Source: Promicromonospora sp. Populi
GTDB lineage: Bacteria; Actinomycetota; Actinomycetes; Actinomycetales; Cellulomonadaceae
Assembly (NCBI RefSeq): GCF_041081105.1
Contig: NZ_CP163528.1
Location: 3,720,001-3,784,000 of the forward strand
Length of the DNA stretch: 64,000 nucleotides
Direction: 5' to 3'
The position numbers were made by a program, and so were the translations under genes. Positions 1-64,000 of the stretch are shown here, piece by piece. Numbering within the stretch: the stretch's first letter is position 1; the number at the start of each line of letters is the position of its first letter. The notes under the pieces were generated by a model, which had not been told where the DNA came from, did no database searches, and saw nothing but the letters and a program-made list of their open reading frames with translations.

Positions 1-684
1 CTGCAGGCCGAGCTCCCGGCCCTCGCGGTCGCGTCGGCGAACATCCAGCCCGCGCACGCCGCGGTGCTCGAGGGGGATTTGGAGATCCCGCTCACCGAGC
101 GCACCACGCTCCCGATGCGGATCGCCGACATCACGCTGGACCTACGCCCCCAGAGCTTCTTCCAGACCAACACGGCCGTCGCGACCGAGCTGTACCGCCA
201 GGCCCGCACCTGGGTCGACGAGGTGGGCCCGGGCAGCCTCTGGGACCTGTACTGCGGCGTGGGCGGTTTCGCGCTGCACTGTGCCGCACCGGGCCGCGCC
301 GTCACGGGCATCGAGATCAGCGCGGAGGCAGTCACGGCGGCGTCGGGCACGGTGGCCAGGCTGCGCGACGGCGGCCAGGCCGAGCGTTTTCGTGACGTCA
401 CGTTCGCCGCGGGCGACGCCACAGCGTTCGCGATCGGGCCGGACGCACCCGAGCTGCCCGAGATGGTCATAGTGAATCCGCCTCGGCGGGGCATCGGCGC
501 GGACCTTGCGCAGTGGCTGGAGACCTCGGGGATCGACCACGTCCTGTACTCGAGCTGCAACGCGACGACCCTCGCTACGGATCTCGCCGCCATGCCGTCG
601 CTGCGCCCGGTGCGGGCACGCCTGCTCGACATGTTCCCGCAGACCTCGCACTACGAGGTGTTGGTGCTCCTCGAGCGGGTCTGA
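1..684 (+). CDS. rlmC: 23S rRNA (uracil-5)-methyltransferase RlmC/RumA family, 5'-truncated
   Basis: The reading frame is open from the first base, so the N-terminal part lies outside the window; 227 residues are visible. The protein is the SAM-dependent methyltransferase half of a TrmA/RumA-type enzyme, which methylates C5 of a uridine in 23S rRNA. Visible family motifs are RPQSFFQTN (RNA/SAM pocket), DLYCGVGGFAL (SAM-binding loop), VNPPRRGIG (motif IV region) and YSSCNATTL, where the Cys is the catalytic nucleophile. The missing part would carry any iron-sulfur Cys cluster, so the choice between RlmC, RlmD and TrmA cannot be made firmly here; actinobacterial members are usually called RlmC. 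It converges on the next gene with a 17-base gap and no evident terminator. Confidence 0.88.
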   Translation: MQAELPALAVASANIQPAHAAVLEGDLEIPLTERTTLPMRIADITLDLRPQSFFQTNTAVATELYRQARTWVDEVGPGSLWDLYCGVGGFALHCAAPGRAVTGIEISAEAVTAASGTVARLRDGGQAERFRDVTFAAGDATAFAIGPDAPELPEMVIVNPPRRGIGADLAQWLETSGIDHVLYSSCNATTLATDLAAMPSLRPVRARLLDMFPQTSHYEVLVLLERV

Positions 685-701
685 CCCGACGAGCCCGGCG
701 C

Positions 702-2102
702 CTACTTGCCGCCGGTGTCTTTCTTTGCTTGGCCTGGCGGCGCAGCGTCCTTCTTTGCCTGGCCGGGTGGGACGTCGTCCTTCTTCGCTTGGCCGGGCGG
801 GACGGCGTCCTTCTTTGCCTGGCCGGGCGGGACGGTGTCCTTCTTTGCTTGGCCGGGTGGGACGGCGTCCTTCTTCGCTTGGCCCGGCGGGACGGCGTCC
901 TTCTTTGCCTGGCCTGGCGGCGCAGCATCCTTCTTCGCCTGGCCGGGCGGGACGGTGTCCTTCTTTGCCTGGCCCGGCGGGACGGCGTCCTTCTTCGCTT
1001 GGCCCGGCGGGACGGCGTCCTTCTTTGCCTGGCCTGGCGGCGCAGCATCCTTCTTCGCCTGGCCGGGCGGGACGAGTCCCGCGGGGTCGGGAATGTTCGC
1101 CGGGACCTCAGTCGGAGACTTCGGCGCGGCCCTTCGAGCAGCGGTCTCTGCGCCGTCCGAGGTGGAGATGGTGGAGACGGAGACGGTGCCCGTCTCGACG
1201 AACGGCGACGCGGCACGCGCGTCGCCGGCAACGCCGGTGGTGACGGCGGTCGTCATGAACAGCCCTCCGGCGACCGTCGCCACCAGGCCGGATGGGTCCG
1301 TCAGTGCGCTGCGAGCGGCCAGGACCGCGCGGGCCCCCAGGGCTGCGAGTCCGCTCCCGACCCCCGTGCCCGTGGCGGCGACGGCTACGCCGGCGGCGCT
1401 GCCCGCCACGCCCACTTTTGCCGCGGCAAGGGCCGGCAGGAGGACCGGCATACCGGCCCGCAGCATCCAGTACGACTCGCGGACGTCGACGAACGCCCGC
1501 GTGCAAGCGGCGCACTGAACCAGATGGTCCTCGACCTCCTGCCGCCGGTGCGGCAGGAGACGGTTGCGTACGAAGTCGTGCATCGAGGCCTGGGAGAACC
1601 TGCACTCGGGCTTGTCTGCCGAGTCGGTGGGTGTTTCGACAAAACTGCTCGCGAGCCGGTTCTCGGCCCGCCGCAGCCGCCGCTTAGCGGCATAGGGCAG
1701 CACACCGATCTCGTCGGCGATCGCGGCAAGCGGACGCGACGCGATGTGGTGATCCCAGAGCAGTTGCTGCTCACCGGTAGGCAGCCGATCCAGTGCGCTG
1801 TTCAGCACCTCGTGGTCGCGGGAACCTCGGACCGGGGCCCCGTCGGCGTCGGGGCGTGCGGCCTCGTCGGCGGTCAGCGGCTCCGCACGCGCCATCTCCA
1901 ACGCCGCCTCCACCGATGCGGCGCACCAGAACGCGGCGGGGTCGGCGACGTCCTTCAGATCGAGGAGCTCGGCGCGGAGCACCTCGAGGCCGCGGCTCAC
2001 CGCGAGCTCGGGGTTGATGCCGGGAACCCGCCTGGAGACCGTGAAAACGATGGCGCGGCGGTGTACCGCCCACTGGCTGGGGTCGGCGCCGGTGACTGTC
2101 AC
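702..2102 (-). CDS. Sigma-factor-like / zinc-finger / membrane fusion protein with PPGQAKKD repeat tail
   Basis: A 466-residue protein of unusual build. Residues about 9-70 resemble a divergent sigma-70 region 2 (WAVHRRAIVF, then a helix ending FWCAASVEAALEMAR). Residues about 98-155 form a region-4-like helix-turn-helix (LPTGEQQLLWDHHIA, then IADEIGVLPYAAKRRLRRA). An anti-sigma-like zinc motif follows (H193, C197, C200 in HLVQCAAC), then two hydrophobic stretches (about 215-245 and 270-295) and a charged tail of twelve ten-residue repeats. GTG at 2102 is preferred because GGGAGG lies a few bases upstream and the protein then begins VTVTG, matching the paralog at 2209-3753 (internal VTTTG); an upstream GTG at 2165 has no Shine-Dalgarno sequence. 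Fusion of sigma and anti-sigma domains is known in some ECF groups. Function here is inferred; target promoters are unproven. Confidence 0.72.
   Translation of the reverse strand: MTVTGADPSQWAVHRRAIVFTVSRRVPGINPELAVSRGLEVLRAELLDLKDVADPAAFWCAASVEAALEMARAEPLTADEAARPDADGAPVRGSRDHEVLNSALDRLPTGEQQLLWDHHIASRPLAAIADEIGVLPYAAKRRLRRAENRLASSFVETPTDSADKPECRFSQASMHDFVRNRLLPHRRQEVEDHLVQCAACTRAFVDVRESYWMLRAGMPVLLPALAAAKVGVAGSAAGVAVAATGTGVGSGLAALGARAVLAARSALTDPSGLVATVAGGLFMTTAVTTGVAGDARAASPFVETGTVSVSTISTSDGAETAARRAAPKSPTEVPANIPDPAGLVPPGQAKKDAAPPGQAKKDAVPPGQAKKDAVPPGQAKKDTVPPGQAKKDAAPPGQAKKDAVPPGQAKKDAVPPGQAKKDTVPPGQAKKDAVPPGQAKKDDVPPGQAKKDAAPPGQAKKDTGGK
714..1073 (-). repeat. Twelve tandem 30-bp repeats encoding [V/A]PPGQAKKD[A/T/D]
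   Basis: Twelve contiguous 30-bp units fill the 3' end of the sigma-like gene. Each encodes a ten-residue unit with invariant PPGQAKKD; only the first and last residues vary (Val/Ala and Ala/Thr/Asp). Third codon positions differ between copies while the amino acids do not, so the peptide seems to be under selection. The tail is lysine/proline-rich and predicted disordered. There are no spacers, so it is not a CRISPR array. Confidence 0.97.
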
Positions 2103-2150
2103 GCGGCCCTCCCGTGATCGATCGGCGATCTTGGGCTCTTGCCCAGAAGG

Positions 2151-2168
2151 GCTGTGCGTCCGCACAGC
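2151..2168. other. 18-bp dyad between the two sigma-like paralogs
   Basis: GCTGTGCGTCCGCACAGC has perfect 8-bp arms with two central bases. It lies in the gap between the two same-strand paralogs, upstream of the GTG at 2102. It could be a weak terminator for the upstream gene or an operator for the downstream one; there is no T-tract. Confidence 0.35.
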
Positions 2169-2208
2169 AACGCGGAGGTGCGGGTCCGGTGCGGAGCCCG
2201 CACCACCA

Positions 2209-3753
2209 TCAGTCCGCGTCGTCGACGGTGCCCGAGAACGTGCCGAAGAGCAGGTTCCAGAGCTGGTCGAGGGTCATGGTCGCGAGATCGACACCGGGCA
2301 GGTCGGAGAGGCCCAGGCTGGCGAGCAGCTGCTCCAACGACGTGCCGAGGCCCGGCGTGGTGGGCGGCTCGGTCGGTGGGTCGACCGGATCCACCGGGTC
2401 GACCGGATCAACCGGATCGACGGGGTCCACCGGATCCACGGGCTCGGTCGGCGGGTCAGGCCGGTCCGGTCCACCACCGGGGTTGGGTCCGGAGTCCACT
2501 GGGGGCGGCTCCGGCGATTCGGGCAGGGGTGCCGGTTCGGCCACGACCGGCGGTCCCTCGGCGGGCGCGGCGTCCTCCCGAGGTGTCGTCGCGGGGCGCG
2601 GCTGTGGATCGGTGGGCGGGATCGACGGCGGCGGGTCCTGAGGCGGCGTCTGAGTGCTGGGCGGAGCCTCCGCACCAGAACCCGCGCCTCCACCGCCTCC
2701 GCCTCCGCCTCCGCCGCCTCCGCCACCGGAACCGCCGGCGGCCTCCTCGACGGCCTGGATGGGCGGCTGATCCGGCTGATTGGCGATCAGTGCGGCAGCG
2801 CCGCCCCCGATGGCGAGCGCAGCGAGCACGCCCGCCGCGACGGCGGTCTCCTTCTTGCCGAAGGACCGCGGCTTCGCGCCACTGGCAAGACCCGCGGCAC
2901 CGGCTGCGGTGCCGATCGCGCCGGTGGCCATCGCACCGCCGAGGATGTGCTGTCCCAGGTCACGCAGCATCCAGGAGACTTCACGGACGTCGACGAACGC
3001 GCGGGTGCACTCGCCGCACCCATCCATGTGGACTTCCAGGCGACGCTGGCGGCGGGGGAGGAGTCGGCCTTTGAGGTAGTCGTGCATGGCGGCGCGGGTG
3101 GTGCGGCATTCGGGTTCGTTGACTTCGCGGGCGTGGGCGGCGGCGAAGGCGCCGGCGAGGCGTTCTTCGGCGCGGCGTAGGCGCATGGTGACGGCGTGGG
3201 GGCGTACGCCGAGGTGGGTGGCGATGTCGGTGACGGCGCGGTCGTGGACGTGGCGGTCCAGGAGGATTTCGCGGTCTTCGGGGCCGAGGTCGGACAGGGC
3301 GGTGCGGAGCATGGCGACGTCGGCTTGGCGTTCGGCGTCGAGTTCTGCTCCGGCGACGGGGGGTGTGAGTCCGGCGAGGGTGTCGTCTTCGACGGGGTGG
3401 GCTCGGCCGGCTTCGCGGGTCATGCTGATGGCTTCGTTGACCGCTGCGCGTCGCCAGTAGGGTGCGGGGTCGTCGATGGTGGTGCCGGTGGCGACCAGGC
3501 GGACCATTTTTTCTAGGGCGCGGCTGGTGGCTTCTTCGGCGTCGATGCCGGGTACGCGGGCTGCGACGGAGCGCACGACGTTGGCGCGGTGCACGACCCA
3601 GTCGTCTATCCGCAGGTCACCAGTGGTGGTCACGCGGCCTTGCCCCTCTCTGCGCATAGTGTCCGGTTTTGACTCGCTGGCCAATGATCGCACCAGAACT
3701 CTCTTTCTGCGCAAGTCTCCGGGATCTTCAGATTCGGGCCGGGCTGTGCTCAT
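2209..3753 (-). CDS. Sigma-factor-like / zinc-finger / single-TM fusion protein with Gly/Pro-rich tail
   Basis: A 514-residue paralog of the 702-2102 product. Order of parts: sigma region-2-like block (about 50-115, containing WVVHRANVVRSVAARVPG and YWRRAAVNEAISMTRE), region-4-like helix-turn-helix (150-205, LSDLGPEDREILL and VRPHAVTMRLRRAEERL), zinc motif (H242, C246, C249), one transmembrane helix (about 304-323), polyglycine (341-357), a proline-rich stretch with a repeated VDP unit (438-459), and a hydrophobic C-terminus (LEQLLASLGLSDLPGVDLA, then LWNLLFGTF). ATG 3753 is chosen because GGAGGTGA sits six bases upstream; that Shine-Dalgarno overlaps the stop codon of the 73-aa ORF, so the two should be translationally coupled. 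GTG 3633 aligns with the start of the paralog and is an alternative. The likely role is a membrane-tethered regulator that contains its own inhibitory domain. That is inference from architecture. Confidence 0.75.
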   Translation of the reverse strand: MSTARPESEDPGDLRRKRVLVRSLASESKPDTMRREGQGRVTTTGDLRIDDWVVHRANVVRSVAARVPGIDAEEATSRALEKMVRLVATGTTIDDPAPYWRRAAVNEAISMTREAGRAHPVEDDTLAGLTPPVAGAELDAERQADVAMLRTALSDLGPEDREILLDRHVHDRAVTDIATHLGVRPHAVTMRLRRAEERLAGAFAAAHAREVNEPECRTTRAAMHDYLKGRLLPRRQRRLEVHMDGCGECTRAFVDVREVSWMLRDLGQHILGGAMATGAIGTAAGAAGLASGAKPRSFGKKETAVAAGVLAALAIGGGAAALIANQPDQPPIQAVEEAAGGSGGGGGGGGGGGGGGAGSGAEAPPSTQTPPQDPPPSIPPTDPQPRPATTPREDAAPAEGPPVVAEPAPLPESPEPPPVDSGPNPGGGPDRPDPPTEPVDPVDPVDPVDPVDPVDPVDPPTEPPTTPGLGTSLEQLLASLGLSDLPGVDLATMTLDQLWNLLFGTFSGTVDDAD

Positions 3754-3759
3754 CGGTGC

Positions 3760-3981
3760 TCACCTCCGGTTCGTAGCGAACGTGGTCGATACTGCGTCGA
3801 GGCCCTGCGGTCCAGACGTCGCGTGGATGACCGCCAGTGCGACCTCGCAGGTGGCGGCGATCAGATCGCTCGCCCCCCACGCGTCGGCGAGGCGGTAGAG
3901 GTTGACGGCGTCACCCTCCGCGTACGCGCGCAAGTACTGGGCGCCCAGACGAACAAGTTCGGGGTGCTCGGTGTGTTCCAT
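3760..3981 (-). CDS. Small 73-residue protein coupled to the sigma-like gene
   Basis: I do not recognise the family. The product is acidic at the N-terminus (MEHTEHPEL) and predicted alpha-helical (VRLGAQYLRAYAEGDAVNLY, then LIAATCEVALAVIHA), with no signal peptide. ATG 3981 is preferred over GTG 4014 because a strong ECF-like promoter (-10 at 3988-3995) ends six bases upstream. An mRNA starting at this ATG would be leaderless, and GTG 4014 would lie within the -35 region. Its stop codon TGA is part of the Shine-Dalgarno GGAGGTGA of the downstream 514-aa sigma-like gene, so the two form an operon. It could modulate that regulator, but nothing in the sequence proves this. Confidence 0.6.
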   Translation of the reverse strand: MEHTEHPELVRLGAQYLRAYAEGDAVNLYRLADAWGASDLIAATCEVALAVIHATSGPQGLDAVSTTFATNRR

Positions 3982-3987
3982 GCAGCC

Positions 3988-4021
3988 CAGACGCGCGAAG
4001 CGCCCGGATGTCACAGCACTT
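3988..4021 (-). promoter_or_regulatory. ECF-like promoter A (drives the 73-aa ORF / sigma-like operon)
   Basis: On the minus strand AAGTGCTGTGACATCCG (4021-4005) is followed after nine bases by CGCGTCTG (3995-3988) and after six more by ATG. The element at 15086-15119 is identical in both blocks (17/17 and 8/8) with the same 9- and 6-base gaps, while the gaps themselves differ. TGTGACA followed by CGTC about 15 bases later has the form of an ECF sigma promoter. Confidence 0.75.
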
Positions 4022-4034
4022 ACGGAAATTTCTT

Positions 4035-4059
4035 CGGATTCTCCTGCGGAATCCGTTTT
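4035..4059 (+). other. Stem-loop in the divergent region
   Basis: CGGATTC and GAATCCG form a 7-bp perfect stem with a 7-base loop, followed on the + strand by TTTT. It lies upstream of promoter A and could be a weak terminator or an operator. Confidence 0.3.
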
Positions 4060-4159
4060 GGGCTCTTTCTAGTGCGCGTCGGCGCCTGGGACGGTCGCTC
4101 GCTGCGCGTCGCGCCGTCGTCCGACAGGAGTGTGACCCAGGCCACATGTGAGCGCAGCC

Positions 4160-4193
4160 AAGTGCTGTGACCTTCGGGACTTGCCGGCGTCTT
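4160..4193 (+). promoter_or_regulatory. ECF-like promoter C (points towards the leuS leader)
   Basis: AAGTGCTGTGACCTTCG (15/17 match to promoters A and B) is followed after exactly nine bases by GGCGTCTT, keeping CGTCT in register. The orientation is rightward, divergent from promoter A. The first possible start codon is GTG at 4198, one base out of register with the A and B starts. The spacing match makes chance unlikely, but this is the weakest of the three. Confidence 0.55.
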
Positions 4194-4197
4194 AGGT

Positions 4198-4443
4198 GTG
4201 ACGCGGACGAAGTTCGGACCACGCTGGGGGCGGGCCGAGCTCCGACGCGTCGGACAGGGACCCGTGGTCCGGTACGCGCCGGATCACGGGCTCCCGCCCT
4301 ACGGCGCGAGCGCCGGTTCGGACCTCGCTGGCGGCGGACCGAGCCGGCGCTCGCCCCTGGTGTGGGGCCGGAACGCTTCCTTTACCAGGCTCGACCGACC
4401 CGGTTATCGTGGGATACATGCACATCGCACGCTCGCTGCTTAG
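4198..4443 (+). CDS. Doubtful 81-residue ORF behind promoter C
   Basis: The frame starts with GTG right after promoter C, as leaderless genes do, and ends just inside the leuS leader. The product is Gly/Arg/Pro-rich, resembles no family I know, and spans two near-copies of a 29-bp repeat. The stretch may instead be an untranslated leader with regulatory structure. It is included only because of its position relative to promoter C. Confidence 0.22.
   Translation: MTRTKFGPRWGRAELRRVGQGPVVRYAPDHGLPPYGASAGSDLAGGGPSRRSPLVWGRNASFTRLDRPGYRGIHAHRTLAA
4212..4344 (+). repeat. Pair of 29-bp direct repeats plus a 14-bp palindrome upstream of leuS
   Basis: Bases 4212-4240 and 4316-4344 match at 26 of 29 positions (both begin GTTCGGACC and end CCGAGC). 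Between them lie the perfect palindrome TCCGACGCGTCGGA (4241-4254) and an 8-bp inverted pair, GGACCACG (4216-4223) with CGTGGTCC (4263-4270). This could be RNA structure in a long leader or a protein-binding array. Confidence 0.6.
4381..4410 (+). promoter_or_regulatory. Putative housekeeping promoter of the leuS leader
   Basis: TTTACC (4381-4386) and TATCGT (4405-4410) are 18 bases apart. The predicted start of transcription falls at about 4417, next to the ATG of the short leader ORF. The hexamers are imperfect. Confidence 0.4.
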
Positions 4444-4447
4444 CTAG
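4418..4447 (+). CDS. Putative leuS leader peptide, MHIARSLLS
   Basis: A nine-codon ORF (ATG ... CTG CTT AGC TAG) lies about 105 bases before leuS. It has adjacent Leu codons one codon before the stop. Its stop codon overlaps the 5' arm of a strong hairpin, and an intrinsic terminator follows. This is the layout of a ribosome-mediated attenuator that senses charged tRNA-Leu, although two Leu codons are few. Confidence 0.42.
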   Translation: MHIARSLLS

Positions 4448-4488
4448 CCGCACCGGTTCCGCCCCCGATCGGGCACACCCGGTGCGGC
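4447..4488 (+). promoter_or_regulatory. Leader hairpin between leader peptide and terminator
   Basis: GCCGCACCGG (4447-4456) pairs with CCGGTGCGGC (4479-4488) as a perfect 10-bp stem, with a smaller GCCC/GGGC stem in its loop. A ribosome stalled at the Leu codons would cover its 5' arm. I could not find a convincing alternative antiterminator pairing with the downstream terminator (only a 4-bp GGGC/GCCC option), so the mechanism is unproven. Confidence 0.5.
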
Positions 4489-4489
4489 C

Positions 4490-4514
4490 GCCCCTCCTTG
4501 CGAGGGGCTTTTTT
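4490..4514 (+). terminator. Intrinsic terminator in the leuS leader
   Basis: GCCCCTC - CTTGC - GAGGGGC is followed by six T residues. A true hairpin-plus-T-tract terminator is rare in this window; its place 38 bases before leuS, rather than after a gene, points to attenuation. Confidence 0.7.
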
Positions 4515-4552
4515 GTGCCCGGAACCGATCGAAGTACCGGAGAGCGAGAACG

Positions 4553-6445
4553 ATGAGCGACCAGCACCCCACGCCAGACCCCCCAGGCGAAGACACGATC
4601 GAGGACGCAACCGAGGACCGCCTGTTCGAGGCGTCCGACGACGACGCCCGCCCCCGCCGCTATCTGCTGACGATGTTCCCGTACCCCTCGGGGGACCTGC
4701 ACATGGGTCACGCCGAGGTGTTCGCGATCACCGATGTCGTGGCGCGGCACTGGCGAGCCAAGGGCTTTGACATGCTCAACCCGGTCGGCTGGGACTCGTT
4801 CGGGCTGCCGGCCGAGAACGCGGCGATCCGCCGGGGCGAGCATCCCGCCGCGTACACGTCAGTGAACATCGCAACCCAGGCGGCGTCGATCCGGCGTTAC
4901 GGCGTCTCGTTCGACTGGTCGCGGCGGCTGCACACGCACGAGCCGGGGTACTACCGCTGGACGCAGTGGCTGTTCGCCCGCCTGCACGAGCGGGGTCTGG
5001 CCTACCGGGCGGCGGCGGAGGTGAACTGGTGCCCGAAGGACCGCACGGTGCTGGCGAACGAGCAGGTGGTCGAGGGCACGTGCGAGCGCTGCGGCACCGC
5101 CGTCGTGGCCCGCAGCCTGACGCAGTGGTTCTTCCGGATCACCGACTACGCAGACCGCCTGCTGGACGACATGGCGCTGCTGGAGCCGGGCTGGCCCGCG
5201 CACGTGCTGACGATGCAGCGCAACTGGATCGGCCGGCAGGCGGGGCCCGAGGGCACCACCTACCGCCTGCACGACTGGCTGATCTCCCGGCAGCGTTACT
5301 GGGGCGCGCCGATCCCCGTGGTGCACTGCCCGGCGTGCGGGGAGGTGGTGGTGCCGGACGAGCAGCTGCCCGTCGAGCTGCCCTACCTGGCGGGCGACCA
5401 GCTGGTCCCCGGCGACGTCTCGCCCCTGGCCGGGGCTCGGGACTGGGTGGCCACTACGTGCCCGCGGTGCGGCGGCCCGGCCGAGCGCGACACGGACACG
5501 ATGGACACGTTCGTGGACTCGTCCTGGTACTTCCTGCGCTACCTGTCGCCCGGGTACGACGCCGGGCCGTTCCGCCCCGAGGACGCCGCCCGGTGGATGC
5601 CCGCCGCTCTGTACGTCGGCGGAGTGGAACACGCGACCATGCACCTGCTGTACGCGCGGTTCATCACCAAGGTGCTCTACGACATGGGCCTGGTGCCCTC
5701 ACCCGAGCCGTACGCCCGACTGCTGAACCAGGGCCAGGTGATCAACCACGGCAAGTCGATGAGCAAGTCCCTGGGCAACGGCGTGGACCTGGCGGCCGAG
5801 CTGGACCGCTACGGGGTCGACGCCGTCCGGCTGGCGATCCTGTTCTCGGGTCCGCCGGAGGACGACGTCGACTGGGCGGACGTCTCGCCCGAGGCGATGC
5901 AGAAGTTCCTGGGCCGTGTGCTGCGGCTGGCGCCGCCCGCCGGGCGGAGCGTGCCGAGCCCGGAATCCCTGCGCCGGGCGGTACACCGCACCGTGCACGA
6001 CGTCGACGCTCTGGTCGACGCCGGCCGGTTCAACGTCGCGATCGCGCGGCTGATGGAGCTGGTAGGCGAGGTGCGGCGGGCGTCGTCGGGCAGCGGGAAC
6101 GGCGAAACGTATCGCGAGGCCATCGAGGCCGTAGCGGTGCTGCTGAGCCTGTTCGCCCCGCACACCGCCCAGGACCTGTGGGAGCGGCTGGGGCGGACGA
6201 CACCGGTCGCGGCGCAGCCGTGGCCCGAGGTGGACCCGGCGCTCCTGGTGACGACCGAGGTCGAGGCGGTGGTGCAGGTGGACGGCAAGGTGCGGGACCG
6301 GCTGCCGGTGCCCGCCGACGTCACTGCGGCGGACCTGGAGCGGGCCGCCCTGGCCCGCCCCGCCGTGACGCGCGCCGTGGGCGACCGGGAGGTGCGGCGG
6401 GTGGTGGTGCGGCCGCCGCACCTGGTCAACGTGGTGCTGGGTTAG
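4553..6445 (+). CDS. leuS: Leucyl-tRNA synthetase lacking the CP1 editing domain
   Basis: This class I synthetase attaches leucine to tRNA-Leu in the cytoplasm. Its 630 residues are far short of the usual 800-970. Catalytic landmarks are present: [10 protein letters not shown] (HIGH motif, HMGH at 50-53), [15 protein letters not shown] with a CERC zinc-type pair, SRQRYWG (245-251), [11 protein letters not shown], and [10 protein letters not shown] (KMSKS motif). The anticodon-binding and C-terminal parts run to [14 protein letters not shown] and beyond. The gap is precise: NWIGR (224-228) is followed after only about 12 residues by [11 protein letters not shown], where other LeuRSs carry roughly 200 residues of CP1 domain that hydrolyses mischarged tRNA-Leu. 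The frame is continuous, so this is a deletion form, as known in Mycoplasma mobile LeuRS. A second, full-length leuS may exist elsewhere. Its stop overlaps that of the convergent channel gene. Confidence 0.93.
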
Positions 6446-7290
6446 GCGGCAGCGCCGTCGTCCCCGTCGAGCTTCGCGCGCAGGGCGCGGAGCTCGACGA
6501 GGATCTCGCCGTTCTGCGCGGCCAGGTGGTCGAGCCGCTCGTCCTTCTGCTCGTCGTCCTTGCGCTCCTCCTCGGAGATCTCCTCCATGCCGTTGACGAT
6601 GACGGCAATGAACAGGTTCAGCACCGCGAAGCCGACCACCAGGATGTAGAGCACAAAGAAGATCCACGCGTACGGCTGAGTCCTCATGACCGCGCGGGCG
6701 ATGTCGGGCCAGGCCTCGCCCGTCATGGCCTGGAAGAGCGTGAACAGGGAGGTCCCGAGGTGCCCGAAGTACTCGGGCGCGGCCTCACCGAACAGGCCGG
6801 TCGCGATGACCGCCGCCACGTAGATGACCAGGGCCAGCAGGGCGCCCACGGCGCCCATTCCCGGCACGGCGCGCAGCAGGCCGTCGACGACGCGGCGCAG
6901 CGACGGCACCACGGTGATCACCCGCAGCACCCGGAGCACACGCAGGGCACGCAGCGCGGACAGCGACCCGCTGGAGGGGATCAGTGCGACGCCCACGACG
7001 AGAAGGTCGAACACGCTCCACGGGTCGGTGAAGAACCGCCGGCCGTGGGCGAAGAACCGCAGGAGCAGCTCGAACACAAAGAAGCCGAGCATGATGTGGT
7101 CGATTACGTGGAGGACCTCCAGCGCTGGGCCGGTCACTATGGTCTCCGCACCCAGGATCAGGGCGTTCGCCAGGATCACGCCCAGCACGAGGTTGGTGAA
7201 CCACTTGCGGTCGAGGAACGCGCGGACGCGCGCTCGCCCGGTCTGCAACCCGGTCTGCGGCTCGGCCAGCATGCCGGTCTCCTGGTCCAT
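6442..7290 (-). CDS. Voltage-gated cation channel, BacNaV/ion-transport family
   Basis: A single-domain six-helix channel of 282 residues, the normal size for homotetrameric bacterial sodium channels. Helices S1-S4 cover about 30-130; the voltage sensor S4 shows Arg at every third position (R114, R117, R120, R123 in [11 protein letters not shown]). The pore helix and filter lie at about 180-197 ([14 protein letters not shown]), S6 at about 205-236, and a charged heptad-like helix follows ([16 protein letters not shown]), matching the C-terminal coiled coil that assembles the tetramer. The filter TGEAW keeps the Glu and Trp of NaChBac-type TLESW but has Gly before the Glu, as in vertebrate calcium-channel TGEDW. 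Ion selectivity is therefore open. ATG 7290 follows AAGGAGAT closely. Confidence 0.88.
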
Positions 7291-7517
7291 CGGATCTCCT
7301 TCACTCGCACGTGCCCGGAGCCCTGCTCCGGCCTTGCCCCGGTTACTGCCTCAGGCCTCTTGCCCGGGCGAACTGTAGCGCGGCGGTGCGGGAAGCCTGG
7401 GCTGGGTGCAATGTCCCGATTTGGGACCGATTCGGCGGGTCCGGTGGCAAGTGAGACGGATCAGTGCTGAGGTTAGAGCGCAAGGAAGTACGCCATACCA
7501 CTCTGGAGGAAAATCAC

Positions 7518-7784
7518 ATGGGCTTCTGGGCCTTTCTCATCCTCGGACTGATCGCCGGCGTGATCGCACGCATCGTCATCCCGGGCAAGCAGCCGGGCGG
7601 ATTCTGGGTCACGCTGCTCCTCGGTGTGCTCGGCGCCATGCTGGGCGGCTGGCTGGGTGGACTCATCTTCAACATCAGCTTCGACGAGTTCTGGTCCTGG
7701 TCGAGCTGGCTGTTCGCGGTGATCGGCGCGATCATCGTGATCCTGATCGTCCAGGCGATCTTCGGCCGGCGTAAGACCGCTTGA
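7518..7784 (+). CDS. GlsB/YeaQ/YmgE family membrane protein
   Basis: An 88-residue protein with three hydrophobic helices: MGFWAFLILGLIAGVIARIV, then a glycine-rich central segment (LLGVLGAMLGGWLGG), then WLFAVIGAIIVILIVQAIF. The sequence IVIPGKQPGG between the first two helices is typical of the transglycosylase-associated (GlsB) family, often linked to stress response. ATG 7518 is chosen because GGAGG lies eight bases before it; an in-frame ATG at 7464 has no such signal. Its TGA stop overlaps the TTG start of the lipoprotein gene (TTGA), so the two are probably co-translated. Confidence 0.85.
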   Translation: MGFWAFLILGLIAGVIARIVIPGKQPGGFWVTLLLGVLGAMLGGWLGGLIFNISFDEFWSWSSWLFAVIGAIIVILIVQAIFGRRKTA

Positions 7785-8725
7785 TCGCGGCATCCCGCGG
7801 CCGCGCCGCCGCCGTCGTCGCTCTGACGATGGTGGTCGGCGCGGCCGCTGTCGCATGTACGGACGGTGGTGCGACGCCGCAGTCCACCCTCGGTCCGGTG
7901 CCCGACGACGTCGCCGCCCACCTCAGCGTCGAGGTGGGGCAGGGGCGTACGCAGTATGCCGACCGGGAGATCGTTCTCGAGGTGACCAACAGCTCCGACG
8001 AGACGATGACGCTCGTCTCCGGGGCCCTGGACGCCGACGGCTTCGGGCCGTCGCACCCCACCAGGGAAGGGCGGACAGCCGTCCTGCGTCCTGGCACTAC
8101 CCGCGACGTCTACCTGGGGCTGGGCGAGGCGGAGTGTGCCGGCTTCCCGGCGGGACCGGACGAGCCGGTGCCGGACGCCGCGCCGTCCGCCACGATCACG
8201 CTGGCCCTGGGCGAGCACGACGAGCTGGGCCCGGTGAGCGACGTCGTCGTCGACGCCGGTGATTCCGGCGGGCACCTCGCTCGCAACCATGCGGTGGACT
8301 GCGCCCAGGCCGCCGTGGCGGCGGGCGCACGCCTCGAGGTTGATGCCGACGTCCCCGTCGAGGCGCGCGACGGCGAGCTGACCGCGCTGGTCAGCCTGCG
8401 GGTCGAGCCGGTGGCGGGTGGCCCGGAGGTCACGATCGACCGGCTGGGCGGGACCACGCTCATGGAGAACCCCGACCCGAGCGGCGGCGCCTCCGGCTGG
8501 GTCGGCGAAGACCTGGCCGGGCAGGACTCCGGCCGGATCATCCTTCCCGTCGTGCCCGCCCGTTGCGACGCTCACGCCGTGGGCGAGGACAAGCGCGGCA
8601 CGTTCGTGCCCGTCTACGCGAGCGTCGACGGCGAGCCGCAGCACGTGATCTACGTGCCGATGCCCGACGCCGCGCGCGCCGACCTGTTCGCCTTCATCGC
8701 GGACACCTGCGACTGGCCTCAGTAG
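7781..8725 (+). CDS. Putative lipoprotein of unknown function
   Basis: A 314-residue secreted protein. The N-terminus has Arg residues, a hydrophobic run and a lipobox (VGAAAVAC, Cys at about 26), so it is probably lipid-anchored on the outer face of the membrane. The rest is Asp/Glu/Val-rich and looks like beta-sandwich sequence (VEVGQGRTQYADREIVLEVT, and a similar block near 190-210), perhaps two related domains. Four Cys residues in the second half (contexts AECAG, VDCAQ, ARCDA, DTCDW) could form disulfides. The TTG start overlaps the stop of the GlsB-like gene. No family recognised. Confidence 0.7.
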   Translation: MIAASRGRAAAVVALTMVVGAAAVACTDGGATPQSTLGPVPDDVAAHLSVEVGQGRTQYADREIVLEVTNSSDETMTLVSGALDADGFGPSHPTREGRTAVLRPGTTRDVYLGLGEAECAGFPAGPDEPVPDAAPSATITLALGEHDELGPVSDVVVDAGDSGGHLARNHAVDCAQAAVAAGARLEVDADVPVEARDGELTALVSLRVEPVAGGPEVTIDRLGGTTLMENPDPSGGASGWVGEDLAGQDSGRIILPVVPARCDAHAVGEDKRGTFVPVYASVDGEPQHVIYVPMPDAARADLFAFIADTCDWPQ

Positions 8726-8748
8726 CCGCCATCGAGGCGGGTACGCGA

Positions 8749-8799
8749 GAGGCGCCGCCTCCGGCGTCGGGCACAAACCCGATGCGGAGGCGGCGCCTC
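8749..8799. terminator. Bidirectional hairpin terminator
   Basis: GAGGCGCCGCCTCCG (8749-8763) and its exact complement (8785-8799) make a 15-bp stem between convergent genes. There is no T-tract on either side, as is usual for actinobacterial terminators. Confidence 0.75.
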
Positions 8800-8827
8800 G
8801 CGATGCGGAACTACTGCTGCGCGCGAC

Positions 8828-9580
8828 TCAGGTGACGCGGACGAACGTCGGGCTGTTCTGCCACATCTCGGTGTAGCGCACCGGCATGCCGGCGGCCCAC
8901 GCTTCGATGATCATGCCGTCGCCCGCGTAGATGGCCACGTGGCCGGGGGTCCAGACGATGTCGCCGGGCTCCGGGTAGGTGACCTGGTAGCCGACGCCGA
9001 GCAGCGCACCGGACGAGTGCGGGAGCGAGTAGCCCAGCTGCGAGTACACGTACTGGACCAGGCCCGAGCAGTCGAAGCCTGCGGACGGCGACGCGCCGCC
9101 CCACACGTACGTGATGCCGAGGTAGTTCAAGGCGATGTTGACAGCCTGCTGGCCGACGGGGACCGGGTCCGGTGCGTCGACCGAGACGACGGCGGGAGCG
9201 GTGCTCTCCTCGCCCTCACCCTCGCCCGCGGCACCCGAGCCCGAGGAGGTACCCAGAACTTCCATCTCGATCGGCATCTTCGCGTTGATCGGGACTGTCA
9301 CGGTGCGGGAGTTGACGACGGCCTGCTTGGCCACCGCGGTGAGCGATTGGAGGTCAGCCGTGTTGAGCTTGGCCGTCTTGACGTCGGTCTTGAGGTCCAT
9401 CGCAGGGGCCGCGTGGGCCGTCGTCGCGATGGTCGAGATCAGGACGCCGCCTGCGGCTGCAGCGAGGGCGCCGCGGCGGGCAACGTTGCCGGCGTTCTCG
9501 GTGGCGGTACGAGCGAGGATAGTCAGCGGTGTCATGGCCGGACGGCTGTCACGATGCCGTCCGCGGAGGGAGTTCGTCAC
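8828..9580 (-). CDS. Secreted NlpC/P60 (C40) peptidoglycan endopeptidase
   Basis: A 250-residue exported wall hydrolase. Residues 1-57 hold a long signal sequence ending near TTAHAAPA. A Ser/Thr/Gly/Glu-rich linker follows (SGSGAAGEGEGEESTAP). The catalytic NlpC/P60 domain occupies about 140-250, with the Cys nucleophile in SAGFDCSGLVQYVY and the His in TPGHVAIYAGDG. Such enzymes cleave the stem peptide of peptidoglycan. GTG 9580 has AGGAGA seven bases upstream. A c-di-AMP riboswitch occupies the leader, so expression should respond to this second messenger. It is a paralog of the gene at 12111-12848, which has no such leader. Confidence 0.9.
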   Translation of the reverse strand: MTNSLRGRHRDSRPAMTPLTILARTATENAGNVARRGALAAAAGGVLISTIATTAHAAPAMDLKTDVKTAKLNTADLQSLTAVAKQAVVNSRTVTVPINAKMPIEMEVLGTSSGSGAAGEGEGEESTAPAVVSVDAPDPVPVGQQAVNIALNYLGITYVWGGASPSAGFDCSGLVQYVYSQLGYSLPHSSGALLGVGYQVTYPEPGDIVWTPGHVAIYAGDGMIIEAWAAGMPVRYTEMWQNSPTFVRVT

Positions 9581-9595
9581 CTAAATGTCTCCTGT

Positions 9596-9772
9596 ACCGC
9601 CTGCGAGGTCAGCTGTCGGGTTCGGGTAGGAGTACAACACCCGGCCGCACGGCTACTGGGGGGTACCGTCCGGCTTCACCCCGAGGACGACGATCCTGCT
9701 GTCGCCCGGAAGTGGGTCCCCCGCTCCTGTCTCGAACGTCTGGTCGTGAACCGGTGACAGGATTCGGCGTCC
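9596..9772 (-). promoter_or_regulatory. c-di-AMP riboswitch (ydaO/yuaA class)
   Basis: Read on the minus strand, the leader contains the hallmark blocks of this RNA in order: GCCGAATCCTGTCACCG, then GGGACCCACTT, then CTCGGGGTGAAGCCGG, then CTCCTACCCGAACCCG, and CAGCTGACCTCGCAGG, which ends in GGCG to pair with the 5' CGCC. It ends about 15 bases before the start codon of the NlpC/P60 gene. In actinobacteria this class commonly precedes wall hydrolase genes, where c-di-AMP usually turns expression off. Exact boundaries are approximate. Confidence 0.9.
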
Positions 9773-9942
9773 GGCTCGCGGCTCCACCGATGTGGTGGGG
9801 CAGAAGTCAAAGTACACACGTTCCCGGAAAAAGTCACGATCAGATTACGCATTACGGTCTGACCCAACGAAGGTGGAGATTTGCGTCCTTCCGGGCTTCA
9901 GGGGTTATGACCGACATCACACTTCCGCTATCGTCCGGCGGC

Positions 9943-10836
9943 ATGGCCGATAGTGAGTACCGCATCTCCGCCTGGTGGGTGCTTCCCATAAGCGCTGTCG
10001 CGTGGTGGATCTGCGGATTTCTGCCCTGGCTGATGCAGCTGTCGTACGAGTTCACGGGCTTTGCGGAGGGCGCGATTGCGGGGGTCGCCGGCTTCCTACC
10101 GGTCCCGCTCACCGCCGACGGCGCCATGGTCGGCCTGGTCACGATGGCCCTGTTCGGCGGCGTCCTCGCCGGCGCCACCTCGCGCCTGCCCGCCTCGGCC
10201 GGCGCCGGGGCGGCTGCGGCGATCGCGGGGACCCTGCTCGGCTTGACTGCCGCGGTCGGTGGCTCCTGGTGGCTTGTTGTCCGCGGGGGCGTGCCCGACG
10301 ATTCGGTACCGCTCGGGATGCTCGTCGCCACCGGTGCGGCGGGGATCGTCGGGCTGGGCGCCGGCCTGCTGACGGGCCTCGGGCCTGCCGCCCTGCGCGG
10401 CCCCGCGCTCGCCCTCCCGGTGGTGCTCCTCGACAGCTGGTTGTGGGGCCTCGTCCCCGGCCATGCGGTGGCTCCGGTCGGCACGTGGTGGATCCTCGCG
10501 GTCGCGCTCGGCATCGCGTTCGGCCTCGCCGTGGACAGCAAGCCCATCGAGCTGCTGGGCTGGCTGCCCACGGCGGGCATCGTCTGGGTGCTGCAGGCGG
10601 CCGGTCCGGCGCTCGTAGCCGTGCAGGAGGGCATCCGGCCGGGTTCGCCATTCGTTGACGACGCGCTGACCGCGGCCCGTATCGCCTGGGACGAGATCGC
10701 CCCGGCGGCCGTCGTGTCCGAGGGGCACCAGCTCGGCGCCTGGGTGGTCGCCCTGTTGCTCGGGGCGGCGATTGCGGCGCTCCGGCTCTCCCGCGAGGCG
10801 GAGGCCGAGGGCGAGCTCGCCGAGGCCTGGGCCTGA
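9943..10836 (+). CDS. Polytopic membrane protein of unknown function
   Basis: A 297-residue protein with about eight predicted membrane helices, starting with WWVLPISAVAWWICGFLPWL. It is rich in Ala, Gly, Leu and Trp, has no recognised motif, and ends with a charged tail (LSREAEAEGELAEAWA). ATG 9943 is preferred: a -10-like TATCGT lies eight bases upstream and would give a leaderless message. ATG 9907 in the same frame is an alternative, but it falls within the likely -35 region. It stands alone, divergent from the NlpC/P60 gene. Confidence 0.65.
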   Translation: MADSEYRISAWWVLPISAVAWWICGFLPWLMQLSYEFTGFAEGAIAGVAGFLPVPLTADGAMVGLVTMALFGGVLAGATSRLPASAGAGAAAAIAGTLLGLTAAVGGSWWLVVRGGVPDDSVPLGMLVATGAAGIVGLGAGLLTGLGPAALRGPALALPVVLLDSWLWGLVPGHAVAPVGTWWILAVALGIAFGLAVDSKPIELLGWLPTAGIVWVLQAAGPALVAVQEGIRPGSPFVDDALTAARIAWDEIAPAAVVSEGHQLGAWVVALLLGAAIAALRLSREAEAEGELAEAWA

Positions 10837-10984
10837 CCTGGCCCGACACTCCGTGCCGCCAGCGATTGCGATTGTGTAAATTTCACCCACATCCTGGCGT
10901 TCGCCCTGTTCGCCCCTGTCCGATACCCATAGGTTTGGGCCACTTCGGGGGTAATCAGCCCCTGTGTGAGCAATGGGGGCTTAC

Positions 10985-12046
10985 ATGAACAGGAAGTCAC
11001 TCGTCAGCGCCGCCACCTCCGCGGTGCTCGCCGTGGCGGTGCTCGTCGCCATGGCGCCGGGTGCGCAGGCCGCGACCAACGATCCTCTCCGGAACAGGCA
11101 ATGGGGCCTGAACCAGATCAACGCCGAGGCTGCCTGGTCGGCGAGCACTGGCAAGGGCGCAGTGGTGGCCGTGGTCGACACGGGCGTCGACTTCAAGCAG
11201 CCCGACCTGGCAGGGCAGCTCTTGCAGGGTGCCACCTTCACCGGCTGCGCGGCGGTCCGTCCGTGCGGCAACGGGGATCTCAGAGGCCCCGACGGCCAGA
11301 ACAACGGCGACGGGCACGGCACGCACGTGGCGGGGATCGTCGCCGCCAAGGCGAACAACGGCATCGGAGTCGCGGGCGTGGCACCGGGTGCCAAGATCCT
11401 CCCCGTCAAGGTCCTGGAGGCGGGCTCGGGCTCGACGCAGGACATCGCGGACGGCATCCGCTGGGCCGCCAATCACGGCGCCGACGTCATCAACCTGTCC
11501 CTGGGCTCGGGCGTTGGAGCGCAGCTGCTGACGATCCTCGGCGTCGACACCCTGATGCGGGACGCCATCGCGTACGCGCGTGAGCGGGGCGTGCTCACGG
11601 TGGCGGCGGCGGGCAACTCGTCGACCCCGCTGTGCACCGACCCGGCGTTCACCAGCGTCGCGATCTGCGTGGGCGCCACGGACTCGGCCCGTATCCACTC
11701 CTACTACTCGGAGCTGCCGATCAAGCTCGACCTGAAGAGCGTCTCGGCGCCCGGAGGTTCGGGCGGGCTGACCGGCTGCGCCGGTGACGTCTGGTCCACG
11801 GTTCCCGTGGGAACCGGGTCGGCGACCTGTGGTCAGGGCAACTACGACTCCTACGCGGGCACGTCGATGGCGACCCCGCACGTGGCCGGGGTCGCGGCGC
11901 TGCTCTTCAGCCAGGGCCGGAGCCTGACCGAGGTGGAGCGGGCGATCCTCTACACCTCGCGTGACCCGCTGCTGGGCCTCGTCGGGCTGTGGACCCCGCT
12001 GTACGGGTACGGCATCGTCGATGCGGCGGCCGCCGTCGCCTACTGA
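10985..12046 (+). CDS. Secreted S8 (subtilisin-like) serine protease
   Basis: A 353-residue extracellular protease. A signal peptide runs to about residue 30 (ending PGAQAA), and the mature enzyme begins almost at once (NDPLRNRQWGLNQI), so there is little or no propeptide. The catalytic triad is visible: Asp in VVDTGVDFKQPD, His in GDGHGTHVAGI, Ser in AGTSMATPHVAGVA; the oxyanion Asn lies in VAAAGNSS. Several Cys residues suggest disulfides. There is no C-terminal membrane anchor, so it is probably released; it is therefore not a mycosin-type type VII protease. ATG 10985 is preceded by GGGGG at a spacing of five. Confidence 0.92.
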   Translation: MNRKSLVSAATSAVLAVAVLVAMAPGAQAATNDPLRNRQWGLNQINAEAAWSASTGKGAVVAVVDTGVDFKQPDLAGQLLQGATFTGCAAVRPCGNGDLRGPDGQNNGDGHGTHVAGIVAAKANNGIGVAGVAPGAKILPVKVLEAGSGSTQDIADGIRWAANHGADVINLSLGSGVGAQLLTILGVDTLMRDAIAYARERGVLTVAAAGNSSTPLCTDPAFTSVAICVGATDSARIHSYYSELPIKLDLKSVSAPGGSGGLTGCAGDVWSTVPVGTGSATCGQGNYDSYAGTSMATPHVAGVAALLFSQGRSLTEVERAILYTSRDPLLGLVGLWTPLYGYGIVDAAAAVAY

Positions 12047-12053
12047 CCTGGAT

Positions 12054-12093
12054 GGTTGTGGGTGGGATCGTTGCAACGATCCCACCCACAACC
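12054..12093. terminator. 40-bp perfect palindrome, bidirectional terminator
   Basis: GGTTGTGGGTGGGATCGTTG is followed directly by its exact reverse complement. It lies in the 64-base gap between the convergent protease and NlpC/P60 genes. As RNA it would form a long hairpin with a minimal loop and no U-tract. Confidence 0.8.
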
Positions 12094-12110
12094 GGTGGGG
12101 TGGGGTCAGG

Positions 12111-12848
12111 TCAGTACGGGCGGATGTAGACGGCGTAGTCCTGCCACTGCGTCGTGTAGCGCACCGGGGTGCCGTAGTTGGCGGCCTCGACCACCATGCC
12201 GTCGCCCGCGTAGAGGGAGACGTGGCCCTGGGTCCACACGATGTCGCCCGGCATGGGCGTGGCGACCTGGTAGCCCGTGGCCGCCATGGACGACGACGAG
12301 TGCGGCAGGTCGATGCCCAGCTGGGCGTATACGTACTTGATCAGGCCCGAGCAGTCGAAGCCCGTGCTCGGTGAGTCGCCGCCGTACGTGTAGGCGATGC
12401 CGATGTACTGCATGGCGATCGAGATGGCCTCGGCTCCGATGGAGCCGTCGGACGCGTAGTCCGGGCTGGCCGGCTCGGCCTCCTCGACCGCGACCTCCGG
12501 TTCCGGGTTGGCGACGGCCTCCACCACTGGCTCGGGATCCGGAGCGGGGGTGACCTTGACGGCCTTGCTCTCGATGCTCAGCTTCGCGTCGGTCGCAACC
12601 TGTACCGCGGGCGCTGCGGGGAGCTCCGTACGAGCGTTCTGCGTCAGTGCTGCCTTGTCGACGCCCGCGAGCTGGTGCGAGCCGTCTTCGGCGACGGCGT
12701 GTGCGCTGGGTGCGAACGCCGTGGCGAGAAGTCCGGACGACGCCGCGATCAGCGCGCCCGAGCGGGCGGCGGTGCGGGTCATGGTGATGAGGGGAGTGCT
12801 AGGAGCATGATCGGCGCGGTGTCGACCGCGTCGGACGGTGGTACTCAC
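12111..12848 (-). CDS. Secreted NlpC/P60 (C40) peptidoglycan endopeptidase
   Basis: A 245-residue paralog of the 8828-9580 product. A signal sequence covers about residues 1-50 (ending SAHAVAED), and an acidic Pro/Glu/Val-rich linker follows. The NlpC/P60 domain occupies about 135-245, with Cys in STGFDCSGLIKYVY and His in TQGHVSLYAGDG. It should cut peptide bonds in peptidoglycan outside the cell. The GTG start at 12848 follows TGGAGA. Its leader lacks the c-di-AMP riboswitch blocks seen upstream of the paralog, so the two hydrolases are probably controlled differently. The 300 bases upstream (12849-13148) hold only promoter-like AT-richer patches (for example near TTAACGACC and AGATAACAAC) and no gene. 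Confidence 0.9.
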   Translation of the reverse strand: MSTTVRRGRHRADHAPSTPLITMTRTAARSGALIAASSGLLATAFAPSAHAVAEDGSHQLAGVDKAALTQNARTELPAAPAVQVATDAKLSIESKAVKVTPAPDPEPVVEAVANPEPEVAVEEAEPASPDYASDGSIGAEAISIAMQYIGIAYTYGGDSPSTGFDCSGLIKYVYAQLGIDLPHSSSSMAATGYQVATPMPGDIVWTQGHVSLYAGDGMVVEAANYGTPVRYTTQWQDYAVYIRPY

Positions 12849-13148
12849 CGATGTTCTCCAGTCGCCGGGTGCGTGGGCCCGTACCGTGCTGGGGAATGGG
12901 GCCCGCGGTTGTGCCTCCGGTGGCCCAACGAGTCCGACGCTACATACGGGTTAACGACCTGTCTCGATCAGATAACAACGGGTTGTGAAGTACCGGAGTG
13001 CCCGAACCGTGCGTAAGTTTTCGACCGAATGCCTTTCCCCAGCCCAAGCGGCATTCTTGGCGTTGGAATGCGGCAGAGAAGGCCGTTAAAAGTCCTGAGA
13101 AATCATGTGCGTCAGAACCGTGTCGGTGTCGGTCCGTATTCTCGCGGC

Positions 13149-14258
13149 ATGGCCAACCACCGGCTCACCGTGCTGCAGGCACGCCGCATCGCGCTTCGCG
13201 CTCAGCTGCTCGACGCTCGCCGGCCTGTCGACCTGGTGCAGCTCGTCGAGGACCTGACGTTCCTCGCGGTGGATCCGACGGCGGCGGTCGCGCCCGCGGT
13301 CGACCTCGTGGCGTGGTCGCGGCTCGGCAACGAGTACTGGCAGGGCGCGGTCGACGACGCGATCACCGACCGCATGCTGTTCCAGCTGCGTGGCACCGTG
13401 CGGTCGATGGGTGACCTGCCCCTGTACCTGGAGCAGATGAGCCGGTGGCCGCAGAACAAGACCATGCGGCAGTGGCTCGCCGACAACGCCGACTTCGAGC
13501 GGGAGGTGCTGGCGCAGGTAGCGGCGGAGGGGCCCGTGCTGGCGAAAGACGTGCCCGACGGGGCCCGCGTGCCGTACACCTGGGGCGCCGAGGGGTGGAG
13601 CAGCCGCCGCAGCGTGGCCGAGATGCTGGAAGCGCTGAACATGCAGGGCAAGCTCGCGATGGTGGGGCGCAAGGGCCGCCAGCGGCTGTGGGACCTCGCC
13701 GAGCGGGTGTATCCGCAGGTCGAGGCGGTTCCCCTGGAGCAGGCGCTCCAGGAGCGGGTGGACCGGCGGCTGGCCGCCGAGGGCATCGCCCGCAAGCGGG
13801 TGCAGGGTCGGTCGGGCGACGAGGTCTGGTGGGTGGACCTACCCGGCGAGGCGGTCGAGATCGAGGGGGTCGACGGCGAGTGGCGCGTCGACCCGGAGCA
13901 GCTCGAGCGAGTGGACGACGAGTTCGAGCCCCGCACCGCCCTGCTGTCCCCGTTCGACGCGATGGCGGCCGACCGGCCCCGCCTCCTCGACCTGTTCGAC
14001 TTCGAGTACACGCTGGAGATGTACAAGCCGAAGGGCAAGCGGCGGTGGGGGTACTTCGCGCTGCCGATCCTGCACGGGGAGCGGTTCGTGGGAAAGCTCG
14101 ACGCCAAGGCGGACCACAAGGCGGGTGTGCTGAACGTCTTCGCGGTGCACGAGGACCTGCCGTTCGCCGGGCCCACGATGGACGCCGTGCACGCCGAGAT
14201 CGAGCAGCTCGCGGCGTGGCTGGGGCTGAGCCGCGTCGACTATGCCAGGGACGCCTAG
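13149..14258 (+). CDS. YcaQ/AlkZ-like winged-helix protein (HTH_42 superfamily), divergent
   Basis: A 369-residue protein of the YcaQ/AlkZ group, members of which excise bulky alkylated bases or unhook interstrand crosslinks. Evidence: N-terminal LTVLQARRIALRAQLLDARR, the block DLVAWSRLGN that matches the family's RxH-L-xSRxG region, SRRSVAEMLEALNMQGKLAM (winged helix), and the C-terminal LLSPFDAMAADRPRLLDLFDFEYTLEMY. At the place of the family's catalytic QxD/QxQ motif this protein has LAVDP, so the key Gln appears to be Ala. It may belong to a non-glycosylase branch. ATG 13149 has TATTCT six to seven bases upstream, suggesting a leaderless message; an in-frame ATG at 13029 is less likely. 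Confidence 0.8.
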   Translation: MANHRLTVLQARRIALRAQLLDARRPVDLVQLVEDLTFLAVDPTAAVAPAVDLVAWSRLGNEYWQGAVDDAITDRMLFQLRGTVRSMGDLPLYLEQMSRWPQNKTMRQWLADNADFEREVLAQVAAEGPVLAKDVPDGARVPYTWGAEGWSSRRSVAEMLEALNMQGKLAMVGRKGRQRLWDLAERVYPQVEAVPLEQALQERVDRRLAAEGIARKRVQGRSGDEVWWVDLPGEAVEIEGVDGEWRVDPEQLERVDDEFEPRTALLSPFDAMAADRPRLLDLFDFEYTLEMYKPKGKRRWGYFALPILHGERFVGKLDAKADHKAGVLNVFAVHEDLPFAGPTMDAVHAEIEQLAAWLGLSRVDYARDA

Positions 14259-14270
14259 CGGTCAGGCCCT

Positions 14271-15038
14271 TCAGTCGAGCGTGAGGGCTTCGAGCTCCTC
14301 GCGCGTGCCCGCGAAAACGTTCATGTCGATGTAGGGCTCCACGCCGTCGTAACCGGGTAGCCGGTCGCGGTTCGAGTACTGCCAGAGCGTCCAGGGGCGG
14401 CCGTCCGGCAGCCGGGGCGCCCAGGCGACCGACCGGATCCAGATGGGCAGGTCGGGGTAGCGGTCGGCGAGATACAGGTCGTACGCGTCCCCAGTCGCGT
14501 AGATGATCGGGGCCACCCCGTAGTACTCCTCGATACCTGCGACGAGCGGGTCGAGGATCGTGTGCACCTCGTCCGGCGTCGGGCGGTCCTCGAAGTACGG
14601 GCCGTAGAACTCGAGGTCGATGACCGGTGGGAGGGTGCCGGGGGTCGCCGGCACCTCGGCCACGAGATTTGCCGCCTGATCGGCGCCGGAGCTCTCGAAG
14701 CTCATGAAGTGGTAGGCCCCAACGAGCAGGTCGGTCGTCGTGGCGGCTGCCCAGCTCTCGGCAAAGCGCGGGTCGGTGTGGGCCGCGCCCTCGGTGGCCT
14801 TGATCCACGCGAAGTCGAGGTCCTGCGCCGCGAGCACGTCCCAGTCGATCTCGCCCTGGTAGTGCGACACATCGACGCCCCGCACGTCGTGCTCGGCGGC
14901 AAGGATCCGGTTGGGCCAGACGACCCCGTACGCCACCAGCACGCCGAGGATCGCGACGACGGTGACCCCGGCCGCCGTCGTCCACAGGCCTGTGCGTAGC
15001 GCTGACCTGCGTGATCGAGAGCCGTCCGGGAAGCGCAT
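14271..15038 (-). CDS. Membrane-anchored GH25 muramidase (lysozyme)
   Basis: A 255-residue protein with a basic N-terminus (RSRRSALR), one transmembrane helix (about 20-42) and an external GH25 domain. The domain opens with GVDVSHYQGEIDWDVLAAQ (active-site Asp in the first strand) and IKATEG; the catalytic acid pair lies in VIDLEFYG. It ends with PWTLWQYSNRDRLPGYDG and DMNVFAGT, typical of the fold's last strands. GH25 enzymes cleave the MurNAc-GlcNAc bond of peptidoglycan. It converges on the YcaQ-like gene with a 12-base gap. The hydrophobic segment is not followed by a clear cleavage site, so I read it as an anchor. Confidence 0.9.
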   Translation of the reverse strand: MRFPDGSRSRRSALRTGLWTTAAGVTVVAILGVLVAYGVVWPNRILAAEHDVRGVDVSHYQGEIDWDVLAAQDLDFAWIKATEGAAHTDPRFAESWAAATTTDLLVGAYHFMSFESSGADQAANLVAEVPATPGTLPPVIDLEFYGPYFEDRPTPDEVHTILDPLVAGIEEYYGVAPIIYATGDAYDLYLADRYPDLPIWIRSVAWAPRLPDGRPWTLWQYSNRDRLPGYDGVEPYIDMNVFAGTREELEALTLD

Positions 15039-15085
15039 GCATGGAGGCTAGCCGAGGCGGTTCTGGACAAAGCGGGCATCTAGGA

Positions 15086-15119
15086 AAGTGCTGTGACATC
15101 CGCCGGGTCCACGCGTCTG
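15086..15119 (+). promoter_or_regulatory. ECF-like promoter B (drives the 85-aa sigma-2-like ORF)
   Basis: AAGTGCTGTGACATCCG (15086-15102), nine bases, CGCGTCTG (15112-15119), six bases, ATG. It is identical to promoter A in both blocks and in spacing although 11 kb away. The spacer bases are unrelated, so this is a conserved signal and not a recent DNA copy. Confidence 0.78.
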
Positions 15120-15125
15120 TAAGGC

Positions 15126-15383
15126 ATGACGCAGACACAGAGCAATCGCTATGGGCTCGTCTCGAACCCGTCCGAGTGGGCAGCGCACCGTCGCGCCGTC
15201 GTGTTCTCCGTGCACCGGATGTTCCCGGGGGTCGATGCTGAGCGTGCGGCAACCGAGGGTCTGGGCGAGCTGTGCCGCCAGATCGTGGAGCACGGCGCCG
15301 TCGACCGGCCTGCCGTCGTGTGGTGCGAGGCAGCGATAGCTGCCGCCGCGCACCTGCGGACCGACACCGGTGCGGCGGCGTGA
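15126..15383 (+). CDS. Stand-alone sigma-region-2-like domain protein, 85 aa
   Basis: The product matches the N-terminal domain of the two long sigma-like fusions: WAAHRRAVVFSVHRMFPGVD here, WAVHRRAIVFTVSRRVPGIN in the 702-2102 product, and WVVHRANVVRSVAARVPGID in the 2209-3753 product. It then has AATEGLGELCRQIVEHG and PAVVWCEAAIAAAAHL, lining up with the helix blocks of the others, and stops before the helix-turn-helix, zinc and membrane parts. The start follows promoter B by six bases (leaderless). It could act as a decoy or partner of the long proteins, or be a remnant kept under the same promoter. It is a single-domain protein with no signal peptide. Confidence 0.72.
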   Translation: MTQTQSNRYGLVSNPSEWAAHRRAVVFSVHRMFPGVDAERAATEGLGELCRQIVEHGAVDRPAVVWCEAAIAAAAHLRTDTGAAA

Positions 15384-15429
15384 ACCGGCGTAGGTGCATG
15401 CCACGGCCGTCGGCTCGGCCGCACGTGCG

Positions 15430-15466
15430 GCTGTCGGACGCACAGGTGTTCTGTGCGTCCGACAGC
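15430..15466. terminator. Bidirectional hairpin terminator
   Basis: GCTGTCGGACGCACAG, loop GTGTT, and the exact complement give a 16-bp perfect stem between the convergent 85-aa ORF and the FBP gene. Confidence 0.78.
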
Positions 15467-15470
15467 TACG

Positions 15471-15977
15471 TCAGCGCGTGCTGTCGACCTCTGCGACGAA
15501 CCGTGCGGCCCGCTCGCGCAGACCCCGGATGCGCCGGTCGATGATCAGCTCGCGCGCGTCGGGGTCGTTGCCGGCCTCAGTGAAGGTCGGCTTGCGCCGC
15601 ACGTTCCGCGAGCAGCCGAACTCGGTGCAGATCAGCGTGCCGATCGTGTTTCCGTTGCGTCCTGAAGCGCCGCCCCGGCGGGCGACGTACAGCGAGACGT
15701 CGTCGGTGACGACGACGTCCTCGCACCAGGCGCAGACGCCCTTGGTGCGGGCGCGACCCGTCTTGGCGTCGGCGGACCGCAGCAGCACGCCGGTCGGTTC
15801 GCCGTCGAGCTCGAGCACCACGTACGAGGACAGCGGCGCCTTGCGATCGTGCCATCCCAGGTAGTCGAGGCTTGCCCAGTCGAGGGCGTCGAGGTCGGGC
15901 AGGGTGGCCTGTGCGGCCTCCCGCTTGCTTGCGTTCCGCAGCGACGCGCGGATCTGCTTCTCGGTCAGAGGATTCAT
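15471..15977 (-). CDS. FBP/FusB-like EF-G-binding zinc protein
   Basis: A 168-residue protein beginning MNPLTEKQIRASLRNASKRE. It fits the FBP family, whose staphylococcal members FusB/FusC bind EF-G and rescue it from fusidic acid. The C-terminal half contains a four-Cys treble-clef zinc site: CAWC (about 90-93), then a C in LICTEFGC giving the third and fourth ligands. The intervening YVARRGGASGRNGNTIGTLI is typical of the family. Actinobacterial members have no proven resistance role. ATG 15977 is chosen because family similarity starts there; an in-frame start at 16067 would add 30 low-complexity residues. The Shine-Dalgarno is weak. Confidence 0.8.
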   Translation of the reverse strand: MNPLTEKQIRASLRNASKREAAQATLPDLDALDWASLDYLGWHDRKAPLSSYVVLELDGEPTGVLLRSADAKTGRARTKGVCAWCEDVVVTDDVSLYVARRGGASGRNGNTIGTLICTEFGCSRNVRRKPTFTEAGNDPDARELIIDRRIRGLRERAARFVAEVDSTR

Positions 15978-16184
15978 GAGGGTTCTCGGGCTTCCGGATC
16001 GTTCGGATGCCACCGGCCGGCTTCTACGTCGCGAAAGAGTGCACGACGGCGCCTCGGTCACCAACACGTTCGGGTGACCGGGCCGGCGGGCGGCAGGGCA
16101 GGGGACGATGCCGCGCCCGCCCTCCGACGTCCGACTGCGGCGCTCGACCGCCGAAGCGATCGGTGCACCTGGTGCCGGGCCTGA

Positions 16185-16265
16185 TCAGAGAGTCGTGACG
16201 CGGGTCCGGGGGCTGCCCGAGCAGGCCGCGACGGCCACCCCGCATCCCGCGGTGAGTTCCCGCAT
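16185..16265 (-). CDS. Possible 26-residue peptide gene
   Basis: An ATG at 16265 with GAGGAG six bases upstream opens a short frame. The peptide starts MRELTAGCGVAVAACSG and has two Cys residues. A promoter-like TTGTCC / TAGCAT pair lies further upstream, about 19 bases apart. No family is recognised. The rest of the 15978-16407 interval holds nothing I can identify. The call rests on the ribosome site alone. Confidence 0.3.
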   Translation of the reverse strand: MRELTAGCGVAVAACSGSPRTRVTTL

Positions 16266-16407
16266 CTCTCGCTCCTCGTGTCTGTTCGCTGAGTCGGCCG
16301 CACGGCGTCGCCAGGCGACCGACTCATCGATGCTACGCCAGGGGCTTCGGGGCGGGACAAGTGTTTTCCGGCACAGGGGCGGGTGCGTGGCCTGTGCTGC
16401 GCCGTCC

Positions 16408-17226
16408 TCAGGCCCAGGTCGCGGTCTCGGGGTCGACGCCGTGGGACCTCGCATTGGCGTCGATGATGTCGCGGAGCCAGTCGGCCAGGCCGGGCTCGAT
16501 GTCCTCGTAGGAGGCGCGGAAGCCCGGGTCCGAGGCGTACGTGCGCCCCAGGCAGACCTGCATGGAGTGCGTGCAGTCGAAGTAGGTGCCGATCGACGCC
16601 CGGTGCCGCTCCGCCAGCGCGTTCGCCTCCGGTGACCCGGGCCGCACCCCGGACCGCACGGCCGCGGCCAGCTCCGCGTGCAGCGCCTCGACGTCCGCGG
16701 TGATCCGGCGCCAGTCCTCCGGGCTGCGCTCCGCCGCGCGCTCGGCGGCCTGCGCCCACTGGCGGCTGTCGCCCCAGCGCTCGCGGGCCTGGAGCGACCA
16801 CGACGGCTGCCAGTTCTCGCCGAAGATCGCCACCTGCTCCTCGGGGGAGAGCAGGATCCCGGCGTTGCGGGCCTCGATCAGCCGGTCGAGTGCTTCCGCC
16901 GACCGCTCCAGGCGCTGGATCTGCTCGCGGACCTGATCTCGCTGCCGGCGCAGGGACTGCTCCGCGTCGTCGGCCGGCGCGTCCAGCAGCTCCCCGATGT
17001 CGGCGAGCGCCACGCCCAGCTCGCGGTAGACGCGCACCCGGTGGAGCCGGGCGACGTCCGACGCGTCGTAGAGGCGGTGTCCGCCCGACGAACGCTGGGA
17101 TGCCCGCACCAGGCCGATCTCGTCCCAGTGGTGCAGGGTGCGGATGGTAACGCCCACGGCGGACGCGGCGCCACCGACGGTCAGGCCGTCCGGTGGCACC
17201 GCGTCGGTAGCACTCGGGTGTGTCAT
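16408..17226 (-). CDS. MerR-family regulator with TipAS-type ligand domain
   Basis: A 272-residue regulator. Residues about 14-85 are a MerR DNA-binding domain (LTVGGAASAVGVTIRTLHHW, YDASDVARLHRVRVYRELG); a dimerisation helix follows (about 90-125). The C-terminal half is TipAS-like: FGENWQPSWSLQARERWGDS, WRRITADVEALHAELAAAV, and MQVCLGRTYASDPGF, the region that in TipAL holds thiopeptide-type antibiotics. The FDCTHSMQVC stretch keeps a Cys in the area where TipAS binds its ligand covalently, but I cannot assign the exact residue. ATG 17226 fits the family; a longer start (17283) would overlap the VOC gene. It lies 40 bases behind the VOC gene, and both are controlled from one tipA-like operator. 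Confidence 0.88.
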   Translation of the reverse strand: MTHPSATDAVPPDGLTVGGAASAVGVTIRTLHHWDEIGLVRASQRSSGGHRLYDASDVARLHRVRVYRELGVALADIGELLDAPADDAEQSLRRQRDQVREQIQRLERSAEALDRLIEARNAGILLSPEEQVAIFGENWQPSWSLQARERWGDSRQWAQAAERAAERSPEDWRRITADVEALHAELAAAVRSGVRPGSPEANALAERHRASIGTYFDCTHSMQVCLGRTYASDPGFRASYEDIEPGLADWLRDIIDANARSHGVDPETATWA

Positions 17227-17266
17227 CCCGTCCAGTCTCGCAGCCGGGACCGGCGGGCTCGGGGTG

Positions 17267-17779
17267 TCACTGGGTGGGGCCATCGATTCCGATCCCGACG
17301 TCCCGAAGGTGCTTGGCCGAGACGCTGTCGGGGTCGTAGGGGCGGGCGGCGGTCATGATCACCCGCGCGTTCTCCGGTGTGATCACCTCCAGCTCCACCG
17401 AGTTCCACGGCATCTCCCGGGGACCGGTCGTGCTGCCGGGCAGCAGCTCCTCGCAGGCCGCCGCGATCTGGTCGATCTGCTTGAGCACGCAGGAGAAGCC
17501 CATGGTGATCGCCGGCGCGGTGGCCGGCCGGTCACCCGGGACCAGCAGGACGTCCTGGAACGTCCAGCGCCGCAGGTGCGTGACGGCGCCAGGCGAGGTG
17601 TAGAAGTCGAAGAAGCCGAGCCCGCGGGTCCAGAAGTCTGCGGACGCGGCCAGGTCGGCGGTGGGCACGCTGATGTAGGTCGGCATGCCGTAGATGCCAC
17701 GGAACAGCTCGGGGGCCTCGGTGTCCGGTCCGGGGATCGGGACGGGGCTGATGTCGAAGGCAGGGTATGTGTCGGTCAT
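17267..17779 (-). CDS. VOC-superfamily (glyoxalase/bleomycin-resistance fold) protein
   Basis: A 170-residue protein with vicinal-oxygen-chelate features: YGMPTYISVPTADLAASADF (start of the first beta-alpha-beta repeat), WTRGLGFFDFY, a second repeat around FSCVLKQIDQIAAACEEL, and WNSVELEVITPENARVIMTA near the C-terminus. Members include glyoxalases, dioxygenases and drug-binding resistance proteins. Linkage to a TipAS-type regulator that senses antibiotics makes a drug-binding or detoxifying role plausible, though this is inference. ATG 17779 sits just downstream of the tipA-like promoter, with the MerR operator within its spacer. Confidence 0.8.
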   Translation of the reverse strand: MTDTYPAFDISPVPIPGPDTEAPELFRGIYGMPTYISVPTADLAASADFWTRGLGFFDFYTSPGAVTHLRRWTFQDVLLVPGDRPATAPAITMGFSCVLKQIDQIAAACEELLPGSTTGPREMPWNSVELEVITPENARVIMTAARPYDPDSVSAKHLRDVGIGIDGPTQ

Positions 17780-17794
17780 GACGCCAGCGTGAAC

Positions 17795-17816
17795 CCTCAC
17801 GTTACGTGAGGTTCAA
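17795..17816 (-). promoter_or_regulatory. tipA-type MerR operator/promoter
   Basis: The palindrome CCTCACGTTACGTGAGG (17795-17811) has 8-bp arms around one base. Read on the minus strand it is preceded by TTGAAC (17816-17811) as a -35. The known tipA promoter of Streptomyces lividans carries ACCTCACGTCACGTGAGG behind its -35 in the same arrangement. The VOC gene starts 16 bases past the palindrome. Confidence 0.82.
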
Positions 17817-17835
17817 GTCCTGGGACCGATCGGGT

Positions 17836-18138
17836 TTACGAGGCCAGCCGCTGACGCGCGTCGCGGCCGGAACCGGCGGGTTCCGCACCGCGTTCGCTTC
17901 GGCTGATCTCGGCCCACACCGTGTCGAGGGAGAGCCCGAGGACGTCGGCGATCGCAGCGATGGTCGGGAAGGCGGGGGTTGCTACGCGTCCCGTCTCGAT
18001 CTTCCGGAGGGTCTCCGGCGAGACCCGTGCGTCGAGCGCGACCTCGAGCATCGAGCGTTCTCCCCTGGCGCGACGCAGGAGGGCGCCGAGGCGCTGTCCG
18101 CGCTCGACCTCGGCTGGTGTGAGCGGCAACCTGACCAT
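17836..18138 (-). CDS. XRE-family transcriptional regulator
   Basis: A 100-residue protein with a helix-turn-helix: RLGALLRRARGERSMLEVAL, DARVSPETLRKIETGRVATP (recognition helix SPETLRKIE), TIAAIADVLGLSLDTVW. No ligand domain is present. It is divergently transcribed from the methionine aminopeptidase gene; both promoters lie in a 66-base gap with dyad and direct repeats, so it probably represses itself and that gene. The C-terminal tail is basic and Gly/Ser-rich. There are 20 bases between its end and the tipA-type operator of the VOC-MerR operon. Confidence 0.9.
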   Translation of the reverse strand: MVRLPLTPAEVERGQRLGALLRRARGERSMLEVALDARVSPETLRKIETGRVATPAFPTIAAIADVLGLSLDTVWAEISRSERGAEPAGSGRDARQRLAS

Positions 18139-18142
18139 GGCC

Positions 18143-18184
18143 CCAATACTAGTACCGGGATAATATGGCCGGGATAGTTATTGG
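18143..18184. promoter_or_regulatory. Divergent promoter/operator between XRE regulator and map
   Basis: CCAATA (18143-18148) and TATTGG (18179-18184) bracket the gap as an inverted pair. CCGGGATA occurs twice as a direct repeat (18155 and 18169). GATAATAT supplies overlapping -10-like hexamers for both directions (TAATAT rightward, TATTAT leftward). It is a likely binding site for the XRE protein. Confidence 0.5.
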
Positions 18185-18204
18185 AAGCGTGAGAGAGGCC
18201 CCGC

Positions 18205-18987
18205 ATGATCGAGATCCTGAACCCCACCGAGCTGGCCCGAGCGAAGGAGACGGGCGCCCTGGTCGCTGACATCCTGCAGACCCTCAAGAGCCGCAGCGCG
18301 GTCGGCACGAACCTCCTGGACATCGACGGATGGGCCGAGTCCATGATCATCGAGGCCGGCGCGCAGTCCTGCTACGTCGACTACGCGCCGTCCTTCGGGC
18401 GCGGGCCGTTCGGCCACTACATCTGCACAGCCGTCAACGACGCCGTGCTGCACGGGATGCCGCACGACTACACGCTCGCTGACGGCGACCTGCTGACCCT
18501 CGACCTCGCCGTCGTGTTGGGCGGAGTGGCGGCGGACGCCGCCATCAGCTTCGTCGTCGGCGAGACAAGACCGCCGGAGAGCGTCGCGATGATCGCCGCC
18601 ACCGAGCGCGCGCTGAGCGCAGGGATAGCCGCTGCCGGACCTGGGGCGCGCATCGGCGACATCTCCCATGCCATCGGATCGGTCCTCGGCGCGGCGGGGT
18701 ACCCGATCAACACCCAGTTCGGGGGGCACGGCATCGGATCGACGATGCATCAGGACCCGCACGTCTCGAACACCGGGCGGCCTGGCCGTGGATACCGGCT
18801 GCGTCCCGGGCTGCTGCTCGCGCTGGAGCCCTGGGTCATGGCGGACACCGATGAACTCGTCACCGACGCCGACGGGTGGACGCTGCGCAGCGTGACCGGC
18901 TGTCGGACGGCGCACAGCGAACACACGATCGCCATCACCGACAGCGGAGCCGAGATCCTCACGACGCCGACCCGGGCGTGGGTGTGA
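18205..18987 (+). CDS. map: Methionine aminopeptidase, type I
   Basis: A 260-residue dinuclear metalloprotease that removes the initiator Met from nascent proteins. The five metal ligands are visible in order: Asp in LLTLDLAVV, Asp in VAADAAISF, His in FGGHGIGSTMHQDPHV, Glu in LLALEPWVM, Glu in AHSEHTIAI. The length fits type Ia enzymes. The usual GxHGD at the second ligand is VAADA here, a mild divergence. The essential map normally sits with ribosomal-protein genes (rpsM/infA region), so this isolated copy beside an XRE repressor is probably a second, regulated isozyme, perhaps tolerant of MetAP inhibitors. That role is inferred. Confidence 0.93.
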   Translation: MIEILNPTELARAKETGALVADILQTLKSRSAVGTNLLDIDGWAESMIIEAGAQSCYVDYAPSFGRGPFGHYICTAVNDAVLHGMPHDYTLADGDLLTLDLAVVLGGVAADAAISFVVGETRPPESVAMIAATERALSAGIAAAGPGARIGDISHAIGSVLGAAGYPINTQFGGHGIGSTMHQDPHVSNTGRPGRGYRLRPGLLLALEPWVMADTDELVTDADGWTLRSVTGCRTAHSEHTIAITDSGAEILTTPTRAWV

Positions 18988-19009
18988 GGTCTCGGACCGA
19001 CTGCCGGTG

Positions 19010-19936
19010 CTACGGCTGGCGCAGCCGCGTGCGCACCGCGATGCCCGCACAGACGATCACTGCCGCCCCGCCGAGCATGGTAGGCCAGGTGAGCTGCTCG
19101 CCCAGGAGCAGCGCGGCCCAGCCGATCGTCAGCACCGGCTGGACCAGCTGCACCTGGCTGACCTGCGCCATCGGGCCGATCGCTAGCCCGCGGTACCAGG
19201 CGAAGAAGCCGAGGAACATGCTCACGACTCCGAGGTAGCCGAACAGCGCCCAGTCGAGCGGGTCGCCTGCCGGCGGGTGCTGCACCACCGAGACGCCGGT
19301 GAGGAGCGTCATCGGCACTCCGGCGAGCACGAGCGCCCAGGAGATCGTCTGCCACGCGCCGAGCTCGCGAGCGAGCAGCCCGCCCTCCGCGTAGCCGATC
19401 CCGCAGGCGAGCACGGCGGCGAGCAGGAGCAGGTCCGACCCGTGCAGCCCGGCGCCCCCACCGCCCTGGATCGAGGCGAAGGTGATGGCCGCTACCGCGC
19501 CCAGTGCGGCCATCACCCAGAACGAAGTCCGCGGCCGCTCGCGCCCGCGGAGCGCGGCCAGCACGGCGGTAGCCGCGGGCAGCAGCGCGATGACGACGGC
19601 GCTGTGGCTGGCCGACGTCGTCGTGAGCGCGAACGAGGTCAGCACCGGAAAGCCGACGACCACGCCGGCTGCGACGACCGCGAGCCGGGCCCACTGAGAG
19701 CCCCGGGGCAGGCGCTGCCGGGTGGCCACGAGGGCGACGGCCGCGAGCGCGGCGGCGACCACCGCACGCCCGCAGGACACGAACAGCGGTGACATACCGC
19801 CGCCGTCGACCACCACGCGGGTGAAGGGGAGGGTGAGCGAGAACGCCGCGACCCCGAGGAGGCCCCACCAGAGGCCGGCTCGCGAGACGGATAGCGGCGG
19901 TGTTGCTGCGAGAGTAGCGCTACTGTTGCTTGTCAT
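19010..19936 (-). CDS. EamA/DMT-family transporter
   Basis: A 308-residue membrane protein with ten predicted helices in two homologous EamA halves: first half from GLWWGLLGVAAFSLTLPFTR, second from DLLLLAAVLACGIGYAEGGL to the end (WAALLLGEQLTWPTMLGGAA). Such proteins export amino acids or small metabolites. The ATG at 19936 overlaps the ATG of the divergent MocR gene (start codons on opposite strands share two bases), so the regulator next door very likely controls it. No earlier in-frame ATG is compatible with the regulator. Substrate unknown; amino acids or vitamin B6-related compounds are possible given the MocR neighbour. Confidence 0.87.
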   Translation of the reverse strand: MTSNSSATLAATPPLSVSRAGLWWGLLGVAAFSLTLPFTRVVVDGGGMSPLFVSCGRAVVAAALAAVALVATRQRLPRGSQWARLAVVAAGVVVGFPVLTSFALTTTSASHSAVVIALLPAATAVLAALRGRERPRTSFWVMAALGAVAAITFASIQGGGGAGLHGSDLLLLAAVLACGIGYAEGGLLARELGAWQTISWALVLAGVPMTLLTGVSVVQHPPAGDPLDWALFGYLGVVSMFLGFFAWYRGLAIGPMAQVSQVQLVQPVLTIGWAALLLGEQLTWPTMLGGAAVIVCAGIAVRTRLRQP

Positions 19937-19946
19937 GTATGACGAT
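19913..19946. promoter_or_regulatory. Dyad operator over the shared start codons of EamA and MocR genes
   Basis: A perfect palindrome AGTAGCGCTACT (19913-19924) is followed by GTCAT-GT-ATGAC (19933-19944), whose arms contain both start codons. TGCT and AGCA flank the latter symmetrically. A protein bound here would cover both genes' translation starts and promoters. Confidence 0.55.
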
Positions 19947-21347
19947 AGCAGCGCGCGAATCGTCGCGGGCCTCCACGAATGGCTGAGGACGGCCGCGCCA
20001 GGCGCCCGGCTCCCTTCCAGCCGGGCACTCGTGGCGCAGTACGGGGCGAGTCCCGTCACCGTCCAGAAGGCGCTGCACACCCTGGCGGCGCAGGGCGCGG
20101 TGGAGACCCGGCCCGGCGTCGGCACATTCGCCCGGGCGGCACGCGTCGCTCGCCCCCACGACTACGGCTGGCAGACGGCGGCGCTCGGTCCCCGGCCCAA
20201 GCCCGTCCAGCAGCTCGCCACCGCCCTGCACACCTACCCCAACGACGTGATAGCGCTGCACTCGGGCTACCCGGATCGTGAGCTGCTGCCCGAACGGCTG
20301 GTCCGGGCCGCGTTCACTCGCGCGGCACGCACCGACGCCGCCGTCACCCGGTCGCCCGCCGCGGGGCTCCCCGAGCTCCAGGCCTGGTTCGCGGCCGAGC
20401 TGGGCGCCGTCTCGCCCGCCGACGTCGCCCCGCCGACGGCGAGCGACGTCGTCGTCTTTCCCGGCAGCCAGGCCAGCCTCAGCGCCACCTTCCGCGCCCT
20501 CGTCGGCACGGGGCGGCCGCTCTTGGTCGAGTCGCCCACCTACTGGGGTGCGATCCTCGCGGCGGAGCAGGTCGGCGTGCAGATCGTGCCCGTGCCCAGT
20601 GGCGCGCGCGGACCCGACCCGGAGGCACTGTCGCGCGCCTTCGCACAGACCGGCGCACGCGCCTTCTACGCGCAGCCGAGCTTCGCCAACCCGACCGGCG
20701 CCCACTGGTCACCCGACCTGGCCGACGAGGTGATCCGCCTTGTGCGGGAGCACGGCGCCTACCTCATCGAGGACGACTGGGCGCACGACTTCGGCATCAC
20801 CCACGAGGTGGTCCCGCTCGCCGCCCGGGACGACGGCGGGCACGTGGTCTACCTGCGCTCGCTGACCAAGAGCGTCTCCCCAGCGGTGCGGGTGGCGGGG
20901 CTTGTCGCCCGGGGCCCGGCCCGGGAGCGGATCCTGGCCGGTGCGCAGGCCGAGTCCATGTACGTGAGCGGGATGCTGCAGGCCGTTGCGCTCGACGTCG
21001 TGACGCAGCCCGCGTGGCGCACCCACCTGCGTGGCCAGCGGCACCAGCTAGCGGCCCGGCGCGACCTGCTGCTCGGCGCGCTCCGGGAGCACGTGCCCTC
21101 CGGAGTTGTGGAGGCCGTGCCACAAGGAGGCCTGAACCTCTGGCTGCGGCTCCCCGACACGACCGACGTCGCGCGCCTGGTCCGGGACTGCGAGGCCGCC
21201 GGCGTCGTCGTGGCAGCGGGCGACGAGTGGTTCCCGGCCGAGCCGACGGGTGCATACCTGCGGCTCAACTACGCCGGCCCGAACCCGGGGGCTTTTCCGG
21301 ACGGCGCCCGCGTGATCGGGGAGATGCTGGAGCGGCAGGCGGGGTGA
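19935..21347 (+). CDS. MocR-type regulator (GntR HTH plus PLP aminotransferase fold)
   Basis: A 470-residue protein. Residues about 8-70 are a GntR winged helix (LPSSRALVAQYGASPVTVQK, LAAQGAVETRPGVGTFAR). Residues about 110-470 have the class I aminotransferase fold with the PLP-binding Lys in YLRSLTKSVSPAVRVAGLVA. Other fold landmarks are SPTYWGA, FYAQPSFANPTGAHWS and IEDDWAHDF. MocR proteins sense PLP or amino compounds. Start ATG 19935 shares two bases with the opposing EamA start, with no room for a separate leader, so at least one message is probably leaderless. It probably controls the EamA transporter. Confidence 0.92.
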   Translation: MYDDSSARIVAGLHEWLRTAAPGARLPSSRALVAQYGASPVTVQKALHTLAAQGAVETRPGVGTFARAARVARPHDYGWQTAALGPRPKPVQQLATALHTYPNDVIALHSGYPDRELLPERLVRAAFTRAARTDAAVTRSPAAGLPELQAWFAAELGAVSPADVAPPTASDVVVFPGSQASLSATFRALVGTGRPLLVESPTYWGAILAAEQVGVQIVPVPSGARGPDPEALSRAFAQTGARAFYAQPSFANPTGAHWSPDLADEVIRLVREHGAYLIEDDWAHDFGITHEVVPLAARDDGGHVVYLRSLTKSVSPAVRVAGLVARGPARERILAGAQAESMYVSGMLQAVALDVVTQPAWRTHLRGQRHQLAARRDLLLGALREHVPSGVVEAVPQGGLNLWLRLPDTTDVARLVRDCEAAGVVVAAGDEWFPAEPTGAYLRLNYAGPNPGAFPDGARVIGEMLERQAG

Positions 21348-21372
21348 TCGGCGGTGTAGACGGCGCTGAGGC

Positions 21373-21711
21373 TTACTTCGGTGGCAGCGAGCGGGCGTAG
21401 TCCACCCCGCGTCGCACCCAGACCGAGAGTTCCGACTCGACACCGAGGTGCTCGGCGCCGACCTCCAGCCAGCCCTTCATGACGCGTGCGCCCATCACGG
21501 CACGTGTGGCAGCGGTAGTGCCCGCCAGCTCCTCGGCGGCGTCGGCTCCGACTCGTACCAGGATGCCGTCCGAGCCGTGCACCGCCACCGCGAGGTTGCC
21601 GTTGATCAGGAACGACAGCCCGCCGAACATCCTGCGCTCGGTCAGTGTCAGCTCGGGGTCGTCACCCAGGACGCTCCGGATCTCGTCCGCGAGGACCGGG
21701 TCGTAAACCAT
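21373..21711 (-). CDS. TfoX N-terminal-domain protein
   Basis: A 112-residue protein with the TfoX/Sxy N-terminal domain signature: ELTLTERRMFGGLSFLINGN (the MFGG motif), LAVAVHGSDGILVRVGADAA, and a C-terminal helix WVRRGVDYARSLPPK. Stand-alone domains of this type are common in actinobacteria and are not linked to competence as Sxy is in gamma-proteobacteria; their role is not known. It lies 24 bases downstream of the Ddn-like gene on the same strand and may be co-transcribed with it. Confidence 0.85.
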   Translation of the reverse strand: MVYDPVLADEIRSVLGDDPELTLTERRMFGGLSFLINGNLAVAVHGSDGILVRVGADAAEELAGTTAATRAVMGARVMKGWLEVGAEHLGVESELSVWVRRGVDYARSLPPK

Positions 21712-21735
21712 GGGTTCGAGGCTACGCCCGCCGCT

Positions 21736-22254
21736 TCACCGGCTCGATGCCGATCGTGTGCCGGCGTCGTCGGGCAGCAACTGCAGGCGGAACAGCCGCA
21801 CCACCCGGCCAGATGTCCGTTCGTAACCGCGGTAGCCCGGCCACTGCCTCTCGATGAGCGCCCAGACCTCGTCCCGCTCGTCGTCGCCGATGAGCGTGGC
21901 CCGGACCGGCAGGCGACGACCGCGCACGCTGATCGCCGCTTCCGGGTGCGCCAGCAGGTTGTACGTCCACGCGGGGTGCTTCCCCTGGGCGAACGCGGAG
22001 CCCGCCACGATCGCCCGGCCGTTCCCTTCAGGTGTGTACATGAGGTAGGTGTCGCGCGGCTCCCCAGACCTCGCCCCGGTCGAGTGCAGGACGAGCGAGG
22101 GCACGAGCAGCGCGCTGACCTGCAACCGGCCGCCGGAGATCCAAGCAAGGGCCCGTTCCACAGGCGGCAGCACCACTGGTCCGACGGCGCGGAACACCCG
22201 CGTGCGCGTCAGCGGCGCGACTGCGGAACGGACGGCGTGCAGCAGGTTGGCCAT
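21736..22254 (-). CDS. Deazaflavin (F420)-dependent nitroreductase family protein
   Basis: A 172-residue Ddn-like protein with a split-barrel flavin fold. Motifs seen: LLVPSLVLHSTGARSGEPRD (the TxGRxSGxxR-type F420 phosphate loop), YLMYTPEGNGRAIVAGSAFA, and HPAWTYNLLAHPEAAISVRG, all typical of the family. Mycobacterial Ddn reduces menaquinone and activates nitroimidazole drugs using F420H2. The substrate here is unknown. The protein lacks a signal peptide; its N-terminus carries an amphipathic stretch, possibly membrane-associating. It is followed by the TfoX-like gene and is divergent from lacZ. Confidence 0.88.
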   Translation of the reverse strand: MANLLHAVRSAVAPLTRTRVFRAVGPVVLPPVERALAWISGGRLQVSALLVPSLVLHSTGARSGEPRDTYLMYTPEGNGRAIVAGSAFAQGKHPAWTYNLLAHPEAAISVRGRRLPVRATLIGDDERDEVWALIERQWPGYRGYERTSGRVVRLFRLQLLPDDAGTRSASSR

Positions 22255-22361
22255 CTGTCCATCATCTGACGCGCGGATGCCACTGGCACGGCAGGGCGAT
22301 GTAGCGTCGCGTCCGGCGCTTTGTCCACCCGCTTCCCCACCCGACGTCGCCTGGAGGAGTC

Positions 22362-25340
22362 TTGACCATCACCCACGAGTCCGTCGCCACGCCGGACGGC
22401 GTCGTCGCCCCGCGGTTCCGCCCGCCTGGCGCCTCCAGCGCTGCCGCCGTGTCGCTCGACGGCGAGTGGCGGTTCCGGCTGTTCCCGCACCCCGATACCG
22501 GTGTGGACCGAACGGAGCCCGGCGACGACTGGGACCGGGTGTCCGTGCCCGGGCACTGGCAGCTCGCTGAAGCCCCGAACTCGTGGCCGTACGGCACTCC
22601 CGCGTACACCAACGTGCTCTACCCATTCCCTGTCGAGCCGCCGCACGTGCCCGACGACAACCCGACGGGCGAGTACCGCACGACGCTCCGGCTGCCCGCG
22701 GACTGGCCGGACGGCGGCCGCACCCTGCTGCGCTTCGAGGGTGTGGACTCCTGGTTCCAGGTGGCGCTCGACGGCGAGCTGCTCGCGACGTCGCACGGTT
22801 CGCGCCTTCCCACCGAGGTAGACCTCACCGGCCGTCTGCGGCCGGGGGGCGAGCACCTGCTCGCGATCCGGGTCACCCAGTGGTCGGCCATGTCGTACAT
22901 CGAGGACCAGGACCAGTGGTGGCTGTCGGGCATCTTCCGCAGCGTCTCGCTGGAGCACCGGCCCGACGGCGCCCTCGACGACGTCCGCGTGCACGCGGGC
23001 TACGACCACACGACCAGCGTCGGCACGCTGCGGGTGGACGCCGCGACGGTGGTGGCCGGGCCTGGAGCCGTTGCCGCGCGCGTGGCTGTCCCGGAGCTCG
23101 GCATCGAGGCCGTATCGGGCGAGGAGGTGAGTGTCGCCGTCGAACCCTGGAGTGCCGAGCTGCCGCGGCTGTACGACGTCGTCGTCTCGACCGACACCGA
23201 GACCGTGACGCTTGCGGTCGGCTTCCGCACCGTCTCGATCGAGGACGGGGTATTCCTCGTCAACGGGCGGCCGGTCAAGCTGCGCGGCGTCAACCGGCAC
23301 GAGTTCGACCCGCTGCGCGGCCGCTCCGTGACGCCCGAGCGGATGCTCGAGGACGTGCTGCTCATGAAGCGGCACCACATCAACGCCGTCCGCACGAGCC
23401 ACTACCCGCCGCACCCGCACTTCCTCGACCTGTGCGACGGCTACGGGCTGTACGTCATCGACGAGAACGACCTGGAGACACACGGCTTCGAGGTCGACGG
23501 CTGGGTGGGTAACCCGGTCGACGACCCGGACTGGACCGAGGTGCTCGTCGACCGCGTCACCCGGATGGTGCGCCGCGACAGCCATCACGCGAGCATCATC
23601 ATGTGGTCGCTCGGCAACGAGGCGGGCGTCGGCCGCAACATCTCCGCGATGGCTGACGCCGTCCGGGCGCTCGACCCGAGCCGGCCGATCCACTACGAGG
23701 GCGACTGGTCGAGCGACCACGTCGACGTGTACTCGCGGATGTACGCCTCGACGGAAGAGGTGGAGCTCATCGGCCAGGGCATCGAGCCGCCGTTCGAGCG
23801 CGCCGACGCCGACGCCCGCCGTCGGGCAATGCCGTTCCTTCAGTGCGAGTACGCCCACGCGATGGGCAACGGACCGGGAGGCCTAGCCGACTACGACACG
23901 CTCTTCGACCGCTACCCCCGCCTGCTCGGGGGCTTCGTCTGGGAGTGGATCGACCACGGCCTGACCCGCACCGACGGCGACGGGGTCGAGTTCGCGGCGT
24001 ACGGCGGCGACTTCGGCGAGCGCCTCCACGACGGCACGTTCATCGCCGACGGCCTGCTCCTGCCGGACCGCACACCCTCGCCCGGGCTCGGCGAGCTGGC
24101 CGCGGTGTACTCGCCTATCCGCATCGATGCGGAGCCGGACGGCTCGCTGCTGGTCCGCAACCGCTATGCCTTCCGGGACACGAGCCACGCCGAGCTCCGC
24201 TGGACCCTGCATCGCGGGGCGGACGAGCTCGCGGCGGGCGTCCTCGACCTGGTGCTCGACGCCGGCGCGGAGGCGGTGGTGCGACCGCCGTCGGGCCTGC
24301 AGCTGCCCGAACCGGGCGACGCGCCCGTCTGGTGGACCCTGCGTGCCGTCCAGCAGAAGGCGGACCCGCTGGAGGACACGTGGCTCGAACCCGGCTTCGA
24401 GCTGGGTGCGGGCCAGCTGCTCCTCGTGGAGCGGGGGTCGCTCCCGGCCCCTGCGGGCCGGGTGACCACCGAGGCCGACGGCGGGTTCGTCGCCGGTCCG
24501 GCTCGATTCGACGGCCGCGGCCACCTGCGCGAGCTCGCCGGTCGCGCGGTCCACGACTTCCGGGTGGACGCTTGGCGGGCACCGACCGACAACGACGTCC
24601 GGCCCGGCGAGGGACAGGAGAAGTCCGACGCGCAGGTCTGGTACCGGGCGGGCCTGACCCTGCTCGGCGAGCGCATCGCCGGCGTCGACGTCGGCGAGGA
24701 CGGGGCGCTGGAGGTCGCCGCGCGCGTCGCGGGCCCGGCCATCCGCACGGGCTTCGCCACGCGCTACCGCTGGCAGCCGGTCACGGACGCGCCCGACGCC
24801 GTGGACCTGCTCCTCGACATCCGCCCAGAGGGGCCGACGCCGCAGAGCGTCGCGCGCCTGGGCCTGGTGCTCGCCCTGGACGAGCCCCGCGCCGCGGACG
24901 CAGGCGTGCGCTGGACCGGTCTGGGCCCGGACGAGTCGTACGCGGACTCGAAGCAGGCGGCCCTCGGCGGTGCGTGGCAGCACACCGTCGCCGACTGGCA
25001 GACCCGGTACACCCACCCGCAGGAGAACGGCGCACGGCGCGGGGTGACGAGCGCCGCGCTGTCCTTCGCCGACGGCTCTGGCCTGCGGATCGACGCCGGG
25101 GAGGTGTTGATCGGCGGCCGCCAGCAGGCCGGGTTCGAGCTGTCACTGCGCCCGTGGTCCGACGAGGCGCTGGACCGCGCGGCCCATCCGCACGAGCTGG
25201 TGCCGGACGGCCGGCTGTGGCTGCACCTCGACGCCGCCCAGCACGGCGTCGGCAGCGCCGCCTGTGGTCCGGGCGTCCTGCCGAACGCACAGCTGCACGC
25301 CGCACCCGTCCGGATGCGGCTGCGCTTCACCGCACTCTGA
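22362..25340 (+). CDS. lacZ: Beta-galactosidase, GH2 LacZ type
   Basis: A 992-residue enzyme close to E. coli LacZ in length and domain order: jelly-roll sugar-binding domain (about 25-200, VSVPGHWQLAEAPNSWPYGT), an Ig-like domain, the TIM barrel (about 310-600), and the beta-galactosidase small-chain domain (about 720-990). The acid/base Glu lies in WSLGNEAGVG and the nucleophile Glu in FLQCEYAHAMGNG; HHINAVRTSHYPPHPHFLDL and RAPTDNDVRPG are LacZ signatures. No signal peptide, so it acts inside the cell on lactose or plant-derived galactosides. The start is a TTG preceded by GGAGGAG. No permease or lac-type repressor is adjacent. It is followed by uxuA, 60 bases on. Confidence 0.96.
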   Translation: MTITHESVATPDGVVAPRFRPPGASSAAAVSLDGEWRFRLFPHPDTGVDRTEPGDDWDRVSVPGHWQLAEAPNSWPYGTPAYTNVLYPFPVEPPHVPDDNPTGEYRTTLRLPADWPDGGRTLLRFEGVDSWFQVALDGELLATSHGSRLPTEVDLTGRLRPGGEHLLAIRVTQWSAMSYIEDQDQWWLSGIFRSVSLEHRPDGALDDVRVHAGYDHTTSVGTLRVDAATVVAGPGAVAARVAVPELGIEAVSGEEVSVAVEPWSAELPRLYDVVVSTDTETVTLAVGFRTVSIEDGVFLVNGRPVKLRGVNRHEFDPLRGRSVTPERMLEDVLLMKRHHINAVRTSHYPPHPHFLDLCDGYGLYVIDENDLETHGFEVDGWVGNPVDDPDWTEVLVDRVTRMVRRDSHHASIIMWSLGNEAGVGRNISAMADAVRALDPSRPIHYEGDWSSDHVDVYSRMYASTEEVELIGQGIEPPFERADADARRRAMPFLQCEYAHAMGNGPGGLADYDTLFDRYPRLLGGFVWEWIDHGLTRTDGDGVEFAAYGGDFGERLHDGTFIADGLLLPDRTPSPGLGELAAVYSPIRIDAEPDGSLLVRNRYAFRDTSHAELRWTLHRGADELAAGVLDLVLDAGAEAVVRPPSGLQLPEPGDAPVWWTLRAVQQKADPLEDTWLEPGFELGAGQLLLVERGSLPAPAGRVTTEADGGFVAGPARFDGRGHLRELAGRAVHDFRVDAWRAPTDNDVRPGEGQEKSDAQVWYRAGLTLLGERIAGVDVGEDGALEVAARVAGPAIRTGFATRYRWQPVTDAPDAVDLLLDIRPEGPTPQSVARLGLVLALDEPRAADAGVRWTGLGPDESYADSKQAALGGAWQHTVADWQTRYTHPQENGARRGVTSAALSFADGSGLRIDAGEVLIGGRQQAGFELSLRPWSDEALDRAAHPHELVPDGRLWLHLDAAQHGVGSAACGPGVLPNAQLHAAPVRMRLRFTAL

Positions 25341-25400
25341 GTGCTGGACCGGCCTGAGGTATAGAAGCACGATCGAACAAGGACGATGGAGGAGAACGCC

Positions 25401-26522
25401 GTGAAGATGGGCTTCCGCTGGTACGGCGAGGGCAACGACACCGTGACGCTGGATCACGTGCGCCAGATCCCTGGTGTGGAGACCATCGTGTGGAGCCTGC
25501 ATCACAAGCAGGCCGGCGAGGTGTGGGAGCAGGCGGAGATCGACGCCGAGATCGCGCTGATCACCAGCCTGTCCGACGAGGCGCGGGCTCGTGGCATCAC
25601 GCGGACGTTCGACGCCGAGGTGGTCGAGTCGGTCAACGTGCACGAGTCGATCAAGCTCGGCCGGACCGTGCTCGGGCTCAGCCGGGACGAGGCGATCGAG
25701 AACTACATCACGACGATCCGCCGCCTCGGCCACGCCGGCGTGAAGGTGGTCTGCTACAACTTCATGCCCGTCTTCGACTGGCTGCGCACCGACCTGTGGC
25801 ACCCGCTGCCCGACGGCTCGACAGCGCTGTACTACGAGAAGGCAGTGGTCGACCAGATGTCGCCCGAGAGCCTCATCGCCGACATGGAGAAGAACACGCA
25901 CGGGCTCACCCTCCCGGGCTGGGAGCCCGAACGGCTGGCGAGCTTCCAGGAGCTCAACGCCGCGTACGAGGGCGTCACCCACGACGACATGTACACGAAC
26001 TACAAGTACTTCCTCGACGCGGTGATCCCCACGTGCGAGGAGGTCGACGTGAAGCTCGGTGTGCACCCGGACGACCCGCCGTTCGACGTCTTCGGGTGGC
26101 CGCGCGTGGTCTCGTCCAAGGAGGGCCTGGCCCGGGTGCTCGACCTCAATCCGAGTCCGTACAACGGCCTGACGCTGTGCCTGGGCAGCTTCTCCGCCAA
26201 CCCGGAGCACGACGCCGTCGACGCCGTCCGCACGTTCATGGACCGCATCCACTTCACGCACGTGCGGAACATCAAGCACTTCGACAACGGCGACTTCACC
26301 GAGGTCGGGCACCGGGCGTCCGAGGGCAGCGTCGACACGACGGGGATCATGCGGGCCTACGCCGAGGCGGACTACCAGGGCTACGTGCGCCCCGACCACG
26401 GCAGGCATCTCTGGGACGAGAACACCACCAACAAGCCGCGCCCCGGATACGGCCTCTACGACCGGGCCCTCGGCATCCAGTACCTGCTTGGCGCATGGGA
26501 CGCGTTCCGCTACCAGGGGTGA
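25401..26522 (+). CDS. uxuA: Mannonate dehydratase
   Basis: A 373-residue enzyme that converts D-mannonate to 2-keto-3-deoxygluconate in glucuronate breakdown. Family features: KMGFRWYGEGNDTVTLDHVR at the start, VVCYNFMPVFDWLRTDL, VKLGVHPDDPPFDVFGWPRV (metal-binding His), LTLCLGSFSANPEHD (metal-binding Cys), HFTHVRNIKHFDNGDF, and YVRPDHGRHLWDE (metal-binding Asp-His). GTG 25401 is chosen because GGAGGAG lies six bases before it; ATG 25386 precedes the Shine-Dalgarno. The gene directly follows lacZ on the same strand and may share its transcript. Other uxu genes are not present in the window. Confidence 0.95.
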   Translation: MKMGFRWYGEGNDTVTLDHVRQIPGVETIVWSLHHKQAGEVWEQAEIDAEIALITSLSDEARARGITRTFDAEVVESVNVHESIKLGRTVLGLSRDEAIENYITTIRRLGHAGVKVVCYNFMPVFDWLRTDLWHPLPDGSTALYYEKAVVDQMSPESLIADMEKNTHGLTLPGWEPERLASFQELNAAYEGVTHDDMYTNYKYFLDAVIPTCEEVDVKLGVHPDDPPFDVFGWPRVVSSKEGLARVLDLNPSPYNGLTLCLGSFSANPEHDAVDAVRTFMDRIHFTHVRNIKHFDNGDFTEVGHRASEGSVDTTGIMRAYAEADYQGYVRPDHGRHLWDENTTNKPRPGYGLYDRALGIQYLLGAWDAFRYQG

Positions 26523-26577
26523 CGCGCCACGGGGGCGATTGCTGGCCCGGCGTCGTCGGCGCTGACATGATGCGGCA

Positions 26578-27738
26578 ATGCTCAGCAGCGAGAATGCGCG
26601 GCCCGACGGCGCCACCGGGTCCCCGGCCGGTGTGATCCCGGAGCCGGCCCTCACGCAGCTCGCTGCCGATGCCGGGCCGGAGTACGCCACCTGGGGGCAG
26701 CGCGTCGTCGCGGCGGTCCTGGACAACGCGATCCTGGCCGGCGTCACCTGGCTGGTGCTCGGCAGCGGGACGATCTTGCCCACGCTGACGCTCGGGCTCG
26801 GTGGGACAGGTGGGACCGGTGTGTTCGTCAGGGCTGGCGACGGGAGCCCGGCGCTGGAGCCGCTCGACCTGGTGCCGATCGGTGTTCTCGTGATCTTCCT
26901 GCTGCTCCAGGCGCTGACCGGCTGGACGCCGGGCAAGCTGGTGACCGGCATCCGGGTGGTGCGCGACGGGTCGGACGGGCAGACCGGCCCGGCCGGGCCG
27001 TGGAGGACGCTGGCGCGCTGGGTCCTGCACCTGCTCGACGCCATCCTGCTGATCGGATACCTGCGGCCGGCCTGGCACGCGAAACGGCAGACGTTCGCTG
27101 ACTCGATCGTCCAAACGGTCGTGGTGCAAGAGGCTCCTGAACTTCCGCGGCGGCCGAGGATCGTCCTGTACTCGGCGGCGCTGGTGGTCTGCGTGCTCGG
27201 GCTCGGGTACGGGTGCGTACCGATCAGCGGCGGCAGCTCGATGTCGGCGTCCGGCGATGCCCTCTGTGAGCTGAATGGTCTGGGGCCGCTCCTGACCACC
27301 GGGCAGATCGCGCCGGGTGGATCGCTGTCGGTCGAGCAGGACCGCCGGATGTGGACGGTCCGGGAGACCCGCACCGTGCAGCCGGGCGCGACAATCTCCT
27401 GGACGAGCGACCCGTCCGTGCGCGACGTCGACTACCGGGTCGAGCTCGACGCCCGGCCGGGATCGGAGGACGGGACGCCGTTGGTCTCCCGCTCCTGGGA
27501 CATCGGAAGCGGCAGCCTCGAATCCTGGTCGGACAACGAGGGGTTCACACACGCCAGGACCATCGCGGCCGACGGGGACACCCACGAGGTGGAGGTCAAC
27601 GTCACCGGCCCGGACGACGCCCTGGCCACCCTCGGCAACGACCTGTGGATCGACGTGCGACTGATCGCCGACGGGGATGTCGTGGCGGCATGCGGCGGCA
27701 CGATGACCTACGGCGACGTGGAGCCCGTGAACTCCTGA
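26578..27738 (+). CDS. RDD-family membrane protein with external C-terminal domain
   Basis: A 386-residue protein. The RDD domain (about 38-185) begins TWGQRVVAAVLDNAILAGV, the R...D...D pattern that names the family, and includes GWTPGKLVTGIRVVRDG. A further hydrophobic helix (about 195-215, YSAALVVCVLGLGYGC) precedes a roughly 170-residue domain rich in beta strands (ATISWTSDPSVRDVDYRVEL). It has two Cys residues that could form a disulfide outside the cell. RDD proteins are thought to be transporters or accessory proteins. The ATG follows CATGAT by about six bases, another leaderless-like start. Confidence 0.8.
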   Translation: MLSSENARPDGATGSPAGVIPEPALTQLAADAGPEYATWGQRVVAAVLDNAILAGVTWLVLGSGTILPTLTLGLGGTGGTGVFVRAGDGSPALEPLDLVPIGVLVIFLLLQALTGWTPGKLVTGIRVVRDGSDGQTGPAGPWRTLARWVLHLLDAILLIGYLRPAWHAKRQTFADSIVQTVVVQEAPELPRRPRIVLYSAALVVCVLGLGYGCVPISGGSSMSASGDALCELNGLGPLLTTGQIAPGGSLSVEQDRRMWTVRETRTVQPGATISWTSDPSVRDVDYRVELDARPGSEDGTPLVSRSWDIGSGSLESWSDNEGFTHARTIAADGDTHEVEVNVTGPDDALATLGNDLWIDVRLIADGDVVAACGGTMTYGDVEPVNS

Positions 27739-27876
27739 CCGCGGGCGGGTGATCTCTGGCTCAAACCGGTCGGCTGCCTTGCGCCCGCGCGCCACGGTGG
27801 GACTCTGATAGGGACTGACGCCCCGCGGCGCGCCCCGTGGTGCGGTCGCCGCCGGTCACAAAGGAGTGAGACCGCG

Positions 27877-28281
27877 ATGGTCACTGTGCGAAGTGTGTAT
27901 CCGAGCTTCTCGGCGAACGACATCGACGCGGCCCGCACGTTCTACGCGGACACGCTGGGACTGCGGGTGACGCCTCTCCCCGAGGGCGGGGGCCTCGTGC
28001 TCCACCTCGACGGCGGCACCTCAGTGTTCGTCTACCCGAAGGACAACCACCAACCAGCGACGTTCACCGTCCTGCACCTCGCGGTCGACGACGTCGATCA
28101 GGTGGTCGACGAGCTCACCGCCAAGGGTGTGACGTTCGAGCGGTACGAAGGGTTCGACCAGGACGAGAAGGGCATCGCGCGCGGCTTCATGGAGGGCGGC
28201 GACGGCGCCTGGTTCACCGACCCGGCAGGCAACGTCGTCGGGCTCACGGACGGTGAGGGGATGCAGAAGCTCCTCGGCTAA
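27877..28281 (+). CDS. VOC-superfamily protein (glyoxalase-like)
   Basis: A 134-residue single-domain VOC protein: VRSVYPSFSANDIDAARTFY, ADTLGLRVTPLPEGGG, FTVLHLAVDDVDQVVDELTA, and the ending GAWFTDPAGNVVGLTDG typical of the glyoxalase/bleomycin-resistance fold. It has a metal-site-like His in the third strand (LHLAV) and acidic residues near FMEGGD, but I cannot assign a substrate. Length is standard for the family. ATG 27877 follows AAAGGAGTGA at a good spacing. It is a monocistronic gene convergent with the SDR gene; no terminator hairpin is obvious between them. Confidence 0.85.
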   Translation: MVTVRSVYPSFSANDIDAARTFYADTLGLRVTPLPEGGGLVLHLDGGTSVFVYPKDNHQPATFTVLHLAVDDVDQVVDELTAKGVTFERYEGFDQDEKGIARGFMEGGDGAWFTDPAGNVVGLTDGEGMQKLLG

Positions 28282-28348
28282 CGATGCAGGACCGGGCGAT
28301 CCGCGAGGGTGACGCGCTGAGCTGCGGAGCTGCTGGCCGGGCTGGCGG

Positions 28349-29122
28349 TCAGAACCGGGTGACCATGCCGCCGTCGACGTCGATCGTCTGGCCGGTGATG
28401 TAGGACGCCTGGTCGGAGGCGAGGAACACGACGACGCCCGCCAGCTCCTCCGGGCGCCCCCAGCGCCCGAGGAGGGTGCGCGAGCCGAGCCAGTCCGCCC
28501 AGCCGGGGTCCTCGACCAGGGGGCCGTTCGTCTCGGTCGCAATGCAGCCGGGCGCTACCGCGTTCACGGTGATGCCGTGCGGGCCGAGGTCGGCGGCCAT
28601 CGCGCGGGTCAGGCCCTCGAGGCCGGACTTCGCCGCCGAGTAGGCCACGTCGCCGCGCTTGCCCAGCCGGGCGATGACCGAGCTGACGTTGACGACGCGC
28701 CCTGGCACGCCACGGTCGACCATGCCCTGCGTGATGCCCCGGCTGAGGGCGTAGGCGCCGGTCAGGTCGGTCTCCAGCAGGTTGCGGAAGGCGGACGTGT
28801 CCATGTCCAGCAGCCCGCGCCGATCCCGGGCTCCGACGTTGTTGACCAGGATGTCCACCCGGCCCCCGACGTCCGCCACGATCCGGGCCACCGCCTCCTC
28901 GTCGGCGGCGTCGCCCACACAGGCCTCGACAACCAGGCCTGCGCTGCGCAGGGCGGCGGCCGCGGCGTCCACCGCTCCGGCGCCCCGACCGTTGAGGATC
29001 ACCGCCGCACCGGCCCGGCCCAGGCCACGGGCCATCTCCAGCCCGATGCCCCGCGCCGAGCCGGTGACCAGCGCCGTCCGGCCGGTCAGCGAGAACGCGC
29101 CTGCCGGGTCCGTCGCGTTCAT
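28349..29122 (-). CDS. Short-chain dehydrogenase/reductase (SDR)
   Basis: A 257-residue classical SDR: TGSARGIG (NAD(P)-binding TGxxxGxG), NNVG (structural motif), Ser in VVNVSSVIA, catalytic YSAAK (YxxxK), and the C-terminal PEELAGVVVFLASDQASYIT with ITGQTIDVDGG. It oxidises or reduces an alcohol/ketone; the resemblance is to gluconate-5-dehydrogenase and FabG-like enzymes, and the substrate is not determinable. Its ATG overlaps the TetR stop codon (ATGA), so regulator and enzyme form one translationally coupled operon. The context suggests that the TetR protein responds to the SDR's substrate. Confidence 0.92.
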   Translation of the reverse strand: MNATDPAGAFSLTGRTALVTGSARGIGLEMARGLGRAGAAVILNGRGAGAVDAAAAALRSAGLVVEACVGDAADEEAVARIVADVGGRVDILVNNVGARDRRGLLDMDTSAFRNLLETDLTGAYALSRGITQGMVDRGVPGRVVNVSSVIARLGKRGDVAYSAAKSGLEGLTRAMAADLGPHGITVNAVAPGCIATETNGPLVEDPGWADWLGSRTLLGRWGRPEELAGVVVFLASDQASYITGQTIDVDGGMVTRF

Positions 29123-29718
29123 CGCGGTCGGTCCGTCCCGCGCAGGAGAGTGAGCTGATGCCCGACGGCGGCGGTGACCCGCGCCTCGTCCTGGGTCGCG
29201 AGCAGGTCGAGCAGACCACCGCGGAGTACGGCCAGGGCCAGTGTGCGACGCGCCAGGCCCTCGGCGCTGTCGCGCTCGGTCGCGGGCTGATAGTCGGCCA
29301 GGACGACCAGCCAGTCGTCCACCGTGGCCCGCGCGAATCCGCCCCACGGCCCGTCGGGCTCGACCAGGGATCGTGCGTAGGCCTCGGCCCACAACCGCAG
29401 CAGTGGCCGATGCTCGACGGCGGCCAGCCACGACCAGACCTGCTCGACGGCTCGGGCGAGGCCCGCCGGGGCGCCGTCCGCGCTCCCTTCGAGACCGTCC
29501 AGGACCGTGACCTCGTCGGCACGGGCCCTGCCCAGCAGCGCCTTGATCAGCCCGTCCTTGCTCCCCCACAGGAACAGCAGCACCCGTGGGCTCGAGCCGA
29601 TGGCCGCCGCTAACGGCCGCAGGGACATGTCGGCCAGGCCGTGGGTCAGCGCGTACTCGTACGCTGCCTCCAGCAGCTCGACCTGACGCGCGGATCGGCT
29701 TGTTTCCAACGCTGACAT
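29119..29718 (-). CDS. TetR-family regulator
   Basis: A 199-residue regulator with an N-terminal helix-turn-helix (VELLEAAYEYALTHGLADMS, LRPLAAAIGSSPRVLLFLWG) and a helical ligand-binding C-terminal domain containing many Trp residues (VEQVWSWLAAVE, DDWLVVLADY). ATG 29718 is preceded within six bases by a TACGCT -10-like hexamer, and a near-perfect dyad lies further upstream, so the gene is probably autorepressed and leaderless. Its TGA overlaps the start of the SDR gene. Confidence 0.88.
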   Translation of the reverse strand: MSALETSRSARQVELLEAAYEYALTHGLADMSLRPLAAAIGSSPRVLLFLWGSKDGLIKALLGRARADEVTVLDGLEGSADGAPAGLARAVEQVWSWLAAVEHRPLLRLWAEAYARSLVEPDGPWGGFARATVDDWLVVLADYQPATERDSAEGLARRTLALAVLRGGLLDLLATQDEARVTAAVGHQLTLLRGTDRPR

Positions 29719-29735
29719 GTGGTCAGCGTAGCGGA

Positions 29736-29755
29736 ACTGAAACAGTCGTGTCAGT
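29736..29755. promoter_or_regulatory. Probable TetR operator
   Basis: ACTGAAACAGTCGTGTCAGT: the outer eight bases on each side are complementary at seven positions (ACTGAAAC versus ACTGACAC). It lies 18-37 bases before the TetR start, over the likely -35. The 29719-29896 gap holds nothing else beyond promoters. Confidence 0.55.
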
Positions 29756-29896
29756 AGAGTCGGTCGGCGGGGTGGGCCGAGGGTCGGTGCGTGTCCGCGC
29801 CCATGTCCTGCGGCAGCCGGCGAATAGTGCGAATGACCTGGTAGTGCGCGAATGTGTACTAGGTCGCGATCCGCGCGGCCCGACGGAGGTGCGCGC

Positions 29897-30712
29897 ATGT
29901 CCCAGAATTCCTCTCCCCCTGGCGCCGACGCCGCGCGGCGTGCCCACGGGAGTCGCGCCGTGCACGTCCTGGCCCGAGGCGGCTACGTCGCCTCCGGCGT
30001 GCTGCACCTGCTGGTCGCCTGGGTGGCGGTCCAGCTTGCGTTAGGCCGACCCACGGGCGAGGCGGACCAGTCGGGCGCCTTCCGCACGCTCGGCCAGCTG
30101 CCCGGCGGCGAGCTGGCCCTCTGGGCGGTCGCCGTGGGCTTCGCAGCTCTCGCGCTGTGGCAGGTCGGCACGGCGATCCTCGGCGTGCCGAACGCCGAGC
30201 ACCAGGCAGGAGCGCGGGCCAAGAGCGTGGCCAAGGCGGTGCTCTACGGCGTGCTGGCGGGTTCCAGCGTCCGGTACGCACAGGGTGCGGGCGGGGGAGG
30301 CGAGAGCGAGGAGAGCCTGACGGCTGGTGTCCTGAGCATGCCGGGCGGCGCCTGGCTGGTAGGTGCCGTGGGGCTCGTGATCGTCGGAGTCGGTGTCTAC
30401 CACGTCGTCAAGGGCGTCCGAAAGAAGTTCCTGCGCGACCTCACGGGGACTGGCGGGAGCTCCGTCCGGCCGGTGGTGGTACGGCTCGGGCAGGCCGGTT
30501 ACGTCGCCAAGGGGATCGCGCTGGGCGTCGTCGGCGGGCTGGTCCTGACTGCCGCCGTGACAACGGACCCGTCGCAGGCCGGCGGGCTCGACGAGGCGCT
30601 GCACACGATGCGCGACCAGCCGTACGGTCCGGCGCTGCTCCTCGTGGTCGGGCTGGGGATCGCCGCGTTCGGCGGCTACTCCTTCGCGCGCGCCCGGTTC
30701 GCGCGGCTCTGA
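29897..30712 (+). CDS. DUF1206 membrane protein
   Basis: A 271-residue protein with six predicted helices in three repeated pairs. Each repeat opens with a similar phrase: LARGGYVASGVLHLLVAWVA, then AKSVAKAVLYGVLAGSSVRY, then LGQAGYVAKGIALGVVGGLV, the three-fold DUF1206 pattern. Function is unknown; many actinobacteria have one. ATG 29897 follows GGAGG by eight bases. The gene is divergent from the TetR-SDR operon. Confidence 0.88.
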   Translation: MSQNSSPPGADAARRAHGSRAVHVLARGGYVASGVLHLLVAWVAVQLALGRPTGEADQSGAFRTLGQLPGGELALWAVAVGFAALALWQVGTAILGVPNAEHQAGARAKSVAKAVLYGVLAGSSVRYAQGAGGGGESEESLTAGVLSMPGGAWLVGAVGLVIVGVGVYHVVKGVRKKFLRDLTGTGGSSVRPVVVRLGQAGYVAKGIALGVVGGLVLTAAVTTDPSQAGGLDEALHTMRDQPYGPALLLVVGLGIAAFGGYSFARARFARL

Positions 30713-30731
30713 GCCGGCATTCGTCAGCGCC

Positions 30732-31334
30732 CTACGTGTCGTATCCGAGCCCGTCCCACGGTTCGTAGTAGGCGATGAAGTCGCCCGGCTCGATATTGAT
30801 GTAGTAGGTGCCATCCTCGTACCGGTCGACGTTCCAGCCGAAGGTGACGCCATCGACGTCCTGAGTGAACGGCTCGACCTCGATGGGTTCGAGGACGTAG
30901 TCGCCCAGCTCGGCCAGCCGTGCGGCGACAAGATCCTCCGCCCCCGCCCCGCCGGGCTGGCCCGGGGGAAGCCCGTCGGACCGGTCGACGGTGTCTACCC
31001 GGACCTCGTCGAAAGTGCCGTCGGCGTTCCATAGGAAGACCCCGACGTACGCGAAGCCGGAGTCCAGGCTGAACAGCTCCTCGCTGAGGAAGAACTTGCG
31101 GCCGTCCTCGGCGGTGCCTGCGTAGGGCACGTGGTAGTCGTCGGGAACGATGGTGAAGCGCTCGGGTGCCTCTCCTGCGACGGCTTCTTCGTCCGGGCGA
31201 TGCTCCGGCGGCGAGGAACAGCTGGCGGTCACGGCAACCGCTGCCAGACCCGCCAGCACGCGCCGGGCCGCCGTCAGCAGACCGCCGCCGGGGCGCGTCG
31301 CGTATGGGTCGCTGCGACGTGGAGATCGACTCAT
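30732..31334 (-). CDS. Putative lipoprotein
   Basis: A 200-residue secreted protein: basic N-terminus (MSRSPRRSD), hydrophobic segment and lipobox VTASC (Cys at about 41) followed by SSPPEHRPDEE. The mature part is acidic and aromatic-rich (FTIVPDDYHVPYAG, FLSEELFSLDSGFAYVGVFL, TYYINIEPGDFIAYYEPWDG). No family is recognised. ATG 31334 is chosen because it places the charged residues and lipobox correctly; the frame stays open further upstream. It converges on the DUF1206 gene (19-base gap) and lies downstream of the AI-2E permease, whose stop is 31 bases before this start region on the same strand. Confidence 0.68.
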   Translation of the reverse strand: MSRSPRRSDPYATRPGGGLLTAARRVLAGLAAVAVTASCSSPPEHRPDEEAVAGEAPERFTIVPDDYHVPYAGTAEDGRKFFLSEELFSLDSGFAYVGVFLWNADGTFDEVRVDTVDRSDGLPPGQPGGAGAEDLVAARLAELGDYVLEPIEVEPFTQDVDGVTFGWNVDRYEDGTYYINIEPGDFIAYYEPWDGLGYDT

Positions 31335-31365
31335 GACACATGACCTTATGGCCGAGCAGGAAGGT

Positions 31366-32541
31366 TCAGGCGGTCTCTGAGCGCTTCTGGCGGGCGAACT
31401 TTGCCGGGAGGTCTGGCCCGTCCCACACCTGGATCGCGCGCCAGATCGACGCGGCGATCGGCACGGCAAGCACGGCGCCGGTGATGCCGACGAGCACCGT
31501 CCCGGCCGTCAGGGCGAACAGGATGACGAGCGGGTGCAGGCGCAGGGTCCGGCCCATGACGATCGGCTGGAGGAAGTCGCCCTCGAGCTGGTTCACCACG
31601 ATGACTATCGCGACGACGATGAGCGCCTCGACCGGTCCGACTGCGACGAGTGTGACCAGGGCCGCGAGGATGCCGGCCACGGTGGCACCGACCAGGGGGA
31701 TGAAGGCGAGCAGGAAGACGAGCACGGACAGCGGGATGACGAGCGGTACACCCACGATCGCAAGGCCGATGCCGATGCCGACCGCGTCGACGAACGCCAC
31801 GATCGCCGTTCCGCGCACGTAGCCGCCGAGCGTGCGGATGGTCGCGGCGCCGACGCGCTGCCCCCGCTCGTACCGGTGCCCCTCGAACGGCCGCAGCACG
31901 AACTCCCACATCGCCGGGCCGTCCTTCAGGAAGAAGAACAGGACGACGATCATGATGAAGAAGCCCGCGACGAAGTCGGCGGTCTGGGACACGCCCGCGA
32001 TGGCACCGGAGCCCACGGCGTCGGACTGCAGCAGGCTCACGGCGGAGTCGCGCACCGACGCGATCTGCTCGTCGGTGATGTCGAAGGGCAGGTCCTGGAG
32101 GTAGGTCTGCAGGGAGTCGAAACCCTGGATCGCCTGGTCCTGCAGCTCGCCCCACTGGTCGACGACGGCCCGCACGACGAGCCAGACGATCGCCGACAGC
32201 AGCGCGACCAGCGCCACGAGCGAGATCCACGTCGCGAGCAGCGACGGCAGACCACGGCGACGCAGGAGCGAGACCAGCGGGTAGATCGCCGCTGCCAGCA
32301 CGAGCGCGATGAGCACGGGGATCACGACGAGGGTCAGTTGGGTGCCCACGAACCCGAAGACGGCGATGACCGCGACAACCGCGAGGATCTGCAGCGACCG
32401 CGTGCCGACACGGCCGAAGCCGTCAGACCACAGCCGGGACGCCTCACTATCGGCGGGCGCCTGGTGCTCGGCCGGCTCGGCAGGGGTCACCTCGACGCTC
32501 GGGCGGGCGGGGGGCGGTGTGCGGCGGCCGAAGAGGCGCAT
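31366..32541 (-). CDS. AI-2E (PerM/YdiK) family transporter
   Basis: A 391-residue membrane protein. About 60 cytoplasmic residues precede the typical helix layout: VGTQLTLVVIPVLIALVLAA, LPSLLATWISLVALVALLSA, then a long extracytoplasmic helix-rich segment (QLQD-type, LQTYLQDLPF), FFIMIVVLFFFLKDGPAMW (family signature FFLKDG), and a C-terminal block with LAFIPLVGATVAGILAALV and NQLEGDFLQPIVMGRTLRLH. The family contains putative exporters and Na+/H+ antiporters; AI-2 export is known for one E. coli member only. ATG 32541 follows AAGGAGG by six bases. Confidence 0.92.
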   Translation of the reverse strand: MRLFGRRTPPPARPSVEVTPAEPAEHQAPADSEASRLWSDGFGRVGTRSLQILAVVAVIAVFGFVGTQLTLVVIPVLIALVLAAAIYPLVSLLRRRGLPSLLATWISLVALVALLSAIVWLVVRAVVDQWGELQDQAIQGFDSLQTYLQDLPFDITDEQIASVRDSAVSLLQSDAVGSGAIAGVSQTADFVAGFFIMIVVLFFFLKDGPAMWEFVLRPFEGHRYERGQRVGAATIRTLGGYVRGTAIVAFVDAVGIGIGLAIVGVPLVIPLSVLVFLLAFIPLVGATVAGILAALVTLVAVGPVEALIVVAIVIVVNQLEGDFLQPIVMGRTLRLHPLVILFALTAGTVLVGITGAVLAVPIAASIWRAIQVWDGPDLPAKFARQKRSETA

Positions 32542-32703
32542 CGCCTGTCCTCCTTGTGCTGTGGTCCGGCGGGCGCCGGACGTGTCGACGCTATTGCGGT
32601 CGGGCTTTGGTCGCACGGTGGCGTGTCCGCGTGTCGGCGCGCGGTGCTGTGGAACCTTTTGGCCATGGTGCTGCGTGGTGGGGGACATGACGAGGGAGAG
32701 CAC

Positions 32704-33240
32704 ATGGACATGTCGACTCAGGTGAGCGATGCCCCGCTGGTCCGGGTCGAGGTGGTGCGCACGCGCGACCAGGAGTTCACGGCGTTCGTCCAGAACTCCG
32801 GCCCGTACCTCCACAAGACGGCTCTGCTACTGGCCGGCGATTCGCACCGCGCCGAGGAGCTGGTTCAGGAGACGTTCGAGCGCACCTACCGTGCGTGGCG
32901 CAAGGCCCGTGACGGTGAGCCACGCGCTTACGCGCGGCGCATCCTGCTCAACCTGCGCGTGGACAAGTGGCGGCGCACGCGCCGCGAGGTTGTGTCCGAC
33001 GCCGTCCCAGCCGGGTCAGAGCCTGGGCACGCGGACCGGGTGGTGGTCCGCGACGAGGTTGTGCGCGCGTTGGCCCAGCTCCCCCTGTCGCAGCGTCGGG
33101 TCGTGGTGCTGCGGCACCTGCTCGACCTGACAGAGGTGGAGACGGCTCGCGAGCTCGGCCTGGCCCTGGGCACCGTCAAGTCTGCCAACGCACGTGGGAT
33201 CGCCCGCCTGCGCGAGATCTTCCAGGAAGGTGTGCGATGA
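32704..33240 (+). CDS. SigE-family ECF RNA polymerase sigma factor
   Basis: A 178-residue sigma factor. Region 2 (about 22-85) shows EFTAFVQNSGPYLHKTALLL, AEELVQETFERTYRAWRKAR and ILLNLRVDKWRRTRRE; region 4 (about 115-170) shows LAQLPLSQRRVVVLRHLLDL and ELGLALGTVKSANARGIARL. This is the SigE subfamily common in Streptomyces and relatives, for which stress regulation is known. Its TGA overlaps the ATG of the next gene (ATGA), an anti-sigma-type membrane protein, which is the usual pairing. Unlike the proteins near 2-4 kb it is a canonical ECF factor with no fused domains. ATG 32704 has GGGAGAG upstream. Confidence 0.93.
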   Translation: MDMSTQVSDAPLVRVEVVRTRDQEFTAFVQNSGPYLHKTALLLAGDSHRAEELVQETFERTYRAWRKARDGEPRAYARRILLNLRVDKWRRTRREVVSDAVPAGSEPGHADRVVVRDEVVRALAQLPLSQRRVVVLRHLLDLTEVETARELGLALGTVKSANARGIARLREIFQEGVR

Positions 33241-34010
33241 GCATCGACGACACAGACGTGACCGCCCGCCTGCGTGCGGGGGCCGATTCCATGACCGGCC
33301 GGAACTTCGACACGCACGAGGTGCTGGAGGGGAGCAAGCACGCGCTGCGGCGGCGACGCTCCTGGCAGGCGATAGCGGCCGGCACCACGGTGGTGGCCAC
33401 CCTCGCGCTTGCCCTCGCGGGCCCGGTGCCGGTGCCCGGTATCGGGGAGCTGGCCCTGCCGGGCAGCAAGCAGATCCGCAGCCTGTTCGGTCTGGAGACC
33501 GAGCCCGCCGCCTGTGTGGTCGAGGACCTGACCGTCGAGTGGGGCGAGGTGTCGTCCCGAACGGAGGCCGTGTTGTTCGTGGCGTCCGTGAGCACCGATG
33601 ACGGAATACAGGAGGGCACCATCGAGGACGGATCCCTGCCCGAGGCCAGGGTTGCCGCTCCGCTTCTGCTGCCCGAGGTCGCTCGGGCCCTGCCGACCCT
33701 TGCTGAGCACGACCGGGCGTTCACGTTCGTCGCGCAGATCGACGACGGGTACGACCGCTACACGGCGGCCCAGGGGAACCTCCCGCCCAGTGGGTACGCG
33801 TGGTGGACCACCAGCGAGCTGCGGAGCCTGCCCGGTGTCGTGCGGTGCGGGGGCCTTCCCGTCACCTTCGACGGCGATCGGTCCGCCGAGTTCACCATCA
33901 CCTCGTGGAACGGGGAGGACGCCAGCGGCTACGTGCCCTGCATCAACCCGCCGAGCGGCCTCAGCCAGGTAGAGCGCGAGGCCGTCGGCTACTGCGAGTA
34001 CTTCGACTGA
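33237..34010 (+). CDS. Putative anti-sigma factor (membrane protein) for the SigE-type sigma
   Basis: A 257-residue protein with a cytoplasmic N-terminus (about 1-42, DDTDVTARLRAGADSMTGRN), one membrane helix (about 45-62, IAAGTTVVATLALALAG) and a roughly 190-residue external domain with four Cys residues. Overlap with the sigma gene by ATGA and the helix topology are typical of SigE-family cognate regulators. The N-terminal part has no HxxxCxxC zinc motif, so it is not a ZAS-type anti-sigma; the inhibitory role is inferred from context. The external domain might sense an extracellular signal. Convergent with dnaB. Confidence 0.68.
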   Translation: MSIDDTDVTARLRAGADSMTGRNFDTHEVLEGSKHALRRRRSWQAIAAGTTVVATLALALAGPVPVPGIGELALPGSKQIRSLFGLETEPAACVVEDLTVEWGEVSSRTEAVLFVASVSTDDGIQEGTIEDGSLPEARVAAPLLLPEVARALPTLAEHDRAFTFVAQIDDGYDRYTAAQGNLPPSGYAWWTTSELRSLPGVVRCGGLPVTFDGDRSAEFTITSWNGEDASGYVPCINPPSGLSQVEREAVGYCEYFD

Positions 34011-34031
34011 CTGTGAATCAAGGTCGGGTTC

Positions 34032-34073
34032 GGTCGGACGTCCACGCGCCGTTCTGCGCGTGGACACCCGACC
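34032..34073. terminator. Bidirectional hairpin terminator
   Basis: GTCCACGCGC (34040-34049) pairs with GCGCGTGGAC (34056-34065) around a 6-base loop; beyond a 2x2 internal loop, GGTCGG pairs with CCGACC. It sits between the convergent anti-sigma and dnaB genes. Confidence 0.7.
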
Positions 34074-34076
34074 GGC

Positions 34077-36665
34077 TCACACCTGCATGTCGACGAACCG
34101 TTGGTAGTGCCCCTGGAATGCCACGGTGATCACGTCGGTGGGGCCGTTACGGTGCTTGGCCACGATGAAGTCCGCCTCGCCGGCGCGCGGTGACTCCTTC
34201 TCGTACGCGTCCTCGCGGTGCAAAAGTAGGACAACGTCGGCATCCTGCTCAATTGACCCAGATTCACGCAGATCGGACATCTGCGGTTTCTTGTCGCTGC
34301 GCTGCTCGGCGCCACGGTTCAGCTGCGAGATGGCGATGACGGGGACCTCAAGCTCCTTCGCGAGCAGCTTGAGCGAACGCGAGAACTCCGAGACCTCCTG
34401 CTGCCGCGACTCGACGCGCTTGCCCGACGACATCAGCTGGAGATAGTCGATGACGACCAGCTTGAGGTCGTGCCGCTGCTTGAGCCGTCGGCACTTGGCA
34501 CGGATCTCCATCAGCGACATGTTTGGCGAGTCGTCGATGAACAGCGGGGCGTCGGAGACCTTGCCCATGGTGGCGGCGAGCTTCTGCCAGTCGCCGTCAT
34601 CCATGTTGCCGCTGCGCATCTTGGTTAGCGGAACGCGGGCTTCGGCGGCGAGCATTCGCATGACGATCTCGTTGCGGCTCATCTCCAGGGAGAAGATGAC
34701 GGCGGCCATGTCGTGGTGAATCGCCGCGTGAGCAGCGACGTTGATGCCGAGCACGGAGTTGTGGGTGGGGACCATCGACCTGCTCGCGAGGTACAGGTGC
34801 GCCGGATTCTCCACCTCGACACAACGCACGGGCACCGACTCGATCGCCCGAATATTCACTACGAACCGTGACGTCAGTTTCGCCGTCGCCGGACGGCGGC
34901 GGGCCTTGTGGGTCAGCCGCTTGCGCTCCAGGGCGAAGACGTCGTCCTCAGTGGTGAACGTGATCGTGAAGGCTGTGGAAGATGTCTCGCTCCGGCCGTT
35001 GACTCGCTTCTCCGACCAACCGGTGCGGTACCCGAGCGACAGGATCAGTTCGCGGGCGTCCTGGGCGAGTCGCTTGTTGGTCACGGCGATCTGGACACTG
35101 CCCTGCGGGTTGACGGTCCCGTCGGAGTCGAGGAGCCCTGCGAGCAAGGCTCGTCGCTGATCCTCACTCGCACGGAGGTACTCGGTCGGGATGTGCTTGT
35201 TCTGGAGGAGATTGAGACTGCGAAGGCGACCGCCCATCGTGCCATGGGTGTTGTGGCACTCCTGGCACCGGCGGAAGCCCCAGCCGGGCTTGCCGCAGTC
35301 GGGGCACGTGGGCTGCCCGGGGCGCTTCATACCGCGGGAACGGGCAGCGCAGGACTTGCTGCACGCGAGCAGCGAAGCCATCTTCGGCATGAACTCCGTG
35401 CCACAGACAATGCACGCCTGAGGCTGCACCTCGGGCTCAGGGAGCAGCATCGAGTACGTTCGAGCAGAGCCCTTGACCGTGCCTCGAGGCCGGGCTACGT
35501 AGCCCAAGCCCTCGACCATCATCGCGATCTCAGGGTCAGCCGATGTGAACTCTGCACGCCGCGACGTGCCATCGCCCAGCCAGATGCCGAGCGCGTAGGG
35601 ATGGATCGGCAATACCGTGTCAGGCAGGTTCAGGGGCTTGGCGGTAACCACTGAGTGGTTTGCACGCTTGTCGGCCGTGGCTGTCCGCAGGGAAGCCAGG
35701 ATTTCCTCGGTGGTGTGGACAGCCGTCTCGGGCTCGGTACCCGCTCGCACCTTGCGGCGTTGTGTACGCGTGCTCGTCACCCACTGGTGCTGAGCGTCAG
35801 CAACGATCACCGTGCCGTCGTCGAACTCCACCTCATAGCAAGGGCGACCCTGCATGACCTCGGTTGCCGCAACCACTCGTGTGGGAGTGCCGTCCGCCCC
35901 CAGGAGATAGTCCCCCACGGCGACCTCGCCCATGGTGGTCCACCCGGTCGGCGTCGGCAGCGGAGTGTCGAGCGCGAGGGCCTTTCCGACTGCAGGTCGG
36001 GCGGCCACGACGATCATCTGGCCCGGGTGCAGGCCGTTCGTCAGGCGGTCGAAGTCCGAGTAGCCCGTCGGCACACCGGTGAGCCCCTCGCCGCGGCCCT
36101 GCGCGGCGTCGATCTCGTCGAACGTCGGTCCGATGATGTCGGCCAGCGCCAGGTAGTCCTCCGACGCTCGCCGCTCCGTCACCGCGTAGACCTCGGCCTG
36201 CGCGTTGTTGACGACGTCGTCGACCTCGCCGCCGTCGGTGGCGTAGCCCATCTGGACGATGCGGGTGCCCGCCTCCACGAGGCGGCGCATGATGGCGCGC
36301 TCGCGCACGATCCGGGCGTAGTACCCGGCGTTCGCCGCCGTGGGGACGCCCGCCATGAGGTCGTGCAGGTACGGAGCGCCGCCAACACGAGTGTGCTCAC
36401 CACGGCGCTGCAGCTCGGCGAGCACCGTGATGGCGTCGGCCGGCTCGCCGCGACCGTAGAGGTCGATGATCGCGTCGTAGATCGCCTCGTGCGCCGGCCG
36501 GTAGAAGTCGTTGCCGCGGATCTGCTCGATCACGTCGGCGATGGCGTCCTTGGACAGCAGCATGCCGCCCAGCACGCTCATCTCGGCGGCGACGTCCTGC
36601 GGCGGGGTGCGGTCGAGGCCCGGGCTGCGCTCGGAATAGCTCGACTCGAGCTCTTCGATCGACAT
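34077..36665 (-). CDS. dnaB: Replicative DNA helicase DnaB with in-frame intein
   Basis: An 862-residue precursor. Removing residues 229-636 (the intein) leaves 454 residues, the normal DnaB length. N-terminal domain: PPQDVAAEMSVLGGMLLSKD and FYRPAHEAIYDAI; linker with GVPTGYSDFDRLTNGLHPGQ; RecA-like motor: Walker A split by the intein (ARPAVGK / S), IFSLEMSRNEIVMRMLAAEA (H1a), LKLVVIDYLQLM (Walker B), and SDLRESGSIEQDADVV. DnaB is the hexameric helicase that unwinds DNA at the replication fork. In Mycobacterium dnaB lies just after rplI and also bears inteins; here it is 16 kb away from rplI and faces the other way. Start ATG 36665 matches family N-termini. Confidence 0.97.
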   Translation of the reverse strand: MSIEELESSYSERSPGLDRTPPQDVAAEMSVLGGMLLSKDAIADVIEQIRGNDFYRPAHEAIYDAIIDLYGRGEPADAITVLAELQRRGEHTRVGGAPYLHDLMAGVPTAANAGYYARIVRERAIMRRLVEAGTRIVQMGYATDGGEVDDVVNNAQAEVYAVTERRASEDYLALADIIGPTFDEIDAAQGRGEGLTGVPTGYSDFDRLTNGLHPGQMIVVAARPAVGKALALDTPLPTPTGWTTMGEVAVGDYLLGADGTPTRVVAATEVMQGRPCYEVEFDDGTVIVADAQHQWVTSTRTQRRKVRAGTEPETAVHTTEEILASLRTATADKRANHSVVTAKPLNLPDTVLPIHPYALGIWLGDGTSRRAEFTSADPEIAMMVEGLGYVARPRGTVKGSARTYSMLLPEPEVQPQACIVCGTEFMPKMASLLACSKSCAARSRGMKRPGQPTCPDCGKPGWGFRRCQECHNTHGTMGGRLRSLNLLQNKHIPTEYLRASEDQRRALLAGLLDSDGTVNPQGSVQIAVTNKRLAQDARELILSLGYRTGWSEKRVNGRSETSSTAFTITFTTEDDVFALERKRLTHKARRRPATAKLTSRFVVNIRAIESVPVRCVEVENPAHLYLASRSMVPTHNSVLGINVAAHAAIHHDMAAVIFSLEMSRNEIVMRMLAAEARVPLTKMRSGNMDDGDWQKLAATMGKVSDAPLFIDDSPNMSLMEIRAKCRRLKQRHDLKLVVIDYLQLMSSGKRVESRQQEVSEFSRSLKLLAKELEVPVIAISQLNRGAEQRSDKKPQMSDLRESGSIEQDADVVLLLHREDAYEKESPRAGEADFIVAKHRNGPTDVITVAFQGHYQRFVDMQV
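34758..35981 (-). mobile_element. DnaB class 3 intein with LAGLIDADG endonuclease and zinc-finger insert (408 aa)
   Basis: The insert starts ALALDTPLPTPTGW right after the Walker A GK and ends VPTHN before Ser. It lacks the usual Cys/Ser at position 1 (Ala instead). It has the class 3 signature: Trp67 in block B (ADAQHQW), Cys387 in block F (RCVEVENPAHLYL) and Thr406 in block G (PTHN), so Cys387 should start splicing by direct attack. Endonuclease motifs are LGIWLGDGTS (about 131) and LLAGLLDSDG (about 279-288). Between them lie eight Cys residues: CIVC...CSKSC (190, 193, 207, 211) and CPDC...CQEC (226, 229, 239, 242), two probable zinc fingers that may help target DNA. Both LAGLIDADG acidic residues are intact, so homing may be active. 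Confidence 0.93.
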
Positions 36666-36879
36666 CGCACCCCTGCCTTTCTCATCTCATGACGTCGCGG
36701 CGCACGCTGCACGTGCGCTCCGTCGACGTCCTACACCTGTTCTACTCCCCGCCACTGACACTCTCGGGACTTCGGCCCCGACACGCCTTTGTGTCCTGTG
36801 CGACAGTCCCTGCGAGAGCCGGGCAGGTTAGCAAGTTCCGCTGACGCTAAGCCCCCGCGGACCGGAGCGCAACGAGACC

Positions 36880-36966
36880 TGTGGACAGGGCTGTGCACAT
36901 CCATGTGGAAAGGTGGCCCAGGGCTGTGCATAGCGGGTGGACAACCCTGTCCCCAGTTGTGGATAA
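36880..36966. promoter_or_regulatory. Cluster of DnaA-box-like sites upstream of dnaB and the MATE gene
   Basis: Within 87 bases, the same-orientation 9-mers TGTGGACAG (36880), TGTGGAAAG (36904), GGTGGACAA (36936) and TGTGGATAA (36958) all resemble the complement of the DnaA box TTATCCACA/TTGTCCACA; the last is a perfect match to the consensus. Two copies of GGGCTGTGCA-like sequence are interspersed. The 36666-37037 gap carries no gene. Such a cluster beside dnaB near the origin could titrate DnaA or let it regulate dnaB. Confidence 0.6.
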
Positions 36967-37037
36967 CCCCTGTGTAAAACATCACCATCCCCTCTGACCT
37001 GCATCGACGTCACCCCCAGCCTGTGGAGGAAAGAAAG

Positions 37038-38381
37038 TTGGGCGAGTCTCGCCACACCCCGGACTCCCGGCGATCCATCGACCGGGAAGTCCTCGCCCTG
37101 GCAGTCCCGGCGCTCGGTGCACTAGTCGCCGAACCCGTCTTTGTGCTCGTGGACAGCGCAGTGGTGGGCCACCTCGGCACGGCCCAGCTCGCCGGTCTCT
37201 CCCTCGCGAGCAACGTGCTGCTGACACTCGTCGGGCTGTGCATCTTCCTCGCGTACACGACGACGGCGTCAGTGGCGCGCCTGACCGGGGCCGGCAAGGA
37301 GCGGGAGGCGCTGCAGTCCGGCATCGACGGGATCTGGCTCGCACTCGGGATCGGGGCCGTCCTCGTCGTCGTCCTGCTGCTCGCCGCGCCAGTGACGGTG
37401 ACTGCTCTGGGCGCGGACGGCGACGTCGCGCAGTATGCCGTGACCTATCTGCGGTGGTCCGCACCTGGGCTCGCCGCGATGCTTGTGGTCCAGGCCGCGA
37501 CCGGCGTGCTGCGGGGTCTGCGGGACACGCGCACGCCGCTGGTCGTCGCGGCCGCCGGGGCCCTCGTCAACACCGGGCTGAACATCGCGCTCGTGTACGG
37601 GGCCGGGATGGGGATAGCCGGCTCGGGCCTGGGCACGGCCATCACCCAGTTCCTCATGGCGGCGGTGCTCGGCGTGATCGTGGTGCGCGGGGCGCGCTCC
37701 CGTGGCGCGAGCCTGCGCCCGCACCGGGCGGGCATCCTGTCCGGCGCCCGGGCAGGTGTGCCCCTGGTCGTCCGCACCCTCAGCCTGCGCGCCGCGATCC
37801 TGGTCACCGTGGTGGTCGCGACCGACCTCGGTGCCGTCGCACTGGCGGGGCACCAGGTCGTGAGCTCGCTGTGGGGGCTCGCCGCCTTCGCGCTCGACGC
37901 GCTGGCGATCGCGGCGCAGGCGCTGGTGGGACACGGGCTCGGGGCCGGCAACGTCGGGAACGTGCGGCTCGTGCTGCGCCGCTGCCTGCAGTGGGGCGTC
38001 GGGGCGGGCGCGATGATCGGCGTGATCCTCGCCGCGGCCGGCTGGTGGATCGCACCACTGTTCTCCGCTGACCCCGACGTGCGCGTCGCCATCACCCTGG
38101 GCATCGCCGTGTGCGGCGTCCTCATGCCGATGGCCGGCTGGGTCTTTGTGCTCGACGGCGTCCTCATCGGCGCCGGAGACGGCCGCTACCTCGCCTGGGC
38201 GGGCATGGCGACCCTGGTGGTCTACCTGCCGTTCGCGCTCGCGGTCTCCGCCTGGGCCCCTGACGGCGCACCCGGGCTCGCCTGGCTCTGGCTCGCGTTC
38301 GCGGGTGTGTTCATGGCCGCCCGCGCCGTGACGACGGGGTGGCGTGCGCGGAGCGACCGCTGGCTGGTCACCGGGGCGTGA
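37038..38381 (+). CDS. MATE-family efflux transporter (DinF type)
   Basis: A 447-residue protein with twelve helices in two MATE halves. Motifs: LAVPALGALVAEPVFVLVDS (start of first half, with the conserved acidic/Pro stretch), VGHLGTAQLAGLSLA, VLRGLRDTRTPLVVAAAGAL, and the second half beginning VRTLSLRAAILVTVV with GHQVVSSLWGLAAFALDALA. DinF-type MATE proteins export cationic or oxidative-stress-related compounds in exchange for H+ or Na+. TTG 37038 is preferred since GGAGG lies eight bases before it; the GTG at 37023 lies inside this Shine-Dalgarno region. It is transcribed away from dnaB and converges with the wHTH gene (16-base gap). Confidence 0.92.
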   Translation: MGESRHTPDSRRSIDREVLALAVPALGALVAEPVFVLVDSAVVGHLGTAQLAGLSLASNVLLTLVGLCIFLAYTTTASVARLTGAGKEREALQSGIDGIWLALGIGAVLVVVLLLAAPVTVTALGADGDVAQYAVTYLRWSAPGLAAMLVVQAATGVLRGLRDTRTPLVVAAAGALVNTGLNIALVYGAGMGIAGSGLGTAITQFLMAAVLGVIVVRGARSRGASLRPHRAGILSGARAGVPLVVRTLSLRAAILVTVVVATDLGAVALAGHQVVSSLWGLAAFALDALAIAAQALVGHGLGAGNVGNVRLVLRRCLQWGVGAGAMIGVILAAAGWWIAPLFSADPDVRVAITLGIAVCGVLMPMAGWVFVLDGVLIGAGDGRYLAWAGMATLVVYLPFALAVSAWAPDGAPGLAWLWLAFAGVFMAARAVTTGWRARSDRWLVTGA

Positions 38382-38397
38382 CGCCGCCTCAGTCCGG

Positions 38398-39357
38398 TCA
38401 GGCCCGCACGTCGGTCAGGCCCCACACGTTGAGCCGGTAGCCCACGCCGCGCACCGAGGCGACCTCTACGTCGTGGACCGGCGCCAGCCGCTTGCGCAGC
38501 CGCTTCACCGCGGAGGTCACCGGGTCGGAGTCGCCGAGATAGGGCAGCTGCCACACCCGTGCCGTGAGCTCGGCGAACGACCACACCCGTCCGGTCTCCA
38601 GGGCGAGGGTGGCGAGCAGGTCGAACTCCCGCGCCGACAGGTAGACGCGCCGCCCCAGCGCCGTGACCTCGCGGCCGGCGAGGTCGACGAGCAGCGGCCC
38701 GGCCACCAGCGGATCCAGCGTGGGCGGGGCGACCATCGGTATCGAACCCGTGACGGCGGGAACCGGGCCGGTGACCGGGCGCGCGGCAGCCGGGACGGCG
38801 GTGAGCGTCCCGGTCACGGGCCCGGTCGGCGGGGGGCTTGTCTCGTGCAGCACCGGTCGGGCCGGCACCCCGTGCAGCATGGACCCGGGTCGCCCGCGGT
38901 AACCGGCGGCTCCGGCGTCGGACAGGCTGGGCAACGGACGGACCAACGCCGACCCAGGGCCCAACGCCGACCCCGGGCCCAACGTTGAACCCGATGCCGA
39001 GCGCGACGACAGCGACGTCGGCCGGATCTCCGCCTCGGCCCGCACGGACGCGTCCGTGAGGTTGTCGCTCTCGACATGGCGGCCGGGATCGGGGAGGTGC
39101 CGGCCGTAGTGCTCCTCCGGCGGTACAGGGTTGTCGAACCGCTCGGCCTGCAGAGCGAGGCTGCGCCGGGCCGCCCCGGCGGGGCGCCGGGGCGCTGCCT
39201 GGTTGGCGAGGACGGCGCGGGCGCTCTCCGGGTCGGGGGTGGCGAGCACCGTCGCCCGACCGCGGAGCAGGTGGGCGATCTCGATGATCTGGTCGGAAGG
39301 GAGGCCCACGCAGACGACGAGGCCGGGGGCGGAACCTGGTGCGAGGTCGAACGTCAC
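38398..39357 (-). CDS. OmpR/SARP-type winged-helix DNA-binding protein without receiver domain
   Basis: A 319-residue protein. The C-terminal 95 residues are a trans_reg_C winged helix: VDLAGREVTALGRRVYLSAR, EFDLLATLALETGRVWSFAE, DPVTSAVKRLRKRLA, and VRGVGYRLNVWG. The N-terminal part (about 1-65, GLVVCVGLPSDQIIEIAHLL, RGRATVLATPDPESARAVLA) is similar in size to half a receiver fold but lacks the phosphorylatable Asp and conserved Lys. The middle (about 130-220) is low-complexity Pro/Gly/Ser. GTG 39357 is taken because AAGGAGG lies nine bases upstream. Four 11-bp-spaced TGACCG repeats lie 250 bases away before the S8 protease, the binding-site form used by this domain type. Confidence 0.8.
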   Translation of the reverse strand: MTFDLAPGSAPGLVVCVGLPSDQIIEIAHLLRGRATVLATPDPESARAVLANQAAPRRPAGAARRSLALQAERFDNPVPPEEHYGRHLPDPGRHVESDNLTDASVRAEAEIRPTSLSSRSASGSTLGPGSALGPGSALVRPLPSLSDAGAAGYRGRPGSMLHGVPARPVLHETSPPPTGPVTGTLTAVPAAARPVTGPVPAVTGSIPMVAPPTLDPLVAGPLLVDLAGREVTALGRRVYLSAREFDLLATLALETGRVWSFAELTARVWQLPYLGDSDPVTSAVKRLRKRLAPVHDVEVASVRGVGYRLNVWGLTDVRA

Positions 39358-39501
39358 GTGCGTCACCCTCCTTGGTTTGCCGTTCGGATCAGCCCCGCGA
39401 GCTCGGGCAGCGCGCGTCAGTCTGCCGCCGGGGCGTACCACCAAGGTCAATTTCACGTTACCTACCCGTTGCGTGCCGGAAATGACACATTCCCGCCCAC
39501 T

Positions 39502-39561
39502 TGGCGTTTTTACGCCACAGTTCACCCCAGAGAGGGTGAATTATCTACGAACCAGGGTGAA
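39502..39561. promoter_or_regulatory. Inverted and direct GGGTGAA sites
   Basis: TTCACCC (39521-39527) and GGGTGAA (39534-39540) form a perfect 7-bp inverted pair; a third GGGTGAA (39555-39561) follows 21 bases after the second, two helix turns. A small hairpin TGGCG-TTTTTA-CGCCA (39502-39517) precedes them. They lie in the 393-base divergent gap between the wHTH gene and the S8 protease gene. Confidence 0.5.
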
Positions 39562-39600
39562 ATGAATGCGGGCCTATTGACAGGAGCAACTATTGAACCC

Positions 39601-39639
39601 TGACCGCATTTTGACCGGGAAGTGACCGGTACCTGACCG
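39601..39639 (+). repeat. Four TGACCG direct repeats at exact 11-bp intervals
   Basis: TGACCG occurs at 39601, 39612, 39623 and 39634, each separated by five unrelated bases (CATTT, GGAAG, GTACC). Direct repeats spaced by one helix turn are the typical operator of OmpR/SARP winged-helix proteins that bind as a head-to-tail row. They lie 110 bases before the S8 protease start. Confidence 0.75.
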
Positions 39640-39750
39640 TGAACCGGCCTTGTTGCGTCGACGCCCGCAGACGACGGTAGGGGACGGTCCACGACTGTGG
39701 TCCGTCCAAGCGCACCCCAGTTCGCGGCTGCGCCGGGTAATGGAGGGTTC

Positions 39751-42700
39751 ATGCACCGTCGAACTGCTCTCGCACAACGCTCGACGACCGCCACAGCGGT
39801 TCTCGCGCTTGTTGCGACGTCAGCTCTGAGCGTCGCTCCAGCGGCGTTCGCTGGAACTGCACCGACCACCGCACCGACGACCACCAAGACCGTCGCTGCC
39901 GACCCCGACGAGAAGTTCACCGACTTCGCACGGGAGATGCTGACCGAGCGCAAGACCGCCGACTTCTGGGTGGTCCTCGCCGAGGAGGCAGACCTTTCGG
40001 CCGCCAAGAACATCGCGGACTGGGACGAGCGGGGCCAGTACGTCTACGACACGCTCACCTCGACGGCCAAGACCTCGCAGGCGAGCCTGGTCAAGGAGCT
40101 CGACGCCGCGGACGCCGACTACGAGAGCTTCTGGATCAGCAACCGGATCCTCGTCGAGGACGGCACGCTGGAGCTGGCGGACGAGCTCGCGGCGAGCGCC
40201 AAGGTCGAGCAGATCAGCGAGACGGTGCAGCTCGGCCTGGTCGAGCCGATCAAGCGGGTGCCGACCGGCGACGTCGGGACGCAGGCCGTGGAGTGGGGCC
40301 TGGACGCCATCAACGCCCCCGAGGTGTGGGCGCAGGGCTACACGGGTGCGGGCATCACGGTGTCGAACATCGACACCGGTGCGCAGTACGACCACCCGGC
40401 CCTGGCTGACAAGTACCGCGGCCTGCAGGCCGACGGGACTGTCGTGAACGACTACAACTGGCAGGACACGTCCGGTTCCGCCGAGCTGCCGTTCGACGAC
40501 AACGGTCACGGCACGCACACCATGGGGACCATGGTGGGTGACGACGGCGCCGGCAACCAGATCGGTGTCGCTCCTGACGCCGAGTGGATCGCGACGAACG
40601 GCTGTGACAGCTGCTCGGACGTGGCCCTGCTCGAGTCGGGGCAGTGGATCGTCGCCCCGACGCGGACCGACGGCTCGGACCCCGACCCGTCGCAGCGCCC
40701 CAACGTCGTCAACAACTCCTGGGGCTACACGGCCGCGGGCACGATCGACGACTGGTACAGCGACACCACCGCCGCCTGGGAGGCGTCCGGCGTGTTCGGT
40801 ACCTGGTCTGCCGGTAACTCGGGCCCGTCCTGCACGACGACGTCGTCGCCGGGCGCCAACACCGCCTCGTACTCGGTCGGCGCGTTCGACTCGTCCGGTG
40901 CCATCGCGGGCTTCTCGTCGCGCGGTGCTGGCGAGGACGGCCTGGTCAAGCCCAACATCTCCGCCCCGGGCGTCAACGTGCGCTCCTCAGTTCCCGGTGA
41001 CGGCTACGCGGCCTTCAACGGCACGTCCATGGCCGCCCCGCACCTCGCGGGTGCGATCGCGCTGCTGTGGAGCGCGGCCCCCACGCTCGTCGGCGACATC
41101 GAGGGCACGCAGGCGCTGCTCAACGAGACCGCCGTCGACACGAACAACACCACCTGCGGCGGTACCGCCGAGAACAACAACGTGTGGGGCGAGGGCAAGC
41201 TCGATGTCGCCGCCCTCATCGCCGCCGCCCCGATCGGTGCCACCGGTACCGTCACCGGCACGGTGACGGACGCCGACGGCGCTCCGATCGCGTCGGCCGA
41301 CGTCGTCCTCGACGGCGACCGGGACCGCACCGTCAGCACCGGCTCGGACGGCACGTTCAGCGCGCGCGTCGCGACCGGCGACTACACGGTGTCGGCGTCC
41401 GCCTTTGGTTACCTGCCCTCTGCACCGGCGTCCGCCGAGGTCACCGAGGACGGGACCGTCGACGTGCCGATCACGCTCGCGGCCGCTCCGTCGCACGCCG
41501 TGACGGGCACGGTCACCTACGCCGGTTCGGGCGGCCCGGTAGCGAACGCTCCGGTCAGCCTCGGCAGCCACTTCGAGGACGTCACCACCGGCGCGGACGG
41601 CACCTTCGCCTTCGCCGACGTCCCCGAGGGCACCTACCCGATCAACGTGACCGTTGGCGGCTGCGCGTCGTCGTACGAGGGTGAGGTGGTCGTCGACGGC
41701 GCGGAGGACGTGTCGGTCGAGATCACCGCGCTGACCGACGACTTCGGCTACTCGTGCGCCACGTCCACCGGTGACTACCTGCAGGGCAGCACCAGGCTCA
41801 CGCTCACCGGCGACGACGTGCAGACGTCGCTCGCCCTGCCCTTCGAGTTCCCCTACTACGGCGTCGGCTACGACTCGGCATTCGTCACGTCGAACGGCCA
41901 CCTGAACTTCCTGGCGGGCAGCACGTCGTACGCGAACGGCGCGATCCCGGGCACTGCGGTGCCCAACGCCGCACTGTTCCCGTTCTGGGACGACCTCTTC
42001 ATCGACGCCTCGGCGGGCCTGTACACGGGCACGACGACGGTCGACGGCGAGGACGCGTTCGTCGTCGAGTGGCGCAACGTGCGCAAGTACGCCCCGACGA
42101 CTGACCGGCTGAACTTCTCGGTCACCCTCGTCGCCGACGGCACTGTGCTCTTCGGCTACGGCGCGGTCACCGACACGGTCACGGCCAAGGGCAACTCGGC
42201 GTCGATCGGCATCGAGAACGAGACCGGCACGATCGGCCTGCCGTACTCGATCAACACGGCGGCCGTCTCCGAGGGCCTCACGGTCACCTACACGCCGCCG
42301 GTGCTCGCCTTCCTCGAGGGCACGGTCACCGACCGGAACACCGGTGAGCCCGTCGAGGGGGCGGAGGTCACGGCCACGTCGGGCGAGGAGACCCGGACCG
42401 CGACCACCGGGGCGGACGGCACCTACTCGGCCATCGCCGTCCCGGGCGACTACACGATCGACATCACGGCGCCGGACTACGAGCCGGCGGCGGGCACGCT
42501 GAGCCTCGAGCCCGAGGCCACCGGTACCTACGACGCTGCGCTCGCCGCGGGCCTGATCACGGTCAGCACCGAGGCGATCAACGCCACGATCCCGCTGGGC
42601 AGCACCACTACCAAGCGGTTCACGGTGAAGAACGAGGGCACCGCACCCGCCGACGTCGAGGTTGTCGGCGCGGGCGGCGGCTTCGACATCCTGGGCACCG

Positions 42701-43872
42701 ACAGCCAGGCGGTCGTCCAGCACCCGCAGCGCGAGGCGACGGTGGTCCAGTCCACCAAGCCGTCGGCCAAGGTCGGCTCCTCGTTCGGCGGCTCGGGCTC
42801 CGGCTCGCAGCTCCGGGCGGCAGGCACGGGCACGGCGGGCGAGAGCGTTCTCCCGGAGTCCATCCCGGTCTCCCCGAACGCCACGACCATCACCCACTCG
42901 GCGTCGCAGGAGGTCGCGGCACTCAACTCGGCATCCTGCGGCAGCATCGCGGGGACCACGGAGAACCACTTCTTCCGGACGTTCACGCTGAGCGACTTCG
43001 ACATCGACGACGACTTCGAGGTCTCGGAGGTGTCCTTCGGTGTCGAGGAGGCCACGGCCCAGACCCTGACCGTCAACCTCTACACGCTTCAGGGTGCGCT
43101 CACCTTCGCCAACCTGACCTCGATCGGGACGGCCCAGGCGAACATCCCGGCGTCGACCCTGACGATGATCTCGGTGCCCGTCACCGGTGAGGTGCCCGCG
43201 GGCGCCACGCTCGTGGTCGAGGTCGTCTCGCCCAACCAGCAGGCAACCGGCGGCGTGTTCTACGTCGGGTCCAACGACGCGGGTCAGACCGCGCCGTCGT
43301 ACCTCTCGGCCCCCGACTGCGCGCTCACGGAGCCGGCGACCACCGACTCCATCGGCTGGCCCGGCATGCACATCGTCATGAACGTCTCGGGTGACGTCGC
43401 CGGCGGCGGCAGCGACCTCTCGTGGGTGACCTTCACCCCGACGGAGTTCACGCTGGCGCCGGGGCAGAGCAAGACGATCACGGCGACCCTCAGCGGCGTC
43501 GTGGCGCAGCCTGGCACCTTCACCGGCTCGCTCCTGGCGACCGCGGCCACGCCGTACGACGCCCCGTCGGTCGGTCTGTCCCTGAAGGTCAACCCGCCGA
43601 AGAGCTGGGGCAAGCTCTCCGGCACCGTGGGGGGCTTCACGCCGGACGGCGTGGTCTCGCTCGGTGACTCCGTGGTGCAGATCAACGGCAAGTTCTCGGG
43701 GGTCACCCTGGTCACCGGGAGCGACGGCGTCTACGAGTACTGGTTCGACAAGTCGGAGCGGACGGCGCAGATCATCGCCACGTCCAGCGGGTACGTCCCG
43801 CAGGTCGGCTCCGCGAAGGTGACGGCGGGCACCACCGTCGTGACCGACTTCGAGCTGGACCCGATCAAGTAG
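39751..43872 (+). CDS. Large secreted S8 serine protease with carboxypeptidase-regulatory-like repeats
   Basis: A 1373-residue exported protein. Signal peptide about 1-34 (ending APAAFAG), I9-like propeptide about 45-165 (DFWVVLAEEADLSAAKNIAD), and S8 domain about 180-500 with Asp in SNIDTGAQYDHP, His in DDNGHGTHTMG and Ser in NGTSMAAPHLAGA. Then come at least three PEGA/carboxypeptidase-regulatory-like beta-sandwiches (VTGTVTDADGAPIASADVVL near 505, VTGTVTYAGSGGPVANAPVS near 585, LEGTVTDRNTGEPVEGAEVT near 850). Between the second and third lies a domain resembling nidogen-like regions (FPYYGVGYDSAFVTSNGHLNF). The C-terminal third has further beta domains and no LPxTG or membrane anchor. It is probably released to digest extracellular protein. 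ATG 39751 follows GGAGGG closely. Confidence 0.93.
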   Translation: MHRRTALAQRSTTATAVLALVATSALSVAPAAFAGTAPTTAPTTTKTVAADPDEKFTDFAREMLTERKTADFWVVLAEEADLSAAKNIADWDERGQYVYDTLTSTAKTSQASLVKELDAADADYESFWISNRILVEDGTLELADELAASAKVEQISETVQLGLVEPIKRVPTGDVGTQAVEWGLDAINAPEVWAQGYTGAGITVSNIDTGAQYDHPALADKYRGLQADGTVVNDYNWQDTSGSAELPFDDNGHGTHTMGTMVGDDGAGNQIGVAPDAEWIATNGCDSCSDVALLESGQWIVAPTRTDGSDPDPSQRPNVVNNSWGYTAAGTIDDWYSDTTAAWEASGVFGTWSAGNSGPSCTTTSSPGANTASYSVGAFDSSGAIAGFSSRGAGEDGLVKPNISAPGVNVRSSVPGDGYAAFNGTSMAAPHLAGAIALLWSAAPTLVGDIEGTQALLNETAVDTNNTTCGGTAENNNVWGEGKLDVAALIAAAPIGATGTVTGTVTDADGAPIASADVVLDGDRDRTVSTGSDGTFSARVATGDYTVSASAFGYLPSAPASAEVTEDGTVDVPITLAAAPSHAVTGTVTYAGSGGPVANAPVSLGSHFEDVTTGADGTFAFADVPEGTYPINVTVGGCASSYEGEVVVDGAEDVSVEITALTDDFGYSCATSTGDYLQGSTRLTLTGDDVQTSLALPFEFPYYGVGYDSAFVTSNGHLNFLAGSTSYANGAIPGTAVPNAALFPFWDDLFIDASAGLYTGTTTVDGEDAFVVEWRNVRKYAPTTDRLNFSVTLVADGTVLFGYGAVTDTVTAKGNSASIGIENETGTIGLPYSINTAAVSEGLTVTYTPPVLAFLEGTVTDRNTGEPVEGAEVTATSGEETRTATTGADGTYSAIAVPGDYTIDITAPDYEPAAGTLSLEPEATGTYDAALAAGLITVSTEAINATIPLGSTTTKRFTVKNEGTAPADVEVVGAGGGFDILGTDSQAVVQHPQREATVVQSTKPSAKVGSSFGGSGSGSQLRAAGTGTAGESVLPESIPVSPNATTITHSASQEVAALNSASCGSIAGTTENHFFRTFTLSDFDIDDDFEVSEVSFGVEEATAQTLTVNLYTLQGALTFANLTSIGTAQANIPASTLTMISVPVTGEVPAGATLVVEVVSPNQQATGGVFYVGSNDAGQTAPSYLSAPDCALTEPATTDSIGWPGMHIVMNVSGDVAGGGSDLSWVTFTPTEFTLAPGQSKTITATLSGVVAQPGTFTGSLLATAATPYDAPSVGLSLKVNPPKSWGKLSGTVGGFTPDGVVSLGDSVVQINGKFSGVTLVTGSDGVYEYWFDKSERTAQIIATSSGYVPQVGSAKVTAGTTVVTDFELDPIK

Positions 43873-43888
43873 GTCCAGCCGAATGACG

Positions 43889-43931
43889 GGTCAGGCCCTC
43901 AGGTCACCACAAGTGACCTGAGGGCCTGACC
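43889..43931. terminator. Bidirectional hairpin terminator
   Basis: GGTCAGGCCCTCAGGTCAC, loop CACAA, and the exact complement make a 19-bp stem ending three bases before the stop codon of the convergent ino1 gene. Confidence 0.8.
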
Positions 43932-43933
43932 TG

Positions 43934-45025
43934 TCAGCGCTCGATGTCGCCGCGGATGAAGGCCTCCAGCTGCGCGCGCCCCGCGGTGTCCTCCATCTGC
44001 ACGGGCGGGGACTTCATGAAGTACGTCGCCGCCGAGAGGATCGGCCCGCCGATGCCCCGGTCCTTCGCGATCTTCGCGGCCCGCACCGCGTCGATGATGA
44101 TGCCCGCGGAGTTCGGGGAGTCCCACACCTCGAGCTTGTACTCCAGGCTCAGCGGCACCTCGCCGAACGCCCGGCCCTCGAGGCGTACGTACGCCCACTT
44201 GCGGTCGTCGAGCCACGCCACGTAGTCCGACGGGCCGATGTGCACGTTGCGGTCGTCCTTCTTGCCGGCCAGCGGACCGGTGAGGTTGGACGTGACGGCC
44301 TGCGTCTTGGAGAGCTTCTTCGACTCCAGCCGGTCGCGCTGCAGCATGTTCTTGAAGTCCATGTTGCCGCCGACGTTGAGCTGATACGTACGGTCCAGGA
44401 TGACGCCGCGGTCCTCGAACAGCTTGGCCAGCACCCGGTGTGTGATGGTGGCGCCCACCTGCGACTTGATGTCGTCGCCGATGATCGGGAGACCCGCCTC
44501 CTCGAACTTCGCGGCCCACTGGGGGTCGGACGCGATGAATACCGGCAGCGCGTTGACAAACGCCACGCCCGCGTCGATCGCGCACTGCGCGTAGAACTTG
44601 GCGGCCTTCTCGGAACCCACCGGCAGGTAGCACACGAGCACGTCGACCTCGGCCGCGCGCAGGGTGGCTACGACGTCTACTGCGTCCTTCGTCGACTCGT
44701 CGATCGTCTGGCGGTAGTAGTCGCCGAGCCCGTCGAGCGTGGGCCCGCGCTGGACCGTCACGCCGAGGGGCGGCACGTCCGCGATCTTTATCGTGTTGTT
44801 CTCGGACGCCGTGATGGCCTCCGCCAGGTCGAAGCCGACCTTCTTCGCGTCGACGTCGAACGCCGCGACGAACTCGAGGTCCGACACGTGGTAGTCGCCG
44901 AACCGCACGTGCATGAGGCCCGGGACGGTGCTCGCCGGGTCGGCGTCACGGTAGTAGTGCACGCCCTGGACCAGGGACGAGGCGCAGTTTCCTACGCCGA
45001 CGATGCCCACGCGGATAGATGTCAT
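43934..45025 (-). CDS. ino1: Inositol-3-phosphate synthase
   Basis: A 363-residue NAD-dependent enzyme that turns glucose-6-phosphate into 1D-myo-inositol-3-phosphate, the first step towards mycothiol and phosphatidylinositol in actinobacteria. Family marks: [20 protein letters not shown] (NAD-binding), [62 protein letters not shown], and [20 protein letters not shown]. Length matches the short actinobacterial form. The start overlaps the PadR stop (ATGA), as one operon. Mycobacterium tuberculosis has the same padR-ino1 pair (Rv0047c-Rv0046c). A PadR-type dyad upstream suggests feedback control of inositol production. Confidence 0.97.
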
Positions 45026-45666
45026 CCTGGCTCCTTCTTCGTTTGTTCCTGCTCTGGTGGACCGTTCTGCGGCGCGACGCGCCCCCGCTCGGTGGAGATG
45101 AGGCTGTCGAGCCAGTGCACTTCGCGCTCGACCCGTTCGAGCCCGAACCGCCGGAGCTCGAGCGTGTACTCGTCGAGCCGGGAACGCGGGTGCGTCGTCG
45201 ACTCCCGGAGGGTCTCCAGGCGCTCGGTCAGCCGGATACGCCGGCCTTCGAGAACCTTCAGGCGGGTCTCGGCGTCGGTCTGCGCGAAGAGCGCGAACCG
45301 CACGTCGAAGTTGTCGTCCTCCCAGGCCGAAGGGCCGGCGGTGGCCAGGACGGACCGGAGGTGTTCCGTGCCCTCGACGGTCAGCTCGTAGACCACGCGT
45401 CGTCGTCCGAGAGGCATGGGCTTGGTGGTCCGGCCGGGAATCCCGGCCCTGCCCTTGCGGGGTGACGGCGGCGGCTCGCTCTCCGCGGTCCTGATCAGGC
45501 CGCGGGTGACCAAGCCCTTCAGGGCGGGGTAGAGCGTGCCGTAGGAGAAGGCCCGGAACGAGCCGAGCACCAGGTTGAGGCGCTTCCGGAGCTCGTACCC
45601 GTGCAGCGGGGACTCGTTGAGCAGGCCGAGGACGGCGGTCTCCAGCACGTCGGACCGACTACGCAC
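45022..45666 (-). CDS. PadR-family regulator
   Basis: A 214-residue protein with an N-terminal PadR winged helix ([33 protein letters not shown] segment read here as [20 protein letters not shown], and [13 protein letters not shown]) and a C-terminal coiled dimerisation helix ([20 protein letters not shown]). Between them is a basic insert ([20 protein letters not shown]). GTG 45666 is chosen because GGGAGG precedes it at good spacing; longer in-frame starts cross the operator. Its stop overlaps the ino1 start. It probably represses the padR-ino1 operon through the dyad at 45720-45738. Confidence 0.9.
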
Positions 45667-45719
45667 GGCGACCTCCCTCCCGGTCCGCCACGGTTGCCCC
45701 GGCGAATCAGTGCAGCACG

Positions 45720-45738
45720 ATGTATCGACTCGATACAT
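45720..45738. promoter_or_regulatory. PadR-type operator upstream of padR-ino1
   Basis: ATGTATCG-ACT-CGATACAT is a perfect inverted repeat with 8-bp arms and a 3-base centre, 54 bases before the padR start. PadR proteins typically bind ATGTAT/ATACAT dyads. The rest of the 45667-46000 gap holds the promoter of the first PBP gene. Confidence 0.72.
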
Positions 45739-45908
45739 TGCGAGCATAGGCACGCCGCTAGGGGTGTGCAATCGTTTGGTTCCACGGCGCCGTCGTCGGG
45801 CTGGAAGTGGATGAAGTGTGAAGCAGAGACAGACGGACTGGGCTGACCCTGGGTGAGATGCCTGAGACCGTACGGTGGAGTCCGCTCGGACTTCTGGGGG
45901 TAGCTGCT

Positions 45909-45925
45909 GATCCCCTATGGTTTCG
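45909..45925 (+). promoter_or_regulatory. Promoter element of the first PBP gene
   Basis: GATCCCCTATGGTTTCG matches GATCCTCTATCGTTTCG upstream of the second PBP gene (48715-48731) at 15 of 17 positions, 60-80 bases before each start. CTATGG/CTATCG may be the -10. The gene duplication evidently included the promoter. Confidence 0.5.
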
Positions 45926-46000
45926 GGTGGTCCTCCGTGGCAGTTCATCGACTACCGACTTCATCGGCAGGGCCGAGTCCGAACCGAGGAAGAGGTTGAC

Positions 46001-48565
46001 GTGTCGCGCTGGAGCCCCCCTGCGATATGGCCGCAAACCCCCCGACGGCGGCAGGGCATCTGGAACTATCCCCGCCCCTACCGCACCGGGATCCGCGCCT
46101 GGGTGCCGTCGTGGCGGGTCGTCGTGGGCACGCTGCTGACGGGTACGTCGCTCGTGAGTGGGCTGGTCGTGGCCGCCTGGGTGGGCTGGCCGGTGCCCGA
46201 CGAGCTGCCCGACATCACCGCCGAGTCCACCACGGTGTACTACTCGGACGGCTCCGAGCTGGGGACGTTCGCGGCGCAGGACCGCACGCTCATCACGCTG
46301 GAAGACCTGCCGGCGCACGTCACGAACGCGATCATCGCGTCGGAGGACCAGGACTTCCGGTCCCACATCGGCATCAATTTTCCGGCAATCGGGCGCGCGG
46401 TGCTCAACAACCTCACCGGCGGTGCCCAGCAGGGTGCGTCGACGCTGACGCAGCAGTACGTCGAGAACTCCTACTTCGGCGTCGGCGAGACCACGTACGC
46501 GGACGAGTTCCGCGAGGCGATCCTCGCCCTCAAGGTGACGCAGGAGCAGACCAAGGACCAGGTGCTCGAGGGCTACGTCAACACCATCTACCTCGGGCGC
46601 GGGGCCTACGGCATGGAGGCGGCGTCGCAGGCGTACTTCGGTCACCCGGCCAGCGAGATGACCATCTCCGAGTCGGCCTTCATCGCGGGGATCATCCCCA
46701 ACCCCACCTACTGGGACCCGCGGCAGGGCGAGGCCGCGGCGGCACAGGCCCAGCAGCGCTGGGGCCGCACCCTGGACTTCATGCTGGAGATGGGGTTCAT
46801 CACCGCGGACGACCGGGCGGCCGCGGTGTACCCGGAGCTCGTGGAGTACACCCAGGGTTCGGGCAACTCCCAGACCGCCTACCTGCTCCAGGAGATCGCC
46901 AAGGAGCTCGCCAGCCCGGATGGGGCAGGCAGAGCCATCACGGAGGAGGAGCTCGCCATCGGGGGGTACTCCATCACTACCACCCTCGACCGCAGGTTGC
47001 AGGACGCCGCGGTCGAGACGATGGCGCTGCCGGACGACGCCGACCCGAACGCCCGCGCGTCGCTCACCTCGATCGACCCGGCTACGGGTGCGATCAGGGC
47101 GCTCTACGGCGGCCCGGACTACAGCGCGTACCCGACCAACGCGGCGACGCAGGACATCGCCCAGGCCGGCTCGACCTTCAAGCCGTTCACGCTGGTCGCG
47201 GCCCTGGAGGATGACATATCGCTGTACTCGCGGTACGACGGCACGTCGCCGCAGGAGATCGAGGGCTACAACGACCGGAACGAAGAGACGGGAGTGGACG
47301 AGCAGGCTGTCCTCACCAACTTCGGTGACGAGAGCTACCCGAACGTCACCCTGCTCGACGCCACCGCCAACTCCGTGAACACCGCTTACGTGCACCTCAA
47401 CAACGAGGTAGGCCCGGAGAGCACGCACGACGTCGCCACCCGCGCGGGCATTCCCGCGACCAACGCTGCGGGGGATCAGATCGTCGGGGACAACCTGGCG
47501 AACGTGCTCGGCACCGCGAGCGTGCACAACATCGATCTGGCGCACGCCTACTCGACCTTCGCGGCACAGGGCATCCGCACCACCCCGCACCTCGTGACCG
47601 AGGTGCTGGACGGCGACGACCTGATCCGCGAGTGGAGCGAACCCGAACCCAACAATCAGGTGTTCACGCCTGATGTCATGGCCGCCGCCACCTACGCGCT
47701 GGAAGGGGTCGTCCAAGAAGGCTCCGGCGAGCCGGCATCGGCCCTGGTCGGTCCAGACGGCGAGCCGCGCCCCGTGGCCGGAAAGACCGGCACGTCGAAC
47801 AGCAACCAGTCCGCGTGGTTCGCCGGGTACGTGCCGCAGCTCGCGACTGTCGTCGGGCTGTACCAGTACGACCGCGAGGCCAGTGCGTACCAGACGATCA
47901 CCCCGTTCGGCGAGTGGGCGGACATGGGTCTGGAAGGACTTACCGGCGGTACGTGGCCGGTCACGGCCTGGACCGAGTACATGACGCTGGCAACCGAGGG
48001 CATGGAGGTCCAGGCGTTCCCGGAGTACGAGCCGCCGGCCCCGCCGACGCCGTCGCCCACGCCGACGCCGTCGACGAGCGCCTCGGAGGAGCCGGAGGAG
48101 GAGATGGTCACGGTGCCGACCGGCCTGGTCGGCCAGCAGTACGTGGCGGCGGCCTCGGCGCTCGCCGGGGTGGGGCTCGTCCCCGCGCAGATCGAGGTCG
48201 ACAGCGACCAGCCCGCGGGCCAGGTCCTCTCCGTTGAGGGCGAGGGCACGCAGGTCCCGAGGAACTCGGACGTCCGGGTCGAGGTCTCGAACGGCTCCGA
48301 GGTGGTGGAAGAGATGACGACGGTGCCCTTTGGCCTGACCAACTCGGACCAGGCCAGTGCCGAGAGTGCGCTCGACGACGCCGGGCTGACACCGGTGATC
48401 CAGGAGGCGTCGTCGGACACCGTGCCCGAGGGGTCGGTGATCTCGGTCGATCCGGGCGAGGGTTCGGACGTGCCGGTGGGCAGCGACGTGACACTGGTCG
48501 TCTCGACCGGGCCGGAGGGCGGCGACCCGACCGGCGAACCGACCGAGGGCGGCATCTTCGGGTAG
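46001..48565 (+). CDS. Bifunctional penicillin-binding protein with PASTA domains (class A PBP)
   Basis: An 854-residue membrane protein that polymerises and crosslinks peptidoglycan. Cytoplasmic start with WPQTPRRRQGIWNYPRPYRT, one membrane helix (about 45-65), GT51 glycosyltransferase (about 85-260: IIASEDQDFRSHIGI with the catalytic Glu, GAQQGASTLTQQYVEN), and transpeptidase (about 340-650: AGSTFKPFTLV with the active Ser, SVN in TANSVNTAY, KTGTS). Two C-terminal PASTA domains (about 705-850: VTVPTGLVGQQYVAAASALA; MTTVPFGLTNSDQASAESAL) bind wall fragments. GTG 46001 is chosen by alignment with the paralog and the nearby GGAAGAGG. This corresponds by position to ponA1 near oriC in mycobacteria. 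Confidence 0.95.
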   Translation: MSRWSPPAIWPQTPRRRQGIWNYPRPYRTGIRAWVPSWRVVVGTLLTGTSLVSGLVVAAWVGWPVPDELPDITAESTTVYYSDGSELGTFAAQDRTLITLEDLPAHVTNAIIASEDQDFRSHIGINFPAIGRAVLNNLTGGAQQGASTLTQQYVENSYFGVGETTYADEFREAILALKVTQEQTKDQVLEGYVNTIYLGRGAYGMEAASQAYFGHPASEMTISESAFIAGIIPNPTYWDPRQGEAAAAQAQQRWGRTLDFMLEMGFITADDRAAAVYPELVEYTQGSGNSQTAYLLQEIAKELASPDGAGRAITEEELAIGGYSITTTLDRRLQDAAVETMALPDDADPNARASLTSIDPATGAIRALYGGPDYSAYPTNAATQDIAQAGSTFKPFTLVAALEDDISLYSRYDGTSPQEIEGYNDRNEETGVDEQAVLTNFGDESYPNVTLLDATANSVNTAYVHLNNEVGPESTHDVATRAGIPATNAAGDQIVGDNLANVLGTASVHNIDLAHAYSTFAAQGIRTTPHLVTEVLDGDDLIREWSEPEPNNQVFTPDVMAAATYALEGVVQEGSGEPASALVGPDGEPRPVAGKTGTSNSNQSAWFAGYVPQLATVVGLYQYDREASAYQTITPFGEWADMGLEGLTGGTWPVTAWTEYMTLATEGMEVQAFPEYEPPAPPTPSPTPTPSTSASEEPEEEMVTVPTGLVGQQYVAAASALAGVGLVPAQIEVDSDQPAGQVLSVEGEGTQVPRNSDVRVEVSNGSEVVEEMTTVPFGLTNSDQASAESALDDAGLTPVIQEASSDTVPEGSVISVDPGEGSDVPVGSDVTLVVSTGPEGGDPTGEPTEGGIFG

Positions 48566-48593
48566 GCCTCGAAGGGCTTTGCGAAGGGCTTTA

Positions 48594-48638
48594 CGCCGGG
48601 CCTGACCAGCGATGATCCATCGTTGGTCAGGCCCGGCG
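48594..48638 (+). terminator. Hairpin terminator after the first PBP gene
   Basis: CGCCGGGCCTGACCAGCGATG and its complement (48618-48638) pair at 20 of 21 positions around the 3-base loop ATC. Confidence 0.78.
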
Positions 48639-48714
48639 AGACCCGGGTGAAACCGGGTGTCGGACACGGGGCATCCACACAGAAACCTCGATTGTGCTAC
48701 TTGCCGCGTTCATC

Positions 48715-48731
48715 GATCCTCTATCGTTTCG
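48715..48731 (+). promoter_or_regulatory. Promoter element of the second PBP gene
   Basis: GATCCTCTATCGTTTCG is the counterpart of the element at 45909-45925 (15/17 match), about 46 bases before the GTG start. CTTGCC about 20 bases upstream could be its -35. Confidence 0.5.
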
Positions 48732-48776
48732 TCGGTTCAGTGCGCTCGCTGGACCGATTCGAGGAACGAGGAAGAC

Positions 48777-51326
48777 GTGGCGAACCGGAGTCCTTCTCCA
48801 ATCTGGCCGCAAACTCCCCGTCGACGGCGGGGCATCTGGAACTACCCGAGGCCGCACCGCACGGGGCTCCGCGCGTGGGTCCCGTCGTGGCGGGTTGTCG
48901 TCGGCACCATGCTGACCGGGCTGTCGCTCGTCGTGGGTGTGTTCGTGGCCGGCTGGATCGGCTGGGCGGTGCCCGCGGAGAACCCTGAGATCGGCTCGGA
49001 GACCACCACGGTCTACTACGAGAACGGTCAGGTGATGGGCCGGTTCGCCGCCGTCGACCGCACGATCCGGACGCTCGACGAGCTGCCCCCGTACGTGGGC
49101 CAGGCCGTGCTGGCGTCCGAGGACCAGAACTTCGAGAACCACATGGGTGTTGACCCCGTGGGCATGGTCCGTGCGTTGTTCAGCAACGTGACCGGTGGTA
49201 CCCGGCAGGGCGCGTCCACGCTGACGCAGCAGTACGTGGAGAACACCTACTACCAGCCCGGGCAGTCGTCCTACGCGGACAAGTTCCGCGAGATCATCCT
49301 CGCTCTCAAGGTGGACCAGCAGAAGTCGAAGGACGAGATCCTCGAGGGCTACGTCAACAGCATCTACCTCGGCCGCGGCGCCTACGGGTTCGAAGCCGCG
49401 GCGAAGGCGTACTTCAACAAGCCGGCCGCCGAGCTGACCTTGTCCGAGACGGCGATGCTGGTCGGGATCATCCCGTCGCCGTCGTCCTGGGACCCGCGGT
49501 TCGGTGAGGAGTCGCGAGCCATCGCCGAGCGGCGGTGGGACCGGGTGCTGCGCAACATGGCCACCCAGGGTGTGATCAGCGAGGAGGAACGCGCCGCCGC
49601 AACCTTCCCCGAACCCATCGAGTACAAGCAGGTGTCTCGTGCTGGCCAGGTGGGCTACCTGCTCGAAGAGGTCCGCAAGGAGCTCGCGGCCAAGTCGGAC
49701 ATCACCGAGGAAGATCTCCTGAGCAACGGCTACGAGATCCAGACGACGATCAACCCAGCGTGGCAGAAGGCCGCGGTCGAGACGGCGAACACCATCCCGA
49801 CCGAGGGTGCGGACGCCGCCTCGCCCAGGCTCGGTGTGTCCATCGTGTCCATCGATCCCACGAACGGTGCCATCCGTGCGCTGTACGGGGGCCGGGACTA
49901 CGAAAAGGTTCAGTTCAACGCCGCCACCAACGGCAAGGCGCAGGGCGGCTCCACGTTCAAGCCCTTCACCCTGATCGGCGCGCTCGAGGAGGGGCACGAG
50001 CTCAACGAGTACTACCCGGGTACCAGCCCGATGCAGATCCCGGGCTGGACCAAGAATGCGGGGGGCGAAGAGGAGGAGCTCACCAACTTCGGTACCGAGC
50101 CAGGCGGCGAGTCGTTCGGCGACATCGACCTCATCGACGCCACGGCGAACTCCGTGAACACTGTCTACGCGCAGCTCAACCTTGAGATCGGGGCGAAGAA
50201 GTCGCAGGACGTCGCGATCCGGGCCGGGATCCCCGAAGACTCCACCAACGCCACCCTGTCCAACGTGCTCGGCACGTCTGACGTGCGCGCCGTCGACCTC
50301 GCGGGGGCGTACGCCACGTTCGCCGCACAGGGCACCCGCACGGTGCCGCACATGGTCGTGTCAGTGGAAGAGGGCGAGTTTCTCAGGTACGAGTTCGCCG
50401 ACGAACCCCAGCGGAACGCGATCAACCCCGACGTGATGGCCAAGGCGACCTACGCGCTGCAGCAGGTGGTCAACGAGGGTTCGGGCGCGCCGGCGAAGGA
50501 GCTTGTCGACGCCGAGGGCAACCAGCGTCCCGTCGCCGGCAAGACGGGGTCGACGAACAAGAACGTGTCGGCGTGGTTCGCCGGCTACATCCCGCAGCTT
50601 GCCACGGTGGTGGGCCTCTACCAGACGGCCGAGGACGGCGTCGGGCAGGCGACGATCACGCCGTTCGGCGAGTGGGCGGACTACAGCCTGACCGGTGGTA
50701 CGTGGCCGGTGACGGCATGGACCCACTACATGCAGGCCATCACCGAAGGCATGGAGGTCCAGCCGTTCCCGGACTACAGGCCGCCGCTCCCCTTGCCGTC
50801 GCCCACGCCAACCCCGTCGCCCACCCCGACGCCGTCCGACACCCCTGTCGAGATGGTGGTCGTCCCGGCCAACCTGGTGGGTCAGCCGTACCCGGTCGCT
50901 GCGACGGCGCTCGCCAACACGGGCCTCCGGGCTGAGCTTGTCGAGATCGAGAGTGACCAGGAGGCCGGTACCGTGCTCCGGGTGGACCGTGCGGGCCAGC
51001 AGGTGCCGCGCGGCGAGAGCATCCGGGTCGACGTCTCGACGGGACCGGCCGAGGAGACCACGTTTGTGCCGAACGGCCTGGTCGGGGGCAACGAGGGCAA
51101 CGCCCGTGGCCAGATCCAGGGCGCCGGTCTCGAGCCGGTCTTCCAGTACCAGTCGTCCGACGACGTCGATGAGGGCACCGTCATGGAGGTCAGCCCGCGC
51201 GAGGGCACCGAGGTGCCCGCGGGCAGCCAGGTGCTGGTGATCGTCTCGTCCGGTCCGGACGACGTCGGGTTCCCGACGGACGAGCCCACCGGCGGCGGTG
51301 GGGGCGGCGGTGGCGGGGCCCCATAG
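48777..51326 (+). CDS. Bifunctional penicillin-binding protein with PASTA domains, tandem paralog
   Basis: An 849-residue class A PBP with the same layout as its upstream neighbour: WPQTPRRRRGIWNYPRPHRT, one membrane helix, GT51 domain (VLASEDQNFENHMGVD, GTRQGASTLTQQYVEN), transpeptidase (GGSTFKPFTLI with the active Ser, TANSVNTVYAQL, AGKTGST), Pro/Thr linker and two PASTA domains (VVVPANLVGQPYPVAATALA; TFVPNGLVGGNEGNARGQIQ). It ends in a polyglycine stretch. A complete catalytic set suggests both enzymes work, so the pair is a functional duplication. GTG 48777 follows GAGGAAGAC. A terminator separates the two genes, so they are expressed independently. Confidence 0.95.
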   Translation: MANRSPSPIWPQTPRRRRGIWNYPRPHRTGLRAWVPSWRVVVGTMLTGLSLVVGVFVAGWIGWAVPAENPEIGSETTTVYYENGQVMGRFAAVDRTIRTLDELPPYVGQAVLASEDQNFENHMGVDPVGMVRALFSNVTGGTRQGASTLTQQYVENTYYQPGQSSYADKFREIILALKVDQQKSKDEILEGYVNSIYLGRGAYGFEAAAKAYFNKPAAELTLSETAMLVGIIPSPSSWDPRFGEESRAIAERRWDRVLRNMATQGVISEEERAAATFPEPIEYKQVSRAGQVGYLLEEVRKELAAKSDITEEDLLSNGYEIQTTINPAWQKAAVETANTIPTEGADAASPRLGVSIVSIDPTNGAIRALYGGRDYEKVQFNAATNGKAQGGSTFKPFTLIGALEEGHELNEYYPGTSPMQIPGWTKNAGGEEEELTNFGTEPGGESFGDIDLIDATANSVNTVYAQLNLEIGAKKSQDVAIRAGIPEDSTNATLSNVLGTSDVRAVDLAGAYATFAAQGTRTVPHMVVSVEEGEFLRYEFADEPQRNAINPDVMAKATYALQQVVNEGSGAPAKELVDAEGNQRPVAGKTGSTNKNVSAWFAGYIPQLATVVGLYQTAEDGVGQATITPFGEWADYSLTGGTWPVTAWTHYMQAITEGMEVQPFPDYRPPLPLPSPTPTPSPTPTPSDTPVEMVVVPANLVGQPYPVAATALANTGLRAELVEIESDQEAGTVLRVDRAGQQVPRGESIRVDVSTGPAEETTFVPNGLVGGNEGNARGQIQGAGLEPVFQYQSSDDVDEGTVMEVSPREGTEVPAGSQVLVIVSSGPDDVGFPTDEPTGGGGGGGGGAP

Positions 51327-51469
51327 CGTGTGGCCCCAAAGCGTGTGAGGGGGCTCTCGCCTGCTCGATTCCGCGGTATCGCAACTGGCGGGTAGGCTTG
51401 GCCCTTGCTGTGAACCCTCCTGTCACGGAACGACCGTGACCGCTGAGACCAGAGGAGGTGGGTATACAC

Positions 51470-51760
51470 ATGCGTCAGTACGAACTGATGGTGATCCTGG
51501 ACCCGGAGGTCGAGGAGCGCACCGTTGCCCCGTCGCTCGACAAGTACCTGTCGGTCATCACGACCGAGGGTGGCACCGTCGACAAGGTGGACATCTGGGG
51601 GCGCCGCCGTCTTGCCTTCGAGATCACGAAGAAGTCCGAGGGCATCTACGCCGTGGTCGACTTCACCGCGACGTCGGCGACCGCCAAGGAGCTGGACCGT
51701 CAGCTCGGCCTCAACGAGGTCGTGCTCCGGACCAAGATCCTGCGCACCGGCGACAAGTGA
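51470..51760 (+). CDS. rpsF: 30S ribosomal protein bS6
   Basis: A 96-residue bS6: [20 protein letters not shown], a ferredoxin-like core with [20 protein letters not shown] and [20 protein letters not shown], and [18 protein letters not shown] at the end. It pairs with bS18 on the 30S platform. ATG 51470 fits the family start; a GTG twelve bases earlier lies on the Shine-Dalgarno GAGGAGG. First gene of the rpsF-ssb-rpsR-rplI operon. Confidence 0.97.
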
Positions 51761-51871
51761 GTCGTCGGAACTGAACCCTCTTGCGCCCGCGCGAGTGTCA
51801 GTGGTTCGTGGTTGCATTCACCGCGAACCCGGATACCGCGTACGGAACGTCGACTGAATCGAGGAATTGGC

Positions 51872-52423
51872 ATGGCTGGTGAAACTGTCATCACAGTGAT
51901 CGGGAACCTCACCGGGGACCCGGAGCTGCGCTTCACCCCTTCAGGTGCTGCGGTTGCCAACTTCACGGTGGCGTCGACCCCGCGCACCTTCGACCGCCAG
52001 AGCAACGAGTGGAAGGACGGGGAAACCCTGTTCATGCGCTGCTCGATCTGGCGTGAGGCCGCGGAGAGCGTCGCGGAATCGCTGACCAAGGGCACGCGCG
52101 TCATCGCGCAGGGTCGCCTGGTCCAGCGGTCCTACGAGACTCGTGAGGGCGAGAAGCGCACCGTCGTAGAGCTGCAGGTGGACGAGATTGGTCCGTCCCT
52201 GCGCTACGCCACGGCCAAGGTCACCCGGGCCCAGCGGTCCGGTGGTGGCGGCGGCTTCGGCGGCGGCGGTGGAGGCTTCAACGGCGGGGGCGGCGCCCAG
52301 CAGGGCGGCGGCTCCGGCGGAGGATTCAGCTCGTCCGGTGGCGGTCAGAGCAATGACGACCCGTGGGCCACGGCAGGCCCGGCGTCGTCCGGTGGTTCGT
52401 TCTCGGACGACCCGCCGTTCTAA
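51872..52423 (+). CDS. ssb: Single-stranded DNA-binding protein
   Basis: A 183-residue SSB that coats single-stranded DNA in replication and repair. The OB fold covers about 1-115: [101 protein letters not shown] Gly-rich linker (about 120-165) leads to the acidic tip SFSDDPPF, the docking peptide for partner proteins. There is a 111-base gap from rpsF. Confidence 0.97.
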
Positions 52424-52501
52424 TCGCTACCCCCAGTTCACATTTTTTGCTCGCACGGCCCGCCAGGCCGGGTGGGCAGCACCTGACAAAGGAGCAACAC
52501 C

Positions 52502-52738
52502 ATGGCAAAGCCTGTGGTGCGTAAGCCCAAGAAGAAGATCAACCCGCTGAAGTCAGCGAAGATCCACAACATCGACTACAAGGACACGGCGCTGCTGCGC
52601 AAGTTCATCTCCGACCGCGGGAAGATCCGCGCCCGTCGCGTCACTGGCGTCTCCGTGCAGGAGCAGCGCCAGATCGCGAAGGCCGTGAAGAACGCCCGCG
52701 AGATGGCCCTGCTGCCGTACACGTCGACGGCTCGCTGA
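52502..52738 (+). CDS. rpsR: 30S ribosomal protein bS18
   Basis: A 78-residue bS18: [59 protein letters not shown], all family-typical. The N-terminal [10 protein letters not shown] has no CxxC, so this is a zinc-free (C-) form; mycobacteria carry both forms. ATG 52502 follows AAAGGAG at the usual spacing. It lies between ssb and rplI in the operon. Confidence 0.97.
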
Positions 52739-52755
52739 GGAAGGGATCGAGAACA

Positions 52756-53205
52756 ATGGCAAAGCTGATCCTGACTCACGAGGTGACCGGCCTGGGTGAG
52801 CCCGGCGACGTGGTTGAGGTGAAGGACGGGTACGCCCGTAACTTCCTCATCCCGCGTTCGCTGGCGACGCCCTGGACCAAGGGTGCCGAGTCCGACATCA
52901 ACGCGATCCGTAAGGCTCGCAAGAGCCGCGAGGTCGCCTCGCTGGACGACGCGAAGGCGCTTGCCGCCTCGCTGTCCGCGAAGCCCGTCGTCGTCGCGGC
53001 GAACGCCGGCCCTGGTGGCCGTCTGTTCGGTGCGGTGACCACGGCGGACATCGCCGGTGCGGTCTCCGCCGCCGGCGGCCCGTCCGTCGACAAGCGCAAG
53101 ATCGAGATCGGGCAGTCCATCAAGACGCTCGGTGACTTCACCGTGTCGATCCGCCTGCACCCTGAGGTGTCGGCCAAGATCGGCGTGAAGGTCGTCGCCG
53201 ACTGA
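52756..53205 (+). CDS. rplI: 50S ribosomal protein bL9
   Basis: A 149-residue bL9 with the N-terminal RNA-binding domain ([40 protein letters not shown]), long central helix ([20 protein letters not shown]) and C-terminal domain ([40 protein letters not shown]). It is the last gene of the rpsF operon. In many relatives dnaB comes next; here a vapBC module follows instead. Confidence 0.97.
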
Positions 53206-53229
53206 GCTTCGGCTCGGTTGACCGTGAGT

Positions 53230-53260
53230 GGGCCGTGGTTCCCGATGGGGGCCGCGGCCC
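53230..53260 (+). terminator. Hairpin terminator after rplI
   Basis: GGGCCGTGG (53230-53238) pairs with CCGCGGCCC (53252-53260), one G-U wobble, around a 13-base loop, 25 bases after the rplI stop. Confidence 0.6.
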
Positions 53261-53289
53261 TCTCGCGTCTCCAGACCATCTCGCAGGGT

Positions 53290-53319
53290 GTTGCACCGAT
53301 TGGATCCGAGTGCAACAAT
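53290..53319 (+). promoter_or_regulatory. vapBC promoter/operator
   Basis: GTTGCAC (53290-53296) and GTGCAAC (53310-53316) are perfect 7-bp inverted arms. TTGCAC (53291-53296) and AACAAT (53314-53319) are spaced by 17 bases as -35 and -10, so the dyad lies over the promoter. The vapB ATG follows six bases after the -10, implying a leaderless message repressed by VapB(C). Confidence 0.65.
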
Positions 53320-53325
53320 TGAGTT

Positions 53326-53571
53326 ATGCCCACGACGAGACGACGAATCATGGTTACCGAGACGGGCGCTCTTGCGCACGCGATGGATGTCGGCCGTGCG
53401 ACGTCAGGTCTGGATGGCGGCCCGTTGATCACGTCGATGGTGGTTGAGCATGCTCAGGAGATCGAGCGTTCGCGGCAGGAGCGACTGGCGGCGCTCGACG
53501 AGCTCTCGCAGTTCGCCGGCTACTACCCGGACGGATATCTCGACGAGGTCCGTGATGGATGGCCGGAGTGA
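53326..53571 (+). CDS. vapB: Antitoxin of a VapBC-type module
   Basis: An 81-residue protein preceding a PIN toxin and overlapping it by 13 bases. The N-terminus is basic (MPTTRRRIMV) and the C-terminus acidic/helical (VEHAQEIERSRQERLAALDE, LSQFAGYYPDGYLDEVRDGW), the usual division between DNA-binding and toxin-binding parts. The DNA-binding fold (AbrB, RHH or Phd) is not clear from sequence. The assignment rests mainly on position and the autoregulatory-looking dyad promoter upstream. Confidence 0.65.
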   Translation: MPTTRRRIMVTETGALAHAMDVGRATSGLDGGPLITSMVVEHAQEIERSRQERLAALDELSQFAGYYPDGYLDEVRDGWPE

Positions 53572-53975
53572 GCCAGGCGATCGTCGTTGACGCCAATGTC
53601 GTCATCTCAGCCGTCGCACCGTCTAACGCCTCTCACCAGTCCTCGATCGCGTTGCTCGGCGAGCACGCTGATGAGATCAAGTATCTGCACAGGTTGACGC
53701 TGGCTGAGGTGTACGCAGGACCGGCTCGGCAAGCTGGGCTGGAAGAAGTGCTGCGACTGGAGAAGGTCCTTTGGCGCGCGGGTTTCGCAGAGGTCGGACC
53801 GGGAGATGGTCCGAGCGCTATCCAGATGGCTGCTGCACGGGCGTTCGGCCTGCGCATGCCTGACGCTGTTGTCCTGGCAACCGCTGATCGGCTGGGTCTG
53901 CCATTGGCGACGTTTGATGCGCAGCTAGCCGCGAAGGCGCGCCTTCGCGGCCTCGTCGTCTACGGGCACCGCTAG
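53559..53975 (+). CDS. vapC: PIN-domain toxin (VapC-like ribonuclease)
   Basis: A 138-residue PIN protein: first acidic site in IVVDANVVISAVAPSN, second in LTLAEVYAGPARQ (Glu), third and fourth in GLRMPDAVVLATADRLG and PLATFDAQLAAKA. These Asp/Glu residues bind Mg2+ for RNA cleavage; in VapC toxins the usual target is tRNA or rRNA. The start overlaps the end of the antitoxin gene. It has diverged from well-known VapC types, so the target is unknown. It converges on the glycoside hydrolase gene. Confidence 0.85.
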   Translation: MAGVSQAIVVDANVVISAVAPSNASHQSSIALLGEHADEIKYLHRLTLAEVYAGPARQAGLEEVLRLEKVLWRAGFAEVGPGDGPSAIQMAAARAFGLRMPDAVVLATADRLGLPLATFDAQLAAKARLRGLVVYGHR

Positions 53976-54025
53976 CAGGAGGGGCTCGGGTGACAGCGTC
54001 TGCGGACTACCGTCAGTGCTTACGG

Positions 54026-55327
54026 CTACCTCAGGAGGCCTGACTCGTCGGCGAGCAGCACGTCCAGGGTCAGTGCCGCAGTCCAGGAGAACTGGCGGGT
54101 CCCGCGGCCTGTTCCCGTGTCGGGATCCAAGTACTCGGGGAAGCCCTCCGCCGCTGCGAGCGCGAAGTGCTGCCGCAGGCGGGGGGCCAGATCGTCCCGG
54201 TCTAGCGCTCGGACGGCGCGAAGCAGCAGCCACGTCGTGTTGAACCAGGCGGGTCCCCGCCAATACAGGGCGGGGTCGAACGCTGGATCCTCGCGCGAGA
54301 CGCTCGGCAGGAACGTTCCGCCCCCGAGGAACCCGGGGCCGGTGAGAGTTGCGAGCATCCGCTCTGACCGTTCGGTCGTCGCTCGTTTCGCCAGGAGCAA
54401 CGGGACCAGGCCATTCACCGTCGCCCGGCGGACTTGCTCGCCAGTGGTGTCGTCCAGCGCCACGTACAGCCCGAGCGTTTCGTCCCAAAGGTGCCTGTCC
54501 ATCGCGGCAATCACACGGGCGGCAGCCGCTTCGTGCGTATCGGTCCGGTGGCCGGACGGCGCGGCACACCCTGCGTCGGGCAGCGCCTGCGCCATGCGGG
54601 CCAGGGCCAGCTCCGAGACCGCTAGCAGCGTGCTGAACAGAGGGCAGACCATGGCGAAGCCGATCGGGACGTCGTCGGCGCAGCCAGCGTCGCGGTAGGC
54701 CTCGGCGAGGCGGTAGTAGCGCCGGTAGTCGCGGTTCCCGGGGCGCTCACCGGACCCGGCGTGCTGGAGGTCCGGCCGTAGGATGGAGGTGCGTGCCTCC
54801 GGTGGGACCCGTTCGAGTGCGACATCCCACAGGGGCGAGTTGTCGGTTCCGGTCTCCCACGGGTGCTTCGCTATCGGCAGTCCGACGTCGCCTGCGCGCC
54901 GGACGTGCAGGTACTCGTGCCAGCGAGCGAGCCGGGGGTATACGCGTGCGAGGAACCCCTCGTGCGCGGAGCCGGCCGGGTCGGCGCAGTGCACAAGCCA
55001 GGCCGCCCACGCGTGTACGGGAGGTTGGACCAGCCCGGACGTGGGGGCCTGCCAGAAGTCGGCCCCCGGCGCGTAGTCGTCGTCCCGCCCGATGTCGTAG
55101 ACGATCTGCGGCACACGCCCGTCGGCCCACTGGGCGTCGAGCAGCGTGACCAGCTCGGCCCGGGCGCGCGCCGGTTCGTGGTGCCGGGTGCCGATCGCGA
55201 CGAACGCCGAGTCCCAGCTCCACTGGTGCGGGTACAGCCCCGTGGCGGGCACGGTGTACCGGCCGGTCCAGTTGCTCTCCAGGACGCGGGCGGCGGCGCT
55301 GACATCTTCCTCCAAGTCCTTGTGCAT
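54026..55327 (-). CDS. GH63-like / MGH1-type (alpha/alpha)6 glycoside hydrolase
   Basis: A 433-residue cytoplasmic protein. Typical of the MGH1-type group (mannosylglycerate/glucosylglycerate hydrolases): GLYPHQWSWDSAFVAIGTRH (catalytic-site Asp in WSWDS), DGRVPQIVYD, FWQAPTSGLVQPPVHAW, KHPWETGTDNSPLWD, and YWRGPAWFNTTWLLLRAVRA. The catalytic Glu of the second half lies near QFSWTAALTLDV or upstream, and I cannot pick it firmly. It likely releases glucose or mannose from a small glycoside. It is divergent from a sugar ABC importer with a ROK regulator, so it probably acts on what the importer brings in. Confidence 0.82.
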   Translation of the reverse strand: MHKDLEEDVSAAARVLESNWTGRYTVPATGLYPHQWSWDSAFVAIGTRHHEPARARAELVTLLDAQWADGRVPQIVYDIGRDDDYAPGADFWQAPTSGLVQPPVHAWAAWLVHCADPAGSAHEGFLARVYPRLARWHEYLHVRRAGDVGLPIAKHPWETGTDNSPLWDVALERVPPEARTSILRPDLQHAGSGERPGNRDYRRYYRLAEAYRDAGCADDVPIGFAMVCPLFSTLLAVSELALARMAQALPDAGCAAPSGHRTDTHEAAAARVIAAMDRHLWDETLGLYVALDDTTGEQVRRATVNGLVPLLLAKRATTERSERMLATLTGPGFLGGGTFLPSVSREDPAFDPALYWRGPAWFNTTWLLLRAVRALDRDDLAPRLRQHFALAAAEGFPEYLDPDTGTGRGTRQFSWTAALTLDVLLADESGLLR

Positions 55328-55387
55328 CTTTCGACAGTAGGCTAGACATAAGTGCCAGATCTACTCACTCGATGACGAGGAGACGCC

Positions 55388-56794
55388 ATGCTCCGGCACA
55401 ACCGGGCGGCCGCGGCCCGCCTGACGATCGCGGCGGCGACGGCCGCGGCCACGATCCTCACCCTCACCGCCTGCGGTAGCGGCGGACCCGAGTCCGACGG
55501 CACGGTCACCGTCTGGACCGTCGAGACCCAGCCCGAGCGCCTCGCGATCCAGCAGGCCGCGATGGACGCCTGGGCCGAGGAAGCCGGTATCGAGACCGAG
55601 CTGGTTCCGGTCGAGGAGGACCAGGTCTCCCAGCTCTTGTCCGCCGCGGCCCTCTCCGGGGACGACATGCCGGACGTGGTCAACGCCATCAGCCCCGGGC
55701 TGGTCCGGTCCTTCGACCGGGACGGCTACCTCGACCGCGACGCGGCGGCAGCGGTGGTCGAGGCGCTCGGCGCGGACACGTTCACGCCGTCGGCCCTGGA
55801 GCTGAGCAGCGACGGCGACGAGCTGCTCGCCGTGCCGTCCGATGCGTGGCCGATGATGGTCTACTACCGCACCGACCTCTTCGAGGCGGCGGGCCTGGAG
55901 CCGCCCACCACGTACGACGACCTGCGCGCGGCCGCCGAGCAGTTGTCGACCGACGGCCGGTACGGGATCACGCTGGCCACGGACGCGGCCGACCCGTTCA
56001 CGCAGCAGACCCTCGAGTTCCTGGCGCAGGGCAACGGCTGCGAGCTTGTGGACGACGCCGGCGAAGCGACCCTCGACAGCCCGGAGTGCACCGAGACGAT
56101 CGAGCTCTACGCGGCCCTGGCCGCCGAGTTCTCGCCCGAGGGCACGCAGGGCGTCGAGTCCACGCGGTCCACCTATTTCGCCGGGCAGGCGGCGATGGTC
56201 GTCTGGTCGTCCTTCCTGCTGGACGAGATGGCCGGCCTGCGCGAGGAGTTCACGCCGTCGTGCGACGAGTGTGCTGACGACCCGGCCTGGCTCGCCGAGA
56301 ACACCGCTGTGGTCCCGGTGGTGGAGGGCCCGTCCGCCGCCGGCGGCGACGCCGCCGGGTACGTCGAGTTCGTGTCCTGGGGCATCACCGACGGCGCGGA
56401 CCCGGAGACCACGGACTTCGTGGAGTACATGATGTCGGACGCCTACGTGGACTGGCTGTCCATGGCCCCCGAGGGCAAGGTGCCCGTCCGCACCGGCACC
56501 GCGGACAACCCGACCGAGTATTCGGACGCTTGGTCCGAGCTGCAGATCGGCGTCGACACCAGGGCGACGTTCTCCGACGTCTGGCCCGCCGAGGTGACCA
56601 ACACCCTGGCCGCTGCCCCCGAGTCGGCGGACCGCTGGGCGCTGCCGCAGGGCCAGGGCGCGATCCTCGGCCCGATCACGAGCGAGCTGCCGCTGGCGAA
56701 GGCGGCCGCCGACCTCGGTTCGGGCAGCACCGACGCCGCACAGGCACAGACCACCATGCAGGAGGCCGTGGCCGAGATCGCCGGACGAGACTGA
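55388..56794 (+). CDS. ABC sugar importer, solute-binding lipoprotein
   Basis: A 468-residue extracellular binding protein of the MalE/UgpB cluster. Signal with lipobox ILTLTAC (Cys about 24) followed by GSGGPESDGTVTVWTVETQP. The fold's landmarks are visible: MDAWAEEAGIETELVPVEED, LLAVPSDAWPMMVYYRTDLF (hinge region), PTTYDDLRAAAEQLSTDGRY, and ATYFAGQAAMVVWSSFLLDE-type segment (here STYFAGQAAMVVWSSF). It captures a sugar or oligosaccharide for the two permeases that follow. ATG 55388 is preceded by GAGGAGA. No ATPase gene is in the cluster, so a shared MsmX/MsiK-type ATPase is expected. Confidence 0.92.
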   Translation: MLRHNRAAAARLTIAAATAAATILTLTACGSGGPESDGTVTVWTVETQPERLAIQQAAMDAWAEEAGIETELVPVEEDQVSQLLSAAALSGDDMPDVVNAISPGLVRSFDRDGYLDRDAAAAVVEALGADTFTPSALELSSDGDELLAVPSDAWPMMVYYRTDLFEAAGLEPPTTYDDLRAAAEQLSTDGRYGITLATDAADPFTQQTLEFLAQGNGCELVDDAGEATLDSPECTETIELYAALAAEFSPEGTQGVESTRSTYFAGQAAMVVWSSFLLDEMAGLREEFTPSCDECADDPAWLAENTAVVPVVEGPSAAGGDAAGYVEFVSWGITDGADPETTDFVEYMMSDAYVDWLSMAPEGKVPVRTGTADNPTEYSDAWSELQIGVDTRATFSDVWPAEVTNTLAAAPESADRWALPQGQGAILGPITSELPLAKAAADLGSGSTDAAQAQTTMQEAVAEIAGRD

Positions 56795-56801
56795 CCCCGG
56801 T

Positions 56802-57698
56802 ATGGCGTCGAAGCTGCGGGGGCACGAGAACCGGGACGGGATCACCTTCGTCACGCCGGTGGTGCTCGTGGTGGCCGCGATCATCGTGGTCCCCATCGTG
56901 TGGACCGTCGTGCTCTCGTTCCAGGACGCGCGGTACGTGGATGTGGCTCGCAACGGCCTGTTCAACGAGCTCACGCTCGACAACTACGCCGACGTGGTCG
57001 CGGCGCCCGCCTTCTGGCAGGCGTTGCTGACCACCGTCGAGTACTCGGTGGCCACCACCGTCGGCTCCATCACGGTAGGCCTCGTGGCCGCGCTCGCGTT
57101 CCGGGACCGGTTCCGGTTCCGGGCGCCGCTGCGCGCGGTGATGCTGCTCCCGTACGTCGCGCCGGTGGTGGCCACCACGTTCGTGTGGCAGGTGGCGCTG
57201 AACCCGCAGTACGGAGTGGTGAACGCGTTCGGCACGCAGGTGCTCGGGTGGGAGCACCCGGTGAACTTCCTCAGCGCCGCACCCACGGCGCTGATCACCG
57301 TCATCGTCTACGACATCTGGCGGTACTTCCCGTTCGCGTTCATGTTCCTCGGGGCGGCCCTGACGGGCCTCAGCCGCGAGATCGAGGAGGCAGCGGTGGT
57401 CGACGGCGCCACGCCGCTGCAGAAGTTCTGGTTCGTGATCCTGCCGCAGCTCCTGCCCACGGTCGCGCTGCTGGTGCTGTTCCGCATGGTCATGGCCTTC
57501 AACGAGTTCGACGACGTCTACCTGCTCACCGGTGGCGCCGCCGGCACCCAGGTCGCCTCGGTGCGGGTGTTCGAGCAGCTCACCGGGTCGAGCGACATCG
57601 GCGGCGCGAGCGCGACCGCCGCGGTGATGGCCGTGTTCCTGGGTGTGGCGCTGGCGATCTACCTGCGCCTGACGGCCCGGCAGAGGGAGGAACGATGA
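56802..57698 (+). CDS. ABC sugar importer, permease subunit (MalF type)
   Basis: A 298-residue permease with six helices: FVTPVVLVVAAIIVVPIVWT, TVEYSVATTVGSITVGLVAA, APLRAVMLLPYVAPVVATTF, and the EAA loop in SREIEEAAVVDGATPLQKFWFVILPQL, the contact for the shared ATPase. It lies seven bases after the binding-protein stop and overlaps the next permease by ATGA. Short N-terminus, lacking the extra MalF domain. Confidence 0.93.
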   Translation: MASKLRGHENRDGITFVTPVVLVVAAIIVVPIVWTVVLSFQDARYVDVARNGLFNELTLDNYADVVAAPAFWQALLTTVEYSVATTVGSITVGLVAALAFRDRFRFRAPLRAVMLLPYVAPVVATTFVWQVALNPQYGVVNAFGTQVLGWEHPVNFLSAAPTALITVIVYDIWRYFPFAFMFLGAALTGLSREIEEAAVVDGATPLQKFWFVILPQLLPTVALLVLFRMVMAFNEFDDVYLLTGGAAGTQVASVRVFEQLTGSSDIGGASATAAVMAVFLGVALAIYLRLTARQREER

Positions 57699-58561
57699 GC
57701 ACCGTGACCGTCCAGAGCGGCGTGCTGCGGGTGCTGCGCGTCGTCGTGATCGTGGCGCTCGTCGTCGCCACCGTGGTGCCGTTCCTGTACATGCTGTCCT
57801 TGAGCTTCGTACGGATCGACGACCTGCTGCGCGAGCCGTTGCGGGTGTTGCCGGCGCTGGACCGGATCACCACCGAGACGTATCGCGAGGTGCTGGCCTC
57901 GGAGGAGGACGGCGGGTACGGGTTCGCGCGGTTCATGCGCAACTCCGCGCTGGTCGCCGTGGGAGCCTCGGCGCTGACGGTCGCGCTGGTGGTCCCGGCG
58001 TCGTACGCGCTGACGCGCCTGCGGTTCGCGGGGCGCAGGCAGGTCTCGTGGCTGTTCCTGGCCGTGTACCTGTTCCCGACGATCATCATCGCGGTGCCGG
58101 TGTTCGTCGGGTTCCAGGTGCTGGGGCTCGGATCCTCGCTGGTGGGGCTCATGATCGCGTACATCGCGCTCACTGTGCCGGTCTCGGTGCACATGCTGCG
58201 CAACTACCTGATGGGCATCCCGGAGTCGATCGACGAGGCGGCTGTGATCGACGGCGCCTCGCGGCTGCAGATCCTGACCCGGATCACCGTGCCGCTCGCG
58301 ATGCCGACCATCATGTCGACCGCGCTGTACTCGTTCATGATTGCGTGGAACGAGTTCCTGTTCGCGCTCCTGTTCCTCTCGGCCCAGCAGGATCTGTGGA
58401 CGGTGTCGCTCGGGCTGACGCGCCTGGCGGACGGGCAGGAGGTGTCCAAGACGGTCCTCATGGCGGGCAGCGTGCTGCTCACGGTGCCGATCGTGATTCT
58501 GTACGGGGTGGCCGAGCGCGCTCTCACCGAGGGGCTGACCGCCGGCGCCGACAAGGGTTAG
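57695..58561 (+). CDS. ABC sugar importer, permease subunit (MalG type)
   Basis: A 288-residue permease with six helices. VVVIVALVVATVVPFLYMLS starts it; the EAA loop is ESIDEAAVIDGASRLQILTR followed by ITVPLAMPTI. FMIAWNEFLFALLFLSAQ is typical of MalG relatives. The ATG overlaps the stop of the MalF-type gene (ATGA). Together they form the membrane channel of the importer. Confidence 0.94.
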   Translation: MSTVTVQSGVLRVLRVVVIVALVVATVVPFLYMLSLSFVRIDDLLREPLRVLPALDRITTETYREVLASEEDGGYGFARFMRNSALVAVGASALTVALVVPASYALTRLRFAGRRQVSWLFLAVYLFPTIIIAVPVFVGFQVLGLGSSLVGLMIAYIALTVPVSVHMLRNYLMGIPESIDEAAVIDGASRLQILTRITVPLAMPTIMSTALYSFMIAWNEFLFALLFLSAQQDLWTVSLGLTRLADGQEVSKTVLMAGSVLLTVPIVILYGVAERALTEGLTAGADKG

Positions 58562-58590
58562 TCGAGCCAGACCAGAACTGAGGCACACAA

Positions 58591-59742
58591 GTGGCAGCAG
58601 GCGCGGGCGAGATCCTGCAGCTCATCCGGACCGGGCGGGCGACCACCCGTATCCAGGTGCTGGAGGTGACGGGGCTGTCGCGGGTCACCGTGGCACAGCG
58701 CATCGACGCGCTCGTCTCCGCGGGGATCATTCGCGCGGCGGGTGACGCGGGAGCCACCGGCGGACGGCGTTCGGAGCGGTTCGTGTTCGACCCGTCCGAC
58801 TCGCTGGTGCTCGCCGCGGCCCTGGAGCTGGACGGGGGCGAGGTGGCGATCGTCGACCCGCACGGGGCCTTGCTGGCCCGCGCGCCCCTGGCCGTGGACC
58901 TCACGGCCGGGCCTGCCGCCGTCGTGCCGCATCTGCTGGACGCGTTCGACGCCCTCCTGGCCGACGCCGACCTCAAGCCGGGCGCAGTCGGCGGGGTGGC
59001 GCTGTCCGTGCCGGGACCCGTGGACCCACGCGACCACCGCCTGTCCGACCCGCCAGTCATGCCGGGTTGGGGCGCGTGGCCTGTGGTGGAGGCGGTGCGC
59101 GAGCGGTTCGACGTACCGGTCCACCTCGAGAACGACGCCGATGCGATGGCGTACGGCGAGTTCACCGAGCTCGACGCCGCGCCCGACCGGCCGCAGCCGT
59201 TCGTGCTGGTCAAGGTGTCCAGGTTCCTCGGAGCAGGGCTCGTCGTCGACGGCCGCACGTTCCGCGGGGCCGACGGCGGCGCGGGCGACATCGGGCACAT
59301 CGACGTCGGCGGCGACGCCGTCTGCCGGTGCGGCCGGCGGGGCTGCCTCGCCGCCGAGGCAGGCGGCGCGGCGCTGCTGCGCCGCCTGCAGGAGGCGGGG
59401 TCCGACGTCGGCTCGCTCGCGGAGCTGCTGGCGCTCGCCGAGCGCGGGGACCCGCTCGTGACGGCGGAGCTGAACCGCGCCGCCGAGCTGATCGGACGGG
59501 TCCTGGCGGTGGTGGTCGGGGTGCTCAACCCGGCCGACCTCGTCGTGGCCGGGGAGCTGGCGGTGCCGACGATGATCGCCGGGATCCGCGCGGGCGTGTA
59601 CGCGGGGGCGCAGCCGCGGGCGACGGCGCGGCTGCGGATCCGGTCGGCCGTGCTGGGGTCGGACGCCGTGCTCATCGGGCTCGCGCGGGTCGCCGTCGAC
59701 GACCGGTTCTCGGCCGATGCGGTCGACGCGCGGCTGGGCTGA
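58591..59742 (+). CDS. ROK-family transcriptional regulator
   Basis: A 383-residue repressor. Residues about 10-70 form a winged helix (TTRIQVLEVTGLSRVTVAQR, IDALVSAGIIRAAG). The ROK sugar-sensing domain follows (about 75-380): VGGVALSVPGPVDP, HLENDADAMAYGE, GADGGAGDIGHIDVG, and the zinc signature CRCGRRGCLAAEAGG (CxCGxxGCLE; note Ala instead of the usual Glu). It lies 29 bases behind the importer and is the likely regulator of the hydrolase/importer cluster. GTG 58591 fits; Shine-Dalgarno is weak. Confidence 0.9.
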   Translation: MAAGAGEILQLIRTGRATTRIQVLEVTGLSRVTVAQRIDALVSAGIIRAAGDAGATGGRRSERFVFDPSDSLVLAAALELDGGEVAIVDPHGALLARAPLAVDLTAGPAAVVPHLLDAFDALLADADLKPGAVGGVALSVPGPVDPRDHRLSDPPVMPGWGAWPVVEAVRERFDVPVHLENDADAMAYGEFTELDAAPDRPQPFVLVKVSRFLGAGLVVDGRTFRGADGGAGDIGHIDVGGDAVCRCGRRGCLAAEAGGAALLRRLQEAGSDVGSLAELLALAERGDPLVTAELNRAAELIGRVLAVVVGVLNPADLVVAGELAVPTMIAGIRAGVYAGAQPRATARLRIRSAVLGSDAVLIGLARVAVDDRFSADAVDARLG

Positions 59743-59976
59743 CGGCGTCCCCACCCACCGGCGCTGCCCCACGTGGGACGGAGCGGGTGATCTTCTGCCG
59801 CTTTACTGAGTTGTGATCAATAGAAGGGTTCCGCACGCTCGTGCGCCCGGTACGTTCGGGCGCAGACGCCCGCCATGACGGGCATCCTGCTCGCCAACGG
59901 CGGCGAGCCCGGCGGTCAGCGGCGCCGGTCCAACAACTTCCGCGGGCGAGGAAGCCCCGGAGCGAGAGGCAGACCT

Positions 59977-62280
59977 ATGACGCAGCTTCATGCATCCCGA
60001 CCGCCACGATCAGGCCCAATACCCACGATCCTCACGGCAGTGGGTGTCGCCATGCTGCTCACCGGCGCCCTGCTGGCCACCACGTTCATGCTGGTGTTCC
60101 AGGGCAGCGTCGCCGCCGGTGCCGACCGGCTGGCCGACGGCGCGGGCCAGCTGAACGACGGCGTCCAGGCCGACCTGGTCTCCGGCGTCGGCGACCTCGG
60201 GGCTGGCGCCACCGAACTCAACAGCGGTGTGCAGGACGACGTGGTGCCGGGCGTCGAGGCGCTCGCGGACGGGGCAGGACAGCTCGACGAGGGAGCCGCG
60301 GAGCTGCGCGCGGGCGTGATCAAGCTGCACGACGGATCGAAGCTGATCGCGGACGGCACCGCGGAGACCGCGGTGGACGTCTCCGACCTGGCCGACGCGT
60401 CGCTGCTGCTCACTGATGGATCCAAGACGCTTCAGGCAGGTCTGGGCACGTTGAACGACAGGGCCCCGGTACTGGCCGACGGGGCAGGGCAGCTCGCGGA
60501 CGGGTCTGCCCTGGTGCAGGCGGGCATCGGAACCGTCAGCGACGGTGTGACCCCGCTGGACGCGGGTGCGCGTCAGCTTGCGTCCGGGTCTGGTGAGTTG
60601 CGGGCCGGCGTCGCGAAGGTGAGGGACGGTGTGACCCCGCTGAACGCGGGTGCCCGCAGCCTGGCTTCGGGCTCGCAGGAAGTGGCAACAGGGTCCGCCC
60701 GGGTTGACGCCGCCGCCGCCCAGCTCGCCGACGGTTCGGCACAGGTCTACGTCGGCAGCCAGACCTTGAACAACGGTCTGTCGCAGCTCGCGGCGAACAA
60801 CGGCACGATCCTGGGTGGCGTTTCTACGCTCCAGGCGGGCGCGGGCGCCCTCAAGTCTGGTGCTGCAGCGCTGGACGCCGGGGCCGACCAGGTCGCCGGT
60901 GGCCTTGGGCAGCTCAATGCCGGTGCCTCCGAGCTCGTAGCCGGGGCCGGGGCTGTCGCGACCGGGGCAGAGGGCGTGGCCGACGGTGCCGCATCAGTGG
61001 CCGGCGGCGTCTCCGCTGCGAAGAACGGTGCGGACGGTCTGGCCGGAAGCATCGGTGGCCTTGTCTCCGGGGCGCAGAATGTGCAGGGTGGCAACCAAGC
61101 CCTCAAGGCGCAGCTCACGAGCCTCGCCGACGCCACCGATGATCCGACGCTCAAGGCGCAGCTTCACATGCTTGCCGCAGACGCGGGCAATCTCGCCACC
61201 GGTGCTGGTCAGGTCAAGGCCGGTGCCGAGCAGGCGCAGGCTGGAGCCTCCGGTCTCGCCGCTTCATTGGGCACGCTGTCTACCGGTGCATCCAGGGTCT
61301 CGACTGGCGCGTCTGAGGTGGCCGGCGGTACGGCCGGGGTGTCTGCCGGTGTGCGACAGCTTGGCGGCGGGCTGGATCTCCTCTCTGACGGCGCGAACAC
61401 ACTGGCCGGGGGCGCGGAGCAGGTCAAGAACGGCAGTGCGAACCTGCAGGCTGGGCTCGACCAGCTAGCTCCGGGTGTGCAGCAGTACGTCGCTGGTGTG
61501 GGTTCGGCGTACGAGGGGAGCTCGACTCTCGTCGCGGGCTCGCAGCTTGTCGCCGGAGGCAATACCCAGCTGGCGCAGAGCACCCCGGCCTTGGCCGCGG
61601 GCGCCTCCCTGGTAGCGGGCGGTAACGCGACTCTGGCGGCCGGGACCGGTCAGCTGAAGGATGGTCTGCCTGCGCTGCTCTCCGGTGCGACGCGAGTGGC
61701 AGACGGCAACGCGACTCTGGCGGCCGGGACCGGCAAGCTCAAGGGCGGTCTGCCCGCGCTGCTCTCCGGCGCGACACGGGTAGCCGACGGTGGCGCCACA
61801 TTGGCCGCCTCCACGCCGGCGCTCGTCTCGGGTGTGGGACAGCTCCACGCCGGGTCCGGGCGCCTCGTGAACGGCATCATCGAGGTCCGCGACCGTGTGG
61901 TCCCGAAGGTCGCCAAGTCGCAGCGCCTCGCCGACGGCTCGGTGAAGGTCCGCGACGGGCTCGAGGAGGCTCGCACGGGCGCCCGCACGCTGGTCCAGGG
62001 CACGGGTGCGCTCGACGAAGGCACCCAGACGCTGGCCGCGGGTGCAACGACCCTCGCCGACGGCACGCAGCAGCTCGCCGACGGTTCCGCCCAGCTGGTG
62101 GCGGGCACCACGGAGGTGGCGTCCGGGACGGAGCTGCTGTCCGACGGCACGGGCGAGCTCCGCACCCGTGTGGATGGCTCGCCCTTGGGCGCCATCGGCG
62201 TTGTTGTTGTCCTCGCCGCAGCGCTCGGTCTGCTGCTGGCGGTCGCGGGCCTGATCCTGCTGGGCCGGCGCCGCGCCTGA
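59977..62280 (+). CDS. YhgE/Pip-like membrane protein with xxxLxxG heptad repeats
   Basis: A 767-residue protein with a membrane helix at each end (about 19-42, ILTAVGVAMLLTGALLATTF; about 742-764, GAIGVVVVLAAALGLLLAVA) and roughly 700 residues of glycine-punctuated heptads between (for example LADGAGQLADGSALVQAGIG, ASGSQEVATGSARVDAAAAQ). Gly/Leu at fixed heptad positions with Ala elsewhere suggests long helical hairpins or a coiled rod outside the cell. The pattern is the xxxLxxG repeat seen in YhgE/Pip proteins, some of which are phage receptors in Firmicutes or linked to type VII secretion. The usual ABC-2-like helices of full YhgE/Pip proteins are absent. ATG 59977 fits the first helix. 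Confidence 0.8.
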   Translation: MTQLHASRPPRSGPIPTILTAVGVAMLLTGALLATTFMLVFQGSVAAGADRLADGAGQLNDGVQADLVSGVGDLGAGATELNSGVQDDVVPGVEALADGAGQLDEGAAELRAGVIKLHDGSKLIADGTAETAVDVSDLADASLLLTDGSKTLQAGLGTLNDRAPVLADGAGQLADGSALVQAGIGTVSDGVTPLDAGARQLASGSGELRAGVAKVRDGVTPLNAGARSLASGSQEVATGSARVDAAAAQLADGSAQVYVGSQTLNNGLSQLAANNGTILGGVSTLQAGAGALKSGAAALDAGADQVAGGLGQLNAGASELVAGAGAVATGAEGVADGAASVAGGVSAAKNGADGLAGSIGGLVSGAQNVQGGNQALKAQLTSLADATDDPTLKAQLHMLAADAGNLATGAGQVKAGAEQAQAGASGLAASLGTLSTGASRVSTGASEVAGGTAGVSAGVRQLGGGLDLLSDGANTLAGGAEQVKNGSANLQAGLDQLAPGVQQYVAGVGSAYEGSSTLVAGSQLVAGGNTQLAQSTPALAAGASLVAGGNATLAAGTGQLKDGLPALLSGATRVADGNATLAAGTGKLKGGLPALLSGATRVADGGATLAASTPALVSGVGQLHAGSGRLVNGIIEVRDRVVPKVAKSQRLADGSVKVRDGLEEARTGARTLVQGTGALDEGTQTLAAGATTLADGTQQLADGSAQLVAGTTEVASGTELLSDGTGELRTRVDGSPLGAIGVVVVLAAALGLLLAVAGLILLGRRRA

Positions 62281-62284
62281 CCGT

Positions 62285-62329
62285 ACAGATCGCCGGGTCG
62301 GAGCGCAGCGCTCCGACCCGGCGATCTGT
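62285..62329. terminator. Bidirectional hairpin terminator
   Basis: A perfect 21-bp stem, arms 62285-62305 (starting ACAGATCGCCGGG) and 62309-62329, with loop CAG, lies between the convergent repeat-protein and DUF305 genes. Confidence 0.8.
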
Positions 62330-62343
62330 CGTTCAGCGCAAAG

Positions 62344-63144
62344 TCACAGCTCGGCGAGCATCTGGTCCAGGCGGTCGATCTCCGCCATCTGGTCGGCGGC
62401 GATGTTGTTCGCGAGCTCCAGGACCCGCTCCTCGCTGCCCGACGCAGCGACCTCCTCGCACATGGTGAGTGCGCCCTCATGGTGCTTGATCATGCCCTCC
62501 AGGAACAGCCGGTCGAACTGAGCCCCGGACGCGTCCTCGAGGTCCGCCAGCTCGGCGTCGGTCAGCATCCCGGGCATCTCCGCGGCGTCGTGCCCGTGCT
62601 CGGGAGCGCGCGGGCCGGAGCCGTCGCCGCTCTCGACGGTCACCGGCACGGGGTACTCGTTCTCCTCCAGCCAGCCCGACATCAGGTCGATCTCGCTGTC
62701 CTGCACCACGTCGATGCGGGTAGCGAAGGTCTTCAGCTGTTCGGACGCGGCCCGCTCCGGCGCGAGCTGCGCCACCTCGATCGCCTGGCTGTGGTGCCAG
62801 ATCATGTCGGTCAGGAAGTCGGCGTCCGCCTCCGAGAAGGGCGCCTGGGCGGGTGCCCCCTCGTAGTCCTCGGGCGCGATCGTCTCGGCCGCCTCGCCTG
62901 GCTTCCCCGGCTGCAGGACGACGGAGCTGGGCGTCGAGACCGGGGTGGGCTCCTCGTCGGGCCCGCACGCGGACAGCACAAGAGCCGGCGCGAGCACGGC
63001 CAGTCCGAACGCGACCGCCCGCGGTGACCACGACCGCCGTCGGGCAGACGCGAGGTTACGGCGCACCGGGCGGGGCCTCCGGGACTTGGGGGAACGGACC
63101 TCGATCTCTGTCTCCACGCGGCGATCCTCCCAGGAAAGTTTCAT
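62344..63144 (-). CDS. DUF305 lipoprotein
   Basis: A 266-residue protein: a long basic N-terminus (about 1-42), hydrophobic segment, lipobox LVLSAC (Cys about 60), then a DUF305 domain in two repeats: ADFLTDMIWHHSQAIEVAQL and DRLFLEGMIKHHEGALTMCE. Each has the paired HH plus Met/Glu pattern of this four-helix bundle, thought to bind metal (often copper). An acidic linker precedes it. ATG 63144 sits after GGGGTGA. Divergent from the LVIVD-repeat gene. Confidence 0.88.
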   Translation of the reverse strand: MKLSWEDRRVETEIEVRSPKSRRPRPVRRNLASARRRSWSPRAVAFGLAVLAPALVLSACGPDEEPTPVSTPSSVVLQPGKPGEAAETIAPEDYEGAPAQAPFSEADADFLTDMIWHHSQAIEVAQLAPERAASEQLKTFATRIDVVQDSEIDLMSGWLEENEYPVPVTVESGDGSGPRAPEHGHDAAEMPGMLTDAELADLEDASGAQFDRLFLEGMIKHHEGALTMCEEVAASGSEERVLELANNIAADQMAEIDRLDQMLAEL

Positions 63145-63222
63145 GAATCACCCCAAATTACTGGTGCTGTGAGAACGCTGTGAGTGAAACTACGTCAACC
63201 CGACCTAGGAGGTGTGACGCCC

Positions 63223-64000
63223 TTGCGTCGTCCTACCCTTACCCGATCTCGTGCACGTGGCGCCGCTGCCGCCGCCCTCGTGGCGACGCTGGCGGCAGGA
63301 AGCCTTGCCGTCGCGGCACCGAGCCTGGCATCTCCCGGCGACGGCGCGGCTGAGCTGGGCACGGCCACCTCGTCGACGACGTCGTCGGCCGACCCGGACG
63401 TACCCCCGGGCGAGACCGAGTCGTCGAAGATCACCCACCTGAGCAACCAGCCCAAGAACGGCGCGCTGCTCAGCACAGGCTCGGACATCGCGTTCCAGGG
63501 CGACTACGCCTTCGCCGGGAACTACGACGGCTTCACGGTCTACGACCTGTCCGACCCGGAGAACCCCGAGCAGGTGGTGCAGGTGTACTGCCCGGGCGGC
63601 CAGAACGACATCTCCGTCTACAAGGACATCCTGGTGCTGTCGACGGACTCTTCGCGCAGCGACGACTCGTGTGCGTCGACCTCGCTCCCGGCCACCAACA
63701 AGGCGGCTTGGGAGGGCATCAAGGTCTGGGACATCTCCAACCCGCTCGCCCCTGAGTACGTGCAGTCCGTCGAGACCGAGTGCGGCTCGCACACGCACTC
63801 CCTGGTCCCGTCGAAGAACAAGCGGGACGTGTACGTGTACGTCTCCTCGTACGCCCCGGACGGGACGTACCCCGACTGCCAGCCGCCGCACGACACGATC
63901 TCGATCGTGAAGGTCCCGCTGCGGACGCCGACGGCGGCTCGCGTCGTCGCCACGCCGAACCTGTTCCCCGACGGCGGCTACGAGGGCGACGACCGTGGTT
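63223..64000 (+). CDS. Secreted LVIVD-repeat (beta-propeller) protein, 3'-truncated
   Basis: The reading frame stays open to the window's end (259 residues visible). A signal peptide about 1-38 ends PSLASPG. Beta-propeller repeats follow: GSDIAFQGDYAFAGNYDGFT, VYDLSDPENPEQVVQVYCPG, DISVYKDILVLSTDSSR and KVWDISNPLAPEYVQSVETE, the blade pattern of LVIVD proteins. Cys residues in YCPG, DDSC and ETECG could form disulfides. TTG 63223 is chosen for AGGAGG ten bases upstream; a GTG at 63214 is too close to it. Function is not known. Divergent from DUF305, with which it may share a promoter region. Confidence 0.82.
   Translation, partial: MRRPTLTRSRARGAAAAALVATLAAGSLAVAAPSLASPGDGAAELGTATSSTTSSADPDVPPGETESSKITHLSNQPKNGALLSTGSDIAFQGDYAFAGNYDGFTVYDLSDPENPEQVVQVYCPGGQNDISVYKDILVLSTDSSRSDDSCASTSLPATNKAAWEGIKVWDISNPLAPEYVQSVETECGSHTHSLVPSKNKRDVYVYVSSYAPDGTYPDCQPPHDTISIVKVPLRTPTAARVVATPNLFPDGGYEGDDRG

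Follow-up and report, generated by a model that had tools for sequence, protein, structure and literature searches.

A second leucyl-tRNA synthetase without the CP1 editing domain, preceded by a putative leucine attenuator, in Promicromonospora

Within the 64,000-nucleotide stretch of the Promicromonospora sp. Populi genome analysed here (the window), the gene leuS2 encodes a leucyl-tRNA synthetase, LeuRS2, that is auxiliary to a full-length housekeeping enzyme, LeuRS1. That LeuRS2 lacks the CP1 editing domain and is a second copy is virtually certain. The leader upstream of the gene is very probably a leucine attenuator, and the reading favoured here, to which we give a probability of roughly 60%, is that LeuRS2 would act as an emergency charging enzyme made when leucyl-tRNA falls, its activity and its induction both being predicted from sequence.

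The leuS2 frame begins with ATG and runs for 630 residues with no internal stop (Table 1). The NWIGR motif ends at residue 228 and is followed by the 12-residue linker and then by the next synthetase block, exactly the layout given in the preliminary description, which had read the gene as one from which CP1 is precisely missing with the synthetic parts kept and the frame intact. Domain searches bear this out: PF13603, used throughout as the marker of CP1, is absent, and PF00133 (148.4 bits), PF09334 and PF08264 are present. A score of 676.1 bits with the NCBIfam model TIGR00396 (leuS_bact), for which the cut-off is 548.4, identifies the protein as a bacterial LeuRS. Its alignment with N. gonorrhoeae LeuRS skips from chain residue 230 to 420, the CP1 region, and again from 586 to 629, where the leucine-specific insertion is gone. 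The HIGH and KMSKS motifs lie in conserved blocks, as HMGH and SMSKS, and the residue preceding MSKS is serine in LeuRS2 and alanine in six aligned CP1-containing relatives. The AlphaFold model of the protein has a mean pLDDT of 84.6. With this anatomy, LeuRS2 would be expected to charge tRNA-Leu.

Table 1. Positions of leuS2, its upstream leader and a nearby gene in the window
Feature	Position	Strand	Basis and remarks
LeuRS2 gene, CP1-less leucyl-tRNA synthetase, 630 aa	4553..6445	+	open reading frame, Pfam, NCBIfam, alignment
HMGH (class I HIGH motif), residues 50-53	4700..4711	+	sequence, alignment with relatives
12-residue linker replacing CP1	5237..5272	+	sequence, alignment
MSKS (KMSKS loop), residues 403-406, no leucine-specific insertion ahead	5759..5770	+	alignment
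Anticodon-binding domain PF08264, residues 474-589	5972..6319	+	Pfam
Promoter-like TTTACC-N18-TATCGT	4381..4410	+	sequence; transcription would start at or beside the leader ATG (leaderless)
Leader peptide MHIARSLLS*, Leu codons CTG CTT at 4436-4441	4418..4447	+	sequence
Hairpin 2:3, GCCGCACCGG (4447-4456) with CCGGTGCGGC (4479-4488)	4447..4488	+	covariation
Possible pseudoknot helix, GGGCAC (4471-4476) with GTGCCC (4515-4520)	4471..4520	+	pairing
Intrinsic terminator GCCCCTC-N5-GAGGGGC-TTTTTT	4490..4514	+	sequence; 1 of 7 pairs changed on both sides
Shine-Dalgarno-like GGAGAG of leuS2, may pair with leader Leu-codon region	4539..4544	+	minimum-energy folds
NlpC/P60 cell-wall protein	8828-9580	-	domain scan

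The window's genome (a single contig of 5.22 Mb) yields one PF13603 match, of 179.8 bits at 2.276 Mb, which sits in the full-length LeuRS1, away from the leuS2 locus. The genome search for a second full-length leuS that the preliminary description had proposed ends at this gene, and with it falls the suggestion that LeuRS2 is the only LeuRS and that the cell tolerates mistranslation at Leu codons. The other branch of that description, in which LeuRS2 is a second copy that could serve as a stress or drug-tolerance isozyme, agrees with the number of copies, and the putative attenuator upstream, which had gone unmentioned, lends it support. LeuRS1 of the window's genome carries TRPDTLFG and GTGAIMAVPGGDERD, and TRPDTLFG with the GTGAIMAVPGGD motif recurs in 20 of 20 LeuRS1 proteins (that of the window's genome and 19 others from the family). 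Each of the 13 genomes of the genus has one PF13603 match, and a full LeuRS1 accompanies the CP1-less LeuRS2 in 12 of them and in genome G032. The same holds for 11 of 11 CP1-less copies in the genus of Paractinoplanes toevensis (L062) and for Rhizocola, co-presence being a check made by genome, outside which lie the CP1-less proteins drawn from protein lists (P identifiers).

A CP1-less leuS2 orthologue occurs in 12 of the 13 genomes of the genus, the match being free of stops in all 12, and also in Antribacter gilvus, at 72% identity. Among the matches listed, the closest named homologues are nearly all from Promicromonospora (80-88% identity). PF13603 annotation is lacking in 59 of the 120 homologues listed, a few of the 59 being partial, in a list scored from the 7999 candidates sharing most words. 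The ion-channel gene downstream of leuS2 was found at 13 of the 15 loci searched, with no match at L018 (gene at contig end) and L019. Over 36 pairs from nine genomes, dN/dS averages 0.24 in LeuRS2, as against 0.17 in LeuRS1, and LeuRS2 is under purifying selection. Six neighbouring proteins scanned for function comprise sigma/zinc-finger proteins, the ion channel, a transglycosylase-associated protein, the NlpC/P60 protein and a tRNA methyltransferase. Recent acquisition of leuS2 was considered and is unsupported, the neighbours being common to Promicromonospora-like genomes and Antribacter.

Three further features of the window may be recorded. A c-di-AMP riboswitch (RF00379, 63.6 bits) lies at 9583-9779 on the minus strand, directly upstream of the NlpC/P60 cell-wall protein gene. 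The protein encoded at 702-2165 (minus strand) has a C-terminal PPGQAKKD repeat array and a weak zf-HC2 match, and the adjacent protein at 2209-3753 (minus strand) shows zf-HC2 together with a match to sigma-70 region 4 that falls just short of the cut-off.

The nearest full-length relatives of LeuRS2, among the matches listed, are LeuRSs of about 800-870 residues with CP1; those that are named come from other actinobacteria and show 59-64% identity across 59-66% of the query. In the wider family, LeuRS2 of this type was found in 37 of 221 genomes (E up to 1e-60). In thirteen of the 37 (G032 and 12 from the genus) the match runs through the junction, and the single PF13603 match of each genome lies inside LeuRS1. 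The other 24, from genera g6, g9, g11 and g16, give matches in pieces that end at the junction, G179 being counted there on the first piece of its match only. The sole PF13603 match of g11 (G166, 90% complete) lies in its LeuRS2-type gene, which has no leader and looks like that genome's only LeuRS.

A tree of 115 rows, hand-picked from two homologue lists and fetched loci with some near-duplicates, was built with CP1 columns excluded by a quick method giving one support value; the position of L063 has support 0, and neither the G181 copy nor M. mobile was included. Fifty-one of the 115 rows are without CP1 and form 12 separate groups, that is, 12 losses on this tree, a figure that becomes 11 when branches below 70 or 80 are collapsed and 8 when those below 90 or 95 are. 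The CP1-less groups include a Promicromonospora-Antribacter clade, P0061, P0058 (Cellulomonas sp. McL0617) with P0060, a group that contains Rhizocola, and several groups of Actinoplanes relatives; once weak branches are collapsed, P0058 and P0060 are inseparable from the window's clade. LeuRS2 is present in 16 of 67 genomes of the P. toevensis genus, 11 of the copies without CP1 and 5 with it, and all 16 genomes have a full LeuRS1. Leaving aside the window's own, 144 genomes of the order sample gave a match, and 25 of these were picked, about one per genus. In 23 of them this LeuRS type is the only strong PF13603 match (at least 189 bits) and CP1 is kept, five of the 23 having an extra weak PF13603 match of 30-39 bits that was taken for another synthetase; the remaining two have two strong PF13603 matches. 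Across the 396-genome order sample, each listed non-window match starts at least at residue 207 or ends at most at residue 233, the pattern that a retained CP1 would give. Among the genomes checked, the copies that have lost CP1 are thus spare ones.

What occupies the place of CP1, and how CP1 fares where it is kept, varies between copies. Proline-rich low-complexity linkers stand in its place in P0141 (43 residues) and P0158 (24 residues). Four copies read from g16 (L168, L177, L023 and L024) keep CP1 with RPET and ASG instead of the usual RPDT and GTG, which suggests, from these motifs, that editing is weakened. In CP1-containing spare copies the domain is frequently shorter than the 189-205 residues of most other rows, measuring 158-161 residues in three of g9, 175 in seven of g6 and 139-212 among Actinoplanes relatives; exceptions are two copies of g6, with 190 and 192, and g16, with 200. 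Faster divergence of CP1 in spare copies that retain it was considered and rejected: the ratio of CP1 to core divergence is 1.43, against 1.46 in LeuRS1, and it is larger in the spare copy in 25 of 49 pairs. This lack of excess speaks against simple relaxation and leaves room for selection for loss. The LeuRS2 matches in G181 and G633 contain an internal TGA, and these copies are perhaps decaying.

The putative attenuator spans 4381-4514, just upstream of leuS2, and consists of a promoter-like stretch, a leaderless leader peptide, a hairpin and a terminator. The leader frame reads ATG CAC ATC GCA CGC TCG CTG CTT AGC TAG, specifying nine residues. The promoter-like stretch and the leader layout are kept in 11 of the 12 loci of the genus; at the twelfth, L019 (G003), the end of a transposase-like ORF takes the promoter and leader position, and this copy of leuS2 would have lost its switch. 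With a search pattern that itself required Leu codons, the leader was found in 32 loci from five genera (L059, L060 and L057 repeating others), 31 of which have an in-frame Leu run or Leu pair and one, L010, a single Leu (MRNARSPLT). Leaders of g6, g9 and g16 have the same layout with LLL in place of SLL, and the frame survives a change in length, to eight codons in L014. No leader was found at the leuS2 loci L055, L062 and L063.

Hairpin 2:3 of the leader covaries. In the covariation set, 18 of 29 prepared leaders with the 11 of g6 left out, changes on both sides occur in 5 of its 10 pairs, and 98.9% of cells are paired. The covariation score was reached by 0 of 500 shuffles, and sliding the partners by 1 to 3 columns leaves no pair changed on both sides; of five covariation measures, one (further pair types) does not exceed the shuffles, with 7 observed and 9.3 as the mean after shuffling. 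The GGGCAC:GTGCCC helix is paired in 97.2% of cells, with five of its six pairs invariant and no compensatory change, and this pseudoknot is unproven because it is nearly invariant. The terminator is seen in g1, g3, g9 and g16 and, by eye, not in g6. A stem between the Leu codons and the Shine-Dalgarno box appears in minimum-energy folds; compared with shuffled partners it is distinctive in g6 alone, with a z-score of -2.99, and no better than they are in Promicromonospora (g1, -0.16) and g9 (0.06). Species-specific pairing of this kind gained no support when partners were swapped between genera, there being no clear preference for the own partner. Hairpin 2:3 lies directly against the terminator but shares no part of its stem, and no classical antiterminator is therefore apparent. 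Rfam gave no match to the leuS2 leader at gathering score, and with E up to 1 (L002, L139) one sub-threshold microRNA match only, upstream of the leader.

An RNA model of the leader has a single match in the window's genome, at leuS2 (E 1.6e-33; 150 of 8075 first-look candidates scored); it matches neither the leuA leader of that genome nor any of 21 LeuRS1 loci in the window's family (L141-L160, L200). The leuA gene of the window's genome (L139) has its own leader ORF, MRMTVILLLRCRDEA, in which Leu-Leu-Leu was read by eye, with arms resembling those of the LEU element and with no matching Rfam model. In a g6 copy (G125) the model match is weak, at 25.8 bits, and about equal to a match elsewhere in that genome. 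At 2 of 20 LeuRS1 loci, those of G150 and G163, a search by pattern picked out an upstream ORF with a Leu run but no terminator. The model does find a site ahead of LeuRS1 in both Paractinoplanes and Rhizocola (2 of 2), and ahead of leuS at 6 of 10 other loci (Actinotalea, Arthrobacter, Actinomadura, Microlunatus, Zafaria and Nocardioides), with no match at the leuS loci L065, L071, L092 and L121. In Actinotalea caeni (L086, 2926-8361) a single Leu-rich leader (MRSRLLLT) precedes a tandem of full-length leuS1 and leuS2. At the Actinoplanes-type LeuRS2 loci of the P. toevensis genus the leader was found in 0 of 16 (L203-L213, L219-L223); two of these, L203 and L204, show by eye a GGGAAA..TTTCC-like inverted repeat before the LeuRS2 start. 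The idea that the attenuator is a novelty of LeuRS2 is accordingly rejected, the model matching LeuRS1 or leuS elsewhere and attenuators of Streptomyces leuS being published (PMC1262725, in the text available). The switch is of a known actinobacterial kind; what is particular is its position on the spare copy in the window's family, a copy that in the genus is free of proofreading. Because Actinoplanes-type LeuRS2 lost CP1 without a leader, attenuation does not explain the loss of CP1.

These observations can be joined in the following mechanism. A drop in leucyl-tRNA, through leucine shortage or inhibition of LeuRS1, would cause ribosomes to stall at the Leu codons of the leader peptide; stalling would alter the folding of the leader RNA, transcription would pass the terminator, and the LeuRS2 so made would charge tRNA-Leu through its intact synthetic site. 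LeuRS1, which retains CP1, could hydrolyse mischarged tRNA-Leu in trans. We propose that the missing proofreading is tolerable because LeuRS2 would be made only when needed and LeuRS1 could edit in trans. How stalling would carry transcription past the terminator is not evident from the sequence, given the lack of overlap between hairpin 2:3 and the terminator stem. Also counted against the emergency charging role are the weak pairing of Leu codons with the Shine-Dalgarno box, the loci without a leader, the unchanged divergence of CP1, the precedent of archaeal LeuRS-I (PMC9437257, in the part available), and mutational work, cited in the available part of PMC1262725, in which no classical attenuation was found at Streptomyces ilvB and leuA.

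Several other explanations have to be set beside emergency charging. LeuRS2 might guard the cell against LeuRS inhibitors in soil, with the loss of CP1 removing the target of editing-site inhibitors. This is unlikely: no antibiotic gene lies among the six neighbouring proteins scanned, CP1-containing and CP1-less spare copies coexist in the P. toevensis genus, and we know of no natural inhibitor that binds the CP1 site. The idea is not without attraction, in that repeated loss of CP1 suits a common selective agent and a switch worked by stalled ribosomes would also respond to LeuRS inhibition. Precedents exist as well, a second synthetase being an established protection against albomycin, mupirocin and indolmycin (PMC9437257, in the part available) and AgnB2 being a LeuRS self-immunity enzyme (PMC5059758, likewise in part). 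A role outside protein synthesis, in which LeuRS2 would make Leu-AMP or bind tRNA-Leu in the service of signalling or secondary metabolism, is improbable; it could appeal to the archaeal LeuRS-I and LeuRS2 duplicates that have lost much or all of their charging (PMC9437257, same part), but LeuRS2 conserves its catalytic motifs as well as the tRNA-binding part at its C-terminus, and its leader would tie it to the supply of Leu-tRNA.

Slightly less probable again is deliberate mistranslation, whereby LeuRS2, switched on in leucine shortage, would accept norvaline, isoleucine or methionine at Leu codons and so stretch leucine and diversify the proteome. CP1 is gone while the core is under purifying selection, and the switch would sense missing Leu-tRNA, both as deliberate mistranslation would have it; however, LeuRS1 with intact CP1 motifs stays in the cell and could clear the errors. 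There is next to no chance that leuS2 is an artefact or a decaying pseudogene, for which the internal TGA codons in G181 and G633 and the lost leader of G003 could be cited. For the window gene this is refuted by the open frame, by frames free of stops in the 12 genomes of the genus that have LeuRS2, and by the dN/dS of 0.24; assembly error is likewise excluded because orthologues recur in 12 of 13 genomes with mostly the same neighbours.

Whether the repeated deletion of CP1 was adaptive, as distinct from tolerated, is a separate question. That it was, and that these enzymes form a natural proofreading-free class throughout the actinobacteria with an advantage when Leu-tRNA runs out, is a doubtful proposition, a little less so than a role in inhibitor resistance; the cell might, for instance, become immune to inhibitors of the editing site, charge its tRNA faster, or deliberately let leucine analogues in at Leu codons. 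The CP1-less LeuRS described here is in any case a stable actinobacterial gene under purifying selection, apparently wired to leucine starvation. The independent losses of CP1 offer replicated natural experiments on the cost and dispensability of proofreading, and leuS2 is a candidate gene for built-in tolerance to editing-site LeuRS inhibitors.

Bacterial CP1-less LeuRSs are known to us only from Mycoplasma mobile-like genomes, and a literature search covering titles and the starts of abstracts, with most subscription papers outside its scope, found no report of one in actinobacteria. The LeuRS of M. mobile is the sole LeuRS of a reduced parasite. The preliminary description had likened LeuRS2 to it, a comparison that stands for the anatomy, the M. 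mobile enzyme (PDB 3ziu) being likewise without CP1 and the leucine-specific insertion, and fails for the setting: LeuRS2 is a spare gene in an actinobacterium, beside a CP1-containing LeuRS1 and behind a putative attenuator. TrpRS1 of Streptomyces coelicolor is reportedly an auxiliary, indolmycin-resistant synthetase controlled by ribosome-mediated attenuation. It resembles LeuRS2 in being a spare synthetase with a leader-peptide attenuator, putative in the case of LeuRS2, for its cognate amino acid, but it acts on Trp, involves no editing domain, and its resistance is shown.

Duplicated LeuRSs are also described in archaea. According to the available part of PMC9437257, Sulfolobaceae LeuRS-I has a disrupted CP1 and is reported not to aminoacylate, and charging is lost or strongly reduced in archaeal LeuRS-I and haloarchaeal LeuRS2 alike. 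The enzyme described here shares their duplicated state and differs in being bacterial, in its clean deletion of CP1 and in keeping the catalytic motifs. AgnB2, a plasmid-borne LeuRS self-immunity enzyme for which resistance is shown (PMC5059758, in the part available; PDB 5ah5), has the editing domain that LeuRS2 is without. As for the leader, the available part of PMC1262725 describes attenuators upstream of leuS in two Streptomyces, with a Leu-codon leader, a hairpin and a terminator, and a LEU element upstream of leuA that combines a Leu-codon leader, a pseudoknot and a base stem involving the Shine-Dalgarno box. The leader described here differs from the LEU element in lying upstream of leuS2 and not leuA, and from the Streptomyces leuS attenuators in standing on a CP1-less second leuS, with none found on leuS1 in the window's family; it has features in common with the Streptomyces leuS attenuator and with the leuA LEU element.
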